From a virus, in the IMG/VR virus record IMGVR_UViG_3300037089_000505, positions 62,001 to 126,000 of that record: a stretch of DNA of 64,000 nt; one strand, given 5' to 3'. Of this stretch, positions 1 to 64,000 are shown in pieces (position 1 is the stretch's first letter; the number at the start of each line of letters is the position of its first letter). Under the pieces are notes generated by a model. It was not told where the DNA came from. It worked only from the letters and a program-made list of their open reading frames with translations, and did not search any database. The translations under genes were made by a program, and so were the position numbers.

Positions 1-2
1 TG

Positions 3-89
3 CTCGCAATACTTCCTATACTACTCGCAATACCCTATGCGATTGCTCTAATCAGGAAGATAAGGAGTCACCATGAAAAGACTGTTTAA
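3..89 (+). CDS. C-terminal end of a membrane protein (partial)
   Basis: An open frame enters from the left edge and ends at the TAA at 87-89, overlapping the next start by 17 bases. The visible tail is hydrophobic and ends with a basic stretch containing ALIRKIR. This resembles the PYVVGLIRKMR segment near the end of the 112-residue membrane protein at 375-713, so it may be a paralogue of that protein. Only 28 residues are visible and no function can be given. Confidence 0.5.
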   Translation, partial: LAILPILLAIPYAIALIRKIRSHHEKTV

Positions 90-333
90 TTTACTAGTCA
101 TAGCCATTTTGGTAGCTTTACCTTTTGTAGCATGCGGTGTAGCTCCATCTGATCCAACGCCGAAAGTTCCAGGCTTACAAGCACAAAATCTCCCGTCGAG
201 TTTCGTATTTGTTGAAGCCAAAGGTAATTACTATTACATCTATAAGGATGAAAATGGCTATTACCTCATCCATCAGGATTCTACATTTGCCCAGAGCGTT
301 CATATCACTTGGCTTGGTACTACGATTCATTAA
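73..333 (+). CDS. Small predicted lipoprotein
   Basis: 86 residues. The N-terminus is basic (MKR), then a hydrophobic core and a lipobox-like LPFVAC, so the mature protein would be lipid-anchored at Cys21. The rest is short and Tyr-rich (NYYYIYKDENGYYLIH). AAGGAG sits a normal distance before the ATG. It opens a long run of exported-protein genes. The family is not recognised. Confidence 0.75.
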   Translation: MKRLFNLLVIAILVALPFVACGVAPSDPTPKVPGLQAQNLPSSFVFVEAKGNYYYIYKDENGYYLIHQDSTFAQSVHITWLGTTIH

Positions 334-374
334 AGCATCGAGACATATATTCTTTTAGTAACTGGAGGACCAAG

Positions 375-713
375 ATGTTTGCTGAAGCTTTCAAAGCTAT
401 CGGTGAAGCCATAGACACGTTCTTCAACGTCGTGCCCAAGGCTATCGTAGATTTTTTCAGGGCTATGTACAAGAGCGATGCTTTTCAGAAAATGCCTTAT
501 TGGTTTCTGATCGCTTTCGCTGTCTTCAATCTTGTATTTGTTACTTGGGATATTATCTATATAATCAACACGGGCCTTATCTGGTTTCCGTTCCTGGCGG
601 CGCTTCAACTTTTTATTGCCTCGCCCTATGTGGTCGGCTTGATCAGGAAGATGCGCCAGGGAAATGTGATTTCCAGTCTGATTTCAAAGCTGAAGGGAAA
701 GAAAGATGTCTGA
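375..713 (+). CDS. Two-helix membrane protein, unknown function
   Basis: 112 residues. The ATG at 375 is chosen over an upstream TTG because GGAGG precedes it at 364-368. An amphipathic N-terminal third (AFKAIGEAIDTFFNVV) is followed by two transmembrane segments (about residues 45-65 and 70-92) and a Lys-rich tail. It overlaps the RNA ligase gene by 8 bases, so translation is probably coupled. It may be paralogous to the partial protein at the left edge. Confidence 0.7.
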   Translation: MFAEAFKAIGEAIDTFFNVVPKAIVDFFRAMYKSDAFQKMPYWFLIAFAVFNLVFVTWDIIYIINTGLIWFPFLAALQLFIASPYVVGLIRKMRQGNVISSLISKLKGKKDV

Positions 714-1746
714 AAGAAAACTCGCTTCAATCCAGAGGATCGCCAAGATCGAGCCCATCGAGGGCGCCGACGCAATCGAGCGTCTTTCCATTCTCGGCTG
801 GCATTGCGTAAGCCAGAAGGGCACCTTCAAAGAGGGAGACCTTTGTGTCTACTTTGAAGTGGACTCTTTGCTTCCTGTGAAGCCGGAATATGAATTTCTT
901 CGCAAGAGTTCGTTCAATCCTCGGCTCAATGGTTTCCGCATCACGACCATCAAACTTCGGGGTCAGATTTCGCAGGGTCTTGCCCTTCCCTGGAAAGAAT
1001 TGGAATTTGGCGACCAGAACAACATTGTCGAAGGAGCTAACGCAACAGAAGCTCTCGGCGTTCGGAAATACGAGCCCGAAATTCACCCCTCTCTCATGGG
1101 CGATGTGAAAGGCAACTTCCCATCTTACGTTCCCAAGACGGACGAGGAAAGAATCCAGAACGTTCCCAACGTTCTTACCCGCCATGCCGACAAACTCTTT
1201 GTGGCGACAGAAAAGCTGGATGGAACCTCTACTACCTTCTTTGTCTTTGAAGGAGAATTCGGAGTTTGCGGAAGAAACTGGGAACTCAAGCCGACTGAAA
1301 AGAACACCTACTGGGAAGTGGCAAGAAAGATCGATGCTGAGCTCAAGCTCAAGAAATCCGCCTGGAAGAATGTCGCCGTCCAGGGCGAAATCGTTGGACC
1401 CGGAATCCAGAAGAACAAATACGCTCTTTCTGAGTTCAAGTTCTTCGTCTACCATGTATTCGACATCGACGCCTACAGGTACTTCAACCACTCCGCGCTG
1501 ATGCATTTTTGCAAAGCCAATGGTTTTGACACAGTGCCTGAGGTTGCAGTAGATTTCCACCTGCAGGACAAAATGCCCAATGTGGAAGCAGCCGTCAATT
1601 TCTCTAACGCCAAATCGCTTCTCAATCCTGTCATCATGAGGGAGGGTGTGGTAGTCAAGTCGGCTATAGAGAACATTGATCCTGAGCTCGGGCGACTTTC
1701 ATTCAAAGTCATCAATCCCTACTTCCTACTCAAACACGAGGAATAA
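706..1746 (+). CDS. ATP-dependent RNA ligase, Rnl5 (DraRnl) type
   Basis: 346 residues. The N-terminal ~100 residues resemble the OB-like domain of the Deinococcus Rnl5 family (SIQRIAKIEPIEGADAIE start, IKLRGQISQGL). The nucleotidyltransferase domain follows, with motif I EKLDGTS and catalytic Lys170, later EGVVVK (motif IV) and SFKVINPYFLLK (motif V). Family members seal 3'-OH/5'-phosphate nicks in RNA or RNA/DNA duplexes through an AMP-lysine intermediate. Codon use is C-ending and GC-richer than the neighbours. This is one of three RNA ligases in the window, suggesting tRNA or RNA repair during infection. The family call is strong; the exact substrate is inferred. Confidence 0.88.
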   Translation: MSERKLASIQRIAKIEPIEGADAIERLSILGWHCVSQKGTFKEGDLCVYFEVDSLLPVKPEYEFLRKSSFNPRLNGFRITTIKLRGQISQGLALPWKELEFGDQNNIVEGANATEALGVRKYEPEIHPSLMGDVKGNFPSYVPKTDEERIQNVPNVLTRHADKLFVATEKLDGTSTTFFVFEGEFGVCGRNWELKPTEKNTYWEVARKIDAELKLKKSAWKNVAVQGEIVGPGIQKNKYALSEFKFFVYHVFDIDAYRYFNHSALMHFCKANGFDTVPEVAVDFHLQDKMPNVEAAVNFSNAKSLLNPVIMREGVVVKSAIENIDPELGRLSFKVINPYFLLKHEE

Positions 1747-1747
1747 A

Positions 1748-1906
1748 ATGTATGGTCTAGAAGATGAAATTGCTGGTCAAAGAGAAGATATAGAAAAACT
1801 CAAAAGAAAGAACGCAAAGTTGCACAAGCAACTTAAGGACAAGGATACACTAATCAAAACTTTGCAGGAAACAATTGATCGTCTGCAAAAGAAACCATCG
1901 ACGTGA
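1748..1906 (+). CDS. Short coiled-coil protein
   Basis: 52 residues starting at the ATG one base after the ligase stop. Nearly the whole protein is a heptad-patterned, charged helix (EDIEKLKRKNAKLHKQLKDK onward), predicted to form a coiled coil. There is no enzymatic motif. It is probably translated with the upstream RNA ligase, but a partnership is only a guess. Confidence 0.65.
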   Translation: MYGLEDEIAGQREDIEKLKRKNAKLHKQLKDKDTLIKTLQETIDRLQKKPST

Positions 1907-1930
1907 AGATAAAGACTGGGAGGTCTTTTC

Positions 1931-2440
1931 ATGAGCCCCGCTATTTTTATTATAGCCCTGTCCCTTGGGAGATCACCTGCCCTTGTCGCCCAGATTTATA
2001 ACTCCACTCCGGCAAATCCAGTGCTCGCCTGTGCCACTGTGGAGTGGGAGTCACGGTTCAGTTGGGATGCTATTCACCGCAACCCTGATGGTTCCCACGA
2101 CTGGAGATATTGGCAAATCTGCGATAAGTGGCACAATCCATATGCCTATGATGTTAAGAAACACATCAAGGCGGGTGGACAAATCATGATGGACGACTTG
2201 ACAAGAGCTCACGGTAATATACTAACAGCATTGCATTATTGGAACGCTGGCAAGAATTATCCTGCTCACGTTCTCGCTATTTACTATAAGCTGAAGACGG
2301 CGTTAGTAGCTCTTGAAATGTCTCCGCCGCTTGAGGCCCAAACGAGATTGGCATTTTTTGAAAAAGACAACAGCTCATTGCTTGAGCAAATTTTGCTTTT
2401 TGACAACCGAAAAAAGATGAAGGAGATTAAAATAACATGA
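1931..2440 (+). CDS. Lysozyme/lytic-transglycosylase-like protein
   Basis: 169 residues with a hydrophobic N-terminus that may be a signal peptide. The pattern of soluble lytic transglycosylases can be traced: a Glu in VEWESRF (candidate catalytic acid), DWRYWQICD in the place of the usual GxxGLMQI loop, then ILTALHYWNAG resembling the ALxAYNAG segment. Such enzymes cleave the MurNAc-GlcNAc bond of peptidoglycan. GGGAGG lies upstream of the start. The match is by motif order only; a divergent SLT-fold protein is the most likely reading. Confidence 0.5.
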   Translation: MSPAIFIIALSLGRSPALVAQIYNSTPANPVLACATVEWESRFSWDAIHRNPDGSHDWRYWQICDKWHNPYAYDVKKHIKAGGQIMMDDLTRAHGNILTALHYWNAGKNYPAHVLAIYYKLKTALVALEMSPPLEAQTRLAFFEKDNSSLLEQILLFDNRKKMKEIKIT

Positions 2441-2871
2441 GAGCTAATGAATAGCTTTGGAGCGCAATTATTCTATTAATTGTTATGGCTATAATTGGCG
2501 GCTTCATTCTACTAGTCGTAAACATACCGCAACCAAAAGAATTTAAATTCACTGTCAATCTACTCTCTATGAAGAACGTTCGGTCTTTGCGGGGAGATGC
2601 GGCTGGATTTTTACTTTGGAGCGGCAAGATCGGGGAAGAAGAATTCCTTTACGCTTGGGCAAAGAAGCCTAACTCAAATGAAATTTTTCGCATGGTCATC
2701 CCCATAAGATGTGCAAGAATTCTAATGGATGACGATGAAAATCCGCACATGGATGGTACATATTCTTTCTATCGTGAAGTTCATCCTAGCGAGATTAGGG
2801 AGTCTTGGACTCAAGCAATTCTCCACGTTCCTCACAACACTATCGTTTCAATCTATAATTTGGAGAACTAA
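2437..2871 (+). CDS. Membrane-anchored protein with an in-frame TAG at codon 6
   Basis: AAGGAG lies at good distance before the ATG at 2437, but this frame meets TAG at 2452-2454 (MRANE-stop). It then reads on without interruption through a hydrophobic segment (LWSAIILLIV) to the end at 2871. The next in-frame ATG, at 2485, has no ribosome-binding site and would cut off part of the membrane helix (128 residues remain). The soluble part has no known motif. Either the gene carries an amber mutation, TAG is read through, or translation restarts at 2485. Confidence 0.6.
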
Positions 2872-2873
2872 CA

Positions 2874-3083
2874 ATGTGGTGGTTTTGGCTTGTCCTTCTA
2901 ATATGGGGAGCTGCAGGAGCTTCAGGGTTTATTGTCCTCCTTATGGAAGCTAGCGATAATGGCGATGACATTAGCAGTCTTGGTCTATTTGCGTTTCTGT
3001 TCTTTGCCGTCATAGGTCCTTTTGTTTGGTTGATAGTATGGCGGTATGACTCTATTAAAAAGAGAGAGGCAAGGCATAAATAA
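2874..3083 (+). CDS. Small two-helix membrane protein
   Basis: 69 residues. Two transmembrane helices (residues ~3-25 and ~37-58) are joined by a short acidic loop (EASDNGDD) and end in a basic tail (KKREARHK). It starts 2 bases after the previous stop. No family is recognised. Confidence 0.6.
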   Translation: MWWFWLVLLIWGAAGASGFIVLLMEASDNGDDISSLGLFAFLFFAVIGPFVWLIVWRYDSIKKREARHK

Positions 3084-3085
3084 AA

Positions 3086-3271
3086 ATGAACATGAAAAGC
3101 GACAAAGAATTACTTCATGAAACTTATGAGCTTCTAACTAAAATGCGAGACGCTCATGACAGAGCTCTCAAGGGTTGGCAAGATGCTATTGCTTTAGCGC
3201 AAAAATATGCATTAGAAGTGGGTAGACTAGAAAAAGAAGTAGAGATCTTAAAGACCGGAAGTAAAAATTAG
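3086..3271 (+). CDS. Short helical/coiled-coil protein
   Basis: 61 residues, predicted almost wholly helical, with a C-terminal heptad stretch (YALEVGRLEKEVEILK). It sits 2 bases after the preceding membrane-protein gene and ends in TAG. No function can be assigned. Confidence 0.55.
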   Translation: MNMKSDKELLHETYELLTKMRDAHDRALKGWQDAIALAQKYALEVGRLEKEVEILKTGSKN

Positions 3272-3276
3272 CAAAA

Positions 3277-3504
3277 ATGGATAAGCGAGAAGTTATTGAT
3301 TTGCTGAAAGGTTGTGTAATGAAAGTAAGAGTTTTAAGTTCTACGAGTCCAGAGGACTTAGAAGACACAATCAACGATTTTCTTGCTAATTGTCACGAGA
3401 CGACAATAGTTGACATAAAATTCAGCACATTTCCAAGCGAGGGACAGCACCTCAGAGAAGCTGAATACTCTGCATTGATAATTTATAAGGAGATTCAAAA
3501 ATGA
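3277..3504 (+). CDS. Cse60-like small protein with an added LLKG leader
   Basis: 75 residues. From about residue 15 (VMKVRVLSS) the sequence resembles the small Cse60 sporulation-protein family: a DLEDTINDFL helix, then IVDIKFSTF and a YSALIIYKE strand. The first 14 residues (MDKREVIDLLKGCV) are an extra module that recurs at the N-termini of several unrelated small proteins here (18277, 33082, 38925, 39109, 39338). An internal ATG at 3319 could start a bare Cse60-like domain. The biochemical role of the family is unknown. Confidence 0.55.
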   Translation: MDKREVIDLLKGCVMKVRVLSSTSPEDLEDTINDFLANCHETTIVDIKFSTFPSEGQHLREAEYSALIIYKEIQK

Positions 3505-3782
3505 AAGGTGTTCACAAAACGCACTATACATTAGACGGCGAAATTGTAGAGCGCGACATTATGTTAGACGATTATGATCGTAGGTTTGTTATGCACAATG
3601 CATCTAGCGTCACTATTGACGTTGCAAATGATGTGCCCAAATTCTATGACTATAAATCAGGCCGGACAATATCTTTGGCGAGAGCCATTCTTGAGAACCG
3701 CCGAAAGCTTATTCGGAAACCGAGGGTCACAACAAAAAATGGCGACCCATACGATTTGAGAATCGAAAATCTAAACTTTTAG
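3501..3782 (+). CDS. HNH-related protein with degenerate active site
   Basis: 93 residues, ATGA-coupled to the gene before. The C-terminal half follows the AP2/HNH-associated pattern (ISLARAILENRR, then KNGDPYDLRIENL), which in phage HNH endonucleases reads as HxNGxxxDNRxxNL. Here the metal-binding His of the first motif is absent (VTTKNGDPYDL), so nuclease activity is doubtful. It may be a DNA-binding remnant of a homing endonuclease. Confidence 0.5.
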   Translation: MKGVHKTHYTLDGEIVERDIMLDDYDRRFVMHNASSVTIDVANDVPKFYDYKSGRTISLARAILENRRKLIRKPRVTTKNGDPYDLRIENLNF

Positions 3783-3790
3783 GAGGAGCC

Positions 3791-4063
3791 ATGAAGTTAG
3801 TCAAAACAAGTATTGCTGTTGCAGTAATGCTACTGTTGGCGACAGCTGTCTTTGCACAGAGCACTGTCGTTCTCAGAATCAACAACAATACAGTATTCAG
3901 TGTCAATATTTATATTGACGATATTTTTGTGGGAGTTATAAGCCCATACAGTTATTCTTTTGCCAGAGTTCCGTATGGAAGCCACGTAGTATACGCTACG
4001 GCACCTGGAACCAGTATTACTTGGGGTCCGTCAGTAATCTATGATCAGGGAATATACACCTGA
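3791..4063 (+). CDS. Secreted WGP-motif PEGA-like protein
   Basis: 90 residues. A signal peptide (cleavage after AVFA) precedes a single beta-rich domain: INNNTVFSVNIYIDDIFVG, then a PYGSHVVYA turn and TWGPS. The same order (xNxT, IYxD, G, P, G-H, WGP) recurs in the proteins at 6006, 6549 and 11347, so this is a paralogous family resembling PEGA surface domains. GGAGGAG precedes the start. A hairpin follows at 4086-4108. Likely periplasmic or surface-located; ligand unknown. Confidence 0.7.
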   Translation: MKLVKTSIAVAVMLLLATAVFAQSTVVLRINNNTVFSVNIYIDDIFVGVISPYSYSFARVPYGSHVVYATAPGTSITWGPSVIYDQGIYT

Positions 4064-4085
4064 CCTTGAACTTGAATCCATAACA

Positions 4086-4108
4086 TAGTAACGCTAGCAG
4101 CGTTACTA
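4086..4108 (+). terminator. 10-bp perfect hairpin, possible terminator
   Basis: TAGTAACGCT and AGCGTTACTA form a perfect 10-bp stem around an AGC loop. The T-run after it is poor (ATTCACTTT), so it could be a weak terminator, an mRNA-stabilising hairpin, or a dyad-type protein-binding site. Confidence 0.5.
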
Positions 4109-4136
4109 TTCACTTTAACGTTAGAAAGGACTTGGA

Positions 4137-4601
4137 ATGATCTTATTCTATCTTGGTGGGCTGTGGGTAATCGCAATGGTAGGCTGCCTCGTTGTAGACC
4201 TAAAGAAGGAAGAGCTGGTGAAGACCAAGAATTCACCTACGTTTTGGGTCGGTCTATGTGGTGGAGCAGGCGTGATTCTAATTGGAATCTTAGTTTGTGC
4301 TCATAGCGTAGCGATACCTGAAAGCAAATACTTACTAAGCGAAGACTCGAAAATGACTTTGCAAAACTCACAGCTCCAAGTCCTCCCTCAGACTAGCGAT
4401 ACAAACGTATTTCATTTAGCGGTTCAAACTCCGAACGGATTTGAATATTTAAATCAAACAATAAATAGTGTTTCATTTGAGGGAGACACTATAATCCTCG
4501 AAAAAATAGTAAAGCGAGTGGACTGGAAATTCTTTAATTTGGGTTTCAGCAAAGTTACTTACAACTTAATTCTTCCTATCCGAACTGTAAGAGCATGGTG
4601 A
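4137..4601 (+). CDS. Two-helix membrane protein with cytoplasmic beta domain (family A)
   Basis: 154 residues. Two transmembrane helices (residues ~2-22 and ~37-58) precede a soluble domain ending in ILEKIVKR...FFNLGFSKVTYNLILP. That ending aligns with the proteins at 8567 (LQKITRH...WFNFGNTTEEWNLVLP) and 32416 (VQKTSRM...YVLIIP), so three paralogues are scattered over 28 kb. GAAAGGA precedes the start. Function unknown. Confidence 0.65.
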   Translation: MILFYLGGLWVIAMVGCLVVDLKKEELVKTKNSPTFWVGLCGGAGVILIGILVCAHSVAIPESKYLLSEDSKMTLQNSQLQVLPQTSDTNVFHLAVQTPNGFEYLNQTINSVSFEGDTIILEKIVKRVDWKFFNLGFSKVTYNLILPIRTVRAW

Positions 4602-4605
4602 CAAC

Positions 4606-4755
4606 ATGGGAAAGAAGACACAGATGGCCGAACTACAAGAACGCATAGCGCAGGAATTGCGAGAAACTTTTCCAGAGCATTTCGGCGGACATGGGGCATG
4701 TGCAATTCGGATCTTATCTATGATAAAACAAAGCTACGTGAAAGGATCTGAATGA
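4606..4755 (+). CDS. Short hypothetical protein
   Basis: 49 residues (MGKKTQMAELQERIAQELR start), mostly helical, with FGGHGACAIRILSMIKQ in the middle. Its TGA overlaps the ATG of the deacetylase gene (ATGA), which supports it as a real coupled gene. The ribosome-binding site is weak. No family recognised. Confidence 0.5.
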   Translation: MGKKTQMAELQERIAQELRETFPEHFGGHGACAIRILSMIKQSYVKGSE

Positions 4756-5543
4756 AATATACAATCGTCCTATTTTTCTTTTTTTGTGCGTCAATAGTTT
4801 TTGCTCAAGATGGCCCACTACCAACAGCCTTACCAGCTGATAGAGAAATAATTCCTATTTTAATCTATCACGCAATCCGTCCAGTAAGACCCACTGACAC
4901 GCCCTTTGTATTGAATTACGTTTGCACACCTGAAACCCTAGAAAAAGAATTGTCCTTCTTAAAAGCGGCCGGATACACTTCAATAAGTTTTGCCGATTTA
5001 GTAGCACACTTTAAAAGCGACAAGCCTTTACCAAAAAGCCCAATCATCATTTCTTTTGATGACTCATGGGAAGATCAATATACATACGGCGTTCCTCTTC
5101 TAATAAAGTATGGATTCAAGGCCACTTTCTTTATTATTGCCGGCGCTATGGGCGCTCCATATTACATGACTTGGGATGAAGTAAAAATGCTAAGTTCTAT
5201 GGGAATGGAAATTGGCGGTCATACTTGGTCTCATCCTTACCTCGTACAAATTCGCAGACTTCCAGTTTTAGATAAAGAACTTGTATATTCGAAGAAAGTT
5301 CTTGAGGACCAGATTGGAAAACCAATTACTGCTTTTGCTTATCCGTATGGACTTTACAACGATGTGCTAATAAATCTACTCAAGAAAGCCGGATACACAA
5401 GCGCTCGAACTACTTATCCAGGCATTGCTCATTCTGAAAAGGATCTGTTCAATCTCACTGGTCTTATCAGGACTGAGAATATGGCATACTTCACTAATGA
5501 CTTGAATGAGTATTTTAGTGAATACGAGGACATCGCGAAATAG
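4752..5543 (+). CDS. Secreted polysaccharide deacetylase (NodB/CE4 domain)
   Basis: 263 residues. A signal peptide ends near SIVFAQ. The CE4 motifs follow in order: PILIYHAI, SFDDSW (motif 1, catalytic Asp and metal Asp), GGHTWSHP (motif 2, metal His pair) and FAYPYG (motif 3). The family removes acetyl groups from N-acetylglucosamine-type sugars in peptidoglycan, chitin-like polymers or exopolysaccharide, using a divalent metal. Being exported, it probably modifies the host envelope or capsule from outside the cytoplasm. The fold call is strong; the substrate is not determined. Confidence 0.88.
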   Translation: MKYTIVLFFFFCASIVFAQDGPLPTALPADREIIPILIYHAIRPVRPTDTPFVLNYVCTPETLEKELSFLKAAGYTSISFADLVAHFKSDKPLPKSPIIISFDDSWEDQYTYGVPLLIKYGFKATFFIIAGAMGAPYYMTWDEVKMLSSMGMEIGGHTWSHPYLVQIRRLPVLDKELVYSKKVLEDQIGKPITAFAYPYGLYNDVLINLLKKAGYTSARTTYPGIAHSEKDLFNLTGLIRTENMAYFTNDLNEYFSEYEDIAK

Positions 5544-5555
5544 GAGGGTAAGGGT

Positions 5556-5993
5556 ATGTTTTTCACCGCAGCTCTTTGGATGTTGATCTTGGGCAAGATT
5601 GGCGGGATTTTTCTCGCAGCGGCAATCTTGTCTTCTGCCACCGCTATTATCGCCGGAATTTTCTGGGCCGTCAATGCCTATGAATCAGAAGACGATAACC
5701 AAAAAGAAGGCGATACAAACTTTGATTGGAAAGTCAAGTCTAAAAAGATTTGCACTTCCTGGCTTGTCGTAGCAATCATCAGCATTTTCATTACGACATT
5801 TACCCCCTCTACAAAGGAATTGATCCTTTTAGCCACCTTCAAAGGCGTCGATCAGTATAACACAACTCATCCCAATTCCTTGATTTCTGTCAATGGAATT
5901 GTGGGAACAGCCGATGACGTCATGAAGGTTTTCCAGGATTCACTCACTAAGGTGGAGCAGATGATCAATCCGCCGCCAGCTCCTGCAAAATAA
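5556..5993 (+). CDS. Membrane protein with three hydrophobic segments
   Basis: 145 residues. Hydrophobic segments at ~2-22 and ~25-40 and a third at ~72-92 (TSWLVVAIISIFITTF). A charged loop (ESEDDNQKEGD) lies between the second and third. The C-terminus is a soluble helix ending in a Pro-rich tail. A strong GGAGG precedes it. Function unknown. Confidence 0.65.
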   Translation: MFFTAALWMLILGKIGGIFLAAAILSSATAIIAGIFWAVNAYESEDDNQKEGDTNFDWKVKSKKICTSWLVVAIISIFITTFTPSTKELILLATFKGVDQYNTTHPNSLISVNGIVGTADDVMKVFQDSLTKVEQMINPPPAPAK

Positions 5994-6005
5994 TTCGGAG
6001 GCAAC

Positions 6006-6539
6006 ATGAAACGATTTGCTATTCTCATAAGTGTTCTTATGCTCGGCATTATATTGCCGCTCGCTGCCCAAAGCAATGTAGGACAGCTATGGGTAAGAAA
6101 CCATTCCTCTTACGTAATCAACTTCTACCTTGATGGCAACTTCATTGGCAGTCTAGTGCCTCTAACAGAATCAAAACTTCCAGTTAGCGTAGGCACTCAT
6201 ACTATTTCTGGAGTCGCCGCTAACAACTCAAACTCTACTTGGGGTCCTAGTCAATTCGTTATGACTGAAAACGGTTATGTTGAAAACTACTGGGACAGCA
6301 ATGTAGCAGTGCCACAAATGACTTGGTTTAAGATCATTAACAAAACTAATCATACGCTGAACATTGATCTTGACGGTCGAACACTTCCTGGCACTGCTGC
6401 TCCCAACTCAGAAACGGTAATCAATCTTTCAGTGGGCAGTCACACAATAACTGCTACTGCTGACGGCTTGAGGTGGGGTCCATTCACTTTCTATGACACT
6501 AGTAGCGGATGGGATTGGACGCTTACACAAACAAACTAA
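6006..6539 (+). CDS. Secreted protein with two WGP-motif PEGA-like domains
   Basis: 177 residues. A signal peptide (cleavage near LPLAAQS) is followed by two tandem copies of the domain seen at 3791. Copy 1 has VRNHSSYVINFYLDGNFIG and STWGPS; copy 2 has INKTNHTLNIDLDGRTLPG and LRWGPF. It ends WDWTLTQTN, matching the W-x-L endings of the relatives at 6549 and 11347. Probably periplasmic or surface-exposed; role unknown. Confidence 0.7.
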   Translation: MKRFAILISVLMLGIILPLAAQSNVGQLWVRNHSSYVINFYLDGNFIGSLVPLTESKLPVSVGTHTISGVAANNSNSTWGPSQFVMTENGYVENYWDSNVAVPQMTWFKIINKTNHTLNIDLDGRTLPGTAAPNSETVINLSVGSHTITATADGLRWGPFTFYDTSSGWDWTLTQTN

Positions 6540-6548
6540 GGAGATGAA

Positions 6549-6893
6549 ATGAGACTTATACCTAAACTTATACCTATTCTTCTATTGGTGCTTCTGCCGG
6601 TGTTTGCCTTTACGCAGACAAACAGCATGCCGGCACCTGCAGTAATTCCTCCAGTAGCAATGCCAATAATCACGACGGCGCCTTCAGCAACGACTGTTAA
6701 TGTGATTAACCGCACGACATTTGAATTGACTATTCTCGTGGACCATGTTTCAGTAGGAACATTGGCCCCACAGAGACAGGCAAATGTTATTGTATCTGAA
6801 GACGTTCATGTGTGGACGGCTACCAACGATAAGGGCCAGACCTGGGGTCCTATCACGATGGAAGGTCCTCACGTTTGGAATCTTGTACCATAA
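6549..6893 (+). CDS. Secreted WGP-motif PEGA-like protein with Pro/Ala linker
   Basis: 114 residues. A signal peptide (LLPVFAFTQ) is followed by a Pro/Ala/Met-rich linker, then one PEGA-like domain: VNVINRTTFELTILVDHVSVG, an HVWTA turn, TWGPI and a terminal HVWNLVP. SD AAGGAG lies upstream. Third member of the family in 3 kb. Confidence 0.7.
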   Translation: MRLIPKLIPILLLVLLPVFAFTQTNSMPAPAVIPPVAMPIITTAPSATTVNVINRTTFELTILVDHVSVGTLAPQRQANVIVSEDVHVWTATNDKGQTWGPITMEGPHVWNLVP

Positions 6894-6937
6894 TCGGCGG
6901 TGCCGATTTCTCTAATTCTTTTTTGGAGGTCTCTATA

Positions 6938-7723
6938 ATGAAGAGATTTTTGATTATCGCTCTTGTCGTCTTGAGCATTGTATTGCCCACGGCGACATTC
7001 GCACAGCAGATGGCACCAGCAACGCCGATTGCCCCCGAGACGCCGCAGGCACCTCCTGCAACTATCGGACCTTCACAGCCGATTGCACCAGCACCAGCAC
7101 CAGCGCCAGTCGTTATCATTCCGTCTTGGACCAACAAGGACTTCTGGGTAGGCACATCATTTGACTTGGGCTTGCCATATACTGGCTTCGTAGTAACGGC
7201 AAATCAGAACCTTAGTAATACTCCGATCCTTGGTTGCAGCGTCTCGCCATTTACCTTTGATGGTATTTTGAATCTTGACCTTGGATACACTCCTATCAAG
7301 CTTGATACCTTTCATCTTGGTGGAATGATTCGACTGTCTGGAGCTCTTTCTTTTACATACATTGGATCTCGATCTGGTTGGGATGGCTATTATTACGGTA
7401 ATGATACTGTAAGTGAATACGCACTTACAAGCTGGTTTGCAATTTCACCTATGATTGCTGGCCGTATTCAACTTGCCGGAAATTCTACGCTTGTTCTAGC
7501 TTTTGGAGCTTCATATTATTCATATGGCGATTATGAGGTAATATTTTCTGATACTGCTGGTGATCCAGCTTTTAACCAGAGCGCATCAGCTCCTACAACT
7601 GGGGCGATAGGCGCCAGTGGATGGAAACCTGCTGCATTACTTCAGTTAGTTGAAGGAAGCTTTACTACTGAGCTTGGTCTTACCGGACCAGACTTCTACG
7701 TCGGCTGCGGATACGCTTTTTAA
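6938..7723 (+). CDS. Predicted outer-membrane beta-barrel protein
   Basis: 261 residues; the ATG at 6938 has a strong TTGGAGG. A signal peptide (TATFAQQ) leads into an Ala-Pro repeat linker. The rest alternates amphipathic strands rich in Gly, Tyr and aromatics (FWVGTSFDLGLPYTGF) and ends in FYVGCGYAF. A terminal Phe is typical of BAM-dependent outer-membrane proteins. A strong terminator follows. Likely inserted in the host outer membrane; role unknown. Confidence 0.65.
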   Translation: MKRFLIIALVVLSIVLPTATFAQQMAPATPIAPETPQAPPATIGPSQPIAPAPAPAPVVIIPSWTNKDFWVGTSFDLGLPYTGFVVTANQNLSNTPILGCSVSPFTFDGILNLDLGYTPIKLDTFHLGGMIRLSGALSFTYIGSRSGWDGYYYGNDTVSEYALTSWFAISPMIAGRIQLAGNSTLVLAFGASYYSYGDYEVIFSDTAGDPAFNQSASAPTTGAIGASGWKPAALLQLVEGSFTTELGLTGPDFYVGCGYAF

Positions 7724-7740
7724 GTTCTTTCGATTTTCTT

Positions 7741-7768
7741 AGGCAGGGCCAAAAACCCTGCCTTTGTT
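7741..7768 (+). terminator. Rho-independent terminator
   Basis: AGGCAGGG and CCCTGCCT form an 8-bp GC-rich stem with loop CCAAAAA, followed by TTGTTG. It closes the transcript of the exported-protein genes upstream. Confidence 0.8.
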
Positions 7769-7789
7769 GCGTGAAAAGAGGATCTCTAA

Positions 7790-8563
7790 ATGTTAGGATT
7801 ATTCTTGGCCCTTAATCTAACCTTAATGCCACCAAACGTAAATCTCTTTGATTATAACAGTCCTTTAGTAAGTGGAGATTATGCCAGTAGCTTAGTAGAA
7901 GATATCAATCTTGAAGCACAAATCAGATTGTTCAACTTTCTTTACGTAGGAGGAAGTGTAGGGACTATTACACACGACGAATCTCTTAGTGCATTTAATT
8001 TTGTCCCTACGTATGAGAAATATACTTTCGATGCTGGAATTGATTATGTAAATCCGACTGATAAGAAAGCTGGATTTAAGTTCGGTTGGATTCATGAATG
8101 TATTCATCCTACAAACATCTATAAAACTGGTGGCGGCACATATGAGGGTTCATATGATTTACTTTTCACAAACATCTATGACCATAAAGGACCATTTGAT
8201 CTTGGCTTTGAAGAAGGCCTGTATCTGAATTACGGCTTTGAAGATTACTCATATTCTACTGTAATAGATCCTCGTCCACTTATGTTTACTGGCTCCTATC
8301 AAAAAATTCATCTTGATCCTTTCTATTTAGCCTTTGACGAAAAGGTTTATCTGCATGAAGTAGCAGCTCATGAGGATGTTTGGAAAAGTCTTTATTCTAC
8401 CTTTCAGGCTGAAGCCGGCATAGATCTTAATGATATGGTATTTGGGGTTAGATGGAACAACGTAGATCCATTAGCTCCTTTACTTTGGGCTGAAGGTGTC
8501 CAGATTACCACAAAAGGATACTTCAGTGTCTTTATGACCTTCAAACTTGAAACAGAGAGGTGA
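7790..8563 (+). CDS. Beta-strand-rich exported protein, barrel-like
   Basis: 257 residues. The N-terminus is short and hydrophobic (MLGLFLALNLTLMPP), a possible signal sequence without a clear cleavage site. The body alternates strands of barrel character (LFNFLYVGGSVG, DLGFEEGLYLNYGFEDYSYS) and ends GYFSVFMTFKLETER. AGAGGA precedes the start. Likely outer-membrane or periplasmic; not assigned to a family. Confidence 0.55.
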   Translation: MLGLFLALNLTLMPPNVNLFDYNSPLVSGDYASSLVEDINLEAQIRLFNFLYVGGSVGTITHDESLSAFNFVPTYEKYTFDAGIDYVNPTDKKAGFKFGWIHECIHPTNIYKTGGGTYEGSYDLLFTNIYDHKGPFDLGFEEGLYLNYGFEDYSYSTVIDPRPLMFTGSYQKIHLDPFYLAFDEKVYLHEVAAHEDVWKSLYSTFQAEAGIDLNDMVFGVRWNNVDPLAPLLWAEGVQITTKGYFSVFMTFKLETER

Positions 8564-8566
8564 AAC

Positions 8567-9037
8567 ATGTGGTTTCTGATTGCTTGGCTGATAGCTTGGT
8601 TTTTCATTGCCATTGCTGTTGGTTGGACTGATGAAGCATTTAGTGGCGTCGCTACTTTCTTTCTCGGCGGCGTAGTTCTGGGACTTTTTGTCGTCCTTGG
8701 AGTTCTTATAGGCACTGAGTCCATCAGCACTAGTAAATATACACTCGTTTCTAACGAGAAGGTCTATTACAGTCGCGATAGCGGTCAGAACGACCAAAGA
8801 ATAAAGATTGTAAAAGGCTCAGACGGGAAAGCTCAACTAATGATAGTGGGAGCTGGAGAACATGAAACCTATCTGGTGTCAAACTGCGGACTACACAGTA
8901 TTACCGTCAGCACAGACAATGAATTCTACCTACAGAAAATTACTCGCCACCTTGAAAGAGGATGGTTCAATTTCGGAAACACAACTGAGGAATGGAATCT
9001 AGTGCTTCCTAAAACATTGGGCCTCGAGATAAACTAA
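8567..9037 (+). CDS. Two-helix membrane protein with beta domain (family A)
   Basis: 156 residues. Two transmembrane helices (~3-22 and ~29-50), then a beta-rich domain ending YLQKITRHLERGWFNFGN and WNLVLP. It is paralogous to 4137 and 32416 by topology and by this C-terminal block. SD GAGAGG. Function unknown. Confidence 0.65.
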   Translation: MWFLIAWLIAWFFIAIAVGWTDEAFSGVATFFLGGVVLGLFVVLGVLIGTESISTSKYTLVSNEKVYYSRDSGQNDQRIKIVKGSDGKAQLMIVGAGEHETYLVSNCGLHSITVSTDNEFYLQKITRHLERGWFNFGNTTEEWNLVLPKTLGLEIN

Positions 9038-9039
9038 AA

Positions 9040-9216
9040 ATGAAGTGTCCTGACTGTAAAGGCGAATGTGGAGAATATGAGGCTGTCTTGTATAAAGGAG
9101 CTGGAGGCGGCCCGTGGAACATGTGCGACTTCTGTGAAGGCAATGGGACAGTATCATTCTTTCAATGGCTGTCATGGAAGTGCTCTGTTCTTTTCGAAAA
9201 TATAAGAAAAAGATGA
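9040..9216 (+). CDS. DnaJ-type zinc-finger mini-protein
   Basis: 58 residues. Two CxxC knuckles, CPDCKG and CDFCEGNG, repeat the CxxCxGxG style of the DnaJ/Hsp40 Cys-rich domain, enough for one zinc site. A basic, aromatic tail follows. The stop overlaps the next ATG (ATGA). Similar stand-alone knuckle proteins occur in large phages; a chaperone or nucleic-acid role is only inferred. Confidence 0.55.
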   Translation: MKCPDCKGECGEYEAVLYKGAGGGPWNMCDFCEGNGTVSFFQWLSWKCSVLFENIRKR

Positions 9217-9653
9217 AAACATTTTTAGTCATAACCATCTTTTTGATTTGTGCTATTATGACAAGTTTTGGACAAGTGAAAGATTTGGTAATGGCCTCTG
9301 AAAAACTTTGGGGACAACCAAAGGAAACTATAATCCAGAACTTACACCATCTTGCTGAAGAAAGAACACAGCTCGTAAATAACACATTGCTTGATGTGGT
9401 AACTTACTTATCAGGTGATCATAAGTCCACTGATTTGTATTTCAAGGACAACGTGTTGGTTATGATCCAACGTTTCTTTTATGGTCCTAATGACAAATTA
9501 GACCGCTGGATAGAAATTGCGACTAAAGAAATGGGTCCATCAACGAATGATAGTGAAGTTAGCCCGCAATGGATTACAGCTAATTCAATTGTGACTTTAC
9601 GAGAAGCACGAGGTAGTTATGTTCTTTTGGAGATCAAAGGAAAAAATCTATGA
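9213..9653 (+). CDS. Secreted hypothetical protein
   Basis: 146 residues from the ATG at 9213, coupled by ATGA. A clear signal peptide (MKTFLVITIFLICAIMTSFGQ). The mature part has a helix (DLVMASEKLWGQPKETIIQN) and a strand-rich half (VTYLSGDHKSTDLYFKDNVLV). The layout resembles small periplasmic proteins of unknown function; no family recognised. Confidence 0.6.
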   Translation: MKTFLVITIFLICAIMTSFGQVKDLVMASEKLWGQPKETIIQNLHHLAEERTQLVNNTLLDVVTYLSGDHKSTDLYFKDNVLVMIQRFFYGPNDKLDRWIEIATKEMGPSTNDSEVSPQWITANSIVTLREARGSYVLLEIKGKNL

Positions 9654-9835
9654 AGCCAAAAAATAAAACATACCTGATGATTTACTTGGCTCACGAAGAT
9701 GACGGTTATCAAATCAAGCGAGTGACTGGCGAACAAATTCGCCAAGAAGTAAAGAAGGGTAATCAAGAATTCACTTTGATTGATGGCATCATTTTGAAAT
9801 CAGAGCATAACAAAATAGACGTCACAAATCTATGA
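9650..9835 (+). CDS. Short hypothetical protein
   Basis: 61 residues, ATGA-coupled to both neighbours. A compact mixed alpha/beta pattern (TYLMIYLAHEDDGYQIKRVT). No known motif. Confidence 0.55.
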   Translation: MKPKNKTYLMIYLAHEDDGYQIKRVTGEQIRQEVKKGNQEFTLIDGIILKSEHNKIDVTNL

Positions 9836-10101
9836 AACTACGAGTAGGGTATGACGGAACAAGATACACGGTACAGTATAAGTCTTTCTTGTTCTGGCAC
9901 ATATTGAGAGAAGGTTGGAGAAACTGGCACGACTATTCGTTCTACAAAGATTTTTGTTGGAACGACAAAATGACTTTTGAGACTTTTGAACATGCGTATA
10001 ATGAGGCCGAAACTTTTAAATTCAAGTTTGCTCGTTCTTCTAAAAAGACGGCCTATCATGTATTAGACAAAAACAAAATAGATTGGAGACTACATGGCTG
10101 A
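9832..10101 (+). CDS. Hypothetical aromatic-rich protein
   Basis: 89 residues, many Trp, Tyr and Phe (WHILREGWRNWHDYSFYKDF), then a helix (TFEHAYNEAETFKFKFA). Coupled to the upstream gene by ATGA and overlapping the downstream start. Not recognised. Confidence 0.55.
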   Translation: MKLRVGYDGTRYTVQYKSFLFWHILREGWRNWHDYSFYKDFCWNDKMTFETFEHAYNEAETFKFKFARSSKKTAYHVLDKNKIDWRLHG

Positions 10102-10252
10102 ATTTCCCCAAGAAACTAAGAAGAGTGATAATTGCAACAACTGCTATCACAGAGACAAAATCGGCGCGGGACCTTTTTGTAAATATCACGCTATGATGGA
10201 AATTAGATTGAATTGGGTTTGCGACCATTGGAAAGAAAGCATTCATAAATAA
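10094..10252 (+). CDS. Small Cys/His-rich putative zinc protein
   Basis: 52 residues beginning MAEFPQETKKSDNC. Four Cys are placed as CNNC, FCKYH and VCDHW, giving a probable single zinc site. It overlaps the previous gene by 8 bases. A relative in style is the 48-residue protein at 44788 (CDNCSF, HCRHGEF, ICDSW), suggesting a small phage-specific Cys family. Confidence 0.55.
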   Translation: MAEFPQETKKSDNCNNCYHRDKIGAGPFCKYHAMMEIRLNWVCDHWKESIHK

Positions 10253-10261
10253 AGGAGTTTT

Positions 10262-10657
10262 ATGAAAACGTTTTTAATCGCTATTGTAGCGATGTGTGTA
10301 GTGTTGGGTTGTGCAACAGTGAAAAAAGAAGCAGTCCTAATTGATGGCATTCCGTATATTCTACCAGTGCCGCCAGCTGCGCCTGACAATCCGCATCATA
10401 GTGGGCCTGCTGCTACCAATCCTACCAATTCTGATCCTGCGCCAACGCTAACTGTCCCGACAACTGGAGGCGATAATAATGGAGCTGGTGGCAATAGCAA
10501 TACTGGATCAAGCGGCAATAACAATAACAACAACAATGGATCAGGCAGTAACAAAGACCATCCAGATAAAAGCAAAAATCACGACAACGGCCATCACAGC
10601 AAAGATAAGGATCACGACAGTCATCGCGGCGAATCCAAACGTGGTCGCCACAGATAA
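10262..10657 (+). CDS. Low-complexity lipoprotein
   Basis: 131 residues. A signal sequence with lipobox VVLGC anchors the protein. Then comes a Pro/Ala segment, a Gly/Asn run and a His/Lys/Asp-rich C-terminus (NHDNGHHSKDKDHDSHRG). It is likely unstructured and could bind metals through the His/Asp tail. AAAGGAG precedes the start. Confidence 0.65.
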   Translation: MKTFLIAIVAMCVVLGCATVKKEAVLIDGIPYILPVPPAAPDNPHHSGPAATNPTNSDPAPTLTVPTTGGDNNGAGGNSNTGSSGNNNNNNNGSGSNKDHPDKSKNHDNGHHSKDKDHDSHRGESKRGRHR

Positions 10658-10678
10658 GATAATTGCTGGAGGCAAAAT

Positions 10679-11113
10679 ATGAAAAAACTAGCCCTCGTTT
10701 TAATAGCATCTCTTTTTGTATTACTCGCAGGATGTCTTCTACCTAATTTTCCATATGCATTTTACGTAACTGATCAAACAGTAATAACTCCTGCACCTGT
10801 ACCCACAGCAGCTCCCGCGGGAGATAATTGGGTTTATGCTCCTGATTATGGTTGGGTATATTGGGACAACTCTTGGGTATATTTGAATGACAGTTGGGTT
10901 TATTGGCCAGCTTTTGATTTCAATGTCTATCAATATTACAGAGTTCATCCCTTTCTTCAGTACCATCATTACTATGGTGGACATCAAATAAATAGAAGCT
11001 ATATACCCGAACAGGATAGCCGCGGCACATCGAGACGGTGTGGGGCGTGGCGAAGACAACACCCAGGATTTAAGCCACACAATTGGTCGCCAAGACCTCA
11101 TCAGGGACGCTAA
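10679..11113 (+). CDS. Lipoprotein with Trp-Val-Tyr repeats
   Basis: 144 residues with lipobox VLLAGC. The middle carries four short repeats of the type (N/S/G)WVY (NWVYAPDYGWVYWDNSWVYL and a further SWVYW), likely forming beta strands. The C-terminus is basic. SD TGGAGG. The repeats suggest a surface or glycan-binding role, but this is not established. Confidence 0.6.
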   Translation: MKKLALVLIASLFVLLAGCLLPNFPYAFYVTDQTVITPAPVPTAAPAGDNWVYAPDYGWVYWDNSWVYLNDSWVYWPAFDFNVYQYYRVHPFLQYHHYYGGHQINRSYIPEQDSRGTSRRCGAWRRQHPGFKPHNWSPRPHQGR

Positions 11114-11124
11114 AGGAGTATAAT

Positions 11125-11334
11125 ATGAGTTGGGGAATTGCAATTGTTCTTTGGTTTGTGTTTGGTTTTATAGGCTACCTTATCGGTAACCCAAAAAATC
11201 GACCAGTTCTTGGTTTTGTGCTAGGGTTTCTTTTGGGCATAATCGGAATTATCATCATGATATGCCTTAAGCCGAAGGTATTGACTGTCGATCAGCCACC
11301 CACGGCAGATCAGCCGCCTACTACTGGCGCATAA
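11125..11334 (+). CDS. Small two-helix membrane protein
   Basis: 69 residues from the ATG at 11125 with AAAGGAG upstream. Two transmembrane helices are separated by a short NPKNRP loop, followed by a tail with two DQPPT repeats. The GYLIGNPKNRPVLGFVLGFLLG layout is common in small phage and bacterial membrane proteins of unknown role. Confidence 0.6.
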   Translation: MSWGIAIVLWFVFGFIGYLIGNPKNRPVLGFVLGFLLGIIGIIIMICLKPKVLTVDQPPTADQPPTTGA

Positions 11335-11346
11335 CAGGAGTCATAT

Positions 11347-11643
11347 ATGAAATTGAAATTAGGTCTTTTGATTGGGCTGATGGCGATGTTGTTTCTAGCA
11401 AGCTGTGCGACTGTTCCGGTTCACGCTCCAGTCATTCTTCAAGTCAACAACTTCACTCTATTTGCCGTCAGTATTTACGTCGATGACGTTTATCTTGGAA
11501 CGATGCAGCCTTTCACTAAAGACGCTGTCCATATTTCCTACGGCTATCATAAGCTTTTTGGTAAGGCAATCGGAACAAGTCTCGTTTGGGGACCAACTTA
11601 TATTACCGATACTGAAAGCTACAAATGGAATCTTACAGAATAG
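11347..11643 (+). CDS. WGP-motif PEGA-like lipoprotein
   Basis: 98 residues. Lipobox FLASC, then one domain of the family at 3791/6006/6549: VNNFTLFAVSIYVDDVYLG, a YGYHKLFG turn, VWGPT and a terminal YKWNLTE. Unlike its relatives it is lipid-anchored. Ends in TAG with the next SD overlapping. Confidence 0.7.
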   Translation: MKLKLGLLIGLMAMLFLASCATVPVHAPVILQVNNFTLFAVSIYVDDVYLGTMQPFTKDAVHISYGYHKLFGKAIGTSLVWGPTYITDTESYKWNLTE

Positions 11644-11651
11644 GAGATAAT

Positions 11652-12296
11652 ATGAAGAAAATTCTTTTCTTAGCAATAGTGCTAGTTGCGCTTATTCTGC
11701 CAGCTACAGTATTTGCTGCCGATCAATTCATTGATATGTTCATTGGCGGTGGAACTACGGGACTTACTGGAACATATGATGGTTATTATCCTAATGATTT
11801 TGTCAATCACGGACATACAATAAATATTTCTAACTCCACATTTGATTTTGTGTTTGGAGTAGATTATTATTGGGTGCTAAATAAAGAGCACACTTTCTGG
11901 ATGGGAATCGGAAGTACATTATCTATGGCTTATCCAGCCTTAAATAGCGTTTCGCCAGAAACTATATCAATAGATGTTCCGTTTGAATATCTTTTTTCAC
12001 CACACTTCTCAATAGTAGTGAAACCATCTTTACTTGGTATGTGGATGCCAGCGTCGCTAAATAAATTTTCAAGTGCAGACCTAACTGGAATTGGTTTTAG
12101 TATTGCTGCAGGGCCAGCTTATTACTTTGACGAACATGAAAATATAGGCGTCTGCCTATTAGCGGGATATAAATATTTACCCGCAAGTTGTACTGATGAA
12201 ACTGGCAAATATAAGACAACGTTTACTGGTGGCGGACCTTTCGTATCATTATATCTCTCGTTTGAGCTATGGTCAGACGATCAGGTTGAGGAATAA
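11652..12296 (+). CDS. Predicted outer-membrane barrel protein
   Basis: 214 residues from the ATG at 11652 (SD AGGAG). A signal peptide (ATVFAAD) precedes strands with Gly/aromatic alternation (FMIG-type GGG start, FVFGVDYYWVLNKEH, FWMGIGSTLSMA, VCLLAGYKYLPAS). It ends FVSLYLSFELW plus an acidic tail. This resembles 8- to 10-strand barrels; function unknown. Confidence 0.6.
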   Translation: MKKILFLAIVLVALILPATVFAADQFIDMFIGGGTTGLTGTYDGYYPNDFVNHGHTINISNSTFDFVFGVDYYWVLNKEHTFWMGIGSTLSMAYPALNSVSPETISIDVPFEYLFSPHFSIVVKPSLLGMWMPASLNKFSSADLTGIGFSIAAGPAYYFDEHENIGVCLLAGYKYLPASCTDETGKYKTTFTGGGPFVSLYLSFELWSDDQVEE

Positions 12297-12299
12297 AAT

Positions 12300-12746
12300 A
12301 TGAAGAAGCTTTTCTTTTTGGTCCTTGTAATAATAGGGCTCGTTCTACCGTTGTCCGCCTTTGCAGCAGATGTGGGCACTCTGTTTTATTGGGGCAACAG
12401 CGTTAGCTTTGTCGAGACAACTATGGCCGCTAATTCAAAGGCTGAATTTTTGCAGAAGTTTGATATTGGCAAAACATGGTATCTAACTTACAGTGTAGAC
12501 TTCTATGGTGAAAAAGCCCAACTGAGTTATTTATTTGACGACTCTGGACTTTATCAAGTCGTTTGGTATCCGTTGAGTTACGACCAGGCTCAAGCAGTGA
12601 AGTCAGATTTTACTAAAAACATGGGACGACCGCCAACTGTAAGAAGCGACTATGTTTATTGGATAAAAGAACACCGAACGGAAATTAAAATTTACAAGGT
12701 TAATGATGAACTTAGACTTATAATGTTCAGGTGGGAGGAACCATGA
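12300..12746 (+). CDS. Secreted hypothetical protein
   Basis: 148 residues with a signal peptide cleaved after SAFA. The mature part is alpha/beta, with strand pairs (TWYLTYSVDFYGEKAQLSYL, GLYQVVWYPL) around a helix. The architecture recalls the secreted protein at 9213. Its stop overlaps the ATG of the Rap1a/Tai-like gene. Confidence 0.55.
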   Translation: MKKLFFLVLVIIGLVLPLSAFAADVGTLFYWGNSVSFVETTMAANSKAEFLQKFDIGKTWYLTYSVDFYGEKAQLSYLFDDSGLYQVVWYPLSYDQAQAVKSDFTKNMGRPPTVRSDYVYWIKEHRTEIKIYKVNDELRLIMFRWEEP

Positions 12747-13111
12747 AAAAGATTTTTCTTTCTTTCATTCTATTAATTGCCGTTGCTTTTATGGCAAGTG
12801 CAGCAACAGCTTTTGTGATAGGAACTGATTTAATTAGCTGGAATGCCGACTTCAAGGTTTTTATTACTGGGGGAACAGACTACAGTTCGGTCACTGTCTT
12901 TCGTTTTATGGAATATGTCTGTGGAGTGGTCGACGCTAACTTTGATTTGGGTGGCAGCAAAGGACCGACGTGGTTTAAACTACCTATCGGAACAACCGTC
13001 AGAGATGTTTCAGTTGTAGTCAGTAATTATCTAGACAACCATCCAGAAAAAACCAACGAGAGCGGAGCTTTTATTGTGGTAGAAGCTTTGTCTAACGCTT
13101 TTCCACATTAA
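12743..13111 (+). CDS. Exported Rap1a/Tai-like protein
   Basis: 122 residues from the ATG at 12743 (GGGAGGAA upstream, ATGA-coupled). A signal peptide (MASAATA) precedes a domain with the layout of Rap1a/Tai immunity proteins: FMEYVCGVVDAN, then LPIGTTVRDVSVVVSNYLDN, HPEK and a final VVEALSNAFP. Family members neutralise type VI secretion peptidoglycan-amidase effectors in the periplasm. A second copy without a signal peptide is at 41629. Recognised from motif order only. Confidence 0.6.
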   Translation: MKKIFLSFILLIAVAFMASAATAFVIGTDLISWNADFKVFITGGTDYSSVTVFRFMEYVCGVVDANFDLGGSKGPTWFKLPIGTTVRDVSVVVSNYLDNHPEKTNESGAFIVVEALSNAFPH

Positions 13112-13113
13112 GT

Positions 13114-13132
13114 TTCGAAAATAGCATATATT
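13114..13132 (+). promoter_or_regulatory. Class-1 promoter element (TTCGA-N8-TATATT)
   Basis: GTTTCGA, 8 bases, TATATT, in the gap before the GC-rich gene at 13194. Predicted transcription start about 13139. Member of the recurrent GYWTCGA-N8-TAnnnT set. Confidence 0.6.
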
Positions 13133-13193
13133 GATTTATAAGTTCCTGACCTCATGAATATAGAGGCAGGCCCAAGAATAGGGAGGAATTTTC

Positions 13194-13727
13194 ATGAATG
13201 CACAGCCTTTGAATCCAGCCGATGTCGAACAGGTCTTCACAGAGCTCCTGGCAAAGAACGGCCAGGTCACTTCGTTGGAAGTGAAGGAGGAGCTGAGGAC
13301 CCGGGGCTTCTGGGCCACACAGGCCATCGTTGGACCTCTCGTCCAGGACGTCGCCAATCAGCTTGGCGTTCCTTTCACAAACAACGGACGGTTCAACACC
13401 TACACGCCCCTCGTGACTACGGTGACCGACGACGAAGACGAGGATGATAGCGACGGAAGCATTTCGAGCCCGAGCCTCACGGCAACCGGCTCCACTCAGC
13501 TTCCCTCCACTCCTGTCAAGGTTCGGACACCTCCGGCTGACCCGGCCGACCGCGAACCGATAACCAATCCGGCTTCCGGCGACTGGACGGTCTATGACAT
13601 CCACAACGGACCTTCGGCTTCCCTGGCCTTCCAGGCAAAGCTGACTGAGAACCAGGCCAAATACGCCTACATTCTCAAGGTCTCTCCGGTTCTCTATACG
13701 GATGTCAGGGCCAAACGGTTGGCTTAA
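13194..13727 (+). CDS. GC-rich protein with winged-helix-like N-terminus
   Basis: 177 residues. The first ~65 residues (VFTELLAKNGQVTSLEVKEE, then GFWATQAIVGPLV) look like a winged-helix DNA-binding domain. An acidic hinge (DDEDEDDSDG), a Ser/Thr/Pro linker and a C-terminal ~50-residue domain (WTVYDIHNGPSASLAF) follow. Base composition is clearly GC-richer than the neighbours. It has its own promoter (13114) and a strong terminator, so it is a one-gene unit, perhaps abundantly expressed. Family unknown. Confidence 0.65.
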   Translation: MNAQPLNPADVEQVFTELLAKNGQVTSLEVKEELRTRGFWATQAIVGPLVQDVANQLGVPFTNNGRFNTYTPLVTTVTDDEDEDDSDGSISSPSLTATGSTQLPSTPVKVRTPPADPADREPITNPASGDWTVYDIHNGPSASLAFQAKLTENQAKYAYILKVSPVLYTDVRAKRLA

Positions 13728-13769
13728 TCGCCAGCCTCGCCTTCCCAAATCGGCGGAGGGCCTCGTACG

Positions 13770-13800
13770 GAGGGGAGGAATTCGGTCCTCCCCTCTCTTT
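13770..13800 (+). terminator. Rho-independent terminator
   Basis: GAGGGGAGGA pairs with TCCTCCCCTC across an ATTCGG loop (10 bp with one near-end variation), followed by TCTTT. Closes the single-gene unit at 13194. Confidence 0.8.
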
Positions 13801-13817
13801 GCATGTAAGGAGTCATA

Positions 13818-14018
13818 ATGACGCAAACTTTTCGCATTGAAAAGGGCACTTATCACTGCACAGAATGCGGCAAAGAAATCAAGATCACCAAAGTGCCTAC
13901 AGTCTGGAATCCTACAACTGAGCTCATAGTCAGAGAAGATAGGAACAATGAAATCTGGCATCCGAACCAAGATGCGAAAGGCCAATACTATGAGTGTGGC
14001 CCGATGAGGAGAATATAA
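13818..14018 (+). CDS. Small CxxC protein
   Basis: 66 residues with CTECGKEI early and a single later Cys (YYECGP), so a partial zinc ribbon or dimeric zinc site. AAGGAG before the start; the stop overlaps the next ATG (TAATG). Function unknown. Confidence 0.55.
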   Translation: MTQTFRIEKGTYHCTECGKEIKITKVPTVWNPTTELIVREDRNNEIWHPNQDAKGQYYECGPMRRI

Positions 14019-14293
14019 TGGACGGCGATGGCTTAGTTGCGGTAGACTCTAAGGAAGATCTACCAACCGATGTCCTAAAATTTTTTGAATCACAAGCTGA
14101 TCTTGGCGAGAGGTATTTTCCAAGGCCATCAGCTTTAGGAATTCATTATGGCGGCCGTTGCTTCAAAATGCAGGCTTCATCTTTCTGTGAAATCAACATG
14201 GACGGTGGGGCATTACTTTTCTTTTCAACTAACCACTGGGTCTATGTCCTTTTCCTCGGCGCATTCACCTGGTCCAATCCGGTAAACTTATGA
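14018..14293 (+). CDS. Hypothetical protein
   Basis: 91 residues from the ATG at 14018 (GAGGAGA upstream, 1-base overlap). An acidic first third, then a strand-rich C-terminus (GGALLFFSTNHWVYVLFLGA). No motif recognised. Confidence 0.5.
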   Translation: MDGDGLVAVDSKEDLPTDVLKFFESQADLGERYFPRPSALGIHYGGRCFKMQASSFCEINMDGGALLFFSTNHWVYVLFLGAFTWSNPVNL

Positions 14294-14517
14294 AAAAGAG
14301 TTGCTACATTGGCAAAGAACGCTACTGTCTCGCCTTAGAAGCATGGCGTTCATATCCCAAATGTAGCCTCGGTTTTTCAATCGCTTGTGACTACGACAAA
14401 CAATCTTGTATTTATCGAAATCCTCGTCCTTTGGAAAAGTGTCCCAAACCTAAAACATACGCTCAGCTCATTGCCGTTAGAGATAAAAGACACAATGAGC
14501 CCAAGGAGATATCATGA
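14290..14517 (+). CDS. Cys-rich hypothetical protein
   Basis: 75 residues with five Cys (SCYIGKERYC, KCSLGFSIAC, SCIYR) plus KCPKPKTY. Coupled by ATGA to both sides. Probably metal-binding or disulfide-stabilised; no signal peptide, so metal binding is more likely. Confidence 0.5.
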   Translation: MKKSCYIGKERYCLALEAWRSYPKCSLGFSIACDYDKQSCIYRNPRPLEKCPKPKTYAQLIAVRDKRHNEPKEIS

Positions 14518-14864
14518 CAGATGAAGAAGAGAAAGGCGCTCTAGCTGCTCATTTGATTCTCATGCGAAGTGCTTATGAGAATCCTGTGGCAATGGATGCT
14601 CCTCTTACGCAAGCTGAGATTGAAGAACTGGGTAGTTTTTTGGCTGCAATAAGAACGCCAGTGCCGACTGACGCCGTTCATTTTACTTGCGCAAAATGTG
14701 GCGGCAAGAGATGGCAAACAAAAGAAGAATATACCCTTATGGTAGCCGAAGCTACTCTTCAATATACCGAAGAACAGATTGCCGAGAACGGTGGCATGGA
14801 AAACATGCCGAGACTTTGTTCTACCTGCTACAAACAGGTTCACTTGAAACCTCTAGAGAACTGA
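14514..14864 (+). CDS. Zinc-ribbon protein
   Basis: 116 residues. A helical N-terminal half (LILMRSAYENPVAMDAPLTQ) precedes a four-Cys ribbon (CAKCGGKRW ... LCSTCYKQ) separated by a helix. Coupled by ATGA. Possibly nucleic-acid binding. Confidence 0.55.
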   Translation: MTDEEEKGALAAHLILMRSAYENPVAMDAPLTQAEIEELGSFLAAIRTPVPTDAVHFTCAKCGGKRWQTKEEYTLMVAEATLQYTEEQIAENGGMENMPRLCSTCYKQVHLKPLEN

Positions 14865-14865
14865 C

Positions 14866-15030
14866 ATGGTATTTCCAACTATAGAAAAAGGCGACTGCGT
14901 CTACCACATGCAAAATGATTGTGGTATGGGCGTAGTTATTTCCGCCGACAAGTTTGACGAGATTGCATATGTAGAATGGCCTTGGGGTCATAGTTGGGAA
15001 TACTTTGGAGATTTGATGTTGATAAACTAA
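14866..15030 (+). CDS. Short hypothetical protein (SH3-like pattern)
   Basis: 54 residues beginning MVFPTIEKGDCVYHMQND. The pattern KGDCVYH-GMGVVISADK-AYVEWPWG is that of a small five-strand SH3/KOW-like barrel. It starts within two bases of the upstream stop. Function unknown. Confidence 0.5.
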   Translation: MVFPTIEKGDCVYHMQNDCGMGVVISADKFDEIAYVEWPWGHSWEYFGDLMLIN

Positions 15031-15041
15031 GGGGAAGAAAT

Positions 15042-15401
15042 ATGAGACAGCTGCTTATCATTACAGGCGATACCAACGACGACGATTTGGTAACCAAACA
15101 GTGCTATATCAAGGACGAAAAAGAATTGGAAATGGTCAAGAGAGTTCTTGCCGTCATCAAGACGAAAACTCTTTCAATGGCAGGCGGAAGTCGCCACAAT
15201 TGGCCGAGCAGTGATTACTGTTCTGAAAGCGTTCAGGATCTTTACAAGGGACTCCTGAGTGAAGATGATATAGAGTGGTTTAACGAATACGTGCCTTACG
15301 GCGAATTCGGGATCCATACTATTCGTAGAGCAGTCTTGTATGAAATTCAAGAAGAAGAAAAACTTTTTGAATATTACGATTTAGTAAAATTGAGGACATA
15401 A
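15042..15401 (+). CDS. Hypothetical phage protein
   Basis: 119 residues from the ATG at 15042 (GGGGAAG upstream). It begins MRQLLIITGDTNDDDLVTK and includes a helix with VKRVLAVIKTK and HNWPSSDY. This resembles small phage proteins of unknown function that carry an ITGDTNDGD-like opening; role not known. Confidence 0.55.
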   Translation: MRQLLIITGDTNDDDLVTKQCYIKDEKELEMVKRVLAVIKTKTLSMAGGSRHNWPSSDYCSESVQDLYKGLLSEDDIEWFNEYVPYGEFGIHTIRRAVLYEIQEEEKLFEYYDLVKLRT

Positions 15402-15405
15402 AACA

Positions 15406-15651
15406 ATGAGAAAATTATTTCAGACCTTGGGGCCCAGATGGAGCAGGAAGACACTTCCTGCTGGAGCTGGCATAGACGTTCTAGGAAAATGGGCACTTTC
15501 TGATGAGCCAGGTGATTGCCACTTAGCCGTTGGCCACTATGTTTGCATAGGTGGTGATGGTGCTTTTGACGGCTGGTATGATGACTTGGGCTTTTTCATA
15601 AGCCAAGATCCGCCAGTAAGATGGGCACCCATTCCAAGCTACTATGAATAA
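15406..15651 (+). CDS. Hypothetical protein
   Basis: 81 residues, rich in Gly, Asp and aromatics in the second half (VGHYVCIGGDGAFDGWYDDL). It overlaps the next gene by 8 bases. No family recognised. Confidence 0.45.
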   Translation: MRKLFQTLGPRWSRKTLPAGAGIDVLGKWALSDEPGDCHLAVGHYVCIGGDGAFDGWYDDLGFFISQDPPVRWAPIPSYYE

Positions 15652-15931
15652 ATACCTTCAATTAATGAAGGAGCTGAAAGAAAAAGGCACGGGCAAAATG
15701 ACCGTGTTCGGCAATTCAATGTTGCCAATCATAAAGAGCGGATCTACTCTTACCTTCAAATCTCAAACTACATATGAAATTGGAGATATTGTTTTCTGCA
15801 AAATGCGTGGGCGTTATATCGATGCTCATCTAATCACTAAGAAAAATGCTAAACGTGGCTACATGATTTCAAACAATCACGGATGGGATAACGGCTGGAC
15901 ACGCACAATCTATGGTAAAGTGATTCTTTAA
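15644..15931 (+). CDS. Minimal S24/S26-like peptidase-fold protein
   Basis: 95 residues. FGNSMLPIIKSGSTLTF carries the GxSMxPxI signature around the nucleophilic Ser of LexA/signal-peptidase folds, then YEIGDIVFCKMRG and DAHLITKK, where the S26B family has its His. The C-terminal ISNNHGWDNGWT resembles the substrate loop. The S24/S26 fold is likely; activity (autoprotease, signal peptidase or none) cannot be decided. It lies directly before the repeat array. Confidence 0.6.
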   Translation: MNKYLQLMKELKEKGTGKMTVFGNSMLPIIKSGSTLTFKSQTTYEIGDIVFCKMRGRYIDAHLITKKNAKRGYMISNNHGWDNGWTRTIYGKVIL

Positions 15932-16022
15932 CGTGCCCGAAAATATGCCGGCTGCCTACCCGAAAATATGCCGGCTGCCTACCCGAAAACGTGCCGCGAC
16001 GTGCCCGAAAATATGCCGGCTA
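15932..16022 (+). repeat. Four-unit direct-repeat array (22-23 bp)
   Basis: Units start at 15936, 15959, 15982 and 16004, each with CCCGAAAA-TA/CG-TGCCG. Units 1 and 2 are identical over 23 bp (CCCGAAAATATGCCGGCTGC plus CTA); unit 3 reads CCCGAAAACGTGCCG. The array is non-coding, contains a GCCGGC core, and is followed by about 50 bp of very AT-rich DNA. It looks like an iteron-type origin or a multi-site operator. Confidence 0.75.
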
Positions 16023-16072
16023 TAAATAACATAACAACTAACATATTACAATATAGACAACATATTTACAGG
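16023..16072. other. AT-rich tract beside the repeat array
   Basis: About 50 bp made almost only of A and T with scattered C (TAAATAACATAACAACTAAC onward). Together with the adjacent direct repeats it has the layout of a DNA-unwinding element, though it could simply be a promoter region for the gene at 16088. Confidence 0.45.
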
Positions 16073-16087
16073 TAATGGAGCCAGAAT

Positions 16088-16750
16088 ATGAATAAGCCCA
16101 TTATAGGGAAATTAATCGAATGGTTTGAGGAACAACCCGCCAACAAGAAGTGGACTAAGGATCAAATAGTGGGGCGCATTCTTAGTGGCCTTGCTTGCGA
16201 AGTCCTGACTAGAAATGAAGAGAAGTGGCTTAAATCTTGGGCACAAAAACAGATCTTTGACATTCCAGAGGATATGCAAAAGTCTTTTGTTCATGAAAGG
16301 CCAATGCCTACCACACTGCCTCCGACTGAACGTGTCGTTTCTAAGAGTGAACAAAAGAGACGCACAATCCAAGAAGGCGCCAGAAAGAAGGGTGGAATAA
16401 ATCCACCACCAACTTCGCCGAAACCCAATGTCAAACCGAGCCCTCAAAAACCAATGCGACCGGCTCTTCGCCACATAACAGAGGGGAAGAATCCAACTGA
16501 ACTTTATCCTGCAATCAGAGTTGATTGGACCGAATCCGAAAGAGGTTGGGGACAAAGGCCTGATGGTTATTCTCTGCACCTCACCAGGGAAGATTCTGAG
16601 GCCTACATTAAAGAATATTGGGACAAGATGCCTGCTCAAGTGCCTGATGAATATTCCCGACCAGAGGATCCGAAGGTCATAGACGTAAATGCCAAGATAC
16701 TTCGTGAAATCAAGAAGTCTAAGAATGGAATAAGACGCTATGATCGATAA
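16088..16750 (+). CDS. Basic Pro-rich hypothetical protein next to repeats
   Basis: 220 residues. An N-terminal helical domain (~1-70, LIEWFEEQPANKKWTKDQIV), a basic Lys/Pro linker (~90-125) and a C-terminal domain with YPAIRVDWTESERGWGQRPD and EDSEAYIKEYWDKM. Its place immediately after a repeat array plus AT-rich DNA makes it a candidate repeat-binding or initiation protein, by position only. Confidence 0.6.
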   Translation: MNKPIIGKLIEWFEEQPANKKWTKDQIVGRILSGLACEVLTRNEEKWLKSWAQKQIFDIPEDMQKSFVHERPMPTTLPPTERVVSKSEQKRRTIQEGARKKGGINPPPTSPKPNVKPSPQKPMRPALRHITEGKNPTELYPAIRVDWTESERGWGQRPDGYSLHLTREDSEAYIKEYWDKMPAQVPDEYSRPEDPKVIDVNAKILREIKKSKNGIRRYDR

Positions 16751-16955
16751 AGAGGTAATGGATCTAGGTGGCGGAGCCTATACTCCTATTAGAGAAAGAG
16801 AGAAGAAGATGGCTAAGAAAGAAAAAATGGTTAGTGTAGACATTGAGTTGGACAATACAAGTTTCCTTCTCCTGGCAAAGCGCGCCCATGAGTTGGACAT
16901 CACTTTCAATCAACTTATCATCGACATTTTGAGAAAGCAGATAGGCGACAAATGA
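16740..16955 (+). CDS. Ribbon-helix-helix-like regulator
   Basis: 71 residues overlapping the previous gene. The C-terminal ~45 residues (VSVDIELDNTSFLLLAKRAH, then FNQLIIDILRKQI) fit the beta-alpha-alpha RHH fold of Arc/CopG repressors. A better start with GAGAGAAGAAG may be the internal ATG at 16809. It could act on the nearby repeats; this is inferred from position. Confidence 0.6.
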   Translation: MIDKEVMDLGGGAYTPIREREKKMAKKEKMVSVDIELDNTSFLLLAKRAHELDITFNQLIIDILRKQIGDK

Positions 16956-17713
16956 GTGAAGAAATCAAAAAAGTCTATGAGCGGATAAACGCTTTTGCAG
17001 CTTCATACAACATACAAAACCTTGGAGATGCATGCGGCTATCCATTACTCTATCTAACTCCCCAAAAAATATCTGGTGCACCAAACTTGCTAATTGCTGG
17101 AGGCTTTCACGGCGGTGAAGAGCCAGCTGGCACTTTGGGCCTATTGAAATTTTTGGAAACATATTCCTTTAAAGATAGAGTCAATCTTTCATTCTTACCT
17201 CTTGTCAACCCTTCGGGATTTGCTTTGGGCCAACGACTCAATGCCAACGGCGGGAATCCTAATCATGGATTTTGTTCTAGAATCCGAACAGACGAGGTTT
17301 TATCTGAAGAAGGGGAGATTCTAGTCAAGAATATAGCAGAACTTTTTGAAGCCGCTTCGGATGGATTTTTGACATTGCATGAAGATTGCGATCAATCCAG
17401 GTTTTATCTTTTCACATTTGAACAGACCGAAAAACCTGGACCGTTTACAAGTCGACTGTTTCAAACAGAGTGCAAATTCTTCGAGCCCATTACCGAGTCC
17501 ATTCTAATTGATGAAAAATATGGAACTCGCGCATTTGATGGTGCCGTCTGCTTTAATGATTGTGATGGGACTTTTGAAGATCTCTTATTTCATATGGGTG
17601 TTCCTTATATAGCCTGCACAGAAACTCCAGGTCTTCAACCCATAGATGAAAGAGTCGATGCAAACGTAGCTCTCATACAATCTTTCATAGATTGGCAAAA
17701 GGAAAGACGATGA
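16952..17713 (+). CDS. M14-family zinc peptidase/deacylase-like protein
   Basis: 253 residues, ATGA-coupled. Zinc-site motifs in order: GGFHGGEEPAG (HxxE), LPLVNPSG and RLNANGGNPN (substrate loop), LHED (third ligand), TETPG (catalytic Glu). These define the M14 carboxypeptidase/succinylglutamate-desuccinylase fold. There is no signal peptide, so it acts in the cytoplasm; relatives include the murein-peptide amidase MpaA and aspartoacylases. Fold confident, substrate unknown. Confidence 0.75.
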   Translation: MSEEIKKVYERINAFAASYNIQNLGDACGYPLLYLTPQKISGAPNLLIAGGFHGGEEPAGTLGLLKFLETYSFKDRVNLSFLPLVNPSGFALGQRLNANGGNPNHGFCSRIRTDEVLSEEGEILVKNIAELFEAASDGFLTLHEDCDQSRFYLFTFEQTEKPGPFTSRLFQTECKFFEPITESILIDEKYGTRAFDGAVCFNDCDGTFEDLLFHMGVPYIACTETPGLQPIDERVDANVALIQSFIDWQKERR

Positions 17714-18081
17714 AACACACAATTCTTCGAGTGAGCGGATATTGGGGAGATAGTTATTGGCACATACCTATCCTCTCTGAAGAAGAAAAAATAACTCTAG
17801 ACAAAATAATAGAAGCGATACCAGAGTGTTATCGCTTTCAAACACATAGAGTATATAAGGATGTAAGAAACTTTTGTAAACAACACGGCCAAAAAATCAC
17901 GATCGAAAAAGTTAATGAGCTATTGGCTGAAAATGATGAGGTTGAGAAAAGCGACAATCCTTTAGTAAATTTGCTACGCGAATGGGAATATGAAATGGCC
18001 AGCTTAGAACAACACGACTATGACGCTATGTGTAAAAAGACTGACCAAGTTCTTGCGGAGTATAAGCAATGTCCAAAATGA
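17710..18081 (+). CDS. Hypothetical helical protein
   Basis: 123 residues from the ATG at 17710 (ATGA-coupled). A short strand-rich start (HTILRVSGYWGDSYWHIPIL), then helices (ITIEKVNELLAENDEVEKS). No catalytic motif recognised. Confidence 0.5.
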   Translation: MKHTILRVSGYWGDSYWHIPILSEEEKITLDKIIEAIPECYRFQTHRVYKDVRNFCKQHGQKITIEKVNELLAENDEVEKSDNPLVNLLREWEYEMASLEQHDYDAMCKKTDQVLAEYKQCPK

Positions 18082-18287
18082 AAGAACCCGAATTCCCCAA
18101 ATGCAAAGTCACCATAGGTGTAGAATTCTTGGGTGACTATTTTGAAACTTGGGATGAAGAAATAGATTGGAATGACTTTTGTGATCAAGTCTATGACCTT
18201 TCGGCTGATGTAGAAGTTGAAGTAAGAGAGGCAGCTCAAAAGAGAATAGCCTTGAAAGATGCCCTAAAGAAAAAAGATGGCGACTAA
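18069..18287 (+). CDS. Short acidic hypothetical protein
   Basis: 72 residues, overlapping both neighbours. Strand-rich opening (CKVTIGVEFLGDYFETWDEE), then a helix ending in a Lys-rich tail. Unknown function. Confidence 0.5.
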   Translation: MSKMKEPEFPKCKVTIGVEFLGDYFETWDEEIDWNDFCDQVYDLSADVEVEVREAAQKRIALKDALKKKDGD

Positions 18288-18462
18288 AGAAGAAGTTTTA
18301 AAGCTACTCAAAGCAAAATCCAAAGTGATTATTGCCTGTCCAGAATGCGGTTCAGATAAGATCAATCAATATCGTATGCCGACTGGACCAATCTGGTGCG
18401 AAGCGTGTGGACTAAGAGTTGAACAAAAAGAAAAGAACAATCCATTTATTACAAGGATATAA
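18277..18462 (+). CDS. LLK-leader zinc-ribbon protein
   Basis: 61 residues. Begins MATKEEVLKLLKAKSKV, a variant of the leader shared by several small proteins here. A classic zinc ribbon follows (CPECGSDKINQY ... WCEACG). Overlaps the gene before by 11 bases. Probably nucleic-acid or protein binding. Confidence 0.6.
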   Translation: MATKEEVLKLLKAKSKVIIACPECGSDKINQYRMPTGPIWCEACGLRVEQKEKNNPFITRI

Positions 18463-18463
18463 A

Positions 18464-18928
18464 ATGGTGTTAAAGTTTAGAATGTGGAATCCAACCACTA
18501 AAACAATGATTGATCTTAAAGCAATCACCCCCTTAGCCCTCGATTCTAACTTGAAAGTAGATGGGATCTTTATTCCTTTCAACGGAATGCCCATCATGCA
18601 ATATACGGGCATGACTGACAAGAACGGTAGAGAAATATATGACGGTGACATTCTAAGGAAAAGCGATCCTGAATATTGGGATCCAAAAGCTTGGGAAGGT
18701 TCAGATCTCTTCAGCCCACCAGACGAACATGATAAAAAACTATTTGGTGGTGGAACTGGCTATGTAGAATCTTGTGCTTTTGGTTGGACAGTAATCGATA
18801 TCAATTGTGGCGAGTGGGCCTTTAACGGTCCTGAGGGACCAGGGTGGAATGGTTGGGATGTAGAGGTCATTGGCAACAGATACGAAAATCCTGAATTGAT
18901 GGTGAAAAAAGATGGCCAGAAGATATAA
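18464..18928 (+). CDS. YopX-like phage protein
   Basis: 154 residues from the ATG at 18464 (AAGGAT upstream). Hallmarks of the YopX family: LKFRMWNPTTKTM start, MPIMQYTGMTDKNGREIYDG, DILRKSD and a C-terminal GNRYENPEL. YopX proteins are widespread in phages and form small beta-rich multimers; their role is unknown. Confidence 0.85.
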   Translation: MVLKFRMWNPTTKTMIDLKAITPLALDSNLKVDGIFIPFNGMPIMQYTGMTDKNGREIYDGDILRKSDPEYWDPKAWEGSDLFSPPDEHDKKLFGGGTGYVESCAFGWTVIDINCGEWAFNGPEGPGWNGWDVEVIGNRYENPELMVKKDGQKI

Positions 18929-19226
18929 GAGTTCAGAAGAGTGGAAAAAATTTGGCTTTGAGCCGACTGTTACTGGTTGGACGGATAGTCCTGAAGGGGC
19001 AATGCGATCTGATCCTAATGGAAAGTGGTTTCCAATTCACGTCCTTCAGGATTTTGCCGCCGCTGAATCTGATAGAGACGATATGGAAAAAATGTTATAC
19101 TTACTAGTCAAGAGTCTTGAATCATGGTGGAGGCTTCCAAACGATATGAGAAAGCTTGCCGACATAGAGCCTTTAATAATAACGGCATTGGATATAAAAG
19201 ATGAGATGGATAAAAACTCTGTTTAG
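18912..19226 (+). CDS. Hypothetical protein
   Basis: 104 residues overlapping the YopX-like gene by 17 bases. Contains WKKFGFEPTVTGWTDSPEGA and a helical second half. Not recognised. Confidence 0.5.
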   Translation: MARRYKSSEEWKKFGFEPTVTGWTDSPEGAMRSDPNGKWFPIHVLQDFAAAESDRDDMEKMLYLLVKSLESWWRLPNDMRKLADIEPLIITALDIKDEMDKNSV

Positions 19227-19644
19227 TTCAGTTGATGGTTCCTTAGCTAAAAAGCCAGAAGTAAAGATTGATCCTTCAAAGATTAAACTTTCTTCTACTG
19301 GCCAACTACGGTTTCCGTCATTGTCTGAACAGCTTAAAAAAGAAATAGAAAAGCTATCTGACAAGGATAAGAAATTATTCATTGATGTTGCCATACCAAT
19401 TATAGCCAAACTCAGACGATTTAGCTACGAGAAAGCCTGTGTAGAAACAGTCTGGGGTGAAAGCCTCTGGTTCAGTTTACATTTTGTTCCCGACATTACT
19501 GTTCATTTGCAAGTATACGTAAGGCCGCCTAAAAAAGTTTTGCGAACTTTCTTTACTTTTTGGAAAGGCAAAATCATGTGGACAAATGGTTATGGTAAGA
19601 TTGATGACTGTTTGGCCGATATTCAAGCGAACTTAAAGGAATAA
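19204..19644 (+). CDS. Hypothetical protein
   Basis: About 146 residues, overlapping the upstream gene; the start codon among ATGs near 19201-19204 is not certain. A helical first half (LSEQLKKEIEKLSDKDKKLF) and a strand-rich second half (LWFSLHFVPDITVHLQVYV). Family unknown. Confidence 0.5.
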   Translation, partial: RWIKTLFSSVDGSLAKKPEVKIDPSKIKLSSTGQLRFPSLSEQLKKEIEKLSDKDKKLFIDVAIPIIAKLRRFSYEKACVETVWGESLWFSLHFVPDITVHLQVYVRPPKKVLRTFFTFWKGKIMWTNGYGKIDDCLADIQANLKE

Positions 19645-19645
19645 A

Positions 19646-20014
19646 ATGCTCCACGTAAAAACAGCTCTCAAAGAAAGCTCCATCCACGGCCTTGGATTGT
19701 TTGCGGCCGAGCCAATAAAGAAAGACACTTTAATATGGGAATTCAATCCGTTGTTTGATAAAAGGATATATAACGGAATCCTAAACATGTTGCCCGCAGT
19801 GACTCAAGAATTTATCAAGCTATATGGTTTTTTGGATCTAGGTGGATATTGGATTTTATGTAGCGACAATGCTCGCTATATGAATCACTCAAATAATCCT
19901 ACATGCGAAGATCGAAATCAAAAAGACTATGCCGCAAAAGATATTGAGATAGGCGAAGAGCTCACTTGCAACTATTACGTTTTTGATCGTTCGGTGAGTC
20001 ATAGAAAAATATAA
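19646..20014 (+). CDS. SET-domain protein
   Basis: 122 residues, the size of a minimal SET domain. SSIHGLGLFAAEPIKKDT matches the opening GxGxFA motif, ARYMNHSNNPTCED the RFxNHS-P-C core, and IEIGEELTCNY the E-L-xxDY closing motif, here with Asn before the Tyr. SET domains bind S-adenosylmethionine and methylate protein lysines; a post-SET Cys cluster is absent. Phage copies are uncommon; the target could be a host chromatin or ribosomal protein, but that is speculation. Confidence 0.8.
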   Translation: MLHVKTALKESSIHGLGLFAAEPIKKDTLIWEFNPLFDKRIYNGILNMLPAVTQEFIKLYGFLDLGGYWILCSDNARYMNHSNNPTCEDRNQKDYAAKDIEIGEELTCNYYVFDRSVSHRKI

Positions 20015-20023
20015 GGAGTTAAA

Positions 20024-20341
20024 ATGAAAAATTCAAAGAATCATTGGACTGATGACGAAGGTTGGATGCATGATGATTTGACAAAGAGGCCGGGTAGTGT
20101 GGGTTATGCTATTGAAAAATACATGCGACAGATTACTTCAATAGATGACGTAGATGAACTTAGAAAACTCTTTTTTGATGTAGTCATGGATCCAATAGAG
20201 ATTCAGGGCACGAGCGAAGAGAAGAAGCAAGTCTATATGGAAAAGGCTAATAAGATTGACGATGTAGATGATTTGAGAGAGTTCATATTTGCTATTCATG
20301 GCCGAGCAAAAGATTACAAAAGAAAGCTGGCAAGAAAGTGA
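20024..20341 (+). CDS. Hypothetical protein with duplicated DDVDELR motif
   Basis: 105 residues. The motif IDDVDELRKLFFDV near the middle is repeated as IDDVDDLREFIFAI, indicating an internal duplication of a helical hairpin. GGAGTT upstream. Its stop overlaps a GTG start downstream. Function unknown. Confidence 0.55.
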   Translation: MKNSKNHWTDDEGWMHDDLTKRPGSVGYAIEKYMRQITSIDDVDELRKLFFDVVMDPIEIQGTSEEKKQVYMEKANKIDDVDDLREFIFAIHGRAKDYKRKLARK

Positions 20342-20637
20342 CATTAGACGCACAAGGTTTTAATCGGGAGCCGGGCTGGAGAACTTACACTCTAGTTGGA
20401 CTTGACATCTTTTTAGGAGCAATCTTTATACTCCTAAAATGGTGTGGAATAATTAATTGGAGTTGGTTTATTGTGTTGCTACCCTTCTATTGGCTTCCGG
20501 CCATCTGCTTATTACTTCTTGCGATGGCCATGACAGCCATTCGGTTCGCCGACGCATATAGAGAAATAGAAAAGGTGGTGGCAAATGGAAAGACTAACGG
20601 CGGGACAACTAAAGAAAATTCTAGAAAGAGTCCCTGA
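20338..20637 (+). CDS. Two-helix membrane protein (GTG start)
   Basis: 99 residues from GTG at 20338 (GTGA coupling). Transmembrane helices at ~20-38 and ~45-67 (WFIVLLPFYWLPAICLLLLA), then a polar C-terminus. Function unknown. Confidence 0.55.
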   Translation: MTLDAQGFNREPGWRTYTLVGLDIFLGAIFILLKWCGIINWSWFIVLLPFYWLPAICLLLLAMAMTAIRFADAYREIEKVVANGKTNGGTTKENSRKSP

Positions 20638-20773
20638 TAACGCAGATGTGGTCATTCGTGAAAGGGGTAAGGATCTTTTTATCAAATTGGCCTTCGCTTG
20701 GCAATATGAAAATAAGTGCGAAGCTTTGGTGTTAGTAGAGACAGAAACATGCCCGTCTATACCAGATGTTTGA
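20585..20773 (+). CDS. Short hypothetical protein
   Basis: 62 residues, overlapping the membrane-protein gene by 53 bases. MERLTAGQLKKILERVPDNA resembles the start of small phage proteins with a TVGELIEALEELPPD-type opening, whose function is unknown. GGTGG precedes the ATG. Confidence 0.55.
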   Translation: MERLTAGQLKKILERVPDNADVVIRERGKDLFIKLAFAWQYENKCEALVLVETETCPSIPDV

Positions 20774-21309
20774 AATGTCCCTTGGGACAATACCGCGAAG
20801 TAAATGGCTATAAAATCGTTTGGGGTGATGGTAATCTTTCGGCCCCTATACTTATTATTGGGGAAGCACCCGGAGAATCGGAAGCAAAGCTTGGACGTCC
20901 CTTTGTTGGTAGATCGGGACAGTTCTTACGACACCGATTAGAGCCATATATTGAGTTTCCAAAAGGGTGCTTCATCTCTAACACTTGCCTATGTCGGCCT
21001 CCAGACAATCGTAAACCAACCATAGAAGAACAAACTTCTTGTTCTTCACATATACACACCATGTTATTCACAATGCGACCAAAATTGATCATTACAGCGG
21101 TCAAAGTTGCATCAGATTATTTGAGCATACTTCTAGGTAGGTCATACACAATCTACTTGGCCGAAGCCGCTGAGCTAGAAGACTTAGTTTTTGTATGGTT
21201 GCCTATTTATCACCCGTCTTATGTAATGAGAGCCAAAGAGACGACGGCTACGTTTGAAAATACATTAAGATCATACGCAAAGCTATTCAAGAGTATAGGA
21301 GATTTCTAA
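20749..21309 (+). CDS. Uracil-DNA glycosylase, family 4-like
   Basis: 186 residues from the ATG at 20749. ILIIGEAPGESEAKLGRPFV matches the family 4/5 motif with its PFVGRSG continuation, and HPSYVMR is the second active-site motif. Four Cys (CLKC near the N-terminus; CLC and a later SC) are placed to hold the 4Fe-4S cluster of this family. It would remove uracil from DNA to start base-excision repair. The last residues (LRSYAKLFKSIGDF) are in line with family length. Confidence 0.85.
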   Translation: MPVYTRCLKCPLGQYREVNGYKIVWGDGNLSAPILIIGEAPGESEAKLGRPFVGRSGQFLRHRLEPYIEFPKGCFISNTCLCRPPDNRKPTIEEQTSCSSHIHTMLFTMRPKLIITAVKVASDYLSILLGRSYTIYLAEAAELEDLVFVWLPIYHPSYVMRAKETTATFENTLRSYAKLFKSIGDF

Positions 21310-21554
21310 TGAAGATAAGGATCTATAAGGTTGGAGAGCTATACGGTCTTCAAGTGAAAGATGGTTGGTTTGATTCTTGGCATTGCGGTTCTTGGATGAT
21401 TCCACTAGCTGCAAGAACTGAAGAAGAAAAACAAGCTGGAAAGCATCCGACTGGTTTCAAGTCACCTGAAGAGGCTCAAGAGTGGGCTGAAGAACACCTT
21501 GGAATTAAGGTTGTAAAAGAGCTTAAAGTCAAGAGGGTGGAGCATGGCCACTAG
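21309..21554 (+). CDS. Hypothetical protein
   Basis: 81 residues, TAATG-coupled to the UDG gene. A strand pattern (IRIYKVGELYGLQVKDGWFD) with several Trp, then a helix (SPEEAQEWAEEHLGIKVVK). This resembles small phage proteins with a KTxEEAxEWAEEH helix; role unknown. Confidence 0.5.
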   Translation: MKIRIYKVGELYGLQVKDGWFDSWHCGSWMIPLAARTEEEKQAGKHPTGFKSPEEAQEWAEEHLGIKVVKELKVKRVEHGH

Positions 21555-21792
21555 AGGAGAGGGCCCTCTTAAAGAAGAATGGTATTCAATTTGCTCAATG
21601 CATCATGAGCGTGATGAAAATTGCGACATGTGCAATTGTGGGAAGTGGATAAACGTAGAAGAGCAGAAAAAAGAACACGAACTATTTGAGAGAAATCCAG
21701 AAGAGTGGAGAAGAATTCACGCCCGAGACAGATTAGAATTCTTCGATTTTAAAACTGGTGAGAAGTTGAATCCCTTTCCGAATTTGAGGTGA
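21544..21792 (+). CDS. Small Cys-rich protein
   Basis: 82 residues. A compact Cys/His cluster (SICSMHHERDENCDMCNCG) suggests a zinc site; the rest is charged and helical. Overlaps the gene before by 11 bases. Confidence 0.5.
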   Translation: MATRGEGPLKEEWYSICSMHHERDENCDMCNCGKWINVEEQKKEHELFERNPEEWRRIHARDRLEFFDFKTGEKLNPFPNLR

Positions 21793-21795
21793 AAG

Positions 21796-22308
21796 ATGAT
21801 AGTTGAGAAGTGGCTCGAAAAAGATTGTGTTTGTATTGTCCATCAGCACGACCAAATACCCAGCCTTGTTTGCGGCTATGTGGGTGTTGATGAAGAACAT
21901 CCTCTTTACGGTGTTCGCTACGATGAAGAGTCGCTTATTCTTGAAAAAATGCTCAGACAATCTAAAGCATTTCGTAAAAAGCACGACGTGAAGGAAATGC
22001 TCAAGGATCGTAGCACAGACAACTGGGCTTATCCTATGGAAGATTTCTCTGCTACACCAGAAGGTTATTTTATTAAACATAGTATAAGCTTTGCTGATAA
22101 AGGTGATGTAGCTAACTTACGTGAATTCAATTGTCCCGCTATTTGGTTCTTTGGTTTTGATAGTGGCCACCCCGGCTATGAGTGGGAGAACGTAACCAAG
22201 CTAGATCTCCAAGCAAAAATCCATCGGCTTTGTTTTGAATTAGCCTATGAGCTTGATCAAATCAAGTGGAACATATTACTTCCGAGTCAGGAATACAAAC
22301 TACTATGA
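21796..22308 (+). CDS. Conserved phage hypothetical (WFFGFDSGHPG type)
   Basis: 170 residues. PSLVCGYVGVDEEHPLYGVR followed by IKHSISFAD and PAIWFFGFDSGHPGYEWEN follows the plan of a phage family that normally reads GYVxVPxxHPLYG, VHGGLTYS, WxGFDCAHAGD. The Cys/His residues of the last motif are partly changed (DSGHPG). Widespread in tailed phages; function unknown. Confidence 0.65.
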   Translation: MIVEKWLEKDCVCIVHQHDQIPSLVCGYVGVDEEHPLYGVRYDEESLILEKMLRQSKAFRKKHDVKEMLKDRSTDNWAYPMEDFSATPEGYFIKHSISFADKGDVANLREFNCPAIWFFGFDSGHPGYEWENVTKLDLQAKIHRLCFELAYELDQIKWNILLPSQEYKLL

Positions 22309-22535
22309 GAGCTATATATGAAATCGTTGAAGACATACCTGAAAAACCTTTAGTGATTCGAGATATTGGTTGGCGAGACCATATGTCTGTGACTAACGAT
22401 GCTGAAGCTGTAGTAGAAGATTTATGGAATAAGGGAAAACTATCTGACAGACGCTTGTTCTATTATGATAGCGCAGGCGATTTAGATGAGCTTGTTCACA
22501 TAGATGGTTCTTTTATAAGATTTCGACCAGGTTGA
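22305..22535 (+). CDS. Short hypothetical protein
   Basis: 76 residues from the ATG at 22305 (ATGA coupling). An acidic alpha/beta pattern (VTNDAEAVVEDLWNKGKLSD) ending in a strand with RFRPG. Not recognised. Confidence 0.5.
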   Translation: MRAIYEIVEDIPEKPLVIRDIGWRDHMSVTNDAEAVVEDLWNKGKLSDRRLFYYDSAGDLDELVHIDGSFIRFRPG

Positions 22536-22547
22536 AAGGAGTTCTGA

Positions 22548-22889
22548 ATGAGGACGGTGTGTTTGGATTTTGATGGCGTCGTTCATAGCTACAAGAGCGG
22601 ATGGAAAGGTTATTCGGTAATTCCTGATCCTCCAGTTCCCGGCGTCAAAGAAGCTATTGATGAGCTCCGTAAAACTTACATGGTCAAGATTTTTTCTACG
22701 CGTTGCAAGAAGGCTGAGGGCATCGCCGCCATTGAGAAGTATCTTGAGAAGTATGACATCAAGGTCAGTGCTATTTGCGAGAGCAAACCTTCAGCCTTCA
22801 TTTACGTTGACGATCGCGGTTTTACATTCAACGGCGATTGGCCCGCAGCAGTCGCAGCAATCAAGGGCTTCAAGAGCTGGCTGGAATAG
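22548..22889 (+). CDS. HAD-superfamily hydrolase
   Basis: 113 residues, a minimal cap-less HAD. Motif I CLDFDGVVHSY, motif II IFSTRC, and motif IV YVDDRGFTF. Phage proteins of this type are often annotated as hydrolases or polynucleotide phosphatases; the substrate is not evident. GAAAGGAG lies upstream. The gene ends TAG just before a class-1 promoter. Confidence 0.8.
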   Translation: MRTVCLDFDGVVHSYKSGWKGYSVIPDPPVPGVKEAIDELRKTYMVKIFSTRCKKAEGIAAIEKYLEKYDIKVSAICESKPSAFIYVDDRGFTFNGDWPAAVAAIKGFKSWLE

Positions 22890-22890
22890 G

Positions 22891-22909
22891 TTCGAGGAAG
22901 TCATAAGTT
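22891..22909 (+). promoter_or_regulatory. Class-1 promoter element (TTCGA-N8-TAAGTT), leaderless
   Basis: TTCGA, 8 bases, TAAGTT; the ATG of the ATP-grasp gene at 22916 begins 6 bases later and lacks any Shine-Dalgarno site. Confidence 0.55.
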
Positions 22910-22915
22910 CTTTTT

Positions 22916-23773
22916 ATGTTTGCTCTCAAAGTAAATGACAGAAACTCCAAGGAGTCACAAGCTCTCGCCTATTACAACATGATGGATGGGGTGGGACTCC
23001 AATATTTTCGTAAAGCTGAAGAAGTCCCACCTGATGCTGTTCCTGCTGGTTCGGTAGAGTGGTTTCTTGAAGTCACAAGATGGAAAGTTATACCTGATTA
23101 TTATCCAGAATTTCTCAGACCATATCTCGGCCGTAAAATATGGTGGACAGACCAATGGCCGATGCATGGTGGGATCTTCGTCAAGCCAGCTGACAAGTAT
23201 AAACGCTTCACAGGCAAAATAACTACTGGTGGATATCATGGCAAGAAGAAGGGCCCATACTGGTGCTCTGAGGTTGTAAGCTTCACCAATGAGTGGCGCT
23301 TCTATGTAGCGAATGGAAAGGTTCTATATATTGGTTGGTATTGTGGTCTTAACGACGATGCAATGCCACCCGATCTTAAAGTCGATTGGCCCCAAGACTA
23401 TTGTGGTGCTGTAGATTTTGGGACCACACCTGAAGGCAAGCTACTTCTCATTGAAGCTAATGAACCATTTTCCTGCGGATGGTATGGTCACATTTCAGAG
23501 GGCCGCATTTATGGGAAGTGGTTAGAAATAGGCTACGAGTATATGAAGGAGAAAATGAAAAAGGGAACTGACGGCACTGCTGGTGCTTGGGCTTTAGAAA
23601 AAGGTGAAGACGGAAGAGTCTATATTAGCGCAGACGATCTTGGATTTTGGATCGAAGAAGCATTAAACTACACAGATGGTGCCGGAGCAAGTCTATCAGA
23701 CGATGCTAAATCCAAATTACTCAAACATCTTTATGAGCGGATCAAAGAGATAGCAGAGAAGGCTGTTCTGTGA
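22916..23773 (+). CDS. ATP-grasp-fold protein
   Basis: 285 residues. GGIFVKPADKYKRFTGK is the ATP-binding Lys loop, CSEVVSFTNEWRFYVANGKV the central strand region (R2K-like layout), and AVDFGTTPEGKLLLIEANEP the Mg-binding E-x-N core. ATP-grasp enzymes ligate a carboxylate to an amine via an acyl-phosphate; phage copies are thought to modify peptides or proteins. The C-terminal ~80 residues form an extra helical extension. The start has no SD but sits 6 bases after a promoter hexamer. Substrate unknown. Confidence 0.75.
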   Translation: MFALKVNDRNSKESQALAYYNMMDGVGLQYFRKAEEVPPDAVPAGSVEWFLEVTRWKVIPDYYPEFLRPYLGRKIWWTDQWPMHGGIFVKPADKYKRFTGKITTGGYHGKKKGPYWCSEVVSFTNEWRFYVANGKVLYIGWYCGLNDDAMPPDLKVDWPQDYCGAVDFGTTPEGKLLLIEANEPFSCGWYGHISEGRIYGKWLEIGYEYMKEKMKKGTDGTAGAWALEKGEDGRVYISADDLGFWIEEALNYTDGAGASLSDDAKSKLLKHLYERIKEIAEKAVL

Positions 23774-24236
23774 AAATAAACTCTTACAAAGAACACCTCA
23801 CATATACATTTATAGATAGCCCAGTAGGGCGTTTGCTACTCGCAGGAGACGATCGTGGTTTATGGCAATTAAGTTTCATGAGCACTAAACCAGATATTGG
23901 CGATGCGTGGTCTTTTTCAAAAAATGTTTTTCAGGGCACTCGATCACAACTCAATGCATATTTTGCAGGAGACTTACATCAATTCGAAGAAATTCCTTTA
24001 CATCTTGTAGGCACTGATTTCCAACTTGCTGTTTGGAATATTCTACTTTCTATTCCTTATGGGACGACATGGTCGTACAGCGATGTTGCCCGCGCGCTAT
24101 AGGCAAAGACATCTATCCGGCCTTCAAGGCTTATCAAAAAGACGGAACTACATTTCTCTATGATCACAAGTGGCAAAATCCAACAATCTATCAGGAACGA
24201 CTCCCAGGGAGAAGTTTCGAAGGTATGGTAATATAA
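23770..24236 (+). pseudogene. Broken O6-methylguanine-DNA methyltransferase gene
   Basis: The frame from the start at 23770 (ATG-less GTG/ATGA-type junction) gives an Ogt-like N-terminal domain and the conserved FQLAVWNILLSIPYGTTWSY SDVARA helix, then stops at TAG 24100-24102. Restoring frame by removing two bases in the CGCGCG run yields RAIGKDIYPA, so a 2-base insertion is likely. The new frame runs to 24236 but never shows PCHR, so the methyl-accepting Cys is lost. The rest (AFKAYQKDGTTFLYDHKW) is not alkyltransferase sequence: a deletion or fusion occurred too. Confidence 0.7.
24216..24234 (+). promoter_or_regulatory. Class-1 promoter element (TTCGA-N8-TAATAT), leaderless
   Basis: GTTTCGA, 8 bases, TAATAT, then 5 bases to the ATG of DNA ligase at 24240. 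No Shine-Dalgarno site is present. Confidence 0.6.
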
Positions 24237-24239
24237 ACT

Positions 24240-25580
24240 ATGGACGAACTTAAACAACTGAACAAACTGGTCACCGAACTCAACACCACGAACTCCACCA
24301 CAGACAAAACTGAGATCCTGGCCAAGTATCCGGAATGCAAAAAACTCCTGAGCTGGACCTATGATCCCTTCATCCAGTTCTACGTCAGCTCGGACAACAT
24401 TCTCAAGATGGAAAGCCAGATCAAACCCAACGGAGTTCATACCGACATCTTCGGCCTCATGGCTGAACTCAACTCCAGAAAGTATACTGGCCACGATGCC
24501 ATCGCCTACATCCTTCAGTTCATTTCCGAAAACAAGATTTACCGGGATCTCATCCTCCGCATACTCGATCGGAACCTCAAGACTCGGGCCGATGCCAAAC
24601 TCATCAACAAAGTTTGGCCGGGAACAGTCCCTTCTTTCGAAGTGGCTCTGGCCCACAAATACAACGACTTCAAACAGAAGGTGGATTTCACCAAAGACAC
24701 TTGGTTCGCTTCCAGAAAACTGGACGGAGTCCGGGTCATCACGGTCATCTCCTCAAACGGCGATATCAAATTTCTTTCCCGCAAAGGAAAAGAATTCACC
24801 ACTCTGGACAATGTCCGCAAAGAGCTCCAGAAGAAACTCGAACCATATCGCAATGACTTCGATTTCTTCAAGGGCGGCTTGGTTCTCGACGGAGAAATGT
24901 GCATCGTCAACCAGAACGGCGATGAAAACTTCACGGACATGATCAAGCTCATCCGCCGGAAGGACTACACGGTCGAACATCCCAAGTATAAGATCTTCGA
25001 TATGATGCCTTTGGTAATCTTCGAAGAGAAAGAACCACCCAAAGGAATTCGCAATATCAGGCTGACTCATCGAATCAATCTCATCAACCTCTTCAAAGAT
25101 CAGGGCATCTTCAATGGGGGCATCTTGGACCCGGTGGAGCAGAGGAAGATCGGAACCGAGAAAGACCTCACTGACTTCATGGCTGAAGCCAATTCCAAGA
25201 ATTGGGAAGGACTCATCCTCCGGAAGGATGTCCCCTACAAGGCCGGCCGCTCTTCGGATATGCTCAAGGTCAAGGAAATGCAGGACGATGAATTCGTGGT
25301 CCAGGACGTGGAGATGGGGCCCATCCGGATCATCAAGGGCGGCAAGGAAGTCACCGAGACAATGCTCTCCGCCATCAAGATCCCTTACAAAGGTAACGTG
25401 GTCTCGGTCGGATCTGGCTTCTCCATCCAGCAGAGACAGGAATTCTACAAGGATCCTTCTAAGATCCTGGGCAAAACGGTCACCATCAAATACTTCGAGG
25501 AAACTATCAATGAGCAGGGGCTCTACTCCCTCCGGTTTCCGGTCCTCAAGACCATCTACGATGGAGACCGGGATGTTTAA
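24240..25580 (+). CDS. ATP-dependent DNA ligase
   Basis: 446 residues. An N-terminal helical region (~1-130) of T4/T7-like phage ligases, then the adenylation domain with ASRKLDGVRV (motif I, Lys160), a GEMCI strand, FDMMP, NWEGLILRKD (motif IV) and MLKVKEMQDDEFVV (motif V), ending in an OB domain. It seals nicks in DNA during replication and repair. Codon use is strongly C-ending (AAC, ATC, TTC), unlike most neighbours and like the RNA ligase at 706, suggesting high expression. Start set by position 5 bases after a promoter hexamer. Confidence 0.9.
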   Translation: MDELKQLNKLVTELNTTNSTTDKTEILAKYPECKKLLSWTYDPFIQFYVSSDNILKMESQIKPNGVHTDIFGLMAELNSRKYTGHDAIAYILQFISENKIYRDLILRILDRNLKTRADAKLINKVWPGTVPSFEVALAHKYNDFKQKVDFTKDTWFASRKLDGVRVITVISSNGDIKFLSRKGKEFTTLDNVRKELQKKLEPYRNDFDFFKGGLVLDGEMCIVNQNGDENFTDMIKLIRRKDYTVEHPKYKIFDMMPLVIFEEKEPPKGIRNIRLTHRINLINLFKDQGIFNGGILDPVEQRKIGTEKDLTDFMAEANSKNWEGLILRKDVPYKAGRSSDMLKVKEMQDDEFVVQDVEMGPIRIIKGGKEVTETMLSAIKIPYKGNVVSVGSGFSIQQRQEFYKDPSKILGKTVTIKYFEETINEQGLYSLRFPVLKTIYDGDRDV

Positions 25581-25716
25581 AGAAACTCTAAAAACAGTCC
25601 TTGCTATTTTTGCCATCGTAATAATGGCGGCGCTTCTCCTCTTTCTTCTTTGGACTGTTTTTCATCCAATCGACCGTTTTGTCGGGACAAAAATACAGGC
25701 AGTAGAAAATGTCTAA
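25573..25716 (+). CDS. Single-span membrane peptide
   Basis: 47 residues beginning MFKETLKTVLAIFAIVIMAA; one transmembrane helix and a short polar tail. It overlaps the ligase stop by 8 bases. First of a run of tiny membrane proteins up to 28958. Confidence 0.55.
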   Translation: MFKETLKTVLAIFAIVIMAALLLFLLWTVFHPIDRFVGTKIQAVENV

Positions 25717-25828
25717 GGCAAAGCGATCTGAGCTCATCAAACTGATTGAGCGGGCAGTAATAGTTCAGGGCGTCACAAAGACTTGGCTTGAGGATGCGGT
25801 CCTCGTCTTAAAGAAGGAATCGAAATGA
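25709..25828 (+). CDS. Very short basic protein
   Basis: 39 residues (MSKAKRSELIKLIERAVIVQ start), predicted helical. Overlaps both neighbours by 4-8 bases, typical of the coupled genes here. No function known. Confidence 0.5.
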   Translation: MSKAKRSELIKLIERAVIVQGVTKTWLEDAVLVLKKESK

Positions 25829-26028
25829 AGATGAGAAATGGAATGGAAATCAAGGATCATATCAGTATCACTATGGACAAGGAAGAATATGAACAGGCAG
25901 CCGGGGTCGAGCTGACTGATCGGCAGTGGCAGTCGGTGGTCCGTAGGATTCGGGATCCCAATCGGTCCGAGCTTTATAGCATCCTGAATCATATCACTGG
26001 CGTCATCAACGAAATGAGGAGGAAGTAA
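25825..26028 (+). CDS. Short hypothetical protein
   Basis: 67 residues, ATGA-coupled upstream and TAATG-coupled downstream. DHISITMDKEEYEQAAGVEL followed by a helix with RQWQSVVRRI; similar sequences occur as small phage proteins of unknown role. Confidence 0.5.
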   Translation: MKMRNGMEIKDHISITMDKEEYEQAAGVELTDRQWQSVVRRIRDPNRSELYSILNHITGVINEMRRK

Positions 26029-26324
26029 TGGGGACTAGAACCAAGATGCTTCGGCTCCAGAGAATGGGGCTGATGGAGGAAAGACGCCAGGATCGGCTCA
26101 GAGCATACTGGCTCGCCGAACGAGACCGCACTGAGAGAGAGCAGGGCTACGCAATGCACAAATTCTATGAAGATCAAGCGCAGAAGCGGCTCGCAGAGGA
26201 AAAGGCAAAGAGGTTGTCTACCCGCATTCGGAAGTGGTGGAATGGGCTCTTCTTCAAAGACGCCTCTATTCCTTGCGGCATCGGAATCGATCACAAAGAG
26301 GATATGCCTCCGGAGGGGAAATGA
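26028..26324 (+). CDS. Basic helical protein
   Basis: 98 residues, Arg-rich and almost wholly helical (ERRQDRLRAYWLAERDRTER). Probably nucleic-acid or membrane-surface associated. ATGA overlap with the next gene. Confidence 0.5.
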   Translation: MGTRTKMLRLQRMGLMEERRQDRLRAYWLAERDRTEREQGYAMHKFYEDQAQKRLAEEKAKRLSTRIRKWWNGLFFKDASIPCGIGIDHKEDMPPEGK

Positions 26325-26848
26325 CACTTTCAGACAAGATCTTCAGATTCATAGCCGTCCTCATTGTCGTCGCTCTTTCTTTCGGCGGCGTCTTTTTTAT
26401 CGACGGTCTCCTCACTGGAGATTGGCCGACCAAACACGATCCCAGTATCACCTTCAACCTCATCGGCAGCCAGGTCTACACTTACCATTCGGTAGGTACT
26501 ATTGTTATCAATCCTCATTTTACCGTAGAAGGAAGTGATAAGCCGGGAGTTCCTGCTATTCAATATAGCGACAAATATTGGTCAACCGATAAAGAACATC
26601 CCGAAAATGACAGTACGACTCTTCTCGTTTCTGACTCTGAAAAGGTATTTATTCCTCGGCGTAATTACGTCTTGACTGACTCTAAGGGCAAAAGCTTTTA
26701 TTCAAACGGACCTTTGGTTATCACGCCCAATGACGTCATAAATGGTCGAACAGCTCCGACCATTCGTTTTCAAGAGAAAGGCAAAAATCCGAACTACGCA
26801 GCCGTCTTTATTCTCAGAGGCAAAGCTTTTGTGGAGGTGGCAAAATGA
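26321..26848 (+). CDS. Membrane-anchored beta-rich protein
   Basis: 175 residues from the ATG at 26321. One N-terminal transmembrane helix (~8-30, FIAVLIVVALSFGGVFFI), then a beta-rich domain probably outside the cytoplasm (YTYHSVGTIVINPHFTVEGS; YAAVFILRGKAFVEVAK). A switch in base composition occurs inside the gene: GC-rich to about 26460, AT-richer after. Unknown function. Confidence 0.6.
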   Translation: MTLSDKIFRFIAVLIVVALSFGGVFFIDGLLTGDWPTKHDPSITFNLIGSQVYTYHSVGTIVINPHFTVEGSDKPGVPAIQYSDKYWSTDKEHPENDSTTLLVSDSEKVFIPRRNYVLTDSKGKSFYSNGPLVITPNDVINGRTAPTIRFQEKGKNPNYAAVFILRGKAFVEVAK

Positions 26849-27063
26849 TGTTCTTAAAAATTCTTTGGGGCGTTGTAAAGATCGCCCTCATAGCACTACT
26901 CATAGCGCTAGCCGCAGTAGTATTCGTTGCCATCTTTGGCAGCCTATCCTTTGTATGGTTTGCTGTTTTGGCGATCATCTACATCATACTGCTGATCACT
27001 GGCATAATTTTTCTTGTTCGGTGGTTGGCTGAAAAGGGCTGGTTCGATGAGTTTCTTTTTTAA
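26845..27063 (+). CDS. Small two-helix membrane protein
   Basis: 72 residues, two transmembrane helices (~9-31, ~36-60) and a short tail. ATGA overlap with the gene before; GGTGG upstream. Confidence 0.55.
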   Translation: MMFLKILWGVVKIALIALLIALAAVVFVAIFGSLSFVWFAVLAIIYIILLITGIIFLVRWLAEKGWFDEFLF

Positions 27064-27076
27064 GAAAGGAAGGGAC

Positions 27077-27178
27077 ATGAAAGCTTTTTACTCGAATCAC
27101 GAGAGCCGCATTTTGCACATTGCGGGGCTTGTAGCGATTGCTGTTATATTCATCGGTATCTTGGGACTCGTAATATGA
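27077..27178 (+). CDS. Single-span membrane peptide
   Basis: 33 residues (MKAFYSNHESRILHIAGLVA start): a short polar segment and one transmembrane helix. GAAAGGAAGGG gives a strong ribosome site. ATGA overlap with the next gene. Confidence 0.55.
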   Translation: MKAFYSNHESRILHIAGLVAIAVIFIGILGLVI

Positions 27179-27351
27179 AAAGGCGCTACAGGATCTTTCT
27201 CGTAATTGTTATTTTGCTCACCTTGGGCAATATCTTCATGTTGGTCATAAGCAATAATTGGCCAGGAAGAGTTTCCAGTATCATAGGATGCGCCGGCGGA
27301 ACTGTAGCGGCAATAGCTTGTATTCGATTAATGAAGAGCGCAGTTGACTGA
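27175..27351 (+). CDS. Small two-helix membrane protein
   Basis: 58 residues (MKRRYRIFLVIVILLTLGNI start), basic N-terminus, helices at ~7-25 and ~35-52. ATGA-coupled to the upstream peptide. Confidence 0.55.
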   Translation: MKRRYRIFLVIVILLTLGNIFMLVISNNWPGRVSSIIGCAGGTVAAIACIRLMKSAVD

Positions 27352-27598
27352 TTTCTTTTTCAGAGAAAATCAATTAACGCTCCACAAATATTATCGCTTT
27401 CAGATTTCTAGATGGGAAGCTGATTGTAGAAAGTTAGCTGCATTTCGCATATGGAACTATAAGAAGACTGATCTTGCTGGATTTGGGTTTGTCCTTGAGT
27501 TACTTGGTTTGAACATCGTCCTTGAATTTTACGACAACAGGTATTGGGATCGCGAACACGACCGCTGGAAGAGGAATAAACATGAATCCGAATATTAA
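27344..27598 (+). CDS. Hypothetical protein (TTG start)
   Basis: 84 residues from TTG at 27344, overlapping the upstream stop. Alternating aromatic and charged residues, with FGFVLELLGLNIVLEFYDNR and a basic tail. Many phages carry small proteins with this GFGFxLELLGFxIxLEFYDxR strand pair; function unknown. Confidence 0.5.
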   Translation: MTDFFFRENQLTLHKYYRFQISRWEADCRKLAAFRIWNYKKTDLAGFGFVLELLGLNIVLEFYDNRYWDREHDRWKRNKHESEY

Positions 27599-27821
27599 AC
27601 CAGTCCTTGACGACGCAGCAAAACTGATCGACGCAGACTCTGGCGGAATGAAGCTCATGGAGCTCTTGCCAGCTATTCTCGTGATTCATAGAAACATCGA
27701 TCCTGATGACTTGATCGACGGGCTCAAATGCGATTCTCGTTTCAAGGTCTTTGAATACTATTGGCGGCTTGACGACAATACTTTGCGTCTCAAATATTTC
27801 GTGACCTTGACTTACAAATAG
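27582..27821 (+). CDS. Hypothetical protein
   Basis: 79 residues from the ATG at 27582 (AGAGGAA upstream). A helix (LDDAAKLIDADSGGMKLMEL) then an alpha/beta half (FKVFEYYWRLDDNTLRLKYF). Not recognised. Confidence 0.5.
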   Translation: MNPNIKPVLDDAAKLIDADSGGMKLMELLPAILVIHRNIDPDDLIDGLKCDSRFKVFEYYWRLDDNTLRLKYFVTLTYK

Positions 27822-27829
27822 GAGAAACT

Positions 27830-27997
27830 ATGTCAAACTTGTTTTTTCAGCTTTTTTCCTTTTTCCTTTTTCTCTTCATTGTTGCTGTTGTCCTTTACTT
27901 GACGATAATGCTTTCAGCGATCTTTGCCGTAATTGTTCTTTGTGTTCTAGTTGTCATGTGCATTATTTATCCGATCTATCTTTGGTTTAAGAGGTAA
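27830..27997 (+). CDS. Small two-helix membrane protein
   Basis: 55 residues, extremely hydrophobic (FFQLFSFFLFLFIVAVVLYL and LSAIFAVIVLCVLVVMCIIY) with a KR tail. Possible holin-like size and topology, but no further evidence for that. GGAGAAA upstream. Confidence 0.55.
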   Translation: MSNLFFQLFSFFLFLFIVAVVLYLTIMLSAIFAVIVLCVLVVMCIIYPIYLWFKR

Positions 27998-27999
27998 AA

Positions 28000-28419
28000 A
28001 TGGAGCAGCATCCAAGAAATCCATACGTAGCAGTAGACGCCATCATCCGGGTGAAAGGTGGCGCTAAAATCATTTGTATCAAGCGCAAGAACCCTCCATA
28101 TGGTTTGGCTCTTCCTGGGGGTTTTGTCAATTACGGCGAAAGCGCCGAAGATGCAATCAAACGAGAAGTGATGGAAGAAGTCGGCGTCCGGTTAGATCTC
28201 CTGGCCCAGTTCCATACTTACTCGGCACCTGACAGGGATCCTCGTCATCACACACTCAGCGTAGTATTCATCGCTTGGTCAGAGGATGAACCGAAAGCGG
28301 GAGACGACGCCGCTGAAGTCCTTCTTGTCAATACGCTTGATATTCCAAAGCTTGAGTTCGCTTTTGATCACGCAAAAATCCTAGAGGACTGGAGAGGACT
28401 CGGACAGTATCGACACTGA
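28000..28419 (+). CDS. Nudix hydrolase
   Basis: 139 residues. A complete Nudix box: GGFVNYGESAEDAIKREVME followed by EVGV. The opening VDAIIRVKGGAKIICIKRKN and the closing FAFDHAKIL resemble ADP-ribose pyrophosphatases and the Nudix half of NadM proteins, so ADP-ribose or a nucleotide derivative is a plausible substrate. It may belong with the NAD-salvage gene at 31225. A class-1 promoter overlaps its last codons. Confidence 0.85.
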   Translation: MEQHPRNPYVAVDAIIRVKGGAKIICIKRKNPPYGLALPGGFVNYGESAEDAIKREVMEEVGVRLDLLAQFHTYSAPDRDPRHHTLSVVFIAWSEDEPKAGDDAAEVLLVNTLDIPKLEFAFDHAKILEDWRGLGQYRH

Positions 28420-28427
28420 TTTATTAT
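28409..28427 (+). promoter_or_regulatory. Class-1 promoter element (ATCGA-N8-TATTAT)
   Basis: GTATCGA, 8 bases, TATTAT; overlaps the end of the Nudix gene and serves the gene at 28447, which has its own SD (AACGGAGG). Confidence 0.6.
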
Positions 28428-28446
28428 AAAGGTAACGGAGGAAGCA

Positions 28447-28701
28447 ATGGTCAAAGATTTTTTCTGGAACCTGTTTTGGAAGCCGGTAAAGTCAAATCTG
28501 ATACTGGCAGCTCTTTTCCTTGTAGAGATTTTCTGGTTTCTTGTCCTGGAATGGGAGCGATGGATCCACATCGCATTTCTCATCGGAACTGGCATTCTTT
28601 CAATCTACCTCAACGATGGCCGTTACTTCGTGGCGGCTGCCGGTGGGGCCACAGTCTACAGTCTCCTTTGGTTCAAGCTGGCCGTCTCGAAACGGTGGTA
28701 A
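28447..28701 (+). CDS. Small membrane protein
   Basis: 84 residues with about three hydrophobic helices (ILAALFLVEIFWFLVLEW; HIAFLIGTGILSIYL; AAGGATVYSLLWFKLA). It forms a short unit between a class-1 promoter and a strong terminator. Confidence 0.6.
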   Translation: MVKDFFWNLFWKPVKSNLILAALFLVEIFWFLVLEWERWIHIAFLIGTGILSIYLNDGRYFVAAAGGATVYSLLWFKLAVSKRW

Positions 28702-28722
28702 ACTAGAGGCGGCAGAGATCTG

Positions 28723-28750
28723 GGCCGGTGGAAACACCGGCCTTCTTTTT
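28723..28750 (+). terminator. Rho-independent terminator
   Basis: GGCCGGTG-GAAA-CACCGGCC stem-loop with a GNRA-type tetraloop followed by TTCTTTTT. Confidence 0.85.
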
Positions 28751-28766
28751 ACGAAAGGAAGCAGAG

Positions 28767-28958
28767 ATGGCTACCTTCTTACGTTTCATGGTTTTTATTG
28801 TCATGGGCGCTGGGGGTCTTTTCCTGGGCATCTTTTTAGTATATCTTGCCTGGACGTTTCTACCCTTGATACTTTCTATTTTCGCAACAGTCATAGCATT
28901 TGTGCTTTGGTGCTGGGGAGTAGTTGAAGTCGGGGCATGGGTCATAATTTCGGCATAG
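28767..28958 (+). CDS. Small two-helix membrane protein
   Basis: 63 residues from the ATG at 28767 (GAAAGGAAG upstream, just after the terminator). Two long hydrophobic helices and almost no loops. Last of the membrane-peptide run. Confidence 0.55.
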   Translation: MATFLRFMVFIVMGAGGLFLGIFLVYLAWTFLPLILSIFATVIAFVLWCWGVVEVGAWVIISA

Positions 28959-28966
28959 GAGAGACA

Positions 28967-29737
28967 ATGACTGATTCACTTGGCGATAGGATGAAAGGCA
29001 ATTACGAAAACCGTTCTCGGTTTTACCTGACTCGAAGAACGCCTGTCATCATTCGTGTAGATGGCCGAGCCTTTCACACTCTGACTCGCAACTGCGAAAA
29101 GCCCTTTGATGAGAGTTTGAGCAAATGCATGATCGAGACTACGATCGGACTCTGTGAAGAGATTCAAGGCGCAAAATGTGCCTACGTCCAAAGCGACGAG
29201 ATCTCAATTCTGATTACCGATTATGATCGTCTTAGCTCTGGCGCCTGGTTCGACTACAACCTCCAGAAGATGGCTTCGGTCTCAGCTTCCATCGCCACTC
29301 TAGCTTTCGGTCTTTCTATAAGAAAAATCGCTGGCGATTGGAACGATTGGAAAAGTCAAGCCAAAGCTACATTCGACTCTCGCGTTTTCAATATTCCGAG
29401 AGAAGAGGTGACCAACTATTTCGTTTGGAGACAGCAAGACTGGACTCGCAACAGCCTTGAAATGCTGGCTCGAGCCCACTATTCACACAAACAGCTGGAC
29501 AAAAAGAATGGTGCAGCAATGCACGAGATGCTCCACGAGAGGGGCGTCAATTGGGCGGATCTCCCTGACAAGTGGAAGAATGGAAGTCTCATTGTCAAAG
29601 AGTCTATTCTCATAGACCTGAATCAGGACATGGTAGCTTCAAACATGCGGTCTGAGTGGAAGCCGAAAGATCCATGTCCCATTTTCAAGAACGACCGAGA
29701 CGCTATCGAGAAGCTTCTCATACCTGAGGAGGTATAA
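28967..29737 (+). CDS. Thg1-like 3'-5' polymerase (tRNA-His guanylyltransferase family)
   Basis: 256 residues from the ATG at 28967 (AGGAGAG upstream). VIIRVDGRAFHTLTR and YVQSDEISI carry the metal-binding Asp residues; FDSRVFNIPREEVTNYFVWR followed by QQDWTRNS is the Thg1 signature region, with HEMLHERGVNWADLPDKWKN further on. Thg1 adds G-1 to tRNA-His; bacterial and phage Thg1-like proteins repair 5'-truncated tRNAs by templated 3'-to-5' addition. Together with the RNA ligases here it suits tRNA repair. Family call very firm; specific role inferred. Confidence 0.92.
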   Translation: MTDSLGDRMKGNYENRSRFYLTRRTPVIIRVDGRAFHTLTRNCEKPFDESLSKCMIETTIGLCEEIQGAKCAYVQSDEISILITDYDRLSSGAWFDYNLQKMASVSASIATLAFGLSIRKIAGDWNDWKSQAKATFDSRVFNIPREEVTNYFVWRQQDWTRNSLEMLARAHYSHKQLDKKNGAAMHEMLHERGVNWADLPDKWKNGSLIVKESILIDLNQDMVASNMRSEWKPKDPCPIFKNDRDAIEKLLIPEEV

Positions 29738-29738
29738 C

Positions 29739-29951
29739 ATGTCAAAGAAAGAACTTGAACCGGTCGAGCTCATCGACATCACGATCAAGGCTTTCGCTCA
29801 CGGAGCCCTCATTTTCGAGAAGAGCTACCGCAACATCCAATACACTCTCGACTATGATGATCAGCTCACTGAAATCCAGATCACTGATAGTCTCGGCAAG
29901 ACAAAGACCCAGTCATTTTTCAACGTCGCCGTCATCGTCACAGAAGACTGA
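29739..29951 (+). CDS. Hypothetical protein
   Basis: 70 residues, a beta-rich pattern (VELIDITIKAFAHGALIFEK; LTEIQITDSLGKTKTQSFF). Starts one base after the Thg1-like stop. Not recognised. Confidence 0.5.
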   Translation: MSKKELEPVELIDITIKAFAHGALIFEKSYRNIQYTLDYDDQLTEIQITDSLGKTKTQSFFNVAVIVTED

Positions 29952-29952
29952 A

Positions 29953-30162
29953 ATGACTTTTGATTGGGTTAAAGGCGAGCCGCCGAAAGAATCAAATAAG
30001 AAATGGCTGATTGAAATTCGGCCAGAATTTTTCGGTGGTTCACAGAAGGATTCTGAATACATAGTCATTTCATGGAATCCCATAACACTTTACTATTTGG
30101 ACTGGCTGGGACATGTAGTTGAGCCTTTCTATATCGCAAGACATGTAGAGTTGGAGGTCTAA
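29953..30162 (+). CDS. Hypothetical protein (DUF551-like pattern)
   Basis: 69 residues from the ATG at 29953. FDWVKGEPPKESNKKWLIEI, later a strand and HVVEPFYIARHVELE, resembles the WIxVxDxLPExxxxVLV small phage protein layout. Function unknown. Confidence 0.5.
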   Translation: MTFDWVKGEPPKESNKKWLIEIRPEFFGGSQKDSEYIVISWNPITLYYLDWLGHVVEPFYIARHVELEV

Positions 30163-30163
30163 A

Positions 30164-30583
30164 ATGAAATGGCTTATGTATCGCGATCGCCATAGCTCTG
30201 GCGTCTCGCACTGGATTTATCGGCCACTCTACGTAGATAAGATCACAGACGATCTCAAAAAAGACTGTGAAGAAAGCATGCAGGAAAAGTCCAATGAATG
30301 GAATTGGTCTGATCACTTCCGAGGCATAGAGTGGAAAATCGTTGACACTCGGCATGTCTCAATGAAAGCTATTGCAGCTACTTTGATCGGCATGAAACGA
30401 TCGGTAAACTATCACAAGATTGCTATCAAAGACCTCAACGGTCAAATCCCTCAGATCTTATCTCTACTGGATAACGGCAAGGGTCGCAAAACTGACCCTG
30501 ATGATATCGAGCAGGCACGTCGAGACAAGCAGCGAGCCAAGAGCATGAGGGACTTTCAAAAGCGACAGGCGAAAGGAAAATAA
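30164..30583 (+). CDS. Hypothetical basic protein
   Basis: 139 residues: an alpha/beta N-terminal part (WLMYRDRHSSGVSHWIYRPL), a central strand (IEWKIVDTRHVS) and a Lys/Arg-rich helical tail (QARRDKQRAKSMRDFQKRQA). SD GGAGG. Possible nucleic-acid contact; unknown family. Confidence 0.5.
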   Translation: MKWLMYRDRHSSGVSHWIYRPLYVDKITDDLKKDCEESMQEKSNEWNWSDHFRGIEWKIVDTRHVSMKAIAATLIGMKRSVNYHKIAIKDLNGQIPQILSLLDNGKGRKTDPDDIEQARRDKQRAKSMRDFQKRQAKGK

Positions 30584-30584
30584 C

Positions 30585-30983
30585 ATGGCAATATTCGGAT
30601 GGATCCTTATAGCCCTTATCATTTTCTTTTTAGCCCTTTGGTTACCGAAGAACTTAGCCACTTATTTGGCAAAATCATGGTTTGAAAATAACTACCCAGA
30701 TTGGGCTAATCTTCTCCCGTCCTATAATCGCATGTTCTGGAACCCTCGCCGATGGACAGTAATGTCGTGGTTGAGTTGGCTTCAGAAAAAATTGACCAAA
30801 CAGCTTGCTGAAGTTGAAAAACAAATCAATCTTGCTGAAGTCATAAGCAAAGATCCCGAGTTTGCTTCACGACTTGTCAGCTCGGGTGTGTATGATCAAA
30901 TCCAGCAATGGATCAAGTCTCCTGCAGGTCAAGAATTCAAGAAAGTCGTAGACGAAATCAACAAAAAGGGAAAAAATGACTAA
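30585..30983 (+). CDS. Membrane-anchored helical protein
   Basis: 132 residues. One N-terminal transmembrane helix (~2-20), then soluble helices (LQKKLTKQLAEVEKQINLAE; PAGQEFKKVVDEINKKGKND). Overlaps the next gene by 8 bases. Confidence 0.5.
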   Translation: MAIFGWILIALIIFFLALWLPKNLATYLAKSWFENNYPDWANLLPSYNRMFWNPRRWTVMSWLSWLQKKLTKQLAEVEKQINLAEVISKDPEFASRLVSSGVYDQIQQWIKSPAGQEFKKVVDEINKKGKND

Positions 30984-31185
30984 GATCATAAACTGGCTCT
31001 CTAAAAGAATTGATGAAATGAGCCAACAGGGCTATTGGTATTTTGTTCTCATAACTGCCTGGTGCATCGGCTGGATCATTGCCGATATTGCAACCGGTGG
31101 ATGGCCTTGGGCTATTGGACTCGCAATCATCTATATACCCTTCGTGATTGCTTTTTATAGAAAAATTCGCAAGAAGAAATCCTGA
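30976..31185 (+). CDS. Small two-helix membrane protein
   Basis: 69 residues; helices at ~20-39 and ~44-60 and a basic tail (RKIRKKKS). Overlaps the preceding gene by 8 bases. Confidence 0.5.
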   Translation: MTKIINWLSKRIDEMSQQGYWYFVLITAWCIGWIIADIATGGWPWAIGLAIIYIPFVIAFYRKIRKKKS

Positions 31186-31187
31186 GC

Positions 31188-31206
31188 TTCGACAAAACGA
31201 TAGTAT
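31188..31206 (+). promoter_or_regulatory. Class-1 promoter element (TTCGA-N8-TAGTAT)
   Basis: GCTTCGA, 8 bases, TAGTAT, before the PncB gene, whose AAAGGAG lies downstream of the predicted start point near 31213. Confidence 0.6.
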
Positions 31207-31224
31207 CAATCAAAGGAGAGCTAA

Positions 31225-32412
31225 ATGCCAATAACGCAGTCTCTGCTTAATACCGACCTTTATAAGCTGTCAATGGCTCAAGCGGCTCTTCATCAATTTC
31301 CTGGAGCAGAGGTTGAATATGCTTTTAAGTGTCGTAATAAAGCGCATTGGACTCCAGAAATTGTAGCTGCTATCAACAAAGAAATAGACGATCTTTGCTC
31401 CCTACGATTTACACAAGAGGAGCTTGAATTTCTTTCCCGTATTCGGTATCTCAAAAGAGACTTCCTTGATTTTTTGAGTCTCACACAATTGAATCGAAAG
31501 CATATCAAAGCATGGCTCGATGAAAATCAAGAACTTCAAATTCGTATTAAAGGTAATTGGTTTTTGACTATCTTATTTGAAGTCCCCGTCCTTGCTATCG
31601 TCAATGAAATCTACAATCAATTCACCTATCCCAACGTTGGCCCATTTGTAGGTGGACGTGGTCGCCTTGAAGAAAAAGCAAAGCTGCTCAAAGCCTATCT
31701 TTCAAATGGAAATCTACTCTACTTTAGTGACTTTGGAACACGGCGACGATACTCCTTCCATTGGCAAAAGGAAGTAGTCAAATTCTTGAAAGACGAATTT
31801 GGGCCGTCTGGAGTTTTCACTGGAACTTCAAACGTTCTTCTGGCAAAGACTTTCGGTCTCCGGCCTATTGGCACCATGGCCCACGAATGGATCCAGTGCG
31901 GTCAGGCAACTGGAGTCAGACTCATTGACTCGCAAAAAAGAATGCTTCAGGCCTGGGTAGACGAATACCGTGGCGACTTGGGCTATGCACTTTCAGATAC
32001 ACTCGGCACTGATGCTTTCGTCAAAGACTTCGACCAGTACTTTGCCAAGCTCTACGACGGAGTGAGACAAGACTCTGGTGATCCAATCGCTTGGGGGCAC
32101 AGGATCATTCAGCACTACAAAAAATTGGGCGTTGACCCCAAGACAAAGTCGCTCATCTTTTCAGATTCATTGGATTTTCCAAAGGCCATCAATATCAATG
32201 AGACTTTCAAGAATCAAGCCAAAGTTTCATTCGGTATCGGCACTTATCTGACCAATGATATTGAAGGAATTGAGCCACTCAACGTAGTAATCAAAGTGGT
32301 CAGGTGCAATGGCCAGCCGGTTGCAAAACTTTCTGACTCACCGGGCAAAGGCATGTGTGAGGATCAGGATCACGTCACATACCTCAAGAAGGTTTTTGGC
32401 ATCAAGGAGTAA
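31225..32412 (+). CDS. pncB: Nicotinate phosphoribosyltransferase
   Basis: 395 residues, colinear with bacterial PncB (about 400). LLNTDLYKLSMAQAALHQFP start, SDFGTRRRYSFHW, FTGTSNVLLAKTFGLRPIGT, AHEWIQ, RQDSGDP, IFSDSLDF, SFGIGTYLTND and PVAKLSDSPGK are all present, including the His and Arg residues used for PRPP binding and phosphorylation. It makes nicotinate mononucleotide from nicotinate and PRPP with ATP, the entry step of NAD salvage. A phage copy may rebuild NAD during infection or after NAD-depleting defence. It has its own class-1 promoter. Confidence 0.93.
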   Translation: MPITQSLLNTDLYKLSMAQAALHQFPGAEVEYAFKCRNKAHWTPEIVAAINKEIDDLCSLRFTQEELEFLSRIRYLKRDFLDFLSLTQLNRKHIKAWLDENQELQIRIKGNWFLTILFEVPVLAIVNEIYNQFTYPNVGPFVGGRGRLEEKAKLLKAYLSNGNLLYFSDFGTRRRYSFHWQKEVVKFLKDEFGPSGVFTGTSNVLLAKTFGLRPIGTMAHEWIQCGQATGVRLIDSQKRMLQAWVDEYRGDLGYALSDTLGTDAFVKDFDQYFAKLYDGVRQDSGDPIAWGHRIIQHYKKLGVDPKTKSLIFSDSLDFPKAININETFKNQAKVSFGIGTYLTNDIEGIEPLNVVIKVVRCNGQPVAKLSDSPGKGMCEDQDHVTYLKKVFGIKE

Positions 32413-32415
32413 CAC

Positions 32416-32826
32416 ATGGTTATGCTTATTGGTCTCGGTCTTTTGTTTGCCGGCGGCTTTGTTTGGCTCTCCGTGACAAATGATAGGGCAAGTTTCGGGG
32501 AGATCGGCGTCCTGGTCATAATGGCAATAGCTATTGCCGGCTTTATCACTATGGAAGTCTCGAAAGCAGTAAAGAGCCAGATCGTATCTGAGAAGATAAG
32601 TGTGACCATCCTCGATGACGACAAGGCTATCTTCCATGATAATGGCAAAGATATGGATATCAATACTACGAAGTTTGAAAGTATTGTGTTCACAGGCGAC
32701 AAGCTCTTTGTCCAAAAGACTTCAAGAATGTATCCCAAAAATATTTGGCTTCTCGACATGACTTCGTCCAACTACGTTTTGATAATTCCAGAGGTGGCAA
32801 CAAAATATGCTCCCAAAGGAGAATAG
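32416..32826 (+). CDS. Two-helix membrane protein with beta domain (family A)
   Basis: 136 residues. Two transmembrane helices (~2-18 and ~29-47), then a domain ending FESIVFTGDKLFVQKTSRM and YVLIIPEV, aligning with the family at 4137 and 8567. Follows pncB by 3 bases. Confidence 0.6.
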   Translation: MVMLIGLGLLFAGGFVWLSVTNDRASFGEIGVLVIMAIAIAGFITMEVSKAVKSQIVSEKISVTILDDDKAIFHDNGKDMDINTTKFESIVFTGDKLFVQKTSRMYPKNIWLLDMTSSNYVLIIPEVATKYAPKGE

Positions 32827-32830
32827 AGAT

Positions 32831-33085
32831 ATGAGAGTCGGCGACATGGTCAGAAACAGCAAAGAACAAAGACTTTATTGCGGATGTGGAATGTATCCAT
32901 ACGCTATAGTCATGTCCCTCGATCCCTTCATCTTGGTATCAGAGGAGACTGATATGAGATGGGACCATGTTCTCAGAGAAGAGATGGACGAAATAGTTGG
33001 ACGGGCAAAGACTTCCACTATTCTGCGATGTCTTTGCCGCCTTTCTCTAAAAGAAAAGATAAAATTTTTAAATTGGTCTAAATGA
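32831..33085 (+). CDS. Hypothetical protein
   Basis: 84 residues from the ATG at 32831, chosen because AAAGGAG lies upstream; an ATG at 32807 is an alternative. MRVGDMVRNSKEQRLYCGCG suggests a small SH3-like barrel start, followed by helices with two Cys. Unknown role. Confidence 0.5.
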   Translation: MRVGDMVRNSKEQRLYCGCGMYPYAIVMSLDPFILVSEETDMRWDHVLREEMDEIVGRAKTSTILRCLCRLSLKEKIKFLNWSK

Positions 33086-33315
33086 ATAAGCGTAAGGTCA
33101 TTCATCTTTTGAAAGGAGTACGCTACGCGAAGATAAGAGCTGATTTATCGTTTTTGAATGGCGGTGAAATTCCTTACAAAAATCATTGGGGTAATTGGGT
33201 TTGGCGCGATCCTTCTGTACCAGAGGACAAAAATTGGGGCGGGCTAAAGCCTCCCAATAGTACTTGCATCCCAGTTCTCTATAATGGAATTTGGCACTGG
33301 AAACATTTTCTTTAA
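33082..33315 (+). CDS. LLKG-leader protein
   Basis: 77 residues. Starts MNKRKVIHLLKGVRYAKIRA, the leader shared with 3277, 38925, 39109 and 39338. The remainder is aromatic-rich with many Trp (NHWGNWVWRDPS) and a closing GIWHWKHF. ATGA-coupled. Function unknown. Confidence 0.5.
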   Translation: MNKRKVIHLLKGVRYAKIRADLSFLNGGEIPYKNHWGNWVWRDPSVPEDKNWGGLKPPNSTCIPVLYNGIWHWKHFL

Positions 33316-33325
33316 AGGAAACTCT

Positions 33326-33547
33326 ATGATAATTGCATTGAGCCTTTTTGCAGCTGTAGTAATAGTTGCACTTATTAGCTATGGGATCACATGGCTTAGT
33401 GATCTGTGGTGGAAACATGCAGTAAGTCGAATGCTTCACAAATTAGCCAAAAAATATTCAACAAAAGATCCTCACGTGCATGATGTCTTAGAAAAATTTG
33501 CCAAGGACTGGGATAAAGATCATTTGTTTGGTAAAGGAATAAAATGA
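33326..33547 (+). CDS. Single-span membrane protein
   Basis: 73 residues from the ATG at 33326 (AAAGGAAA upstream). One transmembrane helix (~3-25) then a cytoplasmic helix (SRMLHKLAKKYSTKDPHVHD). ATGA overlap with the next gene. Confidence 0.5.
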   Translation: MIIALSLFAAVVIVALISYGITWLSDLWWKHAVSRMLHKLAKKYSTKDPHVHDVLEKFAKDWDKDHLFGKGIK

Positions 33548-33798
33548 AGCTTGAACAAATGTGTTCCTATAATAGCATGACTGGTATGTATCCAGATCAT
33601 GTTTGGGGTGGGGAACCCCGATATGAAAAGGCACGGCGGGTACGATGCCCAACATGTGGGCGATCAATGATGGCCGCAGTACGTTATTGTCATGATGGCT
33701 GTTGCGCTTTTCAATGTATTCCGCCTCATAAGAAAAAGGGCTGGTGGAAAAAACCAAAACCCAAACCAGTTGAGCACAGACATCCGAGGAGAGTATGA
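33544..33798 (+). CDS. Cys-rich basic protein
   Basis: 84 residues. CPTCGRSMMAAVRYCHDGCC gives a zinc-ribbon-like site; the C-terminus is Lys/Pro-rich. ATGA-coupled both sides. Likely nucleic-acid binding. Confidence 0.55.
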   Translation: MKLEQMCSYNSMTGMYPDHVWGGEPRYEKARRVRCPTCGRSMMAAVRYCHDGCCAFQCIPPHKKKGWWKKPKPKPVEHRHPRRV

Positions 33799-34112
33799 AA
33801 AAATACGGCACAACTCCAGAGAAGACGCGAGAGATATGGCGTTCTATCAATATCCGCAAAGTTCTCAAGAAACATATTGCTTGTCAAAGATGTGGTCTTT
33901 GTTGCAAAGCTGGAGTTTGTGGAGTTGGAAAAGAAGATAAAAATGGTCGATGTATTTTTCTTGTAAAACTAGAGGACAAATATTCTTGTAAACTCTACGC
34001 TCAAGGAAAAGTTGAAGGCGGCCGAATAGGCATAGGAAACGGTTGTGTTGTTCGAGCTTTGCCACGCGAGTTCTTCAGTTTTTATAGCGACAATTATGGG
34101 CCATTGCCATGA
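33795..34112 (+). CDS. YkgJ-like metal-binding protein
   Basis: 105 residues. CQRCGLCCKAGVC matches the CxxCxxCC motif of YkgJ-family proteins, with RCIFLVKLEDKYSCKLYAQG supplying the further Cys. The family binds zinc or iron; its job is not settled. ATGA-coupled. Confidence 0.65.
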   Translation: MKKYGTTPEKTREIWRSINIRKVLKKHIACQRCGLCCKAGVCGVGKEDKNGRCIFLVKLEDKYSCKLYAQGKVEGGRIGIGNGCVVRALPREFFSFYSDNYGPLP

Positions 34113-34447
34113 TTAGTGAATTTCTTAAATTTTATGCGTCTCGGTTTCATCTCATAGATCTTCCGAATACAAGAAAACCTGGAGAAGAAGTTTATAAAGT
34201 AGACGATTGGTCTAAAGTAACGCCAGTTGATATTAAAGGAGATTACTTGGCAGTCTTTGCGGGCTTTGCCTATCCAAACGATACTGACTCTAGCCAGACA
34301 AATTTAATTCATATTAAAGAAGCATATGACCTTGTGGGGAATGGCGAGTGCGTTCGTATCATTTTGGATCCTGGTAAGATGAATAATTTTGCGACACTCG
34401 TAGAGGGTAGGGAAAAGACTTTGACTCTACTTAAACTTAAAAGCTGA
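34109..34447 (+). CDS. Hypothetical protein
   Basis: 112 residues, mixed alpha/beta (KGDYLAVFAGFAYPNDTDSS; GECVRIILDPGKMNNFATLV). ATGA overlap with the gene before. Not recognised. Confidence 0.5.
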   Translation: MISEFLKFYASRFHLIDLPNTRKPGEEVYKVDDWSKVTPVDIKGDYLAVFAGFAYPNDTDSSQTNLIHIKEAYDLVGNGECVRIILDPGKMNNFATLVEGREKTLTLLKLKS

Positions 34448-34452
34448 TGGGC

Positions 34453-34471
34453 TTCGAAGTAAATCTATAAT
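34453..34471 (+). promoter_or_regulatory. Class-1 promoter element (TTCGA-N8-TATAAT), leaderless
   Basis: GCTTCGA, 8 bases, perfect TATAAT, then 5 bases to the ATG at 34477. No SD. Confidence 0.65.
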
Positions 34472-34476
34472 CAATC

Positions 34477-34662
34477 ATGGCCAAATTCCGGGTCAGACTC
34501 AGAGCGAAAGTTCAACTTTCAACTGGGAAGAAATACTTAGACTTAGAGGATCTACTCGTTTTCTTCAAGTTAAGCAAAGAAGTCTGTTATGGTTTAACGG
34601 CTGATCAAGTTTACGATTACCTCATCAAAATTATGGAACGTTGGAAGGAAGAATCTCTATGA
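34477..34662 (+). CDS. Short hypothetical protein
   Basis: 61 residues: basic strand-rich start (FRVRLRAKVQLSTGKKYLDL) then helices. Predicted leaderless from the promoter at 34453. First gene of the unit that ends before the split RNA ligase. Confidence 0.5.
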   Translation: MAKFRVRLRAKVQLSTGKKYLDLEDLLVFFKLSKEVCYGLTADQVYDYLIKIMERWKEESL

Positions 34663-34850
34663 CAGAGCAAGAAGCAAATCAACTCGTTCGAGACTTATTT
34701 TCTGGTCTCACCTGCTATATTCGCAATATAGAAGTAGAAGCTATTTATGGCGATTACGTTTTGGTACATCACAAAAGCCATCCCGAATGGTGTGGTCGAA
34801 TGACGGGTCTGCAAACGAAGCATACCACGCTCTTGTTCACAAAGATATGA
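34659..34850 (+). CDS. Short hypothetical protein
   Basis: 63 residues from the ATG at 34659 (ATGA). A helix (QEANQLVRDLFSGLTCYIRN) followed by beta strands (AIYGDYVLVHHKS) resembling a small SH3-like domain. Unknown. Confidence 0.5.
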   Translation: MTEQEANQLVRDLFSGLTCYIRNIEVEAIYGDYVLVHHKSHPEWCGRMTGLQTKHTTLLFTKI

Positions 34851-34969
34851 AACGGGGTAGATCAATTAGCGCAGAACGCGAAGCAGTTCTTTACATTTCC
34901 GGACGGCTTAACAAAGAGAAACGAGCTCTAATTACCGAGAGAGTAAAGCAGCCTTTTGTTTCGAAGTAG
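34847..34969 (+). CDS. Very short basic protein
   Basis: 40 residues (MKRGRSISAEREAVLYISGR start), ATGA-coupled. Its last codons overlap the class-1 promoter at 34960. Confidence 0.45.
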   Translation: MKRGRSISAEREAVLYISGRLNKEKRALITERVKQPFVSK

Positions 34970-34978
34970 CTATATAAT
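34960..34978 (+). promoter_or_regulatory. Class-1 promoter for the N half of split RNA ligase
   Basis: GTTTCGA, 8 bases, TATAAT, then 6 bases to the ATG at 34985. No SD, so a leaderless mRNA is predicted. The same element with the same 6-base spacing precedes the C half (36939). Confidence 0.7.
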
Positions 34979-34984
34979 TACTCT

Positions 34985-35563
34985 ATGGAACTCTTGAAAT
35001 TCATCGACACCAATTCTGATTGGAAAGAAAAAATCCAAGCCGAACCTTTTTGTGTCAAGGTTGAGGAAGACGAACACTACGTCCTTCTGAAATACGATCA
35101 GATTCATTCTGACTTCAATATTCCCATGGTTCGGGAATGTCGGGGTATCATCCTTACCAAAGACACTCATGAAGTGGTTTGCCATCCCTTCGACAAATTC
35201 GGCAACTATGGTGAGGGATACTGCCCAGAGATAGACTGGGCTACTGCTCGAGTTCAGTCCAAAATCGATGGCTGCTGTGATGCCGATGTTAAACTCATTA
35301 CCAAAACCGGTGAAAAGGCTATAAAAGAAATCGTTGAGGGCGAAGAAGTCCTCACTTTCAATTTCGAAAAAGACCAACCAGAATTTAATGTTGTAAAGGC
35401 AACTTCCAAAAAATTCAACAACAACGATTGGTATGAAATAGAACTAGAAAATGACCAGAAAATAAAACTGACTGGTAATCATCGTGTTTGGGTAGAAAAT
35501 CTGAAATGTTATCGCCAAGTAAAAGATCTGAAAGGCGATGAGGAGGAGGTTAAATTTATATGA
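34985..35563 (+). CDS. T4 Rnl1-type RNA ligase, N-terminal half fused to N-intein
   Basis: 192 residues. Residues 1-96 are the N-extein: the start of a T4 Rnl1-type ligase up to the active-site motif QSKIDG (catalytic Lys93). Residue 97 is the intein Cys1; CCDADVKLITKTGEKAIKEI is block A and IKLTGNHRVWV block B with the TxNH-type His166. The frame ends at 35563 with no C-intein, so the protein must splice in trans with the product of 36964. The cut falls exactly after KIDG, so neither half can form the AMP-lysine site alone. Confidence 0.9.
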   Translation: MELLKFIDTNSDWKEKIQAEPFCVKVEEDEHYVLLKYDQIHSDFNIPMVRECRGIILTKDTHEVVCHPFDKFGNYGEGYCPEIDWATARVQSKIDGCCDADVKLITKTGEKAIKEIVEGEEVLTFNFEKDQPEFNVVKATSKKFNNNDWYEIELENDQKIKLTGNHRVWVENLKCYRQVKDLKGDEEEVKFI

Positions 35564-35943
35564 TTTTAAAAATAATTCTAACAGTAGTAATGTTAGTAGT
35601 TGCATTAGTAGTTGGATTTTTACTACCCAATAATATAAGCTTTTTAGGCTCGCTTATTTTATTGGTAGTATTCTATGTAGTCTATTTTGTTTTTATTAAG
35701 CCAGTTATAAAAATGATCGACAAAGAGCTTCATTCATTCGAGCGTATAAGCAAAAAAATTATTGCAAAATATGGTACCCCAGATGAGCGAGGAATTTCTA
35801 TTTTTCCAGAAGAAAAAATGAGAGACGTGGGAGTATTAGAAGAGATTACGTGGACATGGCATAAAAAAGAGGGCGACTGGAAAGTCGTTTTTTATAGAGA
35901 TAAAGATGGATGGGCAGATTATGATGATGCTGCAGAAAGTTAA
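35560..35943 (+). CDS. Membrane protein gene inside the fractured ligase locus
   Basis: 127 residues, ATGA-coupled to the N-intein gene and preceded by GAGGAGG. Two transmembrane helices (~2-22, ~28-50), then a soluble domain (IIAKYGTPDERGISIFPEEK; ITWTWHKKEGDWKVVFYRDK). It is AT-rich. Its presence between the halves of a split gene beside the endonuclease is unexpected; it may be cargo carried with the mobile element. Function unknown. Confidence 0.65.
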   Translation: MILKIILTVVMLVVALVVGFLLPNNISFLGSLILLVVFYVVYFVFIKPVIKMIDKELHSFERISKKIIAKYGTPDERGISIFPEEKMRDVGVLEEITWTWHKKEGDWKVVFYRDKDGWADYDDAAES

Positions 35944-35973
35944 GCGTCCCATCAACTTTTCATTGAATTTGAC

Positions 35974-35984
35974 AAGATAACTCA
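35974..35984 (+). promoter_or_regulatory. Class-2 element AAGATAA-N4-ATG
   Basis: CAAGATAACTCA directly before the ATG of the endonuclease gene at 35985; same 4-base spacing as at 53471, 54196, 55821, 57167 and 63147. Confidence 0.5.
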
Positions 35985-37007
35985 ATGAGAAATATAAAAG
36001 AAAGTGTTTGTGTTTGCGGACAAAAAATTACAAACATATCAGCGATAAATCATAAAAGACATTGCCCGGTCTTTTTAAAATACCGTGATAAGTGTCTCAC
36101 TAAAGAATTTATTCAAAAAGAATATATTGAAAAGGGTCGGTCTTTAGAAGAAATACACAGAGAGCTTTCGATCCCAAGAAAATATATTGAAAGCAAAGTT
36201 TTAGAGTTTGGTTTCCAATTAAGAAACATAAAACAATCTAAAGCAACTCAATACACAAAGAACAAAACGATAGCGACTACTATTGATAGATACAGCGATG
36301 TAAATGTTTTGGGCAAGAATTCGCCAATTTACAATGAAAGAAATAAGACAGTAAAGCAAAGGTATGGCGTAAATAACGTATTTCAGCTGGCTGCCGTGAA
36401 AGAACAAATCACCAATAGTCATCTTGAAAAATACGGCAAGAAAAGAATTACTAATGGACAAAAAATATCAACAACGAGAAAAGAAAAATTTAAAGCAGGC
36501 GAATATAAATATTTCAGTAGAGCAATGTCAGAGACAGCCAAAAGCACTTATAATAAATTAAGCGAAAAAGAAAAAGTAGACAAAATGGTTCATATGAGAA
36601 AGTTTATAGACGTGAATTCTTTTATGTCAAGACCAGAAGAGAAAGTGGCGTTGATATTAACAGAGCTTAAGATTGAATTTCAACATACACTTTTCATAGG
36701 TCCATTTTCTTACGATTTTCATATCAAACATACGCCCGTAGTAATTGAAGTTCAAGGAGATTATTGGCACGCTTCCCCAGACAGATATGAAGCTAAAGAT
36801 TTACTTAGCAGACCGGGTAATAAGCTTGTTGAAGCTCAAGAGATATGGGTCAAAGATGCGGCTAAGAGGGCATACATCGAAAAATATGGATACAAAGTTT
36901 TTTACATTTGGGAACACGAACTCAAAGATTTGAAGAGTATCGAAGGTAGGTTAATATCTCTGTATGAAGAGCATAAAAATAAAAAGCATCAAGAAGATTA
37001 CAAATAA
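35985..37007 (+). CDS. Vsr-like (EDxHD-type) homing endonuclease
   Basis: 340 residues. N-terminal Cys/His finger (CVCGQKITNISAINHKRHCP), an HTH-like segment (SLEEIHRELSIPRKYIESKV), then repeated DNA-recognition blocks (RYGVNNVFQLAAVKEQITNS). The C-terminal domain (SRPEEKVALILTELKIEFQH; YDFHIKHTPVVIEVQGDYWH; AKRAYIEKYGYKVFYIWEHE) has the Vsr/very-short-patch nuclease fold with catalytic D-E-H residues. Vsr-like nucleases are the ones reported between split-intein halves in phage fractured genes. It is AT-rich, and its 3' end contains the promoter for the C half. Confidence 0.82.
   Translation: MRNIKESVCVCGQKITNISAINHKRHCPVFLKYRDKCLTKEFIQKEYIEKGRSLEEIHRELSIPRKYIESKVLEFGFQLRNIKQSKATQYTKNKTIATTIDRYSDVNVLGKNSPIYNERNKTVKQRYGVNNVFQLAAVKEQITNSHLEKYGKKRITNGQKISTTRKEKFKAGEYKYFSRAMSETAKSTYNKLSEKEKVDKMVHMRKFIDVNSFMSRPEEKVALILTELKIEFQHTLFIGPFSYDFHIKHTPVVIEVQGDYWHASPDRYEAKDLLSRPGNKLVEAQEIWVKDAAKRAYIEKYGYKVFYIWEHELKDLKSIEGRLISLYEEHKNKKHQEDYK
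36939..36957 (+). promoter_or_regulatory. Class-1 promoter for the C half of split RNA ligase
   Basis: GTATCGA, 8 bases, TAATAT, then 6 bases to the ATG at 36964; embedded in the coding sequence of the endonuclease. No SD, leaderless mRNA predicted. Confidence 0.65.
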
Positions 37008-37857
37008 CTCGAAGAGATATGATGTCCAAACTGACAACGGCAATTTCTTCGCGAATAATATCCTCGTCCACAACTCTCTCATCAAGGTTTGGTACCATAA
37101 CTTCTGGCACGTCTCTTCCAACGGTATGATCGACGCTGGGTCTTGCGATCTCTCTCTTCCGTTCGGAAGCTACAAGACGCTCGGCGATCTTTTCAGCCAG
37201 GCCTTTTTCTTCAAACACAAGAAGAGCTTGAATGATCTCAACAAGAACTACACCTATATGTTCGAGCTCATCAGCCCCTACAATCGGGTAGTCATTCCTT
37301 ACACCGAGATTGACATTTACCATATCGGCACCAGGGAAACGAAGACTGGAATAGAGCTTATCATTGATATCGGAATTCAGAGACCGAAAGAATTCAATCT
37401 TCATACTCTGGATGATGTAATCGCCGCGGCAAAAGTCCTCCCCTTCAATGATGAAGGCTACGTGGTGGTTGACGGAAAATGGAATAGAGCGAAGATCAAG
37501 TCGCCAGCTTATGTCGCCGTCCATCATCTCAGGGGCGAAGGCAATCTTTCCTACAAGCGAGTCCTGGTCTTGATCATGTCCAATGAACATACTGAGTTTC
37601 TGAACTACTTCCCTGAGTATGTTGAAGTATTCGGTCAGGTAGAAAAGAAGTATAAAGACTACGTCGAGAAACTCCTTCAGTCTGCAACTGACGCAATTCA
37701 GTATAAGAGCTTGCCTCGAAAAGAATATGCCATGTGGGCAACCAAACAGGTTGAGCCGGCCTTTCTTTTCCAACTCCTTGATGGAAGGATCAAGACGGCT
37801 GAGGAATACTTGGAACAGGTCGGGCCCGAAAAGGTTGCCAAGAAGTTGGGATACTAA
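36964..37857 (+). CDS. C-intein fused to C-terminal part of T4 Rnl1-type RNA ligase
   Basis: 297 residues. Residues 1-37 are a C-intein: block F (RYDVQTDNGNFFANNILVHN) ending in the splice His-Asn, followed by Ser38 as the +1 nucleophile. From Ser38 the extein continues the ligase: SLIKVWYHNFWHVSS joins KIDG to give KIDGSLIKVW. Then come YMFELISPYNRVVI (motif IIIa), NDEGYVVVDGKWNRAKIKSP (motifs IV and V) and the helical C-terminal domain. Spliced ligase would be 356 residues, close to T4 Rnl1 (374). The extein is GC-richer than the intein DNA. It overlaps the endonuclease gene by 44 bases. Confidence 0.9.
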   Translation: MKSIKIKSIKKITNNSKRYDVQTDNGNFFANNILVHNSLIKVWYHNFWHVSSNGMIDAGSCDLSLPFGSYKTLGDLFSQAFFFKHKKSLNDLNKNYTYMFELISPYNRVVIPYTEIDIYHIGTRETKTGIELIIDIGIQRPKEFNLHTLDDVIAAAKVLPFNDEGYVVVDGKWNRAKIKSPAYVAVHHLRGEGNLSYKRVLVLIMSNEHTEFLNYFPEYVEVFGQVEKKYKDYVEKLLQSATDAIQYKSLPRKEYAMWATKQVEPAFLFQLLDGRIKTAEEYLEQVGPEKVAKKLGY

Positions 37858-38087
37858 TGCTGAGCAAATTTCATACATTCATCTTGAAGCACTTTTTTAA
37901 AATATTAGTGCTGATGATGTCTATCTTTGGTATTGCAATTGGTCTTGGGTTGAACTACTTTTTCGGCCTCTCGCTTTTCGTATGTATTTGTTCAGGTGTA
38001 GTTCTCGGACCACACTTGACTTTCGTGATTTTATTTGCTATCTTTCTTTTGCCATATACTCAGGGTAAACTTAAACCTAACGCATAA
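37857..38087 (+). CDS. Small membrane protein
   Basis: 76 residues, TAATG-coupled to the ligase half. Two hydrophobic helices (ILVLMMSIFGIAIGLGLNYF; VLGPHLTFVILFAIFLLPYT). Function unknown. Confidence 0.5.
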   Translation: MLSKFHTFILKHFFKILVLMMSIFGIAIGLGLNYFFGLSLFVCICSGVVLGPHLTFVILFAIFLLPYTQGKLKPNA

Positions 38088-38106
38088 TTGAAGGAGAGGT
38101 AAACAA

Positions 38107-38934
38107 ATGATTCCTGGTATCCCCCTTCATCATATTTTCGATTGGTTCTTTCAACCTGTCAAAGAGTCGCCTGAAGACGACGATATGCTCTACTACATGC
38201 ACATTTCAAATCCCAAATATAAGACGCCCACCAATCTGGCCAAGCTTTGGGACGACCTCTGGAATGTAGTTTGGCATCGCAATTTCGGAACATATGGACG
38301 GTTCACTCACGATCTTTATTGGGGGACTCGTTATCTCCTTCAAAGAATTTTCAGAGCTGATCACACTCCTGACATTGAGCTTTTTGATATGATCTATCCT
38401 ATGACCAAGAGGATTCTACCCAAGCTCAAGGCCTTCAGAAGGTATGCTGGCGAACACGGTCATGGTTACCCTACATACTTTTGCGATTGGGCGCCCACCA
38501 AGCACGACCCCAAGTACGGCGGAATAGGCATGACCAAAGCTCAATATGACAAAGCTAAGAAAGAAGGAAAGTTCGCCGGCGGAGGACCTAAAGCTTGGCT
38601 CAAGACCATTGATGAAATGATTTTCGGTTTTGAACGGATTCTCTGCTACGACAACATCAAAACCAAAGAAGCTGAGGTTTTCCTCAAGAAATATCATCTC
38701 CCTAACATTTGGGCTAAGACCGCCAAAAATCGCCACATGTCCTATTACTATAGGAGCAAGAGTGGCAACTTCATGAGCTCTGGTGCTCCCATCAAGAAGA
38801 GCGAAGAGAAGAAATACACTTTCTTGGGCAAACATACCTATTATCATAACTACGACGCAGAGAATAAAATCTACGAAAGGGCACAGAAGGGTTTGGATCT
38901 TTTTGCTAAGCACTTCTTGTCGCTATGGGATTGA
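38107..38934 (+). CDS. Large hypothetical protein, His/Tyr-rich
   Basis: 275 residues, no signal peptide. Rich in His, Tyr, Trp and Lys, e.g. LWNVVWHRNFGTYGRFTHDL, RYAGEHGHGYPTYFCDWAPT and TAKNRHMSYYYRSKSGNFMS. A helical core seems likely. SD GGAGAGG. The length, conserved-looking His clusters and lack of family match make it one of the larger orphans here. Possibly a metal enzyme; not established. Confidence 0.65.
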   Translation: MIPGIPLHHIFDWFFQPVKESPEDDDMLYYMHISNPKYKTPTNLAKLWDDLWNVVWHRNFGTYGRFTHDLYWGTRYLLQRIFRADHTPDIELFDMIYPMTKRILPKLKAFRRYAGEHGHGYPTYFCDWAPTKHDPKYGGIGMTKAQYDKAKKEGKFAGGGPKAWLKTIDEMIFGFERILCYDNIKTKEAEVFLKKYHLPNIWAKTAKNRHMSYYYRSKSGNFMSSGAPIKKSEEKKYTFLGKHTYYHNYDAENKIYERAQKGLDLFAKHFLSLWD

Positions 38935-39143
38935 CCGAGTCAGCAAAGAAATTTACTCTTCATCTCCTCAAGGGTCATATTTGTTCTAACTGCAAATATG
39001 GTATAATTCATAACAGCTACCAAATGCGGGAAGGCAGACGTGTTCCGGGGTGGACGTGGTGTGTAACCAATAATATGGATGTAGATCCAAGCGATAGTTG
39101 TAAACGATATGACAGGAAAGAAAGAGATACTCCGCCTCCTTAA
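38925..39143 (+). CDS. LLKG-leader Cys protein, tandem copy 1
   Basis: 72 residues. AKKFTLHLLKGHICSNCKYG shows the leader then CxxC; a GWTWCVTNN segment and a C-terminal SCKRYDRKERDTPPP complete four Cys. The last codons are also the start of copy 2 in another frame. Probably one zinc site. Unknown role. Confidence 0.6.
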   Translation: MGLTESAKKFTLHLLKGHICSNCKYGIIHNSYQMREGRRVPGWTWCVTNNMDVDPSDSCKRYDRKERDTPPP

Positions 39144-39372
39144 AGGTTGTAGTTGCGAAAATTGTCGCTTTTCTTTTGGACAAGAAAAGACAACTGTAAA
39201 AATTCCCTATGAACACGATCGTTCAATAGGCGGTAGAAAGAATGTTACATCTTGGATTTGGTATTGCAATAATAAATTTCAACATCGAGATCTTGACAAA
39301 GTAGTTTGCATAGAACCTACTGAATATTGTGAAAGATATGACAGAAAAGAAAGAAACACTCCGTCTTCTTAA
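39109..39372 (+). CDS. LLKG-leader Cys protein, tandem copy 2
   Basis: 87 residues. MTGKKEILRLLKGCSCENCR, then SWIWYCNN and YCERYDRKERNTPSS. Overlaps copy 1 by 35 bases and copy 3 by 35 bases, in the same relative frames, so the overlap was duplicated with the gene. Confidence 0.65.
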   Translation: MTGKKEILRLLKGCSCENCRFSFGQEKTTVKIPYEHDRSIGGRKNVTSWIWYCNNKFQHRDLDKVVCIEPTEYCERYDRKERNTPSS

Positions 39373-39583
39373 AGATCATTCTTGTCTCACCTGTAAATTT
39401 AGTTGGAAGTCTAAAGGAGTTCTTGTTCCTTTTTATGGTGACACTGGAATACCAATGCCTACTCCACGAATTTGTGATTACGATAACATAGTGATTCACC
39501 GTCCTCAAGGTAGAGAATATGCAATGACTAAAGAAGTAAACGATTTATACTACTGTCCTTTATATGAAAAGCTTCGTGGCTAA
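39338..39583 (+). CDS. LLKG-leader Cys protein, tandem copy 3
   Basis: 81 residues from the ATG at 39338 (by analogy with copy 2). MTEKKETLRLLKDHSCLTCK, then ICDYDN and YYCPLYEK. The C-terminus differs from copies 1 and 2 and does not enter a further copy. Confidence 0.6.
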   Translation: MTEKKETLRLLKDHSCLTCKFSWKSKGVLVPFYGDTGIPMPTPRICDYDNIVIHRPQGREYAMTKEVNDLYYCPLYEKLRG

Positions 39584-39591
39584 CATATATT
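39573..39591 (+). promoter_or_regulatory. Class-1 promoter element (TTCGT-N8-TATATT), leaderless
   Basis: GCTTCGT, 8 bases, TATATT, then 6 bases to the ATG at 39598, which lacks an SD. One mismatch (T for A) in the upstream box. Confidence 0.5.
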
Positions 39592-39597
39592 AAACAC

Positions 39598-39837
39598 ATG
39601 GCTATTACATTAGGCATCATTGCTATACTCTATTTAGCAGGTGGCATCACTTTCGGTATGATCTTTGATCGTGAAGCCGAAAACTTTTGCGACCTCTTCG
39701 AAGGCACTGCTGGTCGTTTCATGAATTGGATTTTCTGGGCTCATAACGGTGGCACCTATTTGGTCTTCATCGGACTTGCTACTATGATATGGCCCATCTC
39801 GGCTATACTCACAGCTATTTGTTATTTCAGAGCATAG
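39598..39837 (+). CDS. Small two-helix membrane protein, pair member 1
   Basis: 79 residues; helices at ~3-21 and ~50-76 around a central acidic loop (REAENFCDLFEG). The IWPISAILTAICYF end is echoed in the next protein (LIWPIGAVVAAIIY): a tandem duplication. Confidence 0.55.
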   Translation: MAITLGIIAILYLAGGITFGMIFDREAENFCDLFEGTAGRFMNWIFWAHNGGTYLVFIGLATMIWPISAILTAICYFRA

Positions 39838-39846
39838 GAGAAAACA

Positions 39847-40095
39847 ATGATTGCTATCGTTATTTTGGCTACAATCATCTATCTCTTTATCGGCTTTGTT
39901 GGAGTCATCTACTTGAACGAGGAAGAAATTCTTGACGGTGTCATCGACGATGAAGACAGCGTCTTTTCTTGGATTTTGAGCTGGCTCATCTATACGACTC
40001 CGATCATCAAGTGGGCTTTCTATTTTTTACTTGCTTTGATCTGGCCTATCGGAGCTGTGGTGGCGGCAATCATTTATCTGTCATACATCGTCTAA
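39847..40095 (+). CDS. Small two-helix membrane protein, pair member 2
   Basis: 82 residues, same topology as the neighbour upstream with an acidic loop (NEEEILDGVIDDEDS). SD AGGAG. Function unknown. Confidence 0.55.
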   Translation: MIAIVILATIIYLFIGFVGVIYLNEEEILDGVIDDEDSVFSWILSWLIYTTPIIKWAFYFLLALIWPIGAVVAAIIYLSYIV

Positions 40096-40104
40096 GGAGA
40101 TCAA

Positions 40105-40314
40105 ATGGACGACCTAATCAAAGCTCTTCAAATCATGCGGAAGTATTGTAAAAACGAATACGCTCCGTGTTCTTGTGAACACGATATTCTCTACGTCAAT
40201 TGCGTGGATCCCGCTAACGTTTCTGAGGAAGACATAAAGGCACTCGATGAATTGGGGTTCAGTCCGAATTCTTCTTGGCCAGCATTCTATTCTTTCAGAT
40301 TCGGATCCTGCTAA
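40105..40314 (+). CDS. Hypothetical protein
   Basis: 69 residues. MDDLIKALQIMRKYCKNEYA and later VSEEDIKALDELGFSP with a terminal FRFGSC. Two Cys-His clusters (PCSCEHD). Resembles small phage proteins that precede other genes; SD AAGGAG. Confidence 0.5.
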   Translation: MDDLIKALQIMRKYCKNEYAPCSCEHDILYVNCVDPANVSEEDIKALDELGFSPNSSWPAFYSFRFGSC

Positions 40315-40324
40315 GGAAAAACAT

Positions 40325-41629
40325 ATGGAACTTAAAGGAAAATACGCTAACGCAATCGTCTACAACGACTTAGTCGAGGCTACCTGTATCTCGCAGATTC
40401 TTGGCCTGTTAAACCATCCTCTGTCTGAAAACTCCAACCCTCGCTTCATGCCAGATTTGCACGCGGGAAAAGGCTGTGTCATCGGCTATACTGCTATTCT
40501 TCCGCCTGATGGAAAGGTAGTTCCTAACCTCATCGGTGTAGATAAGGGATGTGGCGTCTATACCATTTGCCTTGGATTCTTGGCCGATATCGGCGAAAAG
40601 TTTGACAAGCTTGACAGGTTCATTCGCAACGAAATTCCTTCCGGGTTCAAGAGCAACGAACGAACCAATCAGGATCTGGAGGAAATTTTCCGAAAGGGAC
40701 TTGCGAGCAATGGTCTTTATGCAAACATCCGTGATTTCGATGTCGCCCTTAAGGAAGTGTGCAAGCGTCAGGATCAGAGCTATGATGCGGTAATGAGACA
40801 GATTGGAACTCTCGGCGGTGGAAATCACTTCATTGAAGTTGGACTCGACGAAGAGAATCGTCTTTGGCTGACGATCCACTCTGGCTCGAGACACTTCGGA
40901 AACATCAGCTGTCTCTTCCATCAGAAAAAGGCACAGAACAAATACCTCGGTCTCGATGATGAAACCTTCCGAGCAAAGGTGGAGGAAATCAAACGGACCA
41001 AGCACGGTAAAGGTATTGAAGCAGCAATTCAGAGACTCCGTTCAGAAGCCCGGAAGGGTGGCAAGAAACCCAACGGTCTTGAGTGGTTAGAGGGCAAAGA
41101 TCGCGAAACTTACATTCACGACTTGAAAGTTGCTCAGTTGTATGCAAAACTCAATCGCCATACGATGGCCTACGCTATTGTGAACGGCTTCTACAAGCTG
41201 GACATTTTCAGCCTGAAGAGAATTGAGTCTGTCCACAACTACATCAACTTCGAAGATAACATCGTTCGAAAGGGCGCGATCTCTGCTCATATCGGAGAAG
41301 AGGTTGTCATTCCCTTCAACATGAGAGACGGTTTGATCATTGGAATTGGAAAAGGAAATCCTGACTGGAACTTTTCTGCACCGCACGGGTCTGGAAGGAA
41401 GATGTCTCGTTCGGCCGCAAAAGGCCTGGACCTTGCTCATTTCGAGAAAGTTATGAAGGATGCGGGTATCTGGTCTACTTCAATAGGTAAAGACACACTC
41501 GATGAATCGCCCATGGCCTACAAGAACACTGAAGACATTGTGGCTCTTTTAGGGCCGACTGTAGAAATTAAGCATCGCGTGAAGCCAATCTACAATTTCA
41601 AGTCTGGCAAAGAAGAGGAAAGAGAATAA
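40325..41629 (+). CDS. rtcB: RtcB-type RNA ligase
   Basis: 434 residues from the ATG at 40325. DLHAGKGCVIGYTAILP, IGVDKGCGVYT (metal Asp and Cys), TLGGGNHFIEVG, IHSGSRHFG and SAPHGSGRKMSRSAAKG (guanylylated His) cover the active site. RtcB joins 2',3'-cyclic phosphate or 3'-phosphate ends to 5'-OH ends using GTP and Mn, the ends left by tRNA-cleaving anticodon nucleases and toxins. It complements the 5'-phosphate-dependent RNA ligases in this window. No archease is visible here. Confidence 0.93.
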   Translation: MELKGKYANAIVYNDLVEATCISQILGLLNHPLSENSNPRFMPDLHAGKGCVIGYTAILPPDGKVVPNLIGVDKGCGVYTICLGFLADIGEKFDKLDRFIRNEIPSGFKSNERTNQDLEEIFRKGLASNGLYANIRDFDVALKEVCKRQDQSYDAVMRQIGTLGGGNHFIEVGLDEENRLWLTIHSGSRHFGNISCLFHQKKAQNKYLGLDDETFRAKVEEIKRTKHGKGIEAAIQRLRSEARKGGKKPNGLEWLEGKDRETYIHDLKVAQLYAKLNRHTMAYAIVNGFYKLDIFSLKRIESVHNYINFEDNIVRKGAISAHIGEEVVIPFNMRDGLIIGIGKGNPDWNFSAPHGSGRKMSRSAAKGLDLAHFEKVMKDAGIWSTSIGKDTLDESPMAYKNTEDIVALLGPTVEIKHRVKPIYNFKSGKEEERE

Positions 41630-41964
41630 TGGTAATTACTTTGAATTTTGCAAGCGCGAAAGATTTGATGAGCTGGCATCATCACAAGCAGAACGTCAAG
41701 TTGTTCAAGCGGACACGAAGTTTTCAGGTGACAGGTTCTGATGGCCTGTACTACGGTTATATCACAGGCGTTCTTGATGGAGTTAGAGCTGCCAATCGGG
41801 ATGTATATTTCAAGATCCCAGACGGAGCAAATATAAAAACTATTGGCAGTATAGTCGACGAGTTCATTACTAGGAACAAAGAAAACATCGACGAAAACGA
41901 ATCAGCAGCATCTGTCGTCATTGCAGCGTTACAGGAGAAGTGGCCACACGTAGGAGGGAAATAA
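41629..41964 (+). CDS. Cytoplasmic Rap1a/Tai-like protein
   Basis: 111 residues, TAATG-coupled to rtcB, no signal peptide. YYGYITGVLDGVRAANRDVY followed by KIPDGANIKTIGSIVDEFIT, NKENIDENESAASVVIAALQ and EKWP follows the Rap1a/Tai plan as in 12743. The usual Cys residues are missing, and it would remain in the cytoplasm, so it is unlikely to be a classical periplasmic immunity protein. Confidence 0.6.
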   Translation: MVITLNFASAKDLMSWHHHKQNVKLFKRTRSFQVTGSDGLYYGYITGVLDGVRAANRDVYFKIPDGANIKTIGSIVDEFITRNKENIDENESAASVVIAALQEKWPHVGGK

Positions 41965-42164
41965 TGAACTCTATGAGATTGGCTAATGGCGTAGAAATCA
42001 AATTTCTTGACGAGCCTGAGGGTAGGTTTATTTGCATTGCCGACCTGATTGTTGGTATCGAACGAGCTGAAAAAACTATGATGGAAAAACCATTCAACAC
42101 TTGGGTTCAGAAAACTACCAAAGGTTTTATCGACAATCTCAAGCTCATAAGAGATGTGAAATGA
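41964..42164 (+). CDS. Short hypothetical protein
   Basis: 66 residues from the ATG at 41964 (GGAGGG upstream). Begins MNSMRLANGVEIKFLDEPEG; small alpha/beta protein. ATGA overlap with the next short gene. Unknown. Confidence 0.5.
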   Translation: MNSMRLANGVEIKFLDEPEGRFICIADLIVGIERAEKTMMEKPFNTWVQKTTKGFIDNLKLIRDVK

Positions 42165-42223
42165 CCAAAGAAATTCGCCATGCTCTTGAAGTATTCAAAG
42201 AAAGGCTGGTAAAGAATGGATGA
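42161..42223 (+). CDS. 20-residue peptide, possible coupling gene
   Basis: MTKEIRHALEVFKERLVKNG, fitted by ATGA coupling upstream and an 8-base overlap downstream. A single amphipathic helix. Its only support is gene packing. Confidence 0.35.
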   Translation: MTKEIRHALEVFKERLVKNG

Positions 42224-42458
42224 TAGAACACTTGAGAAGACAGTAAACCTCATGCTCACTCTTTACCATTGCTTAGACTGTGGCCTCAATGGTAACGATT
42301 GGGAAGAGTTCAAGAAGCTGAAGGCTGAATTTATGGGTCAAGCGGCTGATTCACTTTTTTTCAAATGCCCTAAGTGTGGTAACAAATGGGCTACAGTCAA
42401 TCTCAACATTCTTGACAAACAAAGAAAAGAAAAGGAAGCGGCAAAGGCAAAGGAATGA
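42216..42458 (+). CDS. Zinc-ribbon protein
   Basis: 80 residues. CLDCGLN, then FKCPKCGNKWATVNL form a four-Cys ribbon separated by a helix; charged tail. ATGA overlap with the next gene. Confidence 0.55.
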   Translation: MDDRTLEKTVNLMLTLYHCLDCGLNGNDWEEFKKLKAEFMGQAADSLFFKCPKCGNKWATVNLNILDKQRKEKEAAKAKE

Positions 42459-42961
42459 GTTGGCGAAAGATTGTAGTAGACGGAGAAGCTTATCGCTGGA
42501 AGTGCGGCGGTTCTAATGTTTCCATCCGTAACGAAAAAACTGGCAAAGGTGTCAATATTGCTATTACAGAGCTGAAGCCGATATCACCCGAAGACGTTGA
42601 AGAAATGCATTGGCACAACTTCAATGGTGGTATTACGCCTTCTGATGTTCATGCTTATATCAACGGCAATCTTCGTAGAGAGGAGCTTGGAATCGACACT
42701 ATCAAAATTCTACAGGATATTTACTACGAAAAAGTACCTGCGGCATACGCAGGTGGAACTTTGACAGTCAAAGATCACGACAAGCTTCTCATGTTTAATG
42801 TAGGAAAGGGTTCTTCAGACGAAGAAAATTGTTGGATTGCCCTCAATTACGTCAAGAACAAGAATTCTAATTGCGCTTTTTGGGATCAAGCTGTCAGCAC
42901 TTTACGACTGACGCCTGGCTTTAAGAAGATTGCCACAAAGGCAATGCTCAAGAGTTTCTAA
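42455..42961 (+). CDS. Hypothetical protein
   Basis: 168 residues. MSWRKIVVDGEAYRWKCGGS start, a central LRREELGIDTIKILQDIYYE region and a strand-rich end (DKLLMFNVGKGSSDEENCWI). SD-independent ATGA coupling. Unknown family. Confidence 0.5.
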   Translation: MSWRKIVVDGEAYRWKCGGSNVSIRNEKTGKGVNIAITELKPISPEDVEEMHWHNFNGGITPSDVHAYINGNLRREELGIDTIKILQDIYYEKVPAAYAGGTLTVKDHDKLLMFNVGKGSSDEENCWIALNYVKNKNSNCAFWDQAVSTLRLTPGFKKIATKAMLKSF

Positions 42962-42989
42962 TACTGCATACTTTTTGAAAGGAGAGAAT

Positions 42990-43388
42990 ATGAAGCTGTT
43001 GAAGGTTTTCGCAATTCTTTTGGTGGTACTGGCTTTTGCTTCATGCGGTCAGGGGCAGAAGTTTGTCGACCACACAGTGGATGTCGATACGGCGTTTGGA
43101 AACTACGAGTGGTTCCACACTACCTATCAGGACATTCAAGCCATGTCCCCGAAAATCAAACTCGCTTATGATATGTATCAGGACAAAACGGTGTCTGGGG
43201 ACACTAAGACAAACTACCAGACGAATTACACCGGCTTGGTGAACATCCTGAACAACTACGTGGCTGAGTACAACGCCAAGTCCTCCATGTGGAACAGAAG
43301 TCTTTTCAAGGACAAGAAATTGCCCTACAAAATCAAGGTAACAGTCACCGGTGGTGATGTCAGATTCTCAGATCCAGACGAACAGTAA
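42990..43388 (+). CDS. Predicted lipoprotein (LemA-like size)
   Basis: 132 residues from the ATG at 42990 (AAAGGAG). Lipobox LAFASC. The mature part is helical (NYEWFHTTYQDIQAMSPKIK; NYTGLVNILNNYVAEYNAKS). The helical pattern recalls LemA-type or coiled-coil lipoproteins, but no clear match. A variant promoter (TTCTA-N8-TACTTT, 42956-42974) may lie upstream. Confidence 0.6.
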   Translation: MKLLKVFAILLVVLAFASCGQGQKFVDHTVDVDTAFGNYEWFHTTYQDIQAMSPKIKLAYDMYQDKTVSGDTKTNYQTNYTGLVNILNNYVAEYNAKSSMWNRSLFKDKKLPYKIKVTVTGGDVRFSDPDEQ

Positions 43389-43398
43389 AGGAGATCGT

Positions 43399-43968
43399 AT
43401 GAAGAAATTGCTTAGTGTCTTGGCATTCCTCGCGGTCGTAGCTGCATTTGGGGCGGCCGAAGGTACGCCCGAGTCTTCAATGGCAAAGGGCCAGGCGGCG
43501 AAAGAGACCACAATGAAGGCTCTGATTCGCGCTGTGCCAGTCCCCGAGCTGAAGAACGCTCAGGAGCGCATGATGATCGCCCGCCGAGCTCTCATGTTCG
43601 ACAAGCCCCACGTGGTCGGCTATGTTTACATTTTCATCGCCGGCACATCGACGCCCCTGGGATACTACGTAGTGGATGGAAAGGTTGCCTCGCTGAAGAG
43701 CTACCTTGTTCCACAGCAGCGCATTACCGACGAAGCCGTCATTAACGGTCAGCTGCAGCATGTCAGTGGTTACTACATTGTAGACGACGCTGATATCGAT
43801 GGAACTTACGGCGACAATATTGATGGAGTCTTTTTCTTCACCGATAATGGGGTCTATGTCGAGCTTCCCACTAACGGCCCAGTTGGATACACTTACTCCA
43901 CCCAGCCGCTTCCAATTCGCGTTCCGAAGCTTACTGTTCAGTACGCTGTTCCCGATAAGCCACAGTAA
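43399..43968 (+). CDS. Secreted hypothetical protein
   Basis: 189 residues from the ATG at 43399 (AAAGGAG). A signal peptide (AAFGAAEG). Then a helix (AQERMMIARRALMF) and a repeated beta layout: HVVGYVYIFIAGTSTPLGYY followed by LVPQQRIT, later GVYVELPTNGPVGYTYSTQP. C-ending codons and a strong terminator suggest high expression. Similar proteins occur in metagenomic phages; role unknown. Confidence 0.6.
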   Translation: MKKLLSVLAFLAVVAAFGAAEGTPESSMAKGQAAKETTMKALIRAVPVPELKNAQERMMIARRALMFDKPHVVGYVYIFIAGTSTPLGYYVVDGKVASLKSYLVPQQRITDEAVINGQLQHVSGYYIVDDADIDGTYGDNIDGVFFFTDNGVYVELPTNGPVGYTYSTQPLPIRVPKLTVQYAVPDKPQ

Positions 43969-43983
43969 GCCAAGAGTCCTCCA

Positions 43984-44012
43984 AGGGGCCCTGTGAATGG
44001 GCCCCTCTTTTG
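43984..44012 (+). terminator. Rho-independent terminator
   Basis: AGGGGCCC and GGGCCCCT pair around TGTGAAT, followed by CTTTTGTTT. Confidence 0.85.
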
Positions 44013-44023
44013 TTTCCTAAAGC

Positions 44024-44042
44024 ATCGACATTGAGTTATTAT
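44024..44042 (+). promoter_or_regulatory. Class-1 promoter element (ATCGA-N8-TATTAT)
   Basis: GCATCGA, 8 bases, TATTAT, 12 bases after a strong terminator. The AAGGAG and ATG of the gene at 44065 lie downstream. Confidence 0.65.
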
Positions 44043-44064
44043 GTATCTAAGGAGACAAAAGGCA

Positions 44065-44391
44065 ATGGTGTTTTATGGCATAGCTTTTATCTTGAGCTTC
44101 TTCATCGATGCATCTATTGAGTTCAGTGGGCACTTCCCCATCATCATGGTTGCTATCTTCATTACTTTGATGATTTTGGGATTTCGCCGAGACTGGAGAA
44201 TCAACGAGGTCAAAGGTAGCTGGCAGGTTTATGCCTTATTCATCATACCGACTTTCCTTGTCATGATCATGGCTCCTTACCTTTGTACAGTCACTGCTTT
44301 TCTCATCGCTACAACAATGACCATTACTCACATCATCACTCAGCACACCGATCGGCTTCGGTTCGATCAGGCGGCGGAAAAGAGGAGCTAA
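44065..44391 (+). CDS. Membrane protein
   Basis: 108 residues; the ATG at 44065 is preferred over 44041 because AAGGAG lies between them. Four hydrophobic segments (FYGIAFILSFFI, IIMVAIFITLMILGF, YALFIIPTFLVMIMAPYL, VTAFLIATTMTITHII). Function unknown. Confidence 0.55.
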   Translation: MVFYGIAFILSFFIDASIEFSGHFPIIMVAIFITLMILGFRRDWRINEVKGSWQVYALFIIPTFLVMIMAPYLCTVTAFLIATTMTITHIITQHTDRLRFDQAAEKRS

Positions 44392-44760
44392 GTGGAACTC
44401 CTATTTATTTACAAAGATACCTTTTGGAAGATCTGGCTCCGCCTGGGCTACCTTCTATATCTGGTAGACCGTCTGATAGAGAAACTCTTTGACCTGACGA
44501 CCAAGATAGGCTGGTTCAAAATTGCTGGTTTCATTCGGACCTATGGTACAGGCAGCATGGATCCATCAACTAGAGCGTCAGCCTGGGCTGATACTGTGAT
44601 TGATGTCCGAGACGAAGGGGAAAATTGGCTACTCTGGAGATGCTATTTTGGCTGGACGCTTTTCAAAGAGACCTTGATCTCTTATTTTCAAAGACGTCCT
44701 GCACTACCCCCAACAACTACTGTACTTACTGAAGAAGAAATTCGGCAACTCTTAAGCTAA
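44392..44760 (+). CDS. Membrane-associated hypothetical (GTG start)
   Basis: 122 residues from GTG at 44392 (GAGGAG upstream, abutting the previous stop). One hydrophobic region near residues 8-30, then soluble segments with ASAWADTVIDVRDEGENWLL. Unknown. Confidence 0.5.
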   Translation: MELLFIYKDTFWKIWLRLGYLLYLVDRLIEKLFDLTTKIGWFKIAGFIRTYGTGSMDPSTRASAWADTVIDVRDEGENWLLWRCYFGWTLFKETLISYFQRRPALPPTTTVLTEEEIRQLLS

Positions 44761-44787
44761 ATGCATATTTTATGAGAGGAGAGGTGG

Positions 44788-44934
44788 ATGGCAAAGAACA
44801 AAGATAAGACGTGTGATAATTGTAGTTTCAAACACACGACTCACGAACACTGCCGCCATGGGGAGTTCATCAACCCAATTCCGGAAGCGCGGATTTGTGA
44901 CAGCTGGATCATCAAAGAGGAGGCGGCAAAATGA
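44788..44934 (+). CDS. Small Cys/His putative zinc protein
   Basis: 48 residues (MAKNKDKTCDNCSFKHTTHE start) with CxxC, HCRHGEF and ICDSW. Comparable in layout to 10094. GAGAGGTGG gives the SD; ATGA overlap downstream. Confidence 0.55.
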   Translation: MAKNKDKTCDNCSFKHTTHEHCRHGEFINPIPEARICDSWIIKEEAAK

Positions 44935-45263
44935 TGAAAATCATCGGTCTCACGCTTTTGGGCTTTATTGTGCTCTTGGGCTTTGTATGGATTGCTGAAG
45001 GCAACGACTTTTTCATGTACAAAGTCTTTGCTCCAGCCCAGGCCGCAGTAGAGCGTCAAACTTTCGAGCAAACCAAGTCTTACAATCAAGGCATGATCCA
45101 GACGCTGCGAAGCGAACAACTTCAGTATGAAAACGGCGATGATAAGACCAAAGATATGGTCGCGGCCTACGTCTGGGGCCAGTATGCCGACTATAATCAG
45201 GACATGCTTCCTGGAGATTTAAAGAACTTCATGAGTGAAGTTCATAGCCGTCTTAAGAAATAG
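44931..45263 (+). CDS. Single-span membrane protein
   Basis: 110 residues: a transmembrane helix (~4-22) followed by a helical, probably extracytoplasmic domain (FEQTKSYNQGMIQTLRSEQL; MLPGDLKNFMSEVHSRLKK). This layout is shared with many phage and bacterial small anchored proteins; unknown role. Confidence 0.55.
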   Translation: MMKIIGLTLLGFIVLLGFVWIAEGNDFFMYKVFAPAQAAVERQTFEQTKSYNQGMIQTLRSEQLQYENGDDKTKDMVAAYVWGQYADYNQDMLPGDLKNFMSEVHSRLKK

Positions 45264-45271
45264 GAGGACGT

Positions 45272-45835
45272 ATGAAGAGAGTTTTGTTTGTGCTTCTGAC
45301 TGCTTCCCTTGTCTTTTTCCTTTTCGCTTGTGCGGATGAGACACCCTCAGCCGACAAGACCCAACGGGTGAGACAGGAACAGATCCAGCAAGAAGGCGTA
45401 GCACAGGTCGGGATGCCGGCTATTACTTCGTTTTTCGAAGCGAAGCAACTGAAGCGCATCTACGAGATTCGTGATCACGGCTTTGACGGATCGGGGCCTA
45501 TGCACACCTATACCTACACGGAGAACATGATACCGACTATCGTTCACGGTCATACTGCGATGGGCGGCAAGTTTACTTTCATGTTCGACTCGGTTGGCTA
45601 TGGATTCCCGTACGCCACTCAATTCTCAAACCCTTCAAAGCTAGAAAGGGTTTACAATGCCAGCGCTTATTATTTTGTCATGCCTCAGGCAGAACCGAAT
45701 CTTTTGTTCACGCCGAGCGCAGCAGCTGGTACTTGGGTCCTCGTAGCAGACCCTACGGGCAAGTCTAAAGAGCTGATGCCTATCTACTGCGAGCCCAATG
45801 TCCTGGTTGTCCCTTTCAAGCTTCCGCTTGATTGA
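45272..45835 (+). CDS. Predicted lipoprotein
   Basis: 187 residues; lipobox FLFAC. The mature part starts with a polar linker, then an alpha/beta domain (AITSFFEAKQLKRIYEIRDH; TYTENMIPTIVHGHTAMGGK; VGYGFPYATQFSNPSKLERV). Ends PVLVVPFKLPLD-like. SD AGGAGG. Not recognised; followed by a strong terminator. Confidence 0.6.
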   Translation: MKRVLFVLLTASLVFFLFACADETPSADKTQRVRQEQIQQEGVAQVGMPAITSFFEAKQLKRIYEIRDHGFDGSGPMHTYTYTENMIPTIVHGHTAMGGKFTFMFDSVGYGFPYATQFSNPSKLERVYNASAYYFVMPQAEPNLLFTPSAAAGTWVLVADPTGKSKELMPIYCEPNVLVVPFKLPLD

Positions 45836-45846
45836 TCTAACTACAC

Positions 45847-45877
45847 GGGGCTCTCTAACCGAGAGCCCCTCATTGTT
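45847..45877 (+). terminator. Rho-independent terminator
   Basis: GGGGCTCTC-TAACC-GAGAGCCCC, 9-bp perfect stem, followed by TCATTGTTTT. Confidence 0.85.
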
Positions 45878-45892
45878 TTAATAGGAGTCTAC

Positions 45893-47032
45893 ATGGTAAC
45901 TACAAATCAATTACAGGATCTAGCCAAAGAACATGGTACACCTTTGTTTATCGTTGATCACGACGAAATTCGTGAAAACTTCAAAATGTTTAGGGGGTGT
46001 CTTCCGCGAGTAAGGCCATTCTTTGCCATCAAGGCCAACTCTGATCCTGGTATTGTGCATACTCTTTTTCAAGAAGGTGCTGACTTCGATGTAGCCTCGC
46101 TACCAGAATTCAAAATCGTCTACGAGAACATAAAAGATTTGTCATGCAAAGAGCGCCACGATTGGGTCCACGATAAGGTCATTTACAGCAACACAATCAA
46201 AACTCCCTCAACTCTTCAAAAACTTGACGGCTACAAGCCGTTGGTCACATTTGACAACAGCGATGAAATCCACAAAATCAAAGAGTACGCCCCGAACGCA
46301 AGGTTACTCTTGAGGCTTTGTGTTCCAAATCGTGGAGCTATGGTTGAGCTTTCTTCTAAGTTTGGGGCAAATCCAGACGAGGCAATTGATCTTATCTTCA
46401 AAGCCGTTAGTCTCGGTTTGGTAGTCGAAGGTATCAGCTTTCACGTTGGAAGTCAAACAAGCGACTTCAGCAACTATATAAACGCCCTGACACTAACTGA
46501 TCATGTCTTTCAAGAGGCCAAGAAATGGGGATACTCTGGAATGCACGTGGTAGATATAGGAGGGGGCTTCCCTGCTGCTTACGACGACACTGTCAAACCA
46601 CTTTGTGAATTATCGAGAACAATCAATACAGAATTGGCTTATCGCTTTGGCATGGACGTCCAGATCATTGCAGAACCTGGTAGGTTCATGGTCGCTTCAG
46701 CATGTTATGCTGTTTCAGAGGTCATCGGAGTTGCAACTCGTAACGGAAAGAAATGCTACTACGTCAATGACGGAGTCTATCATACTTATTCGGGGAAGAT
46801 CTTTGATCATTGTCATTATCACATGAAGGCTTTCAAAGAAGGTCCTTCACAAATCAGTACGGTTTACGGACCTTGCTGCGATGCCCTCGACATGATTTCA
46901 AATGGGGATAGTCTGCCAGAATTGTTCAGGGGAGATCTTCTGTATAGCGACATGGTTGGAGCTTATACGACCGCTTCAGCTACACACTTCAACGGATTTC
47001 CGCCAGCAAAGATTGTTCACATCAATCAGTAA
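45893..47032 (+). CDS. Ornithine-decarboxylase-like PLP enzyme (fold III)
   Basis: 379 residues. FFAIKANSDPGIVH contains the PLP Lys, GISFHVGSQ and VVDIGGGFP the phosphate-binding loops, IIAEPGRFMVASACY the Glu-Pro-Gly motif, and STVYGPCCDALD the catalytic Cys-Asp of the second subunit, followed by MVGAYTTASATHFNGF. The size and CDALD motif favour ornithine (or lysine/ornithine) decarboxylase over diaminopimelate decarboxylase. The product putrescine neutralises and packs DNA. SD TAGGAG; placed just after a terminator. Confidence 0.82.
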   Translation: MVTTNQLQDLAKEHGTPLFIVDHDEIRENFKMFRGCLPRVRPFFAIKANSDPGIVHTLFQEGADFDVASLPEFKIVYENIKDLSCKERHDWVHDKVIYSNTIKTPSTLQKLDGYKPLVTFDNSDEIHKIKEYAPNARLLLRLCVPNRGAMVELSSKFGANPDEAIDLIFKAVSLGLVVEGISFHVGSQTSDFSNYINALTLTDHVFQEAKKWGYSGMHVVDIGGGFPAAYDDTVKPLCELSRTINTELAYRFGMDVQIIAEPGRFMVASACYAVSEVIGVATRNGKKCYYVNDGVYHTYSGKIFDHCHYHMKAFKEGPSQISTVYGPCCDALDMISNGDSLPELFRGDLLYSDMVGAYTTASATHFNGFPPAKIVHINQ

Positions 47033-47035
47033 AAG

Positions 47036-47638
47036 TTATCGATTAGGATTATCGTACCAATCAGCAACGGCAGAGTAAGCCTTGTCAATCTTTCGTAGTT
47101 GTTTTTTATCCCACTTAGTGATGCCTAATTTTTTAGCAGCTTTATACCAATCCATACTTACTAATCCATATTTTATGTTAATATAAAGATTGCTTTCGAG
47201 TTCCGTAAATTCTCCAGATAGAGTTGGATCCTTATATTCGTCTTCTATGTCGTAGGCATCACCATCAGCGCCATAACTGTATCGAAAATAATCTATATCA
47301 TCATCACCATGAATATGTTTCTCGTATAGATTTTCTGTCGACATCCCGTCTAAAATGTCTTCTAAGAAATCGCGGTGGGCCGATTCATCCCAATCACTAC
47401 CATTGCCAAAAATAGGAGTGTCTTTACCATTTAACATAGCGAGAAAAATTGTTGCACCATGTCTTCTGATAAAGCTCTTCATATTTGTAGGCATATCTGG
47501 CGCGCCCTTAACTTCAAAACTTGGTCTACCTTTAAACTTTAATTTTTCTTCGCCTAATATGACTCTGATAAAAAAATGTTTGGTGAGGCTGTTGGCGGGG
47601 TAAAACCAAGGCGCTAACGGTAAATCTTTTAATTGCAT
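47036..47638 (-). CDS. Hypothetical protein, minus-strand operon gene 4
   Basis: 200 residues. MQLKDLPLAPWFYPANSLTK start, a mid part with GAPDMPTNMKSFIRRHGATI and an acidic stretch (EKHIHGDDDIDYFRYSYGAD), and a helical end. Last gene of the only minus-strand operon; converges on the decarboxylase gene with 3 bases between. Unknown function. Confidence 0.6.
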   Translation of the reverse strand: MQLKDLPLAPWFYPANSLTKHFFIRVILGEEKLKFKGRPSFEVKGAPDMPTNMKSFIRRHGATIFLAMLNGKDTPIFGNGSDWDESAHRDFLEDILDGMSTENLYEKHIHGDDDIDYFRYSYGADGDAYDIEDEYKDPTLSGEFTELESNLYINIKYGLVSMDWYKAAKKLGITKWDKKQLRKIDKAYSAVADWYDNPNR

Positions 47639-47907
47639 TATTTTTTCTTCTTTCTATTGTTTAAATAACGATTAAATATCTCTCGAGTTACTCTAGCCCA
47701 ATCGTCTTCTGGTAAGTCGAACAACTCTTGTTCTATGTCTTCAACAGTATCGTTATAGAAGAACTCACTGTGTTCGCGCACAGGGTCGACACCTATCATT
47801 TTTGCTATTTGCGTTAATTGTCCATTAGTTAAATTTCTCAACGCCTCTTTGACGGCATCTTCAAAATTCTCGAAGATGCCTTTTATCTCATAACGATCGT
47901 TGTTCAT
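47638..47907 (-). CDS. Hypothetical protein, minus-strand operon gene 3
   Basis: 89 residues. FEDAVKEALRNLTNGQLTQI then DTVEDIEQELFDLPEDDWAR and a Lys-rich tail. All-helical. Start and stop abut neighbours. Unknown. Confidence 0.55.
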   Translation of the reverse strand: MNNDRYEIKGIFENFEDAVKEALRNLTNGQLTQIAKMIGVDPVREHSEFFYNDTVEDIEQELFDLPEDDWARVTREIFNRYLNNRKKKK

Positions 47908-48354
47908 TTAGTCTTGGTTAGGAGCTCCAGACGGTTTTGCTTTATTGATTATAGGAGCCCGAGCAGGAGCAGGATTTCTAGCAATTCTTTTTGCTTCTAT
48001 TTCATGTTGCTGACCTTTAGCTTGTGCTTCTTTAGCAGCCAAATCTGCACCCTTTTCTTTCTGTTGAGTTGCAGCACCAACTTTTTGTTGATAGTTCGCG
48101 TCTACAACCTTAAATAATATTTCATCAGCTTTGTCTATTGGTATTTCTTGTTTTGCAAACTCAGCTTTTAGTTTATCTACGCCCTTATAACCTTCCATAT
48201 TTGCCAGCCATTGAGCAGCATATTGATTAGCAGCTGCTTGACCCTTAGCTTGAACTAATTTGGCATACTGAGCTTTGAAGCCAGCCCAATCTCTTACTAT
48301 CATGGGCAAGTTCCTTTCATTTAAAGGTTTTTCAATTGCATCATTTAATTTCAT
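47908..48354 (-). CDS. Helical Ala/Gln/Lys-rich protein, minus-strand operon gene 2
   Basis: 148 residues, rich in Ala, Gln and Lys (KLVQAKGQAAANQYAAQWLA) with a long charged helix in the C-terminal half and a Pro/Ala tail. Such composition is common in phage scaffold- or core-like proteins, but no specific evidence. Unknown. Confidence 0.55.
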   Translation of the reverse strand: MKLNDAIEKPLNERNLPMIVRDWAGFKAQYAKLVQAKGQAAANQYAAQWLANMEGYKGVDKLKAEFAKQEIPIDKADEILFKVVDANYQQKVGAATQQKEKGADLAAKEAQAKGQQHEIEAKRIARNPAPARAPIINKAKPSGAPNQD

Positions 48355-48357
48355 ATT

Positions 48358-48594
48358 TCATCCTCGTTTATTTAAGTTGAATGCGGGCTTTTTTAGTTTA
48401 CTTACCCTATCATACCATTCTTTAAGTTCCTCTTCACCGACAGAATATTCATCTCCGCCTCGAGGAGTGACATGGTATAAATTACCAACTTTCTTTACTT
48501 TGTTACCCTCTTTCTCTAGTGCTTTTATAACATCCGCCATATTTACAGCCTCAAAGTTTTCAGTCAAAAAATTAGCCCATTCCTTTAAAGTCAT
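48358..48594 (-). CDS. Hypothetical protein, minus-strand operon gene 1
   Basis: 78 residues. MTLKEWANFLTENFEAVNMA start, central strand pair (NKVKKVGNLYHVTPRGGDEY), helical end. The reverse-strand SD is AGAGGAG. Transcribed from the divergent region at 48595-48641. Confidence 0.55.
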   Translation of the reverse strand: MTLKEWANFLTENFEAVNMADVIKALEKEGNKVKKVGNLYHVTPRGGDEYSVGEEELKEWYDRVSKLKKPAFNLNKRG

Positions 48595-48605
48595 ACTCTT
48601 CTCCT

Positions 48606-48624
48606 CTTATACTTATCTTTCGTT
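48606..48624 (-). promoter_or_regulatory. Class-1-like promoter on the minus strand (AACGA-N8-TATAAG)
   Basis: Read on the minus strand: AAACGA, 8 bases, TATAAG, before the operon starting at 48594. A weaker match to the class-1 pattern. A plus-strand TTCGT at 48619 with an A/T hexamer 4 bases before the ATG at 48642 suggests a divergent pair. Confidence 0.4.
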
Positions 48625-48641
48625 TGGCATACTTAAATCAA

Positions 48642-49208
48642 ATGACCATTTTCATAGACCAAGACAACGTATTGAATAAATTCATTGATAATTGTGTGGT
48701 TTATATTAACAGACTATACAATTTTGATATAAAATTCACCGAGGAAGATTGTAAGAATTGGGATGTATTTAAACAGATATTCCCATTTGCCTCTGAAAAA
48801 TTCACAAATGAGATGGCCGAAAGAGTATTTAGTGCAACTGGCTTTTGGTCTACAATGAAAATCAAAGACAGCGCTGCTGAAGTCATGCAAAAACTAATAA
48901 ACGATGGGCATGAAGTTTTTATTGCTACTATGCCCTGGGAAACGGCAAGAAATTGTATATCTGAAAAAATATCTTGGGTTGAAGAAAACTTACCCTTCTT
49001 CAGAACAAAAAACATAATCACCTGTCCTAATAAAAAATTTCTCACTGGCGATGTCATTTTAGACGATGCCCCACATATTATAGAAAATACACCACATTGT
49101 AAATATAGAATTATTTATGATTATCCATACAATCAAAATGTAGAAGCTAGCTTTCGTATTAAAAGCTGGAATGAAGCTTACTCAGTCATAAGCAACTTAG
49201 AACGATAA
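48642..49208 (+). CDS. NT5C-type 5'-nucleotidase (HAD superfamily)
   Basis: 188 residues from the ATG at 48642. MTIFIDQDNVLNKF is HAD motif I in the D-x-D form of cytosolic deoxyribonucleotidases, GHEVFIATMPWE motif II, NKKFLTGDVILDDAPHIIEN motif III/IV. FWSTMKIKDSAAEVMQKLIN is the usual cap segment. These enzymes dephosphorylate (deoxy)nucleoside monophosphates. It fits with the RNR nearby in nucleotide turnover. Confidence 0.72.
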   Translation: MTIFIDQDNVLNKFIDNCVVYINRLYNFDIKFTEEDCKNWDVFKQIFPFASEKFTNEMAERVFSATGFWSTMKIKDSAAEVMQKLINDGHEVFIATMPWETARNCISEKISWVEENLPFFRTKNIITCPNKKFLTGDVILDDAPHIIENTPHCKYRIIYDYPYNQNVEASFRIKSWNEAYSVISNLER

Positions 49209-49231
49209 GTTAACTTCAAGAGGTATTAATA

Positions 49232-49588
49232 TTGAGGCTCAGTAGTAGTCGGGACAATATAGCTGTTGATATTCAAGCGAAAATTTTTAACAAACATAAT
49301 GTATGGTCACTCATCTTTAAGCCCACAGAAGGTCTGAAATTTATTACAAGTGATTCCTTTACAAGCGGTAAGGATCTATATCAGAACATGACGCGTAATG
49401 TTATAGATAAAATTCAACCTTTTGGTGCGACCCTGAAGGAAACTTTTGTCCTTATTGAAGATGAAAAAATAAAATTAGATAGAGACAATGCTGAAAAATA
49501 TATGAACAAAATTATCAAAGAAGATTTAACAATAGTTTTTCGAATCATGATAAATAATAAGAACTATGAGTATCAAGTTAATTCATAG
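49232..49588 (+). CDS. Hypothetical protein (TTG start)
   Basis: 118 residues from TTG at 49232 (AAGAGG upstream). Alternating strands and helices (VWSLIFKPTEGLKFITSDSF; MNKIIKEDLTIVFRIMINNK). Unknown. Confidence 0.5.
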   Translation: MRLSSSRDNIAVDIQAKIFNKHNVWSLIFKPTEGLKFITSDSFTSGKDLYQNMTRNVIDKIQPFGATLKETFVLIEDEKIKLDRDNAEKYMNKIIKEDLTIVFRIMINNKNYEYQVNS

Positions 49589-49597
49589 AGGTGCTAT

Positions 49598-49918
49598 ATG
49601 AAGTTAAATAAATTGTTTGAAATGCACGACGAAGAGCTTGATGAGAAAACTCGAAAAAAGATAGCTAAGTTATTCCCAGCAGCATGGAAAAAGGCCCCAG
49701 CTAAATTTCATGCAGAAGTTAAAAAAGAATATGACGGAGCCGATTTATCAACTGATATAGATCCAGACGATATTGACAATGAAGATGGACCTATTGAAAT
49801 AATGACTTCACCGGCTAATCCTCCTGAAACGGTAAATGATGATGATACAGATGTAGCCGTTGAGGTCGAATTTGAGAATGGAGTGTTAACCGTAATTGGT
49901 TGGCGAATAATGAGTTGA
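49598..49918 (+). CDS. Acidic hypothetical protein
   Basis: 106 residues. A basic helical N-terminus (DEKTRKKIAKLFPAAWKKAP) and an acidic C-terminal half (DIDPDDIDNEDGPIEIMTSP). SD GAGG. Unknown. Confidence 0.5.
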   Translation: MKLNKLFEMHDEELDEKTRKKIAKLFPAAWKKAPAKFHAEVKKEYDGADLSTDIDPDDIDNEDGPIEIMTSPANPPETVNDDDTDVAVEVEFENGVLTVIGWRIMS

Positions 49919-50166
49919 TTTATTATTTTACATCAAGCGACGAAAAATTAACTAAAGACACGTGGGACATTTGGTCATTTTTTATTTCGTTCAAAAAAGA
50001 GAGACCAGTTGTTGGATCAAAAGGAATAATCTTTCGGTACAACGATGACCTCTGTGAAGTAGAAGAATTAGTTTCTGGAGCTGAACTAATGCCGATACCT
50101 TTCTTGACTGAAGAAATGAAACACGCATTTATAGATGGATGCTTCAAAGCATTTAGAAGGGGATAA
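49915..50166 (+). CDS. Hypothetical protein (TTG start)
   Basis: 83 residues; TTGA coupling at 49915-49918 is the favoured start (another TTG is at 49900). Strand-rich middle (GSKGIIFRYNDDLCEVEELV), helical end. Unknown. Confidence 0.45.
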   Translation: MIYYFTSSDEKLTKDTWDIWSFFISFKKERPVVGSKGIIFRYNDDLCEVEELVSGAELMPIPFLTEEMKHAFIDGCFKAFRRG

Positions 50167-50167
50167 T

Positions 50168-50368
50168 ATGGAAGAAATGGAAGCTAGAGAATTAGCAAAA
50201 CAGCGCAATCTTAAACGTGCCGCTAAAAGATACGAACAAAACAAAATGGCAATAGAAAAAGCCAACGAAGATTTACAAAGACGCATATCTAAAAGAACAT
50301 TAGAGATATTAGATTCAAGTATGAAAAATTTTAAGAAAGGTAAAGTGAGTGATCCCATTGACATTTAG
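50168..50368 (+). CDS. Basic helical protein
   Basis: 66 residues from the ATG at 50168 (AAGGGG upstream). Nearly one long charged helix (EARELAKQRNLKRAAKRYEQ). Its stop codon ends at the first base of the tmRNA gene. Confidence 0.5.
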   Translation: MEEMEARELAKQRNLKRAAKRYEQNKMAIEKANEDLQRRISKRTLEILDSSMKNFKKGKVSDPIDI

Positions 50369-50720
50369 GGGACGTTAAGGTTTCGACTGGAATTGGTTCG
50401 GTCTTGGATCGCAAGTAGAGTGCTAAACTCTTAAATTAGCAAAAACACAACTGCCGAAAATTTTGACGCAGATTTTGCTCTGGCTGCTTAAACAGTCCTC
50501 GCACGGGTCTTCAGAGTCTAGTCTCCAACATCTGAATTAACCTGAAACAAATCGAGACTTACTTATAGATGATTTCGTTACATCTCTAAGAAAACTATAA
50601 CGAATTTGATAAAGAGCAGAAGTTGGCTCTTAACTCTTTATCGAGAAAACAATACCAACTAAACTTGTAGAAGTTCTTGATCAGCATTCCAACACGCGGG
50701 TCCGACTCCCGCCGTCTCCA
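50368..50720 (+). ncRNA. ssrA: Transfer-messenger RNA (tmRNA)
   Basis: The 5' end GGGGACGTTAAGG and 3' end CCGTCTCC-A form the tRNA-like acceptor (one G-T pair), with TTTCGACTGG following the 5' arm and a T-arm GCGGG-TCCGACT-CCCGC near the 3' end. CCA is not encoded.
The tag frame ends ...AENFDADFALAA then TAA at 50489-50491, the usual ALAA proteolysis signal; the resume codon is near 50438-50453. Length about 353 nt. It would rescue stalled ribosomes and tag products; SmpB is not seen in the window. Confidence 0.93.
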
Positions 50721-50796
50721 TAAAGAAGATAAAATATTATCTCTTCTTGAAATTAGAAAGTGTCTAAAGATAAAATACACGAGGTAAAAAATAAAC

Positions 50797-50976
50797 ATGC
50801 AAATAGGCGATGTAGTTTTATTAAAAAGCGACATGAGACACGCTATGACAATTGGTTTGAAGTCTAAAGATTATGAAGGATATTGGTGGTGCTACTTTTG
50901 GCCACTTGATGGCAGTACAGTAGCGCATATTCAATTACCTGAATCAGTACTAATACTAGTAAAACCGAATAAATAA
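50797..50976 (+). CDS. Short hypothetical protein
   Basis: 59 residues (MQIGDVVLLKSDMRHAMTIG start). A small SH3-like barrel pattern with YWWCYFWPLDG. GAGGT lies 13 bases upstream. Unknown role. Confidence 0.5.
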   Translation: MQIGDVVLLKSDMRHAMTIGLKSKDYEGYWWCYFWPLDGSTVAHIQLPESVLILVKPNK

Positions 50977-51025
50977 AAAAGCTTAATTAAAAATGTTGTA
51001 AATCAATAAGTCTTATAAGCGCAGG

Positions 51026-51052
51026 GACCCTGGCAACAGGGTCTTTGCCTTT
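51026..51052 (+). terminator. Rho-independent terminator
   Basis: GACCCTG-GCAA-CAGGGTC stem with a GNRA-type loop, followed by TTTGCCTTTG. Separates the tmRNA side from the RNR gene. Confidence 0.75.
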
Positions 51053-51123
51053 GTTTAAAGGAGGGTATTTATTGTCAATTGAATTTCTGTGTTAATTTAA
51101 ATTATGTAGGAGGAAAAATGTAA

Positions 51124-53466
51124 ATGCCCTGGATTTGGAATCAACCCATAAGCAAAGATGTATTTGATATTAAATATAAGTTTCACAGAGAATCTGTAGA
51201 ACAGGTTTTCGATGATATATCTACCGTTGTTTCAACGGTAGAAAAACCAGAAAAAAGAGAGGAGGTTAAAAAACTATTTTATGATACGATGATAGCTGGA
51301 CGATTTATTCCAGCTGGTAGAATTTTGGCAAATGCTTGGCCGAAAAGTAAAATCAAAAACTTTATGAATTGTTTTACAATCGGAATTCAAGACGACATGA
51401 ATGCCATATATGATTCCTTGAAAGAGGACGCTAAGATTAGTAAAGTAGGCGGGGGAGTTGGATTTGATATCTCACCGCTGAGACCGAAAGGAACTCCGCT
51501 TTCTGTAGGCGGAGAAGCTTCAGGCCCAATTTCATTTTTGAGAATTTTTGATGCTTCAGCAAAAATAATAATGACGGGTGGAGCTAGACGAGCCGCTCAT
51601 ATAGCCCTCTTAGCAGTAGACCATCCGGACGTTGAAGATTTTATTACCTGTAAACAAGGTGATAAGAATCGTGCCCTCACTCAGTTTAACATTTCTGTAA
51701 AGATTACCAATAAATTCATAGATGCTGTCGAGAAAGATTTAGATTGGGACTTAGTGTTTGATGGCAAAAAGTACAAGACGGTCAAAGCAAAATATTTATA
51801 TGACTTGATGGTCAAGAATGCTTATACTAATAACGAACCAGGCATGTTCAATGTTGATACAATCAACTTCTATAACAATGGCTGGTGGATTTTTGAGATT
51901 CACGAGTGCAATCCTTGTGGCGAGATTTCTATGGAAAAATATTCTTCTTGTAATCTTGCGTCACTAAATCTTACTACCTACATACTAGAAGCTTTTACAC
52001 CAAAGGCTTCATTTGATTTTGATCTGTTCAAAAAAGATGCTGCAATGGGAATCAGATTTTTGGATGACGTATTAGATGCCGCCGACTATCCGTTACCAAA
52101 AATAGCCGAACGCATGATGCAGACTCGGCGAATTGGTTTGGGGATTACTGGACTTGGGGATGCCTTCGCTATGATGGGCATGAAATATGGAAGCGAAGAA
52201 TCAAAGAAGCTGACAAAGAAAATTGCTACAGTCTTTAGGAATGCCTCATATGAAACTTCGGTAGGACTTGCTGCTGAAAAGGGTATGTTCACAGTTTGCG
52301 ATAAAGAAAAGATTCTCCAATCTAATTTTGTTAAGAAGTTACCTGAAGCTATTCAAGAAGGAATTAAGCAATACGGCCTCAGAAACATAGCTTGTAATGC
52401 TATTGCGCCGACAGGTACAATTTCTTTGACCTTTGGCCAAAACTGTTCGTCGGGTATTGAACCCATCTTTTCCTTTGAATATAATCGACGCGTTCGCACA
52501 AAGAATGATCCAGATGTATATACTGAACAAAAAGTTATGGACTATGCGTGGCGCCTATGGACCGAGCAGAATAGTCATAGCAAAGAAGCGATTATCAACG
52601 CTTTGAAAGAAGAACCAAAACCCAAAGATGTATCAGCTCAAGCTTGGGAACCTCGCCGAGATCTGACTGATGTCGTGAAACATCCAGAGTTCTTTGTAAC
52701 TACTAAAGACGTATCGGCCAAAGACTCAATAGATATACAAGCAATCTTCCAAGAGTATATTGATCAAAGTATTTCTAAGACTCTAAATCTTGCTCCAGGG
52801 ACTACGTTTGAAGAGTATAAGGATCTTTTCATGTACGCTTACAAGAAAGGCCTTAAAGGGTTCACTACGTTCAATCCAGAAGGTTCTATGAAAGGTATTC
52901 TAGAGTACAATGAACCAGTTGAAACTAAAGATTCTGATTATGTAGTAAGACGTAACGCTCCTAAGCGTCCTGACGAGCTTGAATGCGACATACACCAAGT
53001 AACAGTTAAAGGGCAAAAGATCGTAGTCTTAGTTGGAAAACATAAAGGCTCTTTATATGAGATTTTTGCCGACGATGATCAATCTAATAAAATTGACATC
53101 AAGTATGACAAAGGCATCATAAGAAAAATAAGTCGTGGACGTTATGATCTTATTGTCAAGAACGGCGAAGAGAAGCTCATAGTAGAAAATTTGAGTAAAA
53201 ACTTTGGTGGAACCTACGGCGTGTTGGCTAGACTTGTTTCTATGTCATTGAGGCATGGGACGCCGCTGCAATTCGTAGTAGACCAACTTGGAAAATCAAA
53301 CGAGTTCGTTGGATTTGAAAAATCAGTATCACGTGTTCTTAAGAAATATATTAAAGACGGCGAGAAGGTCATGACTGGTGAAGTTTGTCCTGAGTGTGGA
53401 AACGAACTACAATTCAAAGAAGGTTGCGTAAGCTGTCCTAATTGCTCTTGGAGTCGATGTTTATAA
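51124..53466 (+). CDS. nrdJ: Class II (B12-dependent) ribonucleotide reductase
   Basis: 780 residues. FIPAGRILANA, then NCFTIGIQDDMNAIYDSLKE (Cys83), KVGGGVGFDISPLRPKG, MTGGARRAAH, HECNPCGEISMEKYSSCNLA (catalytic Asn263, Cys265, Glu267 and redox Cys276) and NAIAPTGTISLTFGQNCSSG give the reductase barrel of the adenosylcobalamin-dependent NrdJ family. The C-terminus has the family's Cys-rich tail (CPECGNELQFKEGCVSCPNC). It makes deoxyribonucleotides without oxygen or a small subunit but needs host B12. SD TAGGAGG; no cobalamin riboswitch seen upstream. Confidence 0.92.
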   Translation: MPWIWNQPISKDVFDIKYKFHRESVEQVFDDISTVVSTVEKPEKREEVKKLFYDTMIAGRFIPAGRILANAWPKSKIKNFMNCFTIGIQDDMNAIYDSLKEDAKISKVGGGVGFDISPLRPKGTPLSVGGEASGPISFLRIFDASAKIIMTGGARRAAHIALLAVDHPDVEDFITCKQGDKNRALTQFNISVKITNKFIDAVEKDLDWDLVFDGKKYKTVKAKYLYDLMVKNAYTNNEPGMFNVDTINFYNNGWWIFEIHECNPCGEISMEKYSSCNLASLNLTTYILEAFTPKASFDFDLFKKDAAMGIRFLDDVLDAADYPLPKIAERMMQTRRIGLGITGLGDAFAMMGMKYGSEESKKLTKKIATVFRNASYETSVGLAAEKGMFTVCDKEKILQSNFVKKLPEAIQEGIKQYGLRNIACNAIAPTGTISLTFGQNCSSGIEPIFSFEYNRRVRTKNDPDVYTEQKVMDYAWRLWTEQNSHSKEAIINALKEEPKPKDVSAQAWEPRRDLTDVVKHPEFFVTTKDVSAKDSIDIQAIFQEYIDQSISKTLNLAPGTTFEEYKDLFMYAYKKGLKGFTTFNPEGSMKGILEYNEPVETKDSDYVVRRNAPKRPDELECDIHQVTVKGQKIVVLVGKHKGSLYEIFADDDQSNKIDIKYDKGIIRKISRGRYDLIVKNGEEKLIVENLSKNFGGTYGVLARLVSMSLRHGTPLQFVVDQLGKSNEFVGFEKSVSRVLKKYIKDGEKVMTGEVCPECGNELQFKEGCVSCPNCSWSRCL

Positions 53467-53470
53467 GCTC

Positions 53471-53481
53471 AAGATAATTAC
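53471..53481 (+). promoter_or_regulatory. Class-2 element AAGATAA-N4-ATG
   Basis: CTCAAGATAATTAC before the ATG at 53482; no Shine-Dalgarno site. Confidence 0.5.
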
Positions 53482-53907
53482 ATGAAAGACACGAAGGCCA
53501 TGAAGCCTGTTCCTCTAATTGGCGATCATTGGCGATCAACTTATGGCCTATTGTTTGAATCTATTTTCGCTGGCGATCCAGACGCAGAATTCGAAAATAG
53601 TCGAGAGGATCTTAAGAAAGGCAAACTCCGCTTTGATTTAGTATTGACCACCGGAATATTGCGAGAGTTAAAGTCGGCAATCAAGAAAGTAGATTCCGAT
53701 TTCAAATGCATTAACAAAACTGGCGAGATTGCTTATACTACTATAGATCTTAAAAAGAACTTACTCTATACACAACTATTCACAGACAAGACTGCTTATG
53801 CTGATCCTGACGACTATAATTACGGCAACCAAGATTGGTACGCTGAAATTGGAATCAATCTTAGCTCAGGTTCTATAGTAGATTTCAATGTGAGTTATGA
53901 TACATGA
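53482..53907 (+). CDS. Hypothetical protein heading the small-paralogue cluster
   Basis: 141 residues. Helical first third, then strands (LLYTQLFTDKTAYADPDDYN; WYAEIGINLSSGSIVDFNVS). Starts after a class-2 element and couples to the next gene by ATGA. Unknown. Confidence 0.55.
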   Translation: MKDTKAMKPVPLIGDHWRSTYGLLFESIFAGDPDAEFENSREDLKKGKLRFDLVLTTGILRELKSAIKKVDSDFKCINKTGEIAYTTIDLKKNLLYTQLFTDKTAYADPDDYNYGNQDWYAEIGINLSSGSIVDFNVSYDT

Positions 53908-54191
53908 ACGTCTTGACTTTACAACAAAATGAGAGCTATTATTCAAAAAGCTTAAAGTGGTTCTTTACAGTAGTACGAAAAGAGCCGCTCGAAGTCCTAA
54001 CCTTTTACTTTGATGATTATCCAAGAAACAGCGGATGGGATATAAAACCCTTGAAAAAGTTACCAGGACTTCTAAGTGAAGTCATACGAAAATCTAATAA
54101 CACTTTTCTTAAAGCTGCTAATAAAGACTGTGAAAGAATAGTCAAACAGATATTTAGATCTAAGAATTTCACTTACGGCGAAGAATACTAA
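53904..54191 (+). CDS. Small paralogue-family protein (IKxIF type)
   Basis: 95 residues. Strands (WFFTVVRKEPLEVLTFYFDD) then a C-terminal helix CERIVKQIFRSKNFTYGEEY. The latter matches the (L/F/V)IKxIF helix shared by proteins at 54970, 55594, 56113, 57178, 57434, 57613 and 58240. ATGA-coupled. Confidence 0.55.
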   Translation: MNVLTLQQNESYYSKSLKWFFTVVRKEPLEVLTFYFDDYPRNSGWDIKPLKKLPGLLSEVIRKSNNTFLKAANKDCERIVKQIFRSKNFTYGEEY

Positions 54192-54195
54192 ACTC

Positions 54196-54206
54196 AAGAT
54201 AACTAC
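54196..54206 (+). promoter_or_regulatory. Class-2 element AAGATAA-N4-ATG
   Basis: CTCAAGATAACTAC before the ATG at 54207, in a 15-base gap without an SD. Confidence 0.5.
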
Positions 54207-54551
54207 ATGAACTTCCAACACTTACTCAAAGACTCAATATTTACGCGTCCAATAATTCGCTGGGTCTTTGAAAAAGATAAACTTAAGTGGGCTGCAACTA
54301 TTTCTAGTGTAGAAAAAGCATGCCCATTAATGTGGGCTGCTATAGATGAAGTGTTGCCACATGTAACACGTCGAGTAAAAGAAACATTAAAATCTACTAC
54401 CAATCTTTTTGCAAGTAGTGTTGGCGACAATTTATGGCTTAGTTTTTCAAAGCCCAAACAATCGGCATTCGATAGTAAAATAAGTTTTTCTTCTCCAGCT
54501 ATAACTTTCGTAATAGACAAAAACTTTGATGTGTCGGCGAGAATACCTTGA
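54207..54551 (+). CDS. Hypothetical protein in the paralogue cluster
   Basis: 114 residues. Begins with a basic/aromatic helix (FTRPIIRWVFEKDKLKWAAT); later strands (GDNLWLSFSKPKQSAFDSKI; AITFVIDKNFDVSARIP). TTGA coupling to the next gene. Unknown. Confidence 0.5.
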   Translation: MNFQHLLKDSIFTRPIIRWVFEKDKLKWAATISSVEKACPLMWAAIDEVLPHVTRRVKETLKSTTNLFASSVGDNLWLSFSKPKQSAFDSKISFSSPAITFVIDKNFDVSARIP

Positions 54552-54973
54552 TAGAATATAGACAAAAAGGTTTACCAACTTACAGATATTATTTTATCAA
54601 AGATGTTTTCGAAAAAGAAGAAGACATAGTTGAGCGCTGGGATAAAGATATAAAGCTTAAGCTTGATGGATATACAACTGAATGGATTTTGAAAATTAAT
54701 AGACACAAGACTAACTATTCTAAGTTGTCCATAACACTCGCTCGAACTTTCTACAACGAACATCAGATATATACTAATTTAGAAATAGGTCTTTACAGAG
54801 ATGGTTTTCATATAACACTTGTAGATCTTAACGATACAGAGTTACGAAAATACCTATTTGGAGATATAAACAGGTCTACTGCATGGACACAAGAAGTGGC
54901 TAAAGTTGCTCTGATAGCTAATGAAATAACAACTGAGATTAAGAAATTCATCGGCGAGAAAAATAAAGAATGA
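54548..54973 (+). CDS. Hypothetical protein in the paralogue cluster (TTG start)
   Basis: 141 residues from TTG at 54548 (TTGA). Strands around residues 40-95 (TEWILKINRHKTNYSKLSIT; IYTNLEIGLYRDGFHITLVD) and a C-terminal helix (ALIANEITTEIKKFIGEKNK). Unknown. Confidence 0.5.
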   Translation: MIEYRQKGLPTYRYYFIKDVFEKEEDIVERWDKDIKLKLDGYTTEWILKINRHKTNYSKLSITLARTFYNEHQIYTNLEIGLYRDGFHITLVDLNDTELRKYLFGDINRSTAWTQEVAKVALIANEITTEIKKFIGEKNKE

Positions 54974-55203
54974 AAATTCATGACAGCCGAGACAATAACG
55001 ATTACATAGTCAGTCTCGATTTTGTAGGCAATGCAGCCACTCTAAAATGGGATTCGTTTGCAGCCAAGGAGACTGCTCCTACAGATCAAAAGTTTTTCCT
55101 ACATGATCTATTCTCTGAACTAAGAGCAGGTGAGACTACCATAATTTCAATTAATATTTTTGAACGCAGATTTTTGATTAAGAAGATTTGGGAAATGGAA
55201 TGA
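54970..55203 (+). CDS. Small paralogue-family protein (IKxIF type)
   Basis: 77 residues. Strand pair IVSLDFVGNAATLKWDSFA, helix KFFLHDLFSELRAGETTIIS, then SINIFERRFLIKKIWEME. This strand-helix-strand-(F/L)IKKI(W/F) plan is the clearest member of the family. ATGA-coupled on both sides. Confidence 0.6.
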   Translation: MKIHDSRDNNDYIVSLDFVGNAATLKWDSFAAKETAPTDQKFFLHDLFSELRAGETTIISINIFERRFLIKKIWEME

Positions 55204-55592
55204 AGCTTAAAATTTGGCAATATCCAGACGACTTTGACCAAGAAAATTTACCTCGGAGCAAATGGAAGTATGATTACTTTATAACAGGCTTGGACAAAAT
55301 TATTTCCCGTAATGCCATGCCGCGTATGATGCCAGTACATCTTTGGTACAACTACCATGAAGAGAAATGGAATATTCAATTTTGTCAAAGAGCCTATAAA
55401 GTTGAACTAATAGTAAAACCAGAATTTAAATCAGAGATAAAACAATTGAAAGGTCTACCAGAAGAAGTTAGTTTCTTCTATAGGATTCTAATTTTGTTTG
55501 CTTTTGTCCATAACGATTATGAAGAAGTCCACAAAATTAGAGAGAAATACTTTGGCAACAATGATACTACACTTATGAAAAGCGACGAATGA
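55200..55592 (+). CDS. Hypothetical protein in the paralogue cluster
   Basis: 130 residues from the ATG at 55200 (ATGA). LKIWQYPDDFDQENLPRSKW start, HLWYNYHEEKWNIQFCQRAY strand pair, then helices (VSFFYRILILFAFVHNDYEE). Unknown. Confidence 0.5.
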   Translation: MKLKIWQYPDDFDQENLPRSKWKYDYFITGLDKIISRNAMPRMMPVHLWYNYHEEKWNIQFCQRAYKVELIVKPEFKSEIKQLKGLPEEVSFFYRILILFAFVHNDYEEVHKIREKYFGNNDTTLMKSDE

Positions 55593-55593
55593 T

Positions 55594-55827
55594 ATGTGGA
55601 TACAACGACGTGAGACTAATTATATCGCTGACGTCTATTTCAAACATTCTTGGAAAGACAAGGTTACAGTCATGTGGACCAGCACAGGAACTGATCCAAA
55701 AGAACATGTTTGGACAATGACGTTTGATGAATTTGTATTGAACTACTTAAAGCATGCTAAACTAATAACACACGACACTAGCGCTGAAGACTATTTTGTT
55801 ATAAAGAGCATCTTTCACAAAAGATAA
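55594..55827 (+). CDS. Small paralogue-family protein (IKxIF type)
   Basis: 77 residues: YIADVYFKHSWKDKVTVMWT, MTFDEFVLNYLKHAKLITHD, then AEDYFVIKSIFHKR. Same order of elements as 54970 and 56113. Its last codons form part of the class-2 element for the next gene. Confidence 0.6.
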   Translation: MWIQRRETNYIADVYFKHSWKDKVTVMWTSTGTDPKEHVWTMTFDEFVLNYLKHAKLITHDTSAEDYFVIKSIFHKR

Positions 55828-55831
55828 TCTA
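55821..55831 (+). promoter_or_regulatory. Class-2 element AAGATAA-N4-ATG
   Basis: AAAAGATAATCTA before the ATG at 55832; the TAA stop of the gene before is part of the element. Confidence 0.4.
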
Positions 55832-56116
55832 ATGGGGATGATCTGGTATAAAAGAGCTGTTAGTTATAATGTACAAGTAGGAACTGGCGGTGCGGCTGTT
55901 CACTATTTATTGTATAAGGAAACTCCTCCAACATTAAAAACTATCAGATTTGAATCTGGTGCAGAAGAACGTTATGCAGGCCAGAAAACTGGACTAACGA
56001 CTTGGAAGGTTACTCCCGTCCTAGCTGGTAAATTAACACTAGCTGACGATCCGCCAAAAATAGACGAAGAAGATTGCAGAAAATTTTTTCGTTGGATTTG
56101 GTGGGCTGACTTATGA
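55832..56116 (+). CDS. Paralogue-cluster protein
   Basis: 94 residues. Strand-rich (AVHYLLYKETPPTLKTIRFE; LTTWKVTPVLAGKLTLADDP), ending EEDCRKFFRWIWWADL, a divergent form of the C-terminal family helix. ATGA overlap downstream. Confidence 0.5.
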   Translation: MGMIWYKRAVSYNVQVGTGGAAVHYLLYKETPPTLKTIRFESGAEERYAGQKTGLTTWKVTPVLAGKLTLADDPPKIDEEDCRKFFRWIWWADL

Positions 56117-56325
56117 AGTTAAAACTATTAAAAGGAGCAACGGCCAAGTTTACTATAAACTTTAGTTCTGATGAAGTTGTTTTAAGGTGGTCAAGTGGCA
56201 GCGAGGGTTGGATTAACACTACGATAATGCTCAAACAGTACTTGACTCAAGATTTTAAAGTTTTAGAAGTAAGTGAAACAGAAGCTCGTTATTTAATTAA
56301 ATCAGCATTCTCGTTAATCAACTAA
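56113..56325 (+). CDS. Small paralogue-family protein (IKxIF type)
   Basis: 70 residues. AKFTINFSSDEVVLRWSSGS, TTIMLKQYLTQDFKVLEVSE, then EARYLIKSAFSLIN. Closely parallel to 54970. Followed by a class-1 promoter for the HNH gene. Confidence 0.6.
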   Translation: MKLKLLKGATAKFTINFSSDEVVLRWSSGSEGWINTTIMLKQYLTQDFKVLEVSETEARYLIKSAFSLIN

Positions 56326-56332
56326 AGATAAT

Positions 56333-56351
56333 TTCGACACACATATATACT
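56333..56351 (+). promoter_or_regulatory. Class-1 promoter element (TTCGA-N8-TATACT)
   Basis: TTTCGA, 8 bases, TATACT; the HNH gene (ATG 56374, GGTGG) lies about 20 bases downstream. Confidence 0.6.
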
Positions 56352-56373
56352 ATACACAAGGTGGTAACGTATC

Positions 56374-57000
56374 ATGGCTGACGTTTTAGCGCAGAGAGTC
56401 CTTGTGCTTAACAAGGGCTACAATCCAATCAGAATCATCAGCGTGCGCGAAGCGTTCATAAAACTCTACGCAGAAGTCGCTGAAGTAGTCACCGTCGAAG
56501 AAGGTAACTACTGCAACTATGATTTCAACTCTTGGGCAGAAGTCTCTGAGTTGAAAGAAAAGTTGGAAGATCTTGGAGAGCTCGATGATGTAGTCTACAC
56601 TGCTAGATTCATACTCATCGTGCCCAGGATCATCAGACTTCTGGCTTATGACAAGGTTCCAAAGAGGACGCTCAAGCTGACCCGAAAAAACATTTACGCA
56701 CGAGACTTGAGTACTTGTCAGTATTGCGGTAAGGAGTTACCAACTGAAGACTTGAATCTCGACCACGTCATGCCAAAGTCTCAAGGTGGTCAGGCGACTT
56801 GGACAAACCTTGTTTGTTCTTGTATCGTTTGTAACACTAAGAAAGCAGGCAGGAGTCCGAAGGAAGCTCACATGAAATTGATCAAGCTTCCGGTCGAGCC
56901 AAAGTATAATCCAATGCTCCAGGTCCACATCGAGAGCGAGAAGTATGGTGCCTGGAAGAGCTTCATCAGCGAAGCTTATTGGACCACTGAATTGCATTAG
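56374..57000 (+). CDS. HNH endonuclease
   Basis: 208 residues. An N-terminal domain of the type found in bacterial HNH family proteins (RVLVLNKGYNPIRIISVREA), then CQYCGKELPTEDLNLDHVMP followed by KSQGGQATWTNLVCSCIVCN TKKAG: two zinc CxxC pairs around the DH...N core. GC-richer than its neighbours and set into the paralogue cluster with its own promoter, so it may be a mobile insertion or a DNA-processing nuclease. Confidence 0.85.
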   Translation: MADVLAQRVLVLNKGYNPIRIISVREAFIKLYAEVAEVVTVEEGNYCNYDFNSWAEVSELKEKLEDLGELDDVVYTARFILIVPRIIRLLAYDKVPKRTLKLTRKNIYARDLSTCQYCGKELPTEDLNLDHVMPKSQGGQATWTNLVCSCIVCNTKKAGRSPKEAHMKLIKLPVEPKYNPMLQVHIESEKYGAWKSFISEAYWTTELH

Positions 57001-57007
57001 GGAAGAC

Positions 57008-57071
57008 AGCGGGAAGATAAAATCTCTTAAAGAGATAATGAAGCATCGGTTTGCTATTCAATCTTCCCGCT
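57008..57071 (+). other. 64-nt structured element between HNH gene and tRNA
   Basis: AGCGGGAAGAT (57008-57018) pairs perfectly with ATCTTCCCGCT (57061-57071). Inside, ATCTCTT/AAGAGAT (57022-57036) makes a second hairpin and GCA/TGC (57043-57054) a possible third. There is no T-run after it, so it is not a standard terminator; a structured RNA or processing site ahead of the tRNA is possible. Confidence 0.55.
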
Positions 57072-57085
57072 AATTCTCCATATAC

Positions 57086-57158
57086 GCCGGCTTAGCTTAT
57101 TTGGCAAAGCGCCTGATCCGTAATCAGGAGAGGCCCGGTTCGAGCCCGGGAGTCGGCT
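57086..57158 (+). tRNA. tRNA-Thr (anticodon CGT) with C33
   Basis: Acceptor GCCGGCT/AGTCGGC, D stem GCTT/AAGC, anticodon stem CCTGA/TCAGG, T arm CCCGG-TTCGAGC-CCGGG, discriminator T; CCA not encoded. The 7-base anticodon loop TCCGTAA gives CGT at 34-36 and C instead of U at 33. An off-register reading would give CCG (Arg), but stem geometry favours CGT. Confidence 0.8.
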
Positions 57159-57166
57159 TTCTACAC

Positions 57167-57177
57167 AAGATAATTAA
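57167..57177 (+). promoter_or_regulatory. Class-2 element AAGATAA-N4-ATG
   Basis: ACACAAGATAATTAA between the tRNA and the ATG at 57178; no SD. Confidence 0.5.
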
Positions 57178-57447
57178 ATGATCTACTATTACAATAGGGG
57201 CGCATCGCACGGCACTGGCGTCGATAAAGGCAAACACTGGATAGAGTTTTTAGTGACGTTCGACGGGGGCATGGGTGGTACTGAACTTACTCAGCAAGAA
57301 TTAATCAAAGAAGTATTTAGTTACGCTCAGCGCGGATATATAATAGAACTAAACATATCAAAAAGTTTTTTGATACAACAGCAAGCTAAAAGTCAAGGCC
57401 TTAAGTATGTAGATCTTAAATTGGAAAAAATGTGTGACTTACTATAG
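57178..57447 (+). CDS. Small paralogue-family protein
   Basis: 89 residues. HWIEFLVTFDGGMGG, then LTQQELIKEVFSYAQRGYII and ELNISKSFLIQQQAK. The LTQQELIKEVFSYAQRGYII block aligns with LSEQKFIRRIFKYAADGMIL of the next protein. Confidence 0.6.
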   Translation: MIYYYNRGASHGTGVDKGKHWIEFLVTFDGGMGGTELTQQELIKEVFSYAQRGYIIELNISKSFLIQQQAKSQGLKYVDLKLEKMCDLL

Positions 57448-57616
57448 AGAATTTTGGACAGAAGGCAATAAACATATAGCTGATTTTTATGCTACCTATG
57501 GAGAGGCGCCAAATATTTTTGCAGCTTTAAGCGAACAGAAATTCATACGGAGAATATTTAAATACGCTGCTGATGGTATGATCCTTCGACTTCATATTGA
57601 TGACAGGCTAAAATGA
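57434..57616 (+). CDS. Small paralogue-family protein (GTG start)
   Basis: 60 residues from GTG at 57434, overlapping the gene before by 14 bases. YREFWTEGNKHIADFYATYG, then LSEQKFIRRIFKYAADGMIL and RLHIDDRLK. ATGA coupling downstream. Confidence 0.5.
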   Translation: MTYYREFWTEGNKHIADFYATYGEAPNIFAALSEQKFIRRIFKYAADGMILRLHIDDRLK

Positions 57617-57927
57617 AAATGGTTAAATCATTTACTTGGTTCGGTAATAAACTTTTCAGGGTCTTTCTCTATAAACGCATATCTGCTACTACAAAAGCAA
57701 AAGCTATTTGGGCAGAAAGGAATTTTTTGGGTTGGGAAAAGGGTGAATTACTTCACACAAAGTATGGTTGGAGTTTAGAGTATCATTCTACGGGACAAGG
57801 ACCGGGCTCTATACATAAACATATTTCCTTAAACTCAGTAGAGCTACCAACAGAGACGCTTCCGAAGCTAAAAGAAATTTCTTGTCAAAACTTAATGAAG
57901 CAAATTTTTGAATGGGAGTGGCAATGA
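57613..57927 (+). CDS. Small paralogue-family protein (longer)
   Basis: 104 residues. Strands (TWFGNKLFRVFLYKRISATT; YGWSLEYHSTGQGPGSIHKH), then LPTETLPKLKEISCQNLMKQ and IFEWEWQ, the family C-terminal helix. ATGA coupling. Confidence 0.55.
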   Translation: MKMVKSFTWFGNKLFRVFLYKRISATTKAKAIWAERNFLGWEKGELLHTKYGWSLEYHSTGQGPGSIHKHISLNSVELPTETLPKLKEISCQNLMKQIFEWEWQ

Positions 57928-58232
57928 AATTCACAAGAATGGACCCACAATATTATAGTAAAAATATTTTTGCTTTTAACTATGGGGAGTATAAGACTGG
58001 ACAGGGCTTGGCCGCCTATTATGACTATGATCTTCCGAGCCGCAATAAATGGTCTTGGGGTATAATGATGTCCCATAATGAGTTAACTAAAAATAATTTA
58101 TTGCCGCCAATTAAATATGATGAAATACCCAGTCAAGCCCTTCATAGTTTGATAGTAGACTTATTTACTTTACCAAAAATAAAATTTAATCCGGCTCAAG
58201 ATCCTGTCCATAGTAAATTTGAATGGTCTTAG
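57924..58232 (+). CDS. Small paralogue-family protein (longer)
   Basis: 102 residues from the ATG at 57924. NIFAFNYGEYKTGQGLAAYY, NKWSWGIMMSHNELTKNNLL, then IPSQALHSLIVDLFTLPKIK. This follows the order of its neighbour at 57613. Confidence 0.55.
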   Translation: MKFTRMDPQYYSKNIFAFNYGEYKTGQGLAAYYDYDLPSRNKWSWGIMMSHNELTKNNLLPPIKYDEIPSQALHSLIVDLFTLPKIKFNPAQDPVHSKFEWS

Positions 58233-58239
58233 CGAAATT

Positions 58240-58437
58240 ATGAAAGTGGCCTACGGAAAATATAGCAAATGGTATAAGCCCAGCGACCACATGGTTATTG
58301 GTTGCTCAACAAAAGAAAAGTCCATATTGATTCTTCCGAGTCTTTTAGATATAACTTGGTATATAGCTAGTATAAAAGAATATCAGATGTTAATAAAAAA
58401 TATATTTGAGGCCATAAAAATAGAGAACAAAACTTAG
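58240..58437 (+). CDS. Small paralogue-family protein
   Basis: 65 residues from the ATG at 58240 (a TTG at 58219 is the alternative). YKPSDHMVIGCSTKEKSILI, then IKEYQMLIKNIFEAIKIENK with the family LIKNIF helix. Confidence 0.5.
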   Translation: MKVAYGKYSKWYKPSDHMVIGCSTKEKSILILPSLLDITWYIASIKEYQMLIKNIFEAIKIENKT

Positions 58438-58438
58438 T

Positions 58439-58457
58439 TTCGATCACAAGATAAATT
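58439..58457 (+). promoter_or_regulatory. Class-1 promoter element (TTCGA-N8-TAAATT)
   Basis: GTTTCGA, 8 bases, TAAATT, starting the short unit that ends at the terminator 58561-58587. An AAGATAA overlaps it. Confidence 0.5.
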
Positions 58458-58587
58458 ACCAATGAAAGGCATAGATATGTATATGAATCAGTCGCTCGCA
58501 ACATTCCAACAGACCCAAACTACAGATACTGTTTGAACTTTTGCGGGGAGTGCGTAATACAGACTTCCCAAAGTGGAAGTCTTTTTT
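58458..58587 (+). ncRNA. Short orphan transcription unit (possible small RNA)
   Basis: Between the class-1 promoter (58439) and a strong terminator lie about 125 bases holding only a 24-codon frame from ATG 58462 to TGA 58536 (MKGIDMYMNQSLATFQQTQT start). The peptide has no SD. A small RNA, or a peptide-coding leaderless mRNA, is possible. Confidence 0.4.
58561..58587 (+). terminator. Rho-independent terminator
   Basis: AGACTTCC-CAAAGT-GGAAGTCT, 8-bp perfect stem followed by TTTTTG. Confidence 0.85.
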
Positions 58588-58601
58588 GTTGAAGGTGGCA
58601 T

Positions 58602-58805
58602 ATGAGGAGGAAAAAGAAAAGGATTCAGCGTTGGAGACAGAATTCTTGCGAAGGCAAGGTTGACTTCAAATCTATCGAGACGGCGGAGAAAGCAGCAGCC
58701 AGGTTGAATGAAAAGAAGAACAGACCTGGATATCATGAATTAGAAGCTTACCAATGTTCCTTCTGTAAAGGATGGCATATTGGTAAAAAGTATACGCCGG
58801 CGTAG
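58602..58805 (+). CDS. Small basic Cys protein, overlaps a tRNA
   Basis: 67 residues, basic N-terminus (MRRKKKRIQRWRQNSCEGKV), a helix (IETAEKAAARLNEKKN) and YQCSFCKGWHIGKK, the layout of small phage zinc-knuckle proteins. SD GAAGGTGG. Its last four codons (YTPA and stop) lie inside the tRNA-Thr gene. Confidence 0.65.
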   Translation: MRRKKKRIQRWRQNSCEGKVDFKSIETAEKAAARLNEKKNRPGYHELEAYQCSFCKGWHIGKKYTPA

Positions 58806-58867
58806 CTCAATGGCAGAGCGGTACCTTTGTAAGGTAAGGGTTGGGGGTTCAAGTCCCTCCGTCGGCT
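58796..58867 (+). tRNA. tRNA-Thr (anticodon TGT)
   Basis: Acceptor GCCGGCG/CGTCGGC, D arm GCTC/GAGC, anticodon arm TACC-TTTGTAA-GGTA, T arm GGGGG-TTCAAGT-CCCTC, discriminator T; CCA not encoded. Reads ACA and by wobble other ACN codons. Confidence 0.88.
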
Positions 58868-58874
58868 TAAACAT

Positions 58875-58947
58875 AGAGCCGTAGTGTATCGGTTTAGCAC
58901 GCGAGACCGTCAATCTCGAAGGGCGGGTTCAACTCCCGTCGGTTCTG
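58875..58947 (+). tRNA. tRNA-Asp (anticodon GTC) with C33
   Basis: Acceptor AGAGCCG/CGGTTCT, D stem GTGT/GCAC, anticodon stem CGAGA/TCTCG, loop CCGTCAA, T arm GCGGG-TTCAACT-CCCGT, discriminator G as expected for Asp. Position 33 is C rather than the near-universal U. Confidence 0.85.
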
Positions 58948-58948
58948 T

Positions 58949-59557
58949 ATGAGAAAATTATTTCTTGTTTTGTTTTTATTCGTAGCTGCTCTTTCATTTG
59001 CTAATAAGAGCTGGTATGTAGATCAGAATGGAACTGGCATAGGAAACTGTGGACCGGCAACGGTAGCTATGATGATTTCTTATACAGAACACGTTCGCAT
59101 TCCAGTACAAGTAATTCGGGAAGAGATAGGATATACAAGAGATGATGGCAGTACAGATCTTGAAGAGTTATCAGGTGTTCTTGAGCGTCATAAAATTCGT
59201 TATTCTAAAACAGAAATAAAGACGAAGGTTGATTTGGATGAGCTTTTGGAAACTCATCACATAGTTTTAGTTGACGTAGATATGAGCTATATCCCTAATA
59301 AGAGCAACTATGATAAAGGTCACTACTTGATTCTGTCTAGCTATAGTGAAGGGACTTATGAGGCTCAAGATCCTCTTAATGGATCTGATGTTCATTACAA
59401 CGCTGATGCAATATGGTCAGCTATGAAAACGAGAGAAGTACTTGTAACTGGTAATGGAAGACTGCCACTAGTAGGTTTTGGATTTATTACCCAAATACTA
59501 TTAGTCATCGACATTAGTGCTATCGTAGTTCCGAAGAAAATTATTTTGCCGTGTTAG
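58949..59557 (+). CDS. Secreted C39-like cysteine peptidase
   Basis: 202 residues. A signal peptide (MRKLFLVLFLFVAALSFA), then NGTGIGNCGPATVAMMISY with the CGPA active-site Cys, and KGHYLILSSYSEGTYEAQDP with the His and Asp of the C39/papain-like triad. The C-terminal hydrophobic stretch (FGFITQILLVIDISAIVV) may be a membrane anchor. It starts 1 base after the tRNA 3' end without an SD, and its end runs 10 bases into the next tRNA gene. It probably cleaves or binds envelope peptides; substrate unknown. Confidence 0.7.
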   Translation: MRKLFLVLFLFVAALSFANKSWYVDQNGTGIGNCGPATVAMMISYTEHVRIPVQVIREEIGYTRDDGSTDLEELSGVLERHKIRYSKTEIKTKVDLDELLETHHIVLVDVDMSYIPNKSNYDKGHYLILSSYSEGTYEAQDPLNGSDVHYNADAIWSAMKTREVLVTGNGRLPLVGFGFITQILLVIDISAIVVPKKIILPC

Positions 59558-59649
59558 CTCAGTTGGTAGCAGCGTTTCCTTGGAGAATGCTTTTTTAAGA
59601 GAGCACTGTCCTAAGGAAAAGGTCCCCAGTTCAATTCTGGGACACGGCT
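59548..59649 (+). tRNA. Interrupted tRNA (Arg-CCT if a 28-nt insert is removed)
   Basis: Acceptor GCCGTGT/ACACGGC and T arm CCCAG-TTCAATT-CTGGG are perfect. Between D arm and T arm are 33 extra bases. TTTCC (59575-59579) pairs with GGAAA (59615-59619) as an anticodon stem; removing 59582-59609 leaves loop TTCCTAA, which is tRNA-Arg(CCT). The insert folds into its own hairpin (TGCTTTTT/AGAGAGCA). Keeping GGA instead would give Ser. Either a mini-intron, an odd class II tRNA or a decayed gene. Confidence 0.55.
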
Positions 59650-59822
59650 CTCGTCTCGACACATAGACGCATGGGTAAAACTCGAGTCAAGACCCAAGTA
59701 TTCTAAAGTCTAATAGAGCAGCTTTCTAGAAAGCTATCGAGTACTTAATTAGACATTAGCTGAACGATATCGCATTGCGATAGTAGGCGAAGTATTCAAT
59801 GGCAAAGCGGTAAAGGTGCGAC
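59650..59822 (+). other. Structured non-coding region, possible pseudoknot RNA
   Basis: No gene. AAGTA (59696-59700) pairs TACTT (59742-59746) and GTCTAAT (59708-59714) pairs ATTAGAC (59748-59754), interleaved as in a pseudoknot, with hairpin AGCTTTC/GAAAGCT between them. A TATCGCA/TGCGATA hairpin follows at 59768-59782. It ends at the terminator at 59823. Likely an uncharacterised RNA. Confidence 0.45.
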
Positions 59823-59846
59823 AGCCGGGAGAGACCGGCTTTATTT
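59823..59846 (+). terminator. Terminator-like hairpin
   Basis: AGCCGG-GAGAGA-CCGGCT followed by TTATTT; separates the tRNA/structured region from the Bmp gene. Confidence 0.6.
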
Positions 59847-59893
59847 GGAATCATTGCTCGTTGAGCAAAAGTAATATTTATAGAGGAGTTAAA

Positions 59894-61090
59894 ATGAAAA
59901 GATTCAAGAATCTGTTCTTGTTTTTGGCTGTTCTTGTATTAGCGTCAGCTAGTGCTTGGGCGATGCCAGCGGCAGGTAAGACTCTTACCATCGGATTGGT
60001 ACTGGTCGGACCTTACAATGATCTAGGATGGAGTCAGGCAAATTATGATGGCGTTCAATACGTCGTCAAGAATGTTCCTGGAGTTCAGTTCATTTATATT
60101 GACAAGGCTAATCCAGCAGACAGGCCGGGAACGACAGTGTCTCAACTAGCTGAAAGTTTGGTTGCAAAGGGCGCGAAGCTAATTATCTTCAGCTCAGATG
60201 ATATGGGTGATGAGGCAGTTAAGTTTGCTACAGCGCATCCTGATATTTTCGTTGTTATGACTTCTGGTAGCCAGGTATGGAATGCTGGAAAAACCTATCA
60301 GAACCTACCGAACATGATTAACATCATGGGTCGTATGGAATTTGGCAAGATGATCGCAGGAGTTGCCGCCGCCATGACGACAAAGACTGGTAAAATTGGT
60401 TACCTCGGACCACTTATCAATGATGAAACGAGGCGATTGTGTTCTTCAGTATATCTTGGAGCCAAGTACGCTTGGACAAATTACTTGAAGAAAGATGCTG
60501 CTAAGCTTCAATTCAAGGTAACTTGGATTGGATTCTGGTTTAACATTCCGGGTATCACTTCAGATCCCTCACAAGTGGCCGATGCATTTTTCAATGATGG
60601 TTACGACGTGGTAGTTTCTGGTATTGATACTAGCGAAGTTGTTACAGAGGCAGCAAAGTTTACGGCTCAAGGCAAGAAAGTTTTCGCAATTCCTTACGAT
60701 TACTCAAGCGCCTTCGCCGCTTCACCTGAGGTTAATTTGGGCGTTCCTTATTTTAATTGGGGTCCTGCTTATGTAGTAGCTGCAAAAGCTGCAATGGGTG
60801 GTTCTTGGGTTTCCCACTTTGAGTGGAACTCCCCCGACTGGAAGAATGTTAACAACCCTGATACATCAGCGGTTGGTTTCAACAAGGGCAAGGCACTTTC
60901 ACCTAAGGCTTCGGCTGCAGTTGATAAGTTTCTTTCCGAACTTGCATCAGGACTTAACCTATGGAAAGGTCCTATGAAGCTTCAAGATGGTAAGACCTAC
61001 TTGGTCGATGACCAGAAGGCAACAGATCAGCAGATCTGGTATTTGCCTCAACTCTTGGAAAATATGCAAGGACAGAGCGTTTCGAAGTAG
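59894..61090 (+). CDS. Bmp/PnrA-family substrate-binding protein
   Basis: 398 residues from the ATG at 59894 (AGAGGAG). A signal peptide (SASAWA) is followed by the Bmp-family fold: TIGLVLVGPYNDLGWSQANY start, IIFSSDDMGDEAVKFATAHP, GRMEFGKMIAGVAAAM, YDVVVSGIDTSEVVTEAAKF and a C-terminal lobe. Family members (TmpC, PnrA, BmpA) are periplasmic receptors for nucleosides or related ligands feeding an ABC transporter. No lipobox and no permease genes are seen. Perhaps it supplies purines to an infected cell or alters host surface. Codon use is that of the local genes. Confidence 0.85.
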   Translation: MKRFKNLFLFLAVLVLASASAWAMPAAGKTLTIGLVLVGPYNDLGWSQANYDGVQYVVKNVPGVQFIYIDKANPADRPGTTVSQLAESLVAKGAKLIIFSSDDMGDEAVKFATAHPDIFVVMTSGSQVWNAGKTYQNLPNMINIMGRMEFGKMIAGVAAAMTTKTGKIGYLGPLINDETRRLCSSVYLGAKYAWTNYLKKDAAKLQFKVTWIGFWFNIPGITSDPSQVADAFFNDGYDVVVSGIDTSEVVTEAAKFTAQGKKVFAIPYDYSSAFAASPEVNLGVPYFNWGPAYVVAAKAAMGGSWVSHFEWNSPDWKNVNNPDTSAVGFNKGKALSPKASAAVDKFLSELASGLNLWKGPMKLQDGKTYLVDDQKATDQQIWYLPQLLENMQGQSVSK

Positions 61091-61099
61091 TATTACAAT
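61081..61099 (+). promoter_or_regulatory. Class-1 promoter element (TTCGA-N8-TACAAT) nested before a terminator
   Basis: GTTTCGA, 8 bases, TACAAT across the Bmp stop codon. The predicted start (~61106) falls inside the 5' arm of the following terminator, so transcripts from here could not form its full stem. It could serve the two tRNA-Gln genes and the kinase. Confidence 0.45.
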
Positions 61100-61100
61100 T

Positions 61101-61127
61101 AGAGGGCAAGGCTTCTTGCCCTCTTTC
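61101..61127 (+). terminator. Rho-independent terminator
   Basis: AGAGGGCAAG-GCTT-CTTGCCCTCT, 10-bp perfect stem followed by TTC; ends the Bmp transcript. Confidence 0.8.
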
Positions 61128-61129
61128 AC

Positions 61130-61203
61130 TCGCCCTTGGCCAAGTGGATTAAGGCAGAAGACTTTGGATCTTCTATGCGCAGGTTCGAATCCTGCAGGGC
61201 GAA
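61130..61203 (+). tRNA. tRNA-Gln (anticodon TTG)
   Basis: Acceptor TCGCCCT/AGGGCGA with discriminator A, anticodon stem GAAGA/TCTTC and loop CTTTGGA (TTG at 34-36, G37), T arm GCAGG-TTCGAAT-CCTGC. CCA not encoded. Confidence 0.88.
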
Positions 61204-61213
61204 TATTTACACT

Positions 61214-61286
61214 GTCCCGTAGCTTAGCTGGCCGAAAGCGTCTGTCTCTGGAACAGAAGAGCCTCCGTTCAAATCGGAGCGGGACA
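61214..61286 (+). tRNA. tRNA-Gln (anticodon CTG)
   Basis: Acceptor GTCCCGT/GCGGGAC, anticodon stem TCTGT/ACAGA with loop CTCTGGA (CTG at 34-36), T arm CTCCG-TTCAAAT-CGGAG, discriminator A. With the TTG tRNA it covers both Gln codons; no suppressor (CTA) version is present. Confidence 0.88.
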
Positions 61287-61301
61287 AAAAGAAAGGGAAA
61301 C

Positions 61302-61718
61302 ATGGAACTAATAATTTCAATCGGTCTCCCCGGCTCTGGCAAATCTACTTACTATCGCACAGCGCTTGCGAAAAGTCACACACAAATCTCCAAGGATCTA
61401 ATGAGCGGCTCTCCAACTAGAAAAAATCAGATTCAGATTGACATGATTACTCAATCTCTAACTAAAGGATTGAATGCAGTAATCGACAATACTAGTGTCA
61501 CAGCTGAAGTTCGGAGGCCTTTAATTGAGCTCGGCCACAAACTTGGCGCAAAGGTAATTGCGTATTACTTTCCGACTTCAGTCAAAGATTGTATTGCTCG
61601 CAATGCTCAGCGAACGGGTAGGGCTAAAGTACCAAATGTGGCTATCTACACTATGGCAAAGAAGCTTCAAGGGCCAACAAAAGCTGAAGGCTTTGACGAC
61701 ATAATTACGATCAATTGA
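61302..61718 (+). CDS. P-loop kinase, polynucleotide-kinase-like
   Basis: 138 residues from the ATG at 61302 (AAAGGGAAA). ISIGLPGSGKSTYYRTAL Walker A, QISKDLM, AVIDNTSVTAEVRRPLIELG and AYYFPTSVKDCIARNAQRTG (lid Arg residues), ending MAKKLQGPTKAEGFDDIITI: the AAA_33/PNK 5'-kinase layout without phosphatase or ligase domains. It could phosphorylate 5'-OH RNA ends so that Rnl1-type ligase can seal them. Sits directly after two tRNAs. The nucleic-acid substrate is inferred. Confidence 0.78.
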   Translation: MELIISIGLPGSGKSTYYRTALAKSHTQISKDLMSGSPTRKNQIQIDMITQSLTKGLNAVIDNTSVTAEVRRPLIELGHKLGAKVIAYYFPTSVKDCIARNAQRTGRAKVPNVAIYTMAKKLQGPTKAEGFDDIITIN

Positions 61719-61725
61719 GGCATCT

Positions 61726-61989
61726 ATGAATGAAACTGATCATCCTATTTTTCAAAGCTTGACTGATTTTAATTGGTATAAGTCTTCGCTAGACGTTGCC
61801 AGTCGTTACCATTTCCGCCACCGTGGAGAGCCTAAGAAATATCCTTGCAAGCTTCTTCACTCCGAATTTGATTCAGATTCTAACGGACCTGACGGTTATA
61901 ATCATTCTTTCATTTACTTACAGGAAGTCAAGTGTCCGATGTGTGAACACAAAGAGTTTGTGTGGCCACAAATTGAGGACGAAACATGA
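61726..61989 (+). CDS. Small Cys protein
   Basis: 87 residues. NWYKSSLDVASRYHFRHRGE, then YPCKLLHS and VKCPMCEHKEFVWPQ: a CxxC plus an upstream Cys. ATGA overlap with the next gene. Unknown. Confidence 0.5.
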   Translation: MNETDHPIFQSLTDFNWYKSSLDVASRYHFRHRGEPKKYPCKLLHSEFDSDSNGPDGYNHSFIYLQEVKCPMCEHKEFVWPQIEDET

Positions 61990-62516
61990 ACCAAGAAAAT
62001 ACAAAAAAGCTTTTAGATCGATTCAATTTCTTTCAGCCCACTATGCATAATCCAAGAAGATTTTGGGGCTTTGAATGCGGAGACGGTTGGTTTGAGTTGA
62101 TTTGGAAGCTATGTGAAGATTTAGATGAAATGCGAAAGCATTTAATCATTATTCCAGAAGATCCATTTCAGGCTCTTCAAGTCAAAGAAAAATTCGGCGG
62201 ATTAAGATTTTACATCAATGGGTGTAGCAATGACATGTTCCAGCGAATTCTCAAAGCTGAACATGATTCTTTTTCAATTTGTGAAAATTGCGGAAAGGCA
62301 GGCGAGCTCAGACCGGGCGGATGGGTTAAAACTCTTTGTGATGAATGCTGCGAAGCTCGCTATGTAGAAGATTGTAGCATGTGTCATTTGTGCCATGATC
62401 CAAACGAAGAAACTATTCAAGCTATTCAAGAAGCTCGTGGAAGCGAAAATATTTCTCCCGAGCCATTAGAGCCTATTGAAAAACTACTTGAGGACTATGA
62501 TAAGAGGAATCCATGA
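61986..62516 (+). CDS. Zinc-ribbon phage protein
   Basis: 176 residues. GFECGDGWFELIWKLCEDLD, VKEKFGGLRFYINGCSNDMF, then ICENCGKAGELRPGGWVKTL and CDECC. This combination (VKEKFGxLRFY with a C-terminal two-CxxC finger closing in TLCxxC) is typical of a widespread phage/bacterial hypothetical family. Additional Cys (CSMCHLCHD) may make a second metal site. Function unknown. Confidence 0.65.
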   Translation: MNQENTKKLLDRFNFFQPTMHNPRRFWGFECGDGWFELIWKLCEDLDEMRKHLIIIPEDPFQALQVKEKFGGLRFYINGCSNDMFQRILKAEHDSFSICENCGKAGELRPGGWVKTLCDECCEARYVEDCSMCHLCHDPNEETIQAIQEARGSENISPEPLEPIEKLLEDYDKRNP

Positions 62517-62815
62517 TCTTAGCGTTTAAACTAACAATGCCTGGTTCGCCAAGTTGGAATGGAAAATGGAGCGGCGAAGGTCGACTCTATGCACGAACTC
62601 GAACAGTCACAAAGAAAAAAGGCGAAGAGGTTTTGGGCGGATCTGACAAGAAATTCTTCGGCTATCGCTGGTCTGATGGTTGGTTTGCTAGTGTTGAAGT
62701 TGAACAAGTGAACAGCAACGAAAAAAGAAAACTCACAAAAGATTCAGTTGGATTTGCTAGCTATGATTGGATGATAGATTCAATTCTAACTCACGGCAAA
62801 ATCTTAGCCTCTTAG
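62513..62815 (+). CDS. Hypothetical protein
   Basis: 100 residues, ATGA-coupled. Strand-rich and Trp/Gly-rich (TMPGSPSWNGKWSGEGRLYA; GYRWSDGWFASVEVEQVNSN). Likely a beta-grasp or barrel; unknown. Confidence 0.5.
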   Translation: MILAFKLTMPGSPSWNGKWSGEGRLYARTRTVTKKKGEEVLGGSDKKFFGYRWSDGWFASVEVEQVNSNEKRKLTKDSVGFASYDWMIDSILTHGKILAS

Positions 62816-62882
62816 CTTTTTCAAAAACGTACCAAACATTGGCAGTAAAGACGCAAAGATAAAAGCGAAGGAGGGACCGCTA

Positions 62883-63095
62883 ATGAGTGATTTCAATGTT
62901 GAAGATGATCTAGTATATAAGGTGTCCGATGGCGACCCAGATACTGACGACAGCGATGATTTGGATCCATCCGATTTTCCTGATTTCGACATTCCAGATG
63001 ATTTTGATCCCGATGATGACGATGCTTTCGATGACGACAACGTCCTTGATGATTTTGAGGATGACGATATCGACATCGATATAGACGAGCAGTAA
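62883..63095 (+). CDS. Extremely acidic Asp-rich protein
   Basis: 70 residues, mostly Asp with interspersed Phe/Ile/Pro (PDFDIPDDFDPDDDDAFDDD). Almost no basic residues. SD GGAGGG and a strong terminator after it. Such charge is seen in DNA-mimic and in nucleic-acid-machinery tail proteins; intrinsic disorder is likely. No specific family. Confidence 0.6.
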   Translation: MSDFNVEDDLVYKVSDGDPDTDDSDDLDPSDFPDFDIPDDFDPDDDDAFDDDNVLDDFEDDDIDIDIDEQ

Positions 63096-63109
63096 AAACA
63101 AAACAATTG

Positions 63110-63134
63110 GCCAGCTTTGTCGCTGGCTTTTTTG
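63110..63134 (+). terminator. Rho-independent terminator
   Basis: GCCAGC-TTTGTC-GCTGGC followed by TTTTTTG. Confidence 0.85.
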
Positions 63135-63146
63135 TGTGTAGTAAGA

Positions 63147-63157
63147 AAGATAATTCT
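63147..63157 (+). promoter_or_regulatory. Class-2 element AAGATAA-N4-ATG
   Basis: AGAAAGATAATTCT before the ATG at 63158, just after a terminator; no SD. Because no upstream transcript should pass the terminator, a promoter function is the natural reading here. Confidence 0.55.
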
Positions 63158-63439
63158 ATGGCAAGAGCAGTAAAGAGATTAGTCGTCGGTCAACAATATA
63201 TAGATAAATCGCCAAGTGTACCAAAGGCCTTTTTCTTAATAAAAGTTAAATATATTGATAAACGTACTCGCCGACCAGCTATAAGTCGATTAGCTAAAAT
63301 AACTCGTAAAGGTGTCACTTCAGACATATACCCTTTGAGTGGCGGCTATGAGTTTCAAGATGACGCTCATACCAAACGCACATACAACAAACATGAGTTC
63401 ATCAAATTCATTTACAAAAAAATAGATACGGAGTTTTAA
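63158..63439 (+). CDS. Small basic protein, possible distant paralogue-family member
   Basis: 93 residues from the ATG at 63158. ARAVKRLVVGQQYIDKSPSV, FFLIKVKYIDKRTRRPAISR, and a C-terminal YNKHEFIKFIYKKIDTEF that resembles the (F/L)IKxIF helix of the 53.9-58.4 kb family. Shares the class-2 element with that cluster. Confidence 0.55.
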   Translation: MARAVKRLVVGQQYIDKSPSVPKAFFLIKVKYIDKRTRRPAISRLAKITRKGVTSDIYPLSGGYEFQDDAHTKRTYNKHEFIKFIYKKIDTEF

Positions 63440-63440
63440 T

Positions 63441-63872
63441 ATGAAGAAGCTATTATTAACCTTAGCCTTATTATTAGTAGCAGCAATAAGTTTTGCTACT
63501 TCAACTGTTACCGACTGGAGCAAATATTGGACTAATAGACTCACTACTGTCGGCGTAGTAGCTGGCGTAACTAAAGTCAATGCGTTATATTTAGTGAACT
63601 TTGTAGGAACACCAACAAATAACGAACTTAGAATAATAGTAACCTGTAGTGATCCTACTGTTGTGTTTACTAAGTATGATAATATAGCTATATCAGCCGC
63701 TATCATAAAGAATTTGAGTGCCATCAAAACATATAATGGATTGACAACAATATACATAGTCACTTTTCCTTACACGAGAGCTATGTTTGTCAAAGATTTA
63801 TTAGCACCACCGAAGAAACAAAATTTAATGAGTATAACGGTATTAAAAGATGAAACCCAAAAAAAGAAATAA
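63441..63872 (+). CDS. Secreted hypothetical protein
   Basis: 143 residues. A signal peptide (ALLLVAAISFA), then an alpha/beta mature part (NNELRIIVTCSDPTVVFTKY; LTTIYIVTFPYTRAMFVKDL) and a Lys-rich end. SD GGAG. Similar in kind to the exported proteins at 9213 and 12300. Confidence 0.55.
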   Translation: MKKLLLTLALLLVAAISFATSTVTDWSKYWTNRLTTVGVVAGVTKVNALYLVNFVGTPTNNELRIIVTCSDPTVVFTKYDNIAISAAIIKNLSAIKTYNGLTTIYIVTFPYTRAMFVKDLLAPPKKQNLMSITVLKDETQKKK

Positions 63873-64000
63873 TACTCGAAAACCTCGAACGACACTACCA
63901 GCAGCACCAGTCATTGTTCAACTTCAACAACCGCCAGCTCTCATTGAAGAAAAAAAGTCTCCTCTTAGAAATTTATTTGAAAAGTGGATTGCTCCTCTTA
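63850..64000 (+). CDS. Basic Pro-rich protein, N-terminal fragment
   Basis: At least 50 residues, running off the right edge (MKPKKRNNTRKPRTTLPAAP start). Overlaps the gene before by 23 bases. Disordered basic N-terminus, then SPLRNLFEKWIAPL. No function visible. Confidence 0.5.
   Translation, partial: MKPKKRNNTRKPRTTLPAAPVIVQLQQPPALIEEKKSPLRNLFEKWIAPL

What the first reader, a model, noticed from the sequence alone, without database searches (positions are those of the whole stretch)
34985..37857. Fractured RNA ligase: split intein cut exactly after the catalytic KIDG motif
The N half ends ...QSKIDG then an N-intein (blocks A and B); the C half opens with a 37-residue C-intein ending HN then SLIKVW. 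Splicing in trans would restore KIDGSLIKVW, the T4 Rnl1 motif I, giving a 356-residue ligase. Fractured genes with split inteins and a Vsr-like nuclease between the halves are an established but rare arrangement. New here is an RNA ligase broken at its active-site lysine motif plus an additional membrane-protein gene inside the locus.
Basis: partly seen in the sequence, partly recalled or inferred. Interest (0 to 1): 0.9.

Follow-up and report, generated by a model that had tools for sequence, protein, structure and literature searches.

The report
RNA-repair gene split by protein-splicing parasite
In this virus of bacteria, the gene for an RNA-repair enzyme is cut in two exactly at its catalytic centre by a selfish element that should glue the two protein halves back together, and the same kind of element sits at the same spot in RNA and DNA ligases of many other phages.

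Summary
Window 34985-37857 (a 143,947-bp phage record) holds a T4-Rnl1-type RNA ligase gene broken in two. The N half ends KIDG and continues into a 96-aa N-intein; the C half opens with a 37-aa C-intein ending HN, then SLIKVW. Between them lie a 127-aa putative membrane protein and a 340-aa Vsr/EDxHD-type endonuclease. Joined in silico, intein and ligase both clear Pfam's cut-offs, which the separate pieces do not. Trans-splicing followed by homing is the best reading; neither was measured.

The arrangement is a 'fractured gene', a known kind. It is not unique: IMG/VR scans found 17 more distinct Rnl1 loci with an intein exactly at KxDG|S. Sixteen are split (nuclease co-directional, reversed, decayed or lost) and one is a contiguous mini-intein. 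The 80 best other Rnl1 relatives are uninterrupted. Intein and ligase trees disagree (11 changes, at least 8 forced), so the element moves. Related split inteins follow the same catalytic-lysine motif in Rnl2-like RNA ligases and ATP- and NAD-dependent DNA ligases. I found no published ligase case, but could not read the founding 2009 paper. The membrane-protein gene is an orphan seen only here.

The parts
34985..35272 (+). N-extein: residues 1-96 of a T4-Rnl1-type RNA ligase, ending in motif I KIDG (catalytic Lys93)
   Evidence: PHROG 562 2.3e-11 and PF09511; gap-free alignment with intact phage ligases
35273..35563 (+). IntN, 96-aa N-terminal half of a split intein (Cys1; block B LTGNH), then stop
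   Evidence: PF14890 4.4e-8; TIGR01445 27.9 bits over cut-off 24.5; aligned with 15 other Rnl1 inteins
35541..35549 (+). Shine-Dalgarno-like AGGAGGAGG inside the IntN coding end, 10 nt before the 127-aa ORF
   Evidence: read from the sequence
35560..35943 (+). 127-aa ORF, putative membrane protein (hydrophobic residues 1-54); start overlaps the N-half stop; orphan
   Evidence: hydropathy and GC 32%; no relatives
35985..37007 (+). Free-standing homing-endonuclease-like gene, 340 aa, Vsr/EDxHD type (D244, E255, GD..H262)
   Evidence: TIGR00632 vsr 1.3e-5, PHROG homing endonuclease; profile and AlphaFold model match I-Bth0305I and Vsr
36964..37074 (+). IntC, 37-aa C-terminal half of the split intein, ending His36-Asn37; start lies inside the nuclease gene
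   Evidence: PF14890 and TIGR01443 16.0 bits over cut-off 15.6
37075..37857 (+). C-extein: remaining 260 residues of the ligase, starting Ser+1 (SLIKVW), with motifs III, IV and V
   Evidence: PHROG 562 1.9e-31, TIGR02308 4.7e-13; alignment with T4 Rnl1

Best explanation
The locus is a fractured T4-Rnl1-type RNA ligase gene carrying a mobile split intein. The two halves are made as separate proteins. The 96-aa IntN and 37-aa IntC bind, and class 1 trans-splicing (Cys1 acyl shift, transfer to Ser+1, Asn37 cyclisation) joins ...QSKIDG to SLIKVW..., restoring a 356-aa ligase. Before splicing neither half should be active, because catalytic Lys93 lies on one half and motifs III-V on the other. The nuclease between the halves most likely cuts uninterrupted rnl1 alleles of co-infecting phages near the motif I codons, and repair copies the cassette in. 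Shown: gene layout, identity of intein, ligase and nuclease, conserved splicing residues, purifying selection on the intein in relatives, discord between intein and ligase histories. Inferred: splicing, cutting and homing.
For: Joined intein and joined ligase both exceed Pfam cut-offs that the halves miss. The spliced product aligns gap-free at KxDG|S with intact ligases, and 80 of 80 top relatives are uninterrupted there. Seventeen further distinct Rnl1 loci have an intein at the identical position, found partly by a junction pattern and once by the nuclease alone. Cys1, LT[GA]NH, terminal HN and Ser+1 are kept in all aligned cases. dN/dS of the intein about 0.07-0.09 in eight relatives. The intein label needs 11 changes on the ligase tree (at least 8 forced) while the Rnl1 inteins fall together; in 119 of 120 pairs the intein is more alike than its ligase. 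The nuclease is full length with the invariant residues and folds like I-Bth0305I. Insert GC 32-36% against 44-46% in the exteins. No second Rnl1 match in the record.
Against: No splicing, cleavage or expression data. The nuclease start has no clear Shine-Dalgarno and the C-half one is weakly placed. The phage has other RNA ligases, so loss of this one might be tolerated. The ligase tree is a quick search with SH-aLRT support only, and the dS values are near saturation.
Confidence: 0.87

Rival explanations
1. Decaying pseudogene: the nuclease insertion broke a dispensable RNA ligase and the intein no longer splices.
For: The phage also encodes RtcB and a PF09414 RNA ligase. Some relatives show frameshifts (L092 and L214).
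Against: All catalytic residues of the intein and the ligase motifs are intact in the window. Intein and exteins are under purifying selection in relatives, including loci whose nuclease is dead or lost. A contiguous spliceable form exists (L226).
Confidence: 0.06
2. Regulated splicing: the split intein is kept because splicing acts as a switch for RNA repair (for example redox control through the Cys1-Cys2 pair), and the nuclease is secondary.
For: Insertion at the catalytic motif makes activity depend on splicing. Cys-Cys at intein positions 1-2 in 13 of 16 aligned Rnl1 inteins. Nuclease-free split forms persist (L201, L202).
Against: The window nuclease is full length with all invariant residues, and the patchy distribution fits mobility better than conserved regulation. 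Nothing here tests conditional splicing.
Confidence: 0.1
3. Two-chain ligase without splicing: the halves work as non-covalent subunits, the intein pieces serving only as a dimerisation module.
For: Split inteins bind tightly (general knowledge), and the halves together hold all ligase motifs.
Against: The residues needed for splicing chemistry rather than for binding (Cys1, block B His, terminal His-Asn, Ser+1) are kept in all aligned Rnl1 inteins, and a contiguous form exists at the same site.
Confidence: 0.03
4. Assembly artefact or chimera.
For: A single uncultured contig with no close relative among sequenced phages.
Against: The same layout occurs in many independent contigs, including six near-identical ones.
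Confidence: 0.01

Closest known systems
Fractured genes with split inteins and Vsr-like endonucleases (Dassa et al. 2009, doi 10.1093/nar/gkp095; known to me from memory and citations, full text not held)
   Same: Enzyme gene in two ORFs, each carrying one half of a split intein, with a free-standing Vsr-type endonuclease gene between them.
   Different: From memory, the reported hosts were DNA synthesis and repair enzymes; here the host is an RNA ligase (and, in relatives, other ligases), broken right after the catalytic-lysine motif. An extra membrane-like gene lies inside.
NrdJ-1 split intein (PDB 8UBS)
   Same: Closest solved intein (E 1.5e-12): similar fragment sizes and the ending NFFANDILVH.
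   Different: Sits in a ribonucleotide reductase; falls outside the ligase-intein group in the tree.
I-Bth0305I, EDxHD homing endonuclease (PDB 3R3P)
   Same: Best fold and profile match of the nuclease domain (TM 0.81-0.85 on the target); family described in PMC3943268.
   Different: Deposited as a mobile-intron protein; here the gene is free-standing between split-intein halves and has a different, longer N-terminal region.
T4 RNA ligase 1 (PDB 2C5U)
   Same: The spliced product aligns over motifs I, III, IV and V (E 3.5e-11).
   Different: T4 Rnl1 is one uninterrupted chain; the window ligase is only distantly related to it and closest (47-50%) to uncultured phage ligases.
Split inteins in cultured phages: Proteus PM2 UvsW-type helicase, Bacillus SP-15 terminase, Pseudomonas MIJ3 PolB (PMC6892783)
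   Same: Gene in two pieces with an intervening gene; PM2 and SP-15 seen here, MIJ3 reported with an HNH nuclease.
   Different: Other host genes and, in part, other nuclease types.

Membership tests
Fractured gene with split intein | Conserved enzyme gene in two separate ORFs that together make the whole enzyme | tested here: met
   Joined product 356 aa, PF09511 42.5 bits over cut-off 28.3; gap-free alignment
Fractured gene with split intein | N half ends in IntN and C half begins with IntC at the break | tested here: met
   TIGR01445 and TIGR01443 over cut-offs; joined PF14890 50.9 bits
Fractured gene with split intein | Free-standing endonuclease gene between the halves | tested here: met
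   340-aa ORF 35985-37007, Vsr/EDxHD type
Fractured gene with split intein | Halves are joined by protein trans-splicing | not testable with these tools
   Needs co-expression and mass spectrometry; residues are conserved
Class 1 intein | Cys1, block B Thr/His, penultimate His, terminal Asn, Cys/Ser/Thr at +1 | tested here: met
   C1, LTGNH, H36-N37, S+1 in the window and in the aligned relatives
T4 Rnl1-type RNA ligase (PF09511) | Profile match over the curated cut-off and nucleotidyltransferase motifs I, III, IV, V | tested here: met
   42.5 > 28.3 bits; K93, D95, G96, E160, E223, K236, K238 invariant with phage relatives
T4 Rnl1-type RNA ligase (PF09511) | NCBIfam equivalog TIGR02308 cut-off (242 bits) | tested here: inconclusive
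   C half alone 49 bits; the joined protein was not scanned against this model
T4 Rnl1-type RNA ligase (PF09511) | Seals single-stranded RNA with ATP | not testable with these tools
   -
EDxHD / Vsr-like homing endonuclease | Vsr-like catalytic fold with conserved acidic residues and His | tested here: met
   3R3P and Vsr by profile and by fold; D244, E255, G258, H262 invariant in 23 rows
EDxHD / Vsr-like homing endonuclease | Cuts the intein-less allele and promotes homing | not testable with these tools
   Only indirect support: tree discord and intein similarity exceeding ligase similarity

The most novel reading that the evidence does not exclude
A lineage of phage split inteins with Vsr-like nucleases has specialised on the catalytic-lysine motif I (KxDG/KxHG) of the polynucleotide ligase superfamily and has moved between Rnl1, Rnl2-like RNA ligases and ATP- and NAD-dependent DNA ligases. 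It passes through a full cycle: nuclease present in either orientation, decayed, lost, and the split intein possibly re-fused to a contiguous one.
Probability: 0.5. Interest if true: 0.75.

Novelty: new variant of a known kind. Interest (0 to 1): 0.63.

Why it matters
It adds polynucleotide ligases to the enzymes seen fractured by split inteins, and shows the break recurring at one chemically defined point, right after the nucleotide-accepting lysine motif, in different ligase families. Empty, contiguous, split with nuclease (both orientations), split with a dead nuclease and split without nuclease all exist at one site, so the question of how split inteins arise, spread and revert becomes directly testable. 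It also offers new natural split inteins with short (34-40 aa) C pieces and Ser at +1 (Thr or Cys in some related ligases), a resource for protein engineering. And this phage's RNA repair would depend on a protein-splicing step.

Tried and rejected
Nucleotide searches of sequenced phages, near and distant, gave no match. The window intein and L213's intein found no fractured ligase among sequenced phages, only a Lak-phage helicase, the SP-15 terminase, UvsW-type helicases and an unexamined Streptococcus phage gene. Species genomes: no relative of the N half. The 127-aa ORF: no relatives by any route and only sub-threshold family hits, so no function is proposed. Promoter and terminator scans gave consensus-level matches only and were not used. 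A first AlphaFold alignment that mixed in intact ligases misaligned the intein and was dropped. The model of contiguous L226 is usable for the ligase but poor for the intein (block pLDDT about 33-68), so its weak match to NrdJ-1 is only supportive. Assembly artefact rejected: the layout recurs in many independent contigs. 'All motif-I inteins are one clade' was not rejected (p-AU 0.148) but is not shown; L212b and L063b fall outside.

Full report
What is there. The window is bases 62,001-126,000 of a 143,947-bp virus record. At 34985-37857 four genes lie head to tail on the + strand: an N half of an RNA ligase that runs on into an N-intein; a 127-aa ORF whose start codon overlaps the N-half stop and is preceded by AGGAGGAGG; a 340-aa nuclease; and a C-intein/C-half ORF whose start lies inside the end of the nuclease gene. 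GC is 44-46% in the two ligase parts and 32-36% in both intein pieces, the 127-aa ORF and the nuclease, so the insert looks like one foreign cassette.

Identity of the parts. The N half matches Intein_splicing (4.4e-8), TIGR01445 above its cut-off, and Rnl1 profiles; the C half matches the intein C-terminus and PHROG 562, RNA ligase, at 1.9e-31. Joining the pieces gives the clean test: the 133-aa intein rises to 50.9 bits on PF14890 (cut-off 35.8) and the 356-aa ligase to 42.5 on PF09511 (cut-off 28.3), whereas the separate halves stay below. The nearest solved chains are T4 Rnl1 for the ligase (3.5e-11) and the NrdJ-1 split intein for the intein (1.5e-12). In the alignment with intact phage ligases KIDG|SLIK falls gap-free on KVDGSLI, and motifs I, III, IV and V are conserved. 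The record has one PF09511 match and one intein.

The nuclease. Sequence profiles give Vsr and phage homing endonucleases. An alignment of 23 relatives keeps D244, E255, G258, H262 and others invariant. Its profile finds I-Bth0305I (3R3P) first and Vsr next. The AlphaFold model (pLDDT 85) finds 3R3P with TM 0.81-0.85 on the target, then Vsr among the next matches. The review PMC3943268 places I-Bth0305I in the EDxHD family, with a nuclease domain tethered to modular DNA-binding regions. A second, shorter relative of the nuclease lies elsewhere in the record where no intein was found.

It recurs. A degenerate DNA pattern for the C-intein/extein junction, then scans with alignments of N and C halves and with the nuclease alone, gave 17 further distinct Rnl1 loci with an intein at exactly KxDG|S: L092, L162 (a group of near-identical contigs), L193, L200, L201, L202, L203, L205, L207/L160, L209, L211, L213, L214, L225, L226, L227, L228. 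States differ. The nuclease is co-directional (window, L193, L200, L203, L211, L213, L225, L228; short in L209), on the opposite strand (L092, L160/L207, L205, L227), broken or a remnant (L214, L162) or absent (L201, L202). L226 is a single 519-aa ORF with a 127-aa contiguous mini-intein. The best 80 other Rnl1 relatives in IMG/VR are all uninterrupted at this motif. L092 is the best hit of a search with the nuclease only, and it sits at the same ligase site, which ties nuclease to site.

Mobility and function. On the ligase tree 16 intein-bearing rows need 11 changes of state, at least 8 forced by well-supported branches; the window ligase is the only intein-bearing one in a supported group of 35. 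On the intein tree the Rnl1 inteins are one side of a branch (94/97; 77/95 with more outgroups), and the window intein is closest to that of L226, whose ligase is only 23% identical to the window's. In 119 of 120 pairs the intein is more alike than the ligase it sits in. The intein is under strong purifying selection in eight relatives (dN/dS about 0.07-0.09, dS near saturation). Together these support horizontal spread of a working splicing element. Splicing, cleavage and homing were not measured.

Beyond Rnl1. The same scans returned split inteins directly after the catalytic-lysine motif in other ligases, whose joined exteins match RNA_ligase PF09414 (L233, L268, L271, L212b; L235 two residues later), ATP-dependent DNA ligase PF01068 (L252, L262, L269) and NAD-dependent DNA ligase PF01653 (L244); L242 (EKLDG|SN) has no Pfam match. 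Two more ligases (L245, L246) are interrupted at another site. In the intein tree 33 ligase inteins, including those two, separate from RNR, helicase, polymerase and DnaX inteins with support 98/93*; L212b and L063b fall outside, so motif I was probably reached at least twice. The matches of these loci to the query lie mainly in the intein part (for example residues 5-51 or 1-38), so the enrichment for ligase hosts is not simply due to the extein, but sampling is limited and seeded on Rnl1 inteins. In the window's own genome two other KxDG enzymes, a PF09414 RNA ligase (706-1746) and an ATP-dependent DNA ligase (24240-25580), are uninterrupted.

How it most likely works. Two proteins of 22.5 and 34.4 kDa are made. 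IntN and IntC associate and splice, giving a 41.4-kDa ligase. Because Lys93 is on one half and motifs III-V on the other, activity should need splicing. The nuclease should cut empty rnl1 alleles near the motif I codons, where protein conservation keeps the target present and imprecise loss of the element kills the enzyme (inference). The phage also encodes RtcB, a Thg1-like protein, a second RNA ligase, tRNAs and a tmRNA, so the ligase fits an RNA-repair role.

Relation to what is known. The arrangement is that of 'fractured genes' (Dassa et al. 2009; not held in the library, known from memory and from citing papers). Similar layouts, not labelled as such in the annotation, appear in Proteus phage PM2 (UvsW-type helicase) and Bacillus phage SP-15 (terminase), and in the Lak-B2 genome (helicase). 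Text searches found no paper that links split inteins to RNA or DNA ligases as hosts, but that library is partial. I rate the locus a new variant of a known kind: known mechanism and nuclease family, new host class, and evidence for a superfamily-wide site preference. If only the window locus were counted it would be a new member.

Open points. The 127-aa membrane-like ORF is found only here and has no relatives; by composition and overlapping start it came with or into the cassette. Whether L226 is a re-fusion or an ancestral contiguous form cannot be told from an unrooted tree.

Noticed in passing
window 50368-50723 (+): Complete tmRNA gene in a phage record (Rfam RF00023, 127.9 bits; tag AENFDADFALAA), plus five tRNAs at 57-61 kb.
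   Followed up: no
window 28937-29737, 40247-41629, 706-1746, 24240-25580: RNA and DNA repair set in the same genome: Thg1-like, RtcB, PF09414 RNA ligase and ATP-dependent DNA ligase; the last two have an uninterrupted KxDG motif.
   Followed up: partly
L282 1144-1866 (record bases about 26.4 kb, outside the window): A second, shorter Vsr-like nuclease (240 aa, 44% identical over the catalytic domain) with no intein found nearby.
   Followed up: partly
L212/L217, at about 5-7 kb and 10.3-12.9 kb: One contig with two fractured RNA ligases a few kb apart: Rnl1 at KCDG|SLI and a PF09414 ligase at KLHG|SNAGI, the second with an intein of a different lineage.
   Followed up: partly
L063 6183-8567 (also L064): An uninterrupted Rnl1 next to a fractured PF09414-like ligase (KLHG|SNFGV) with its own nuclease.
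   Followed up: partly
L245, L246: Fractured PF09414-like ligases broken at another site (DEER|C.NL), upstream of motif I; the window's own intact ligase at 706-1746 has DEERIQN there.
   Followed up: no
L011 1814-4546 (Proteus phage PM2), L010 2327-5071 (Bacillus phage SP-15), L009 2536-5512 (Lak-B2): Fractured helicase and terminase genes, split at or near Walker B (DE|C.H) with an ORF between the halves, not labelled as such in the records.
   Followed up: partly
L021 3895-4986: A nuclease-like ORF directly upstream of, and overlapping the start region of, an uninterrupted Rnl1 gene, without an intein.
   Followed up: no
L095, L096, L097 (about 4.3-5.9 kb): IMPDH-like C halves with C-inteins (IIVHN|SLCETRIRTGVG) next to related nucleases, found by the nuclease search.
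   Followed up: no
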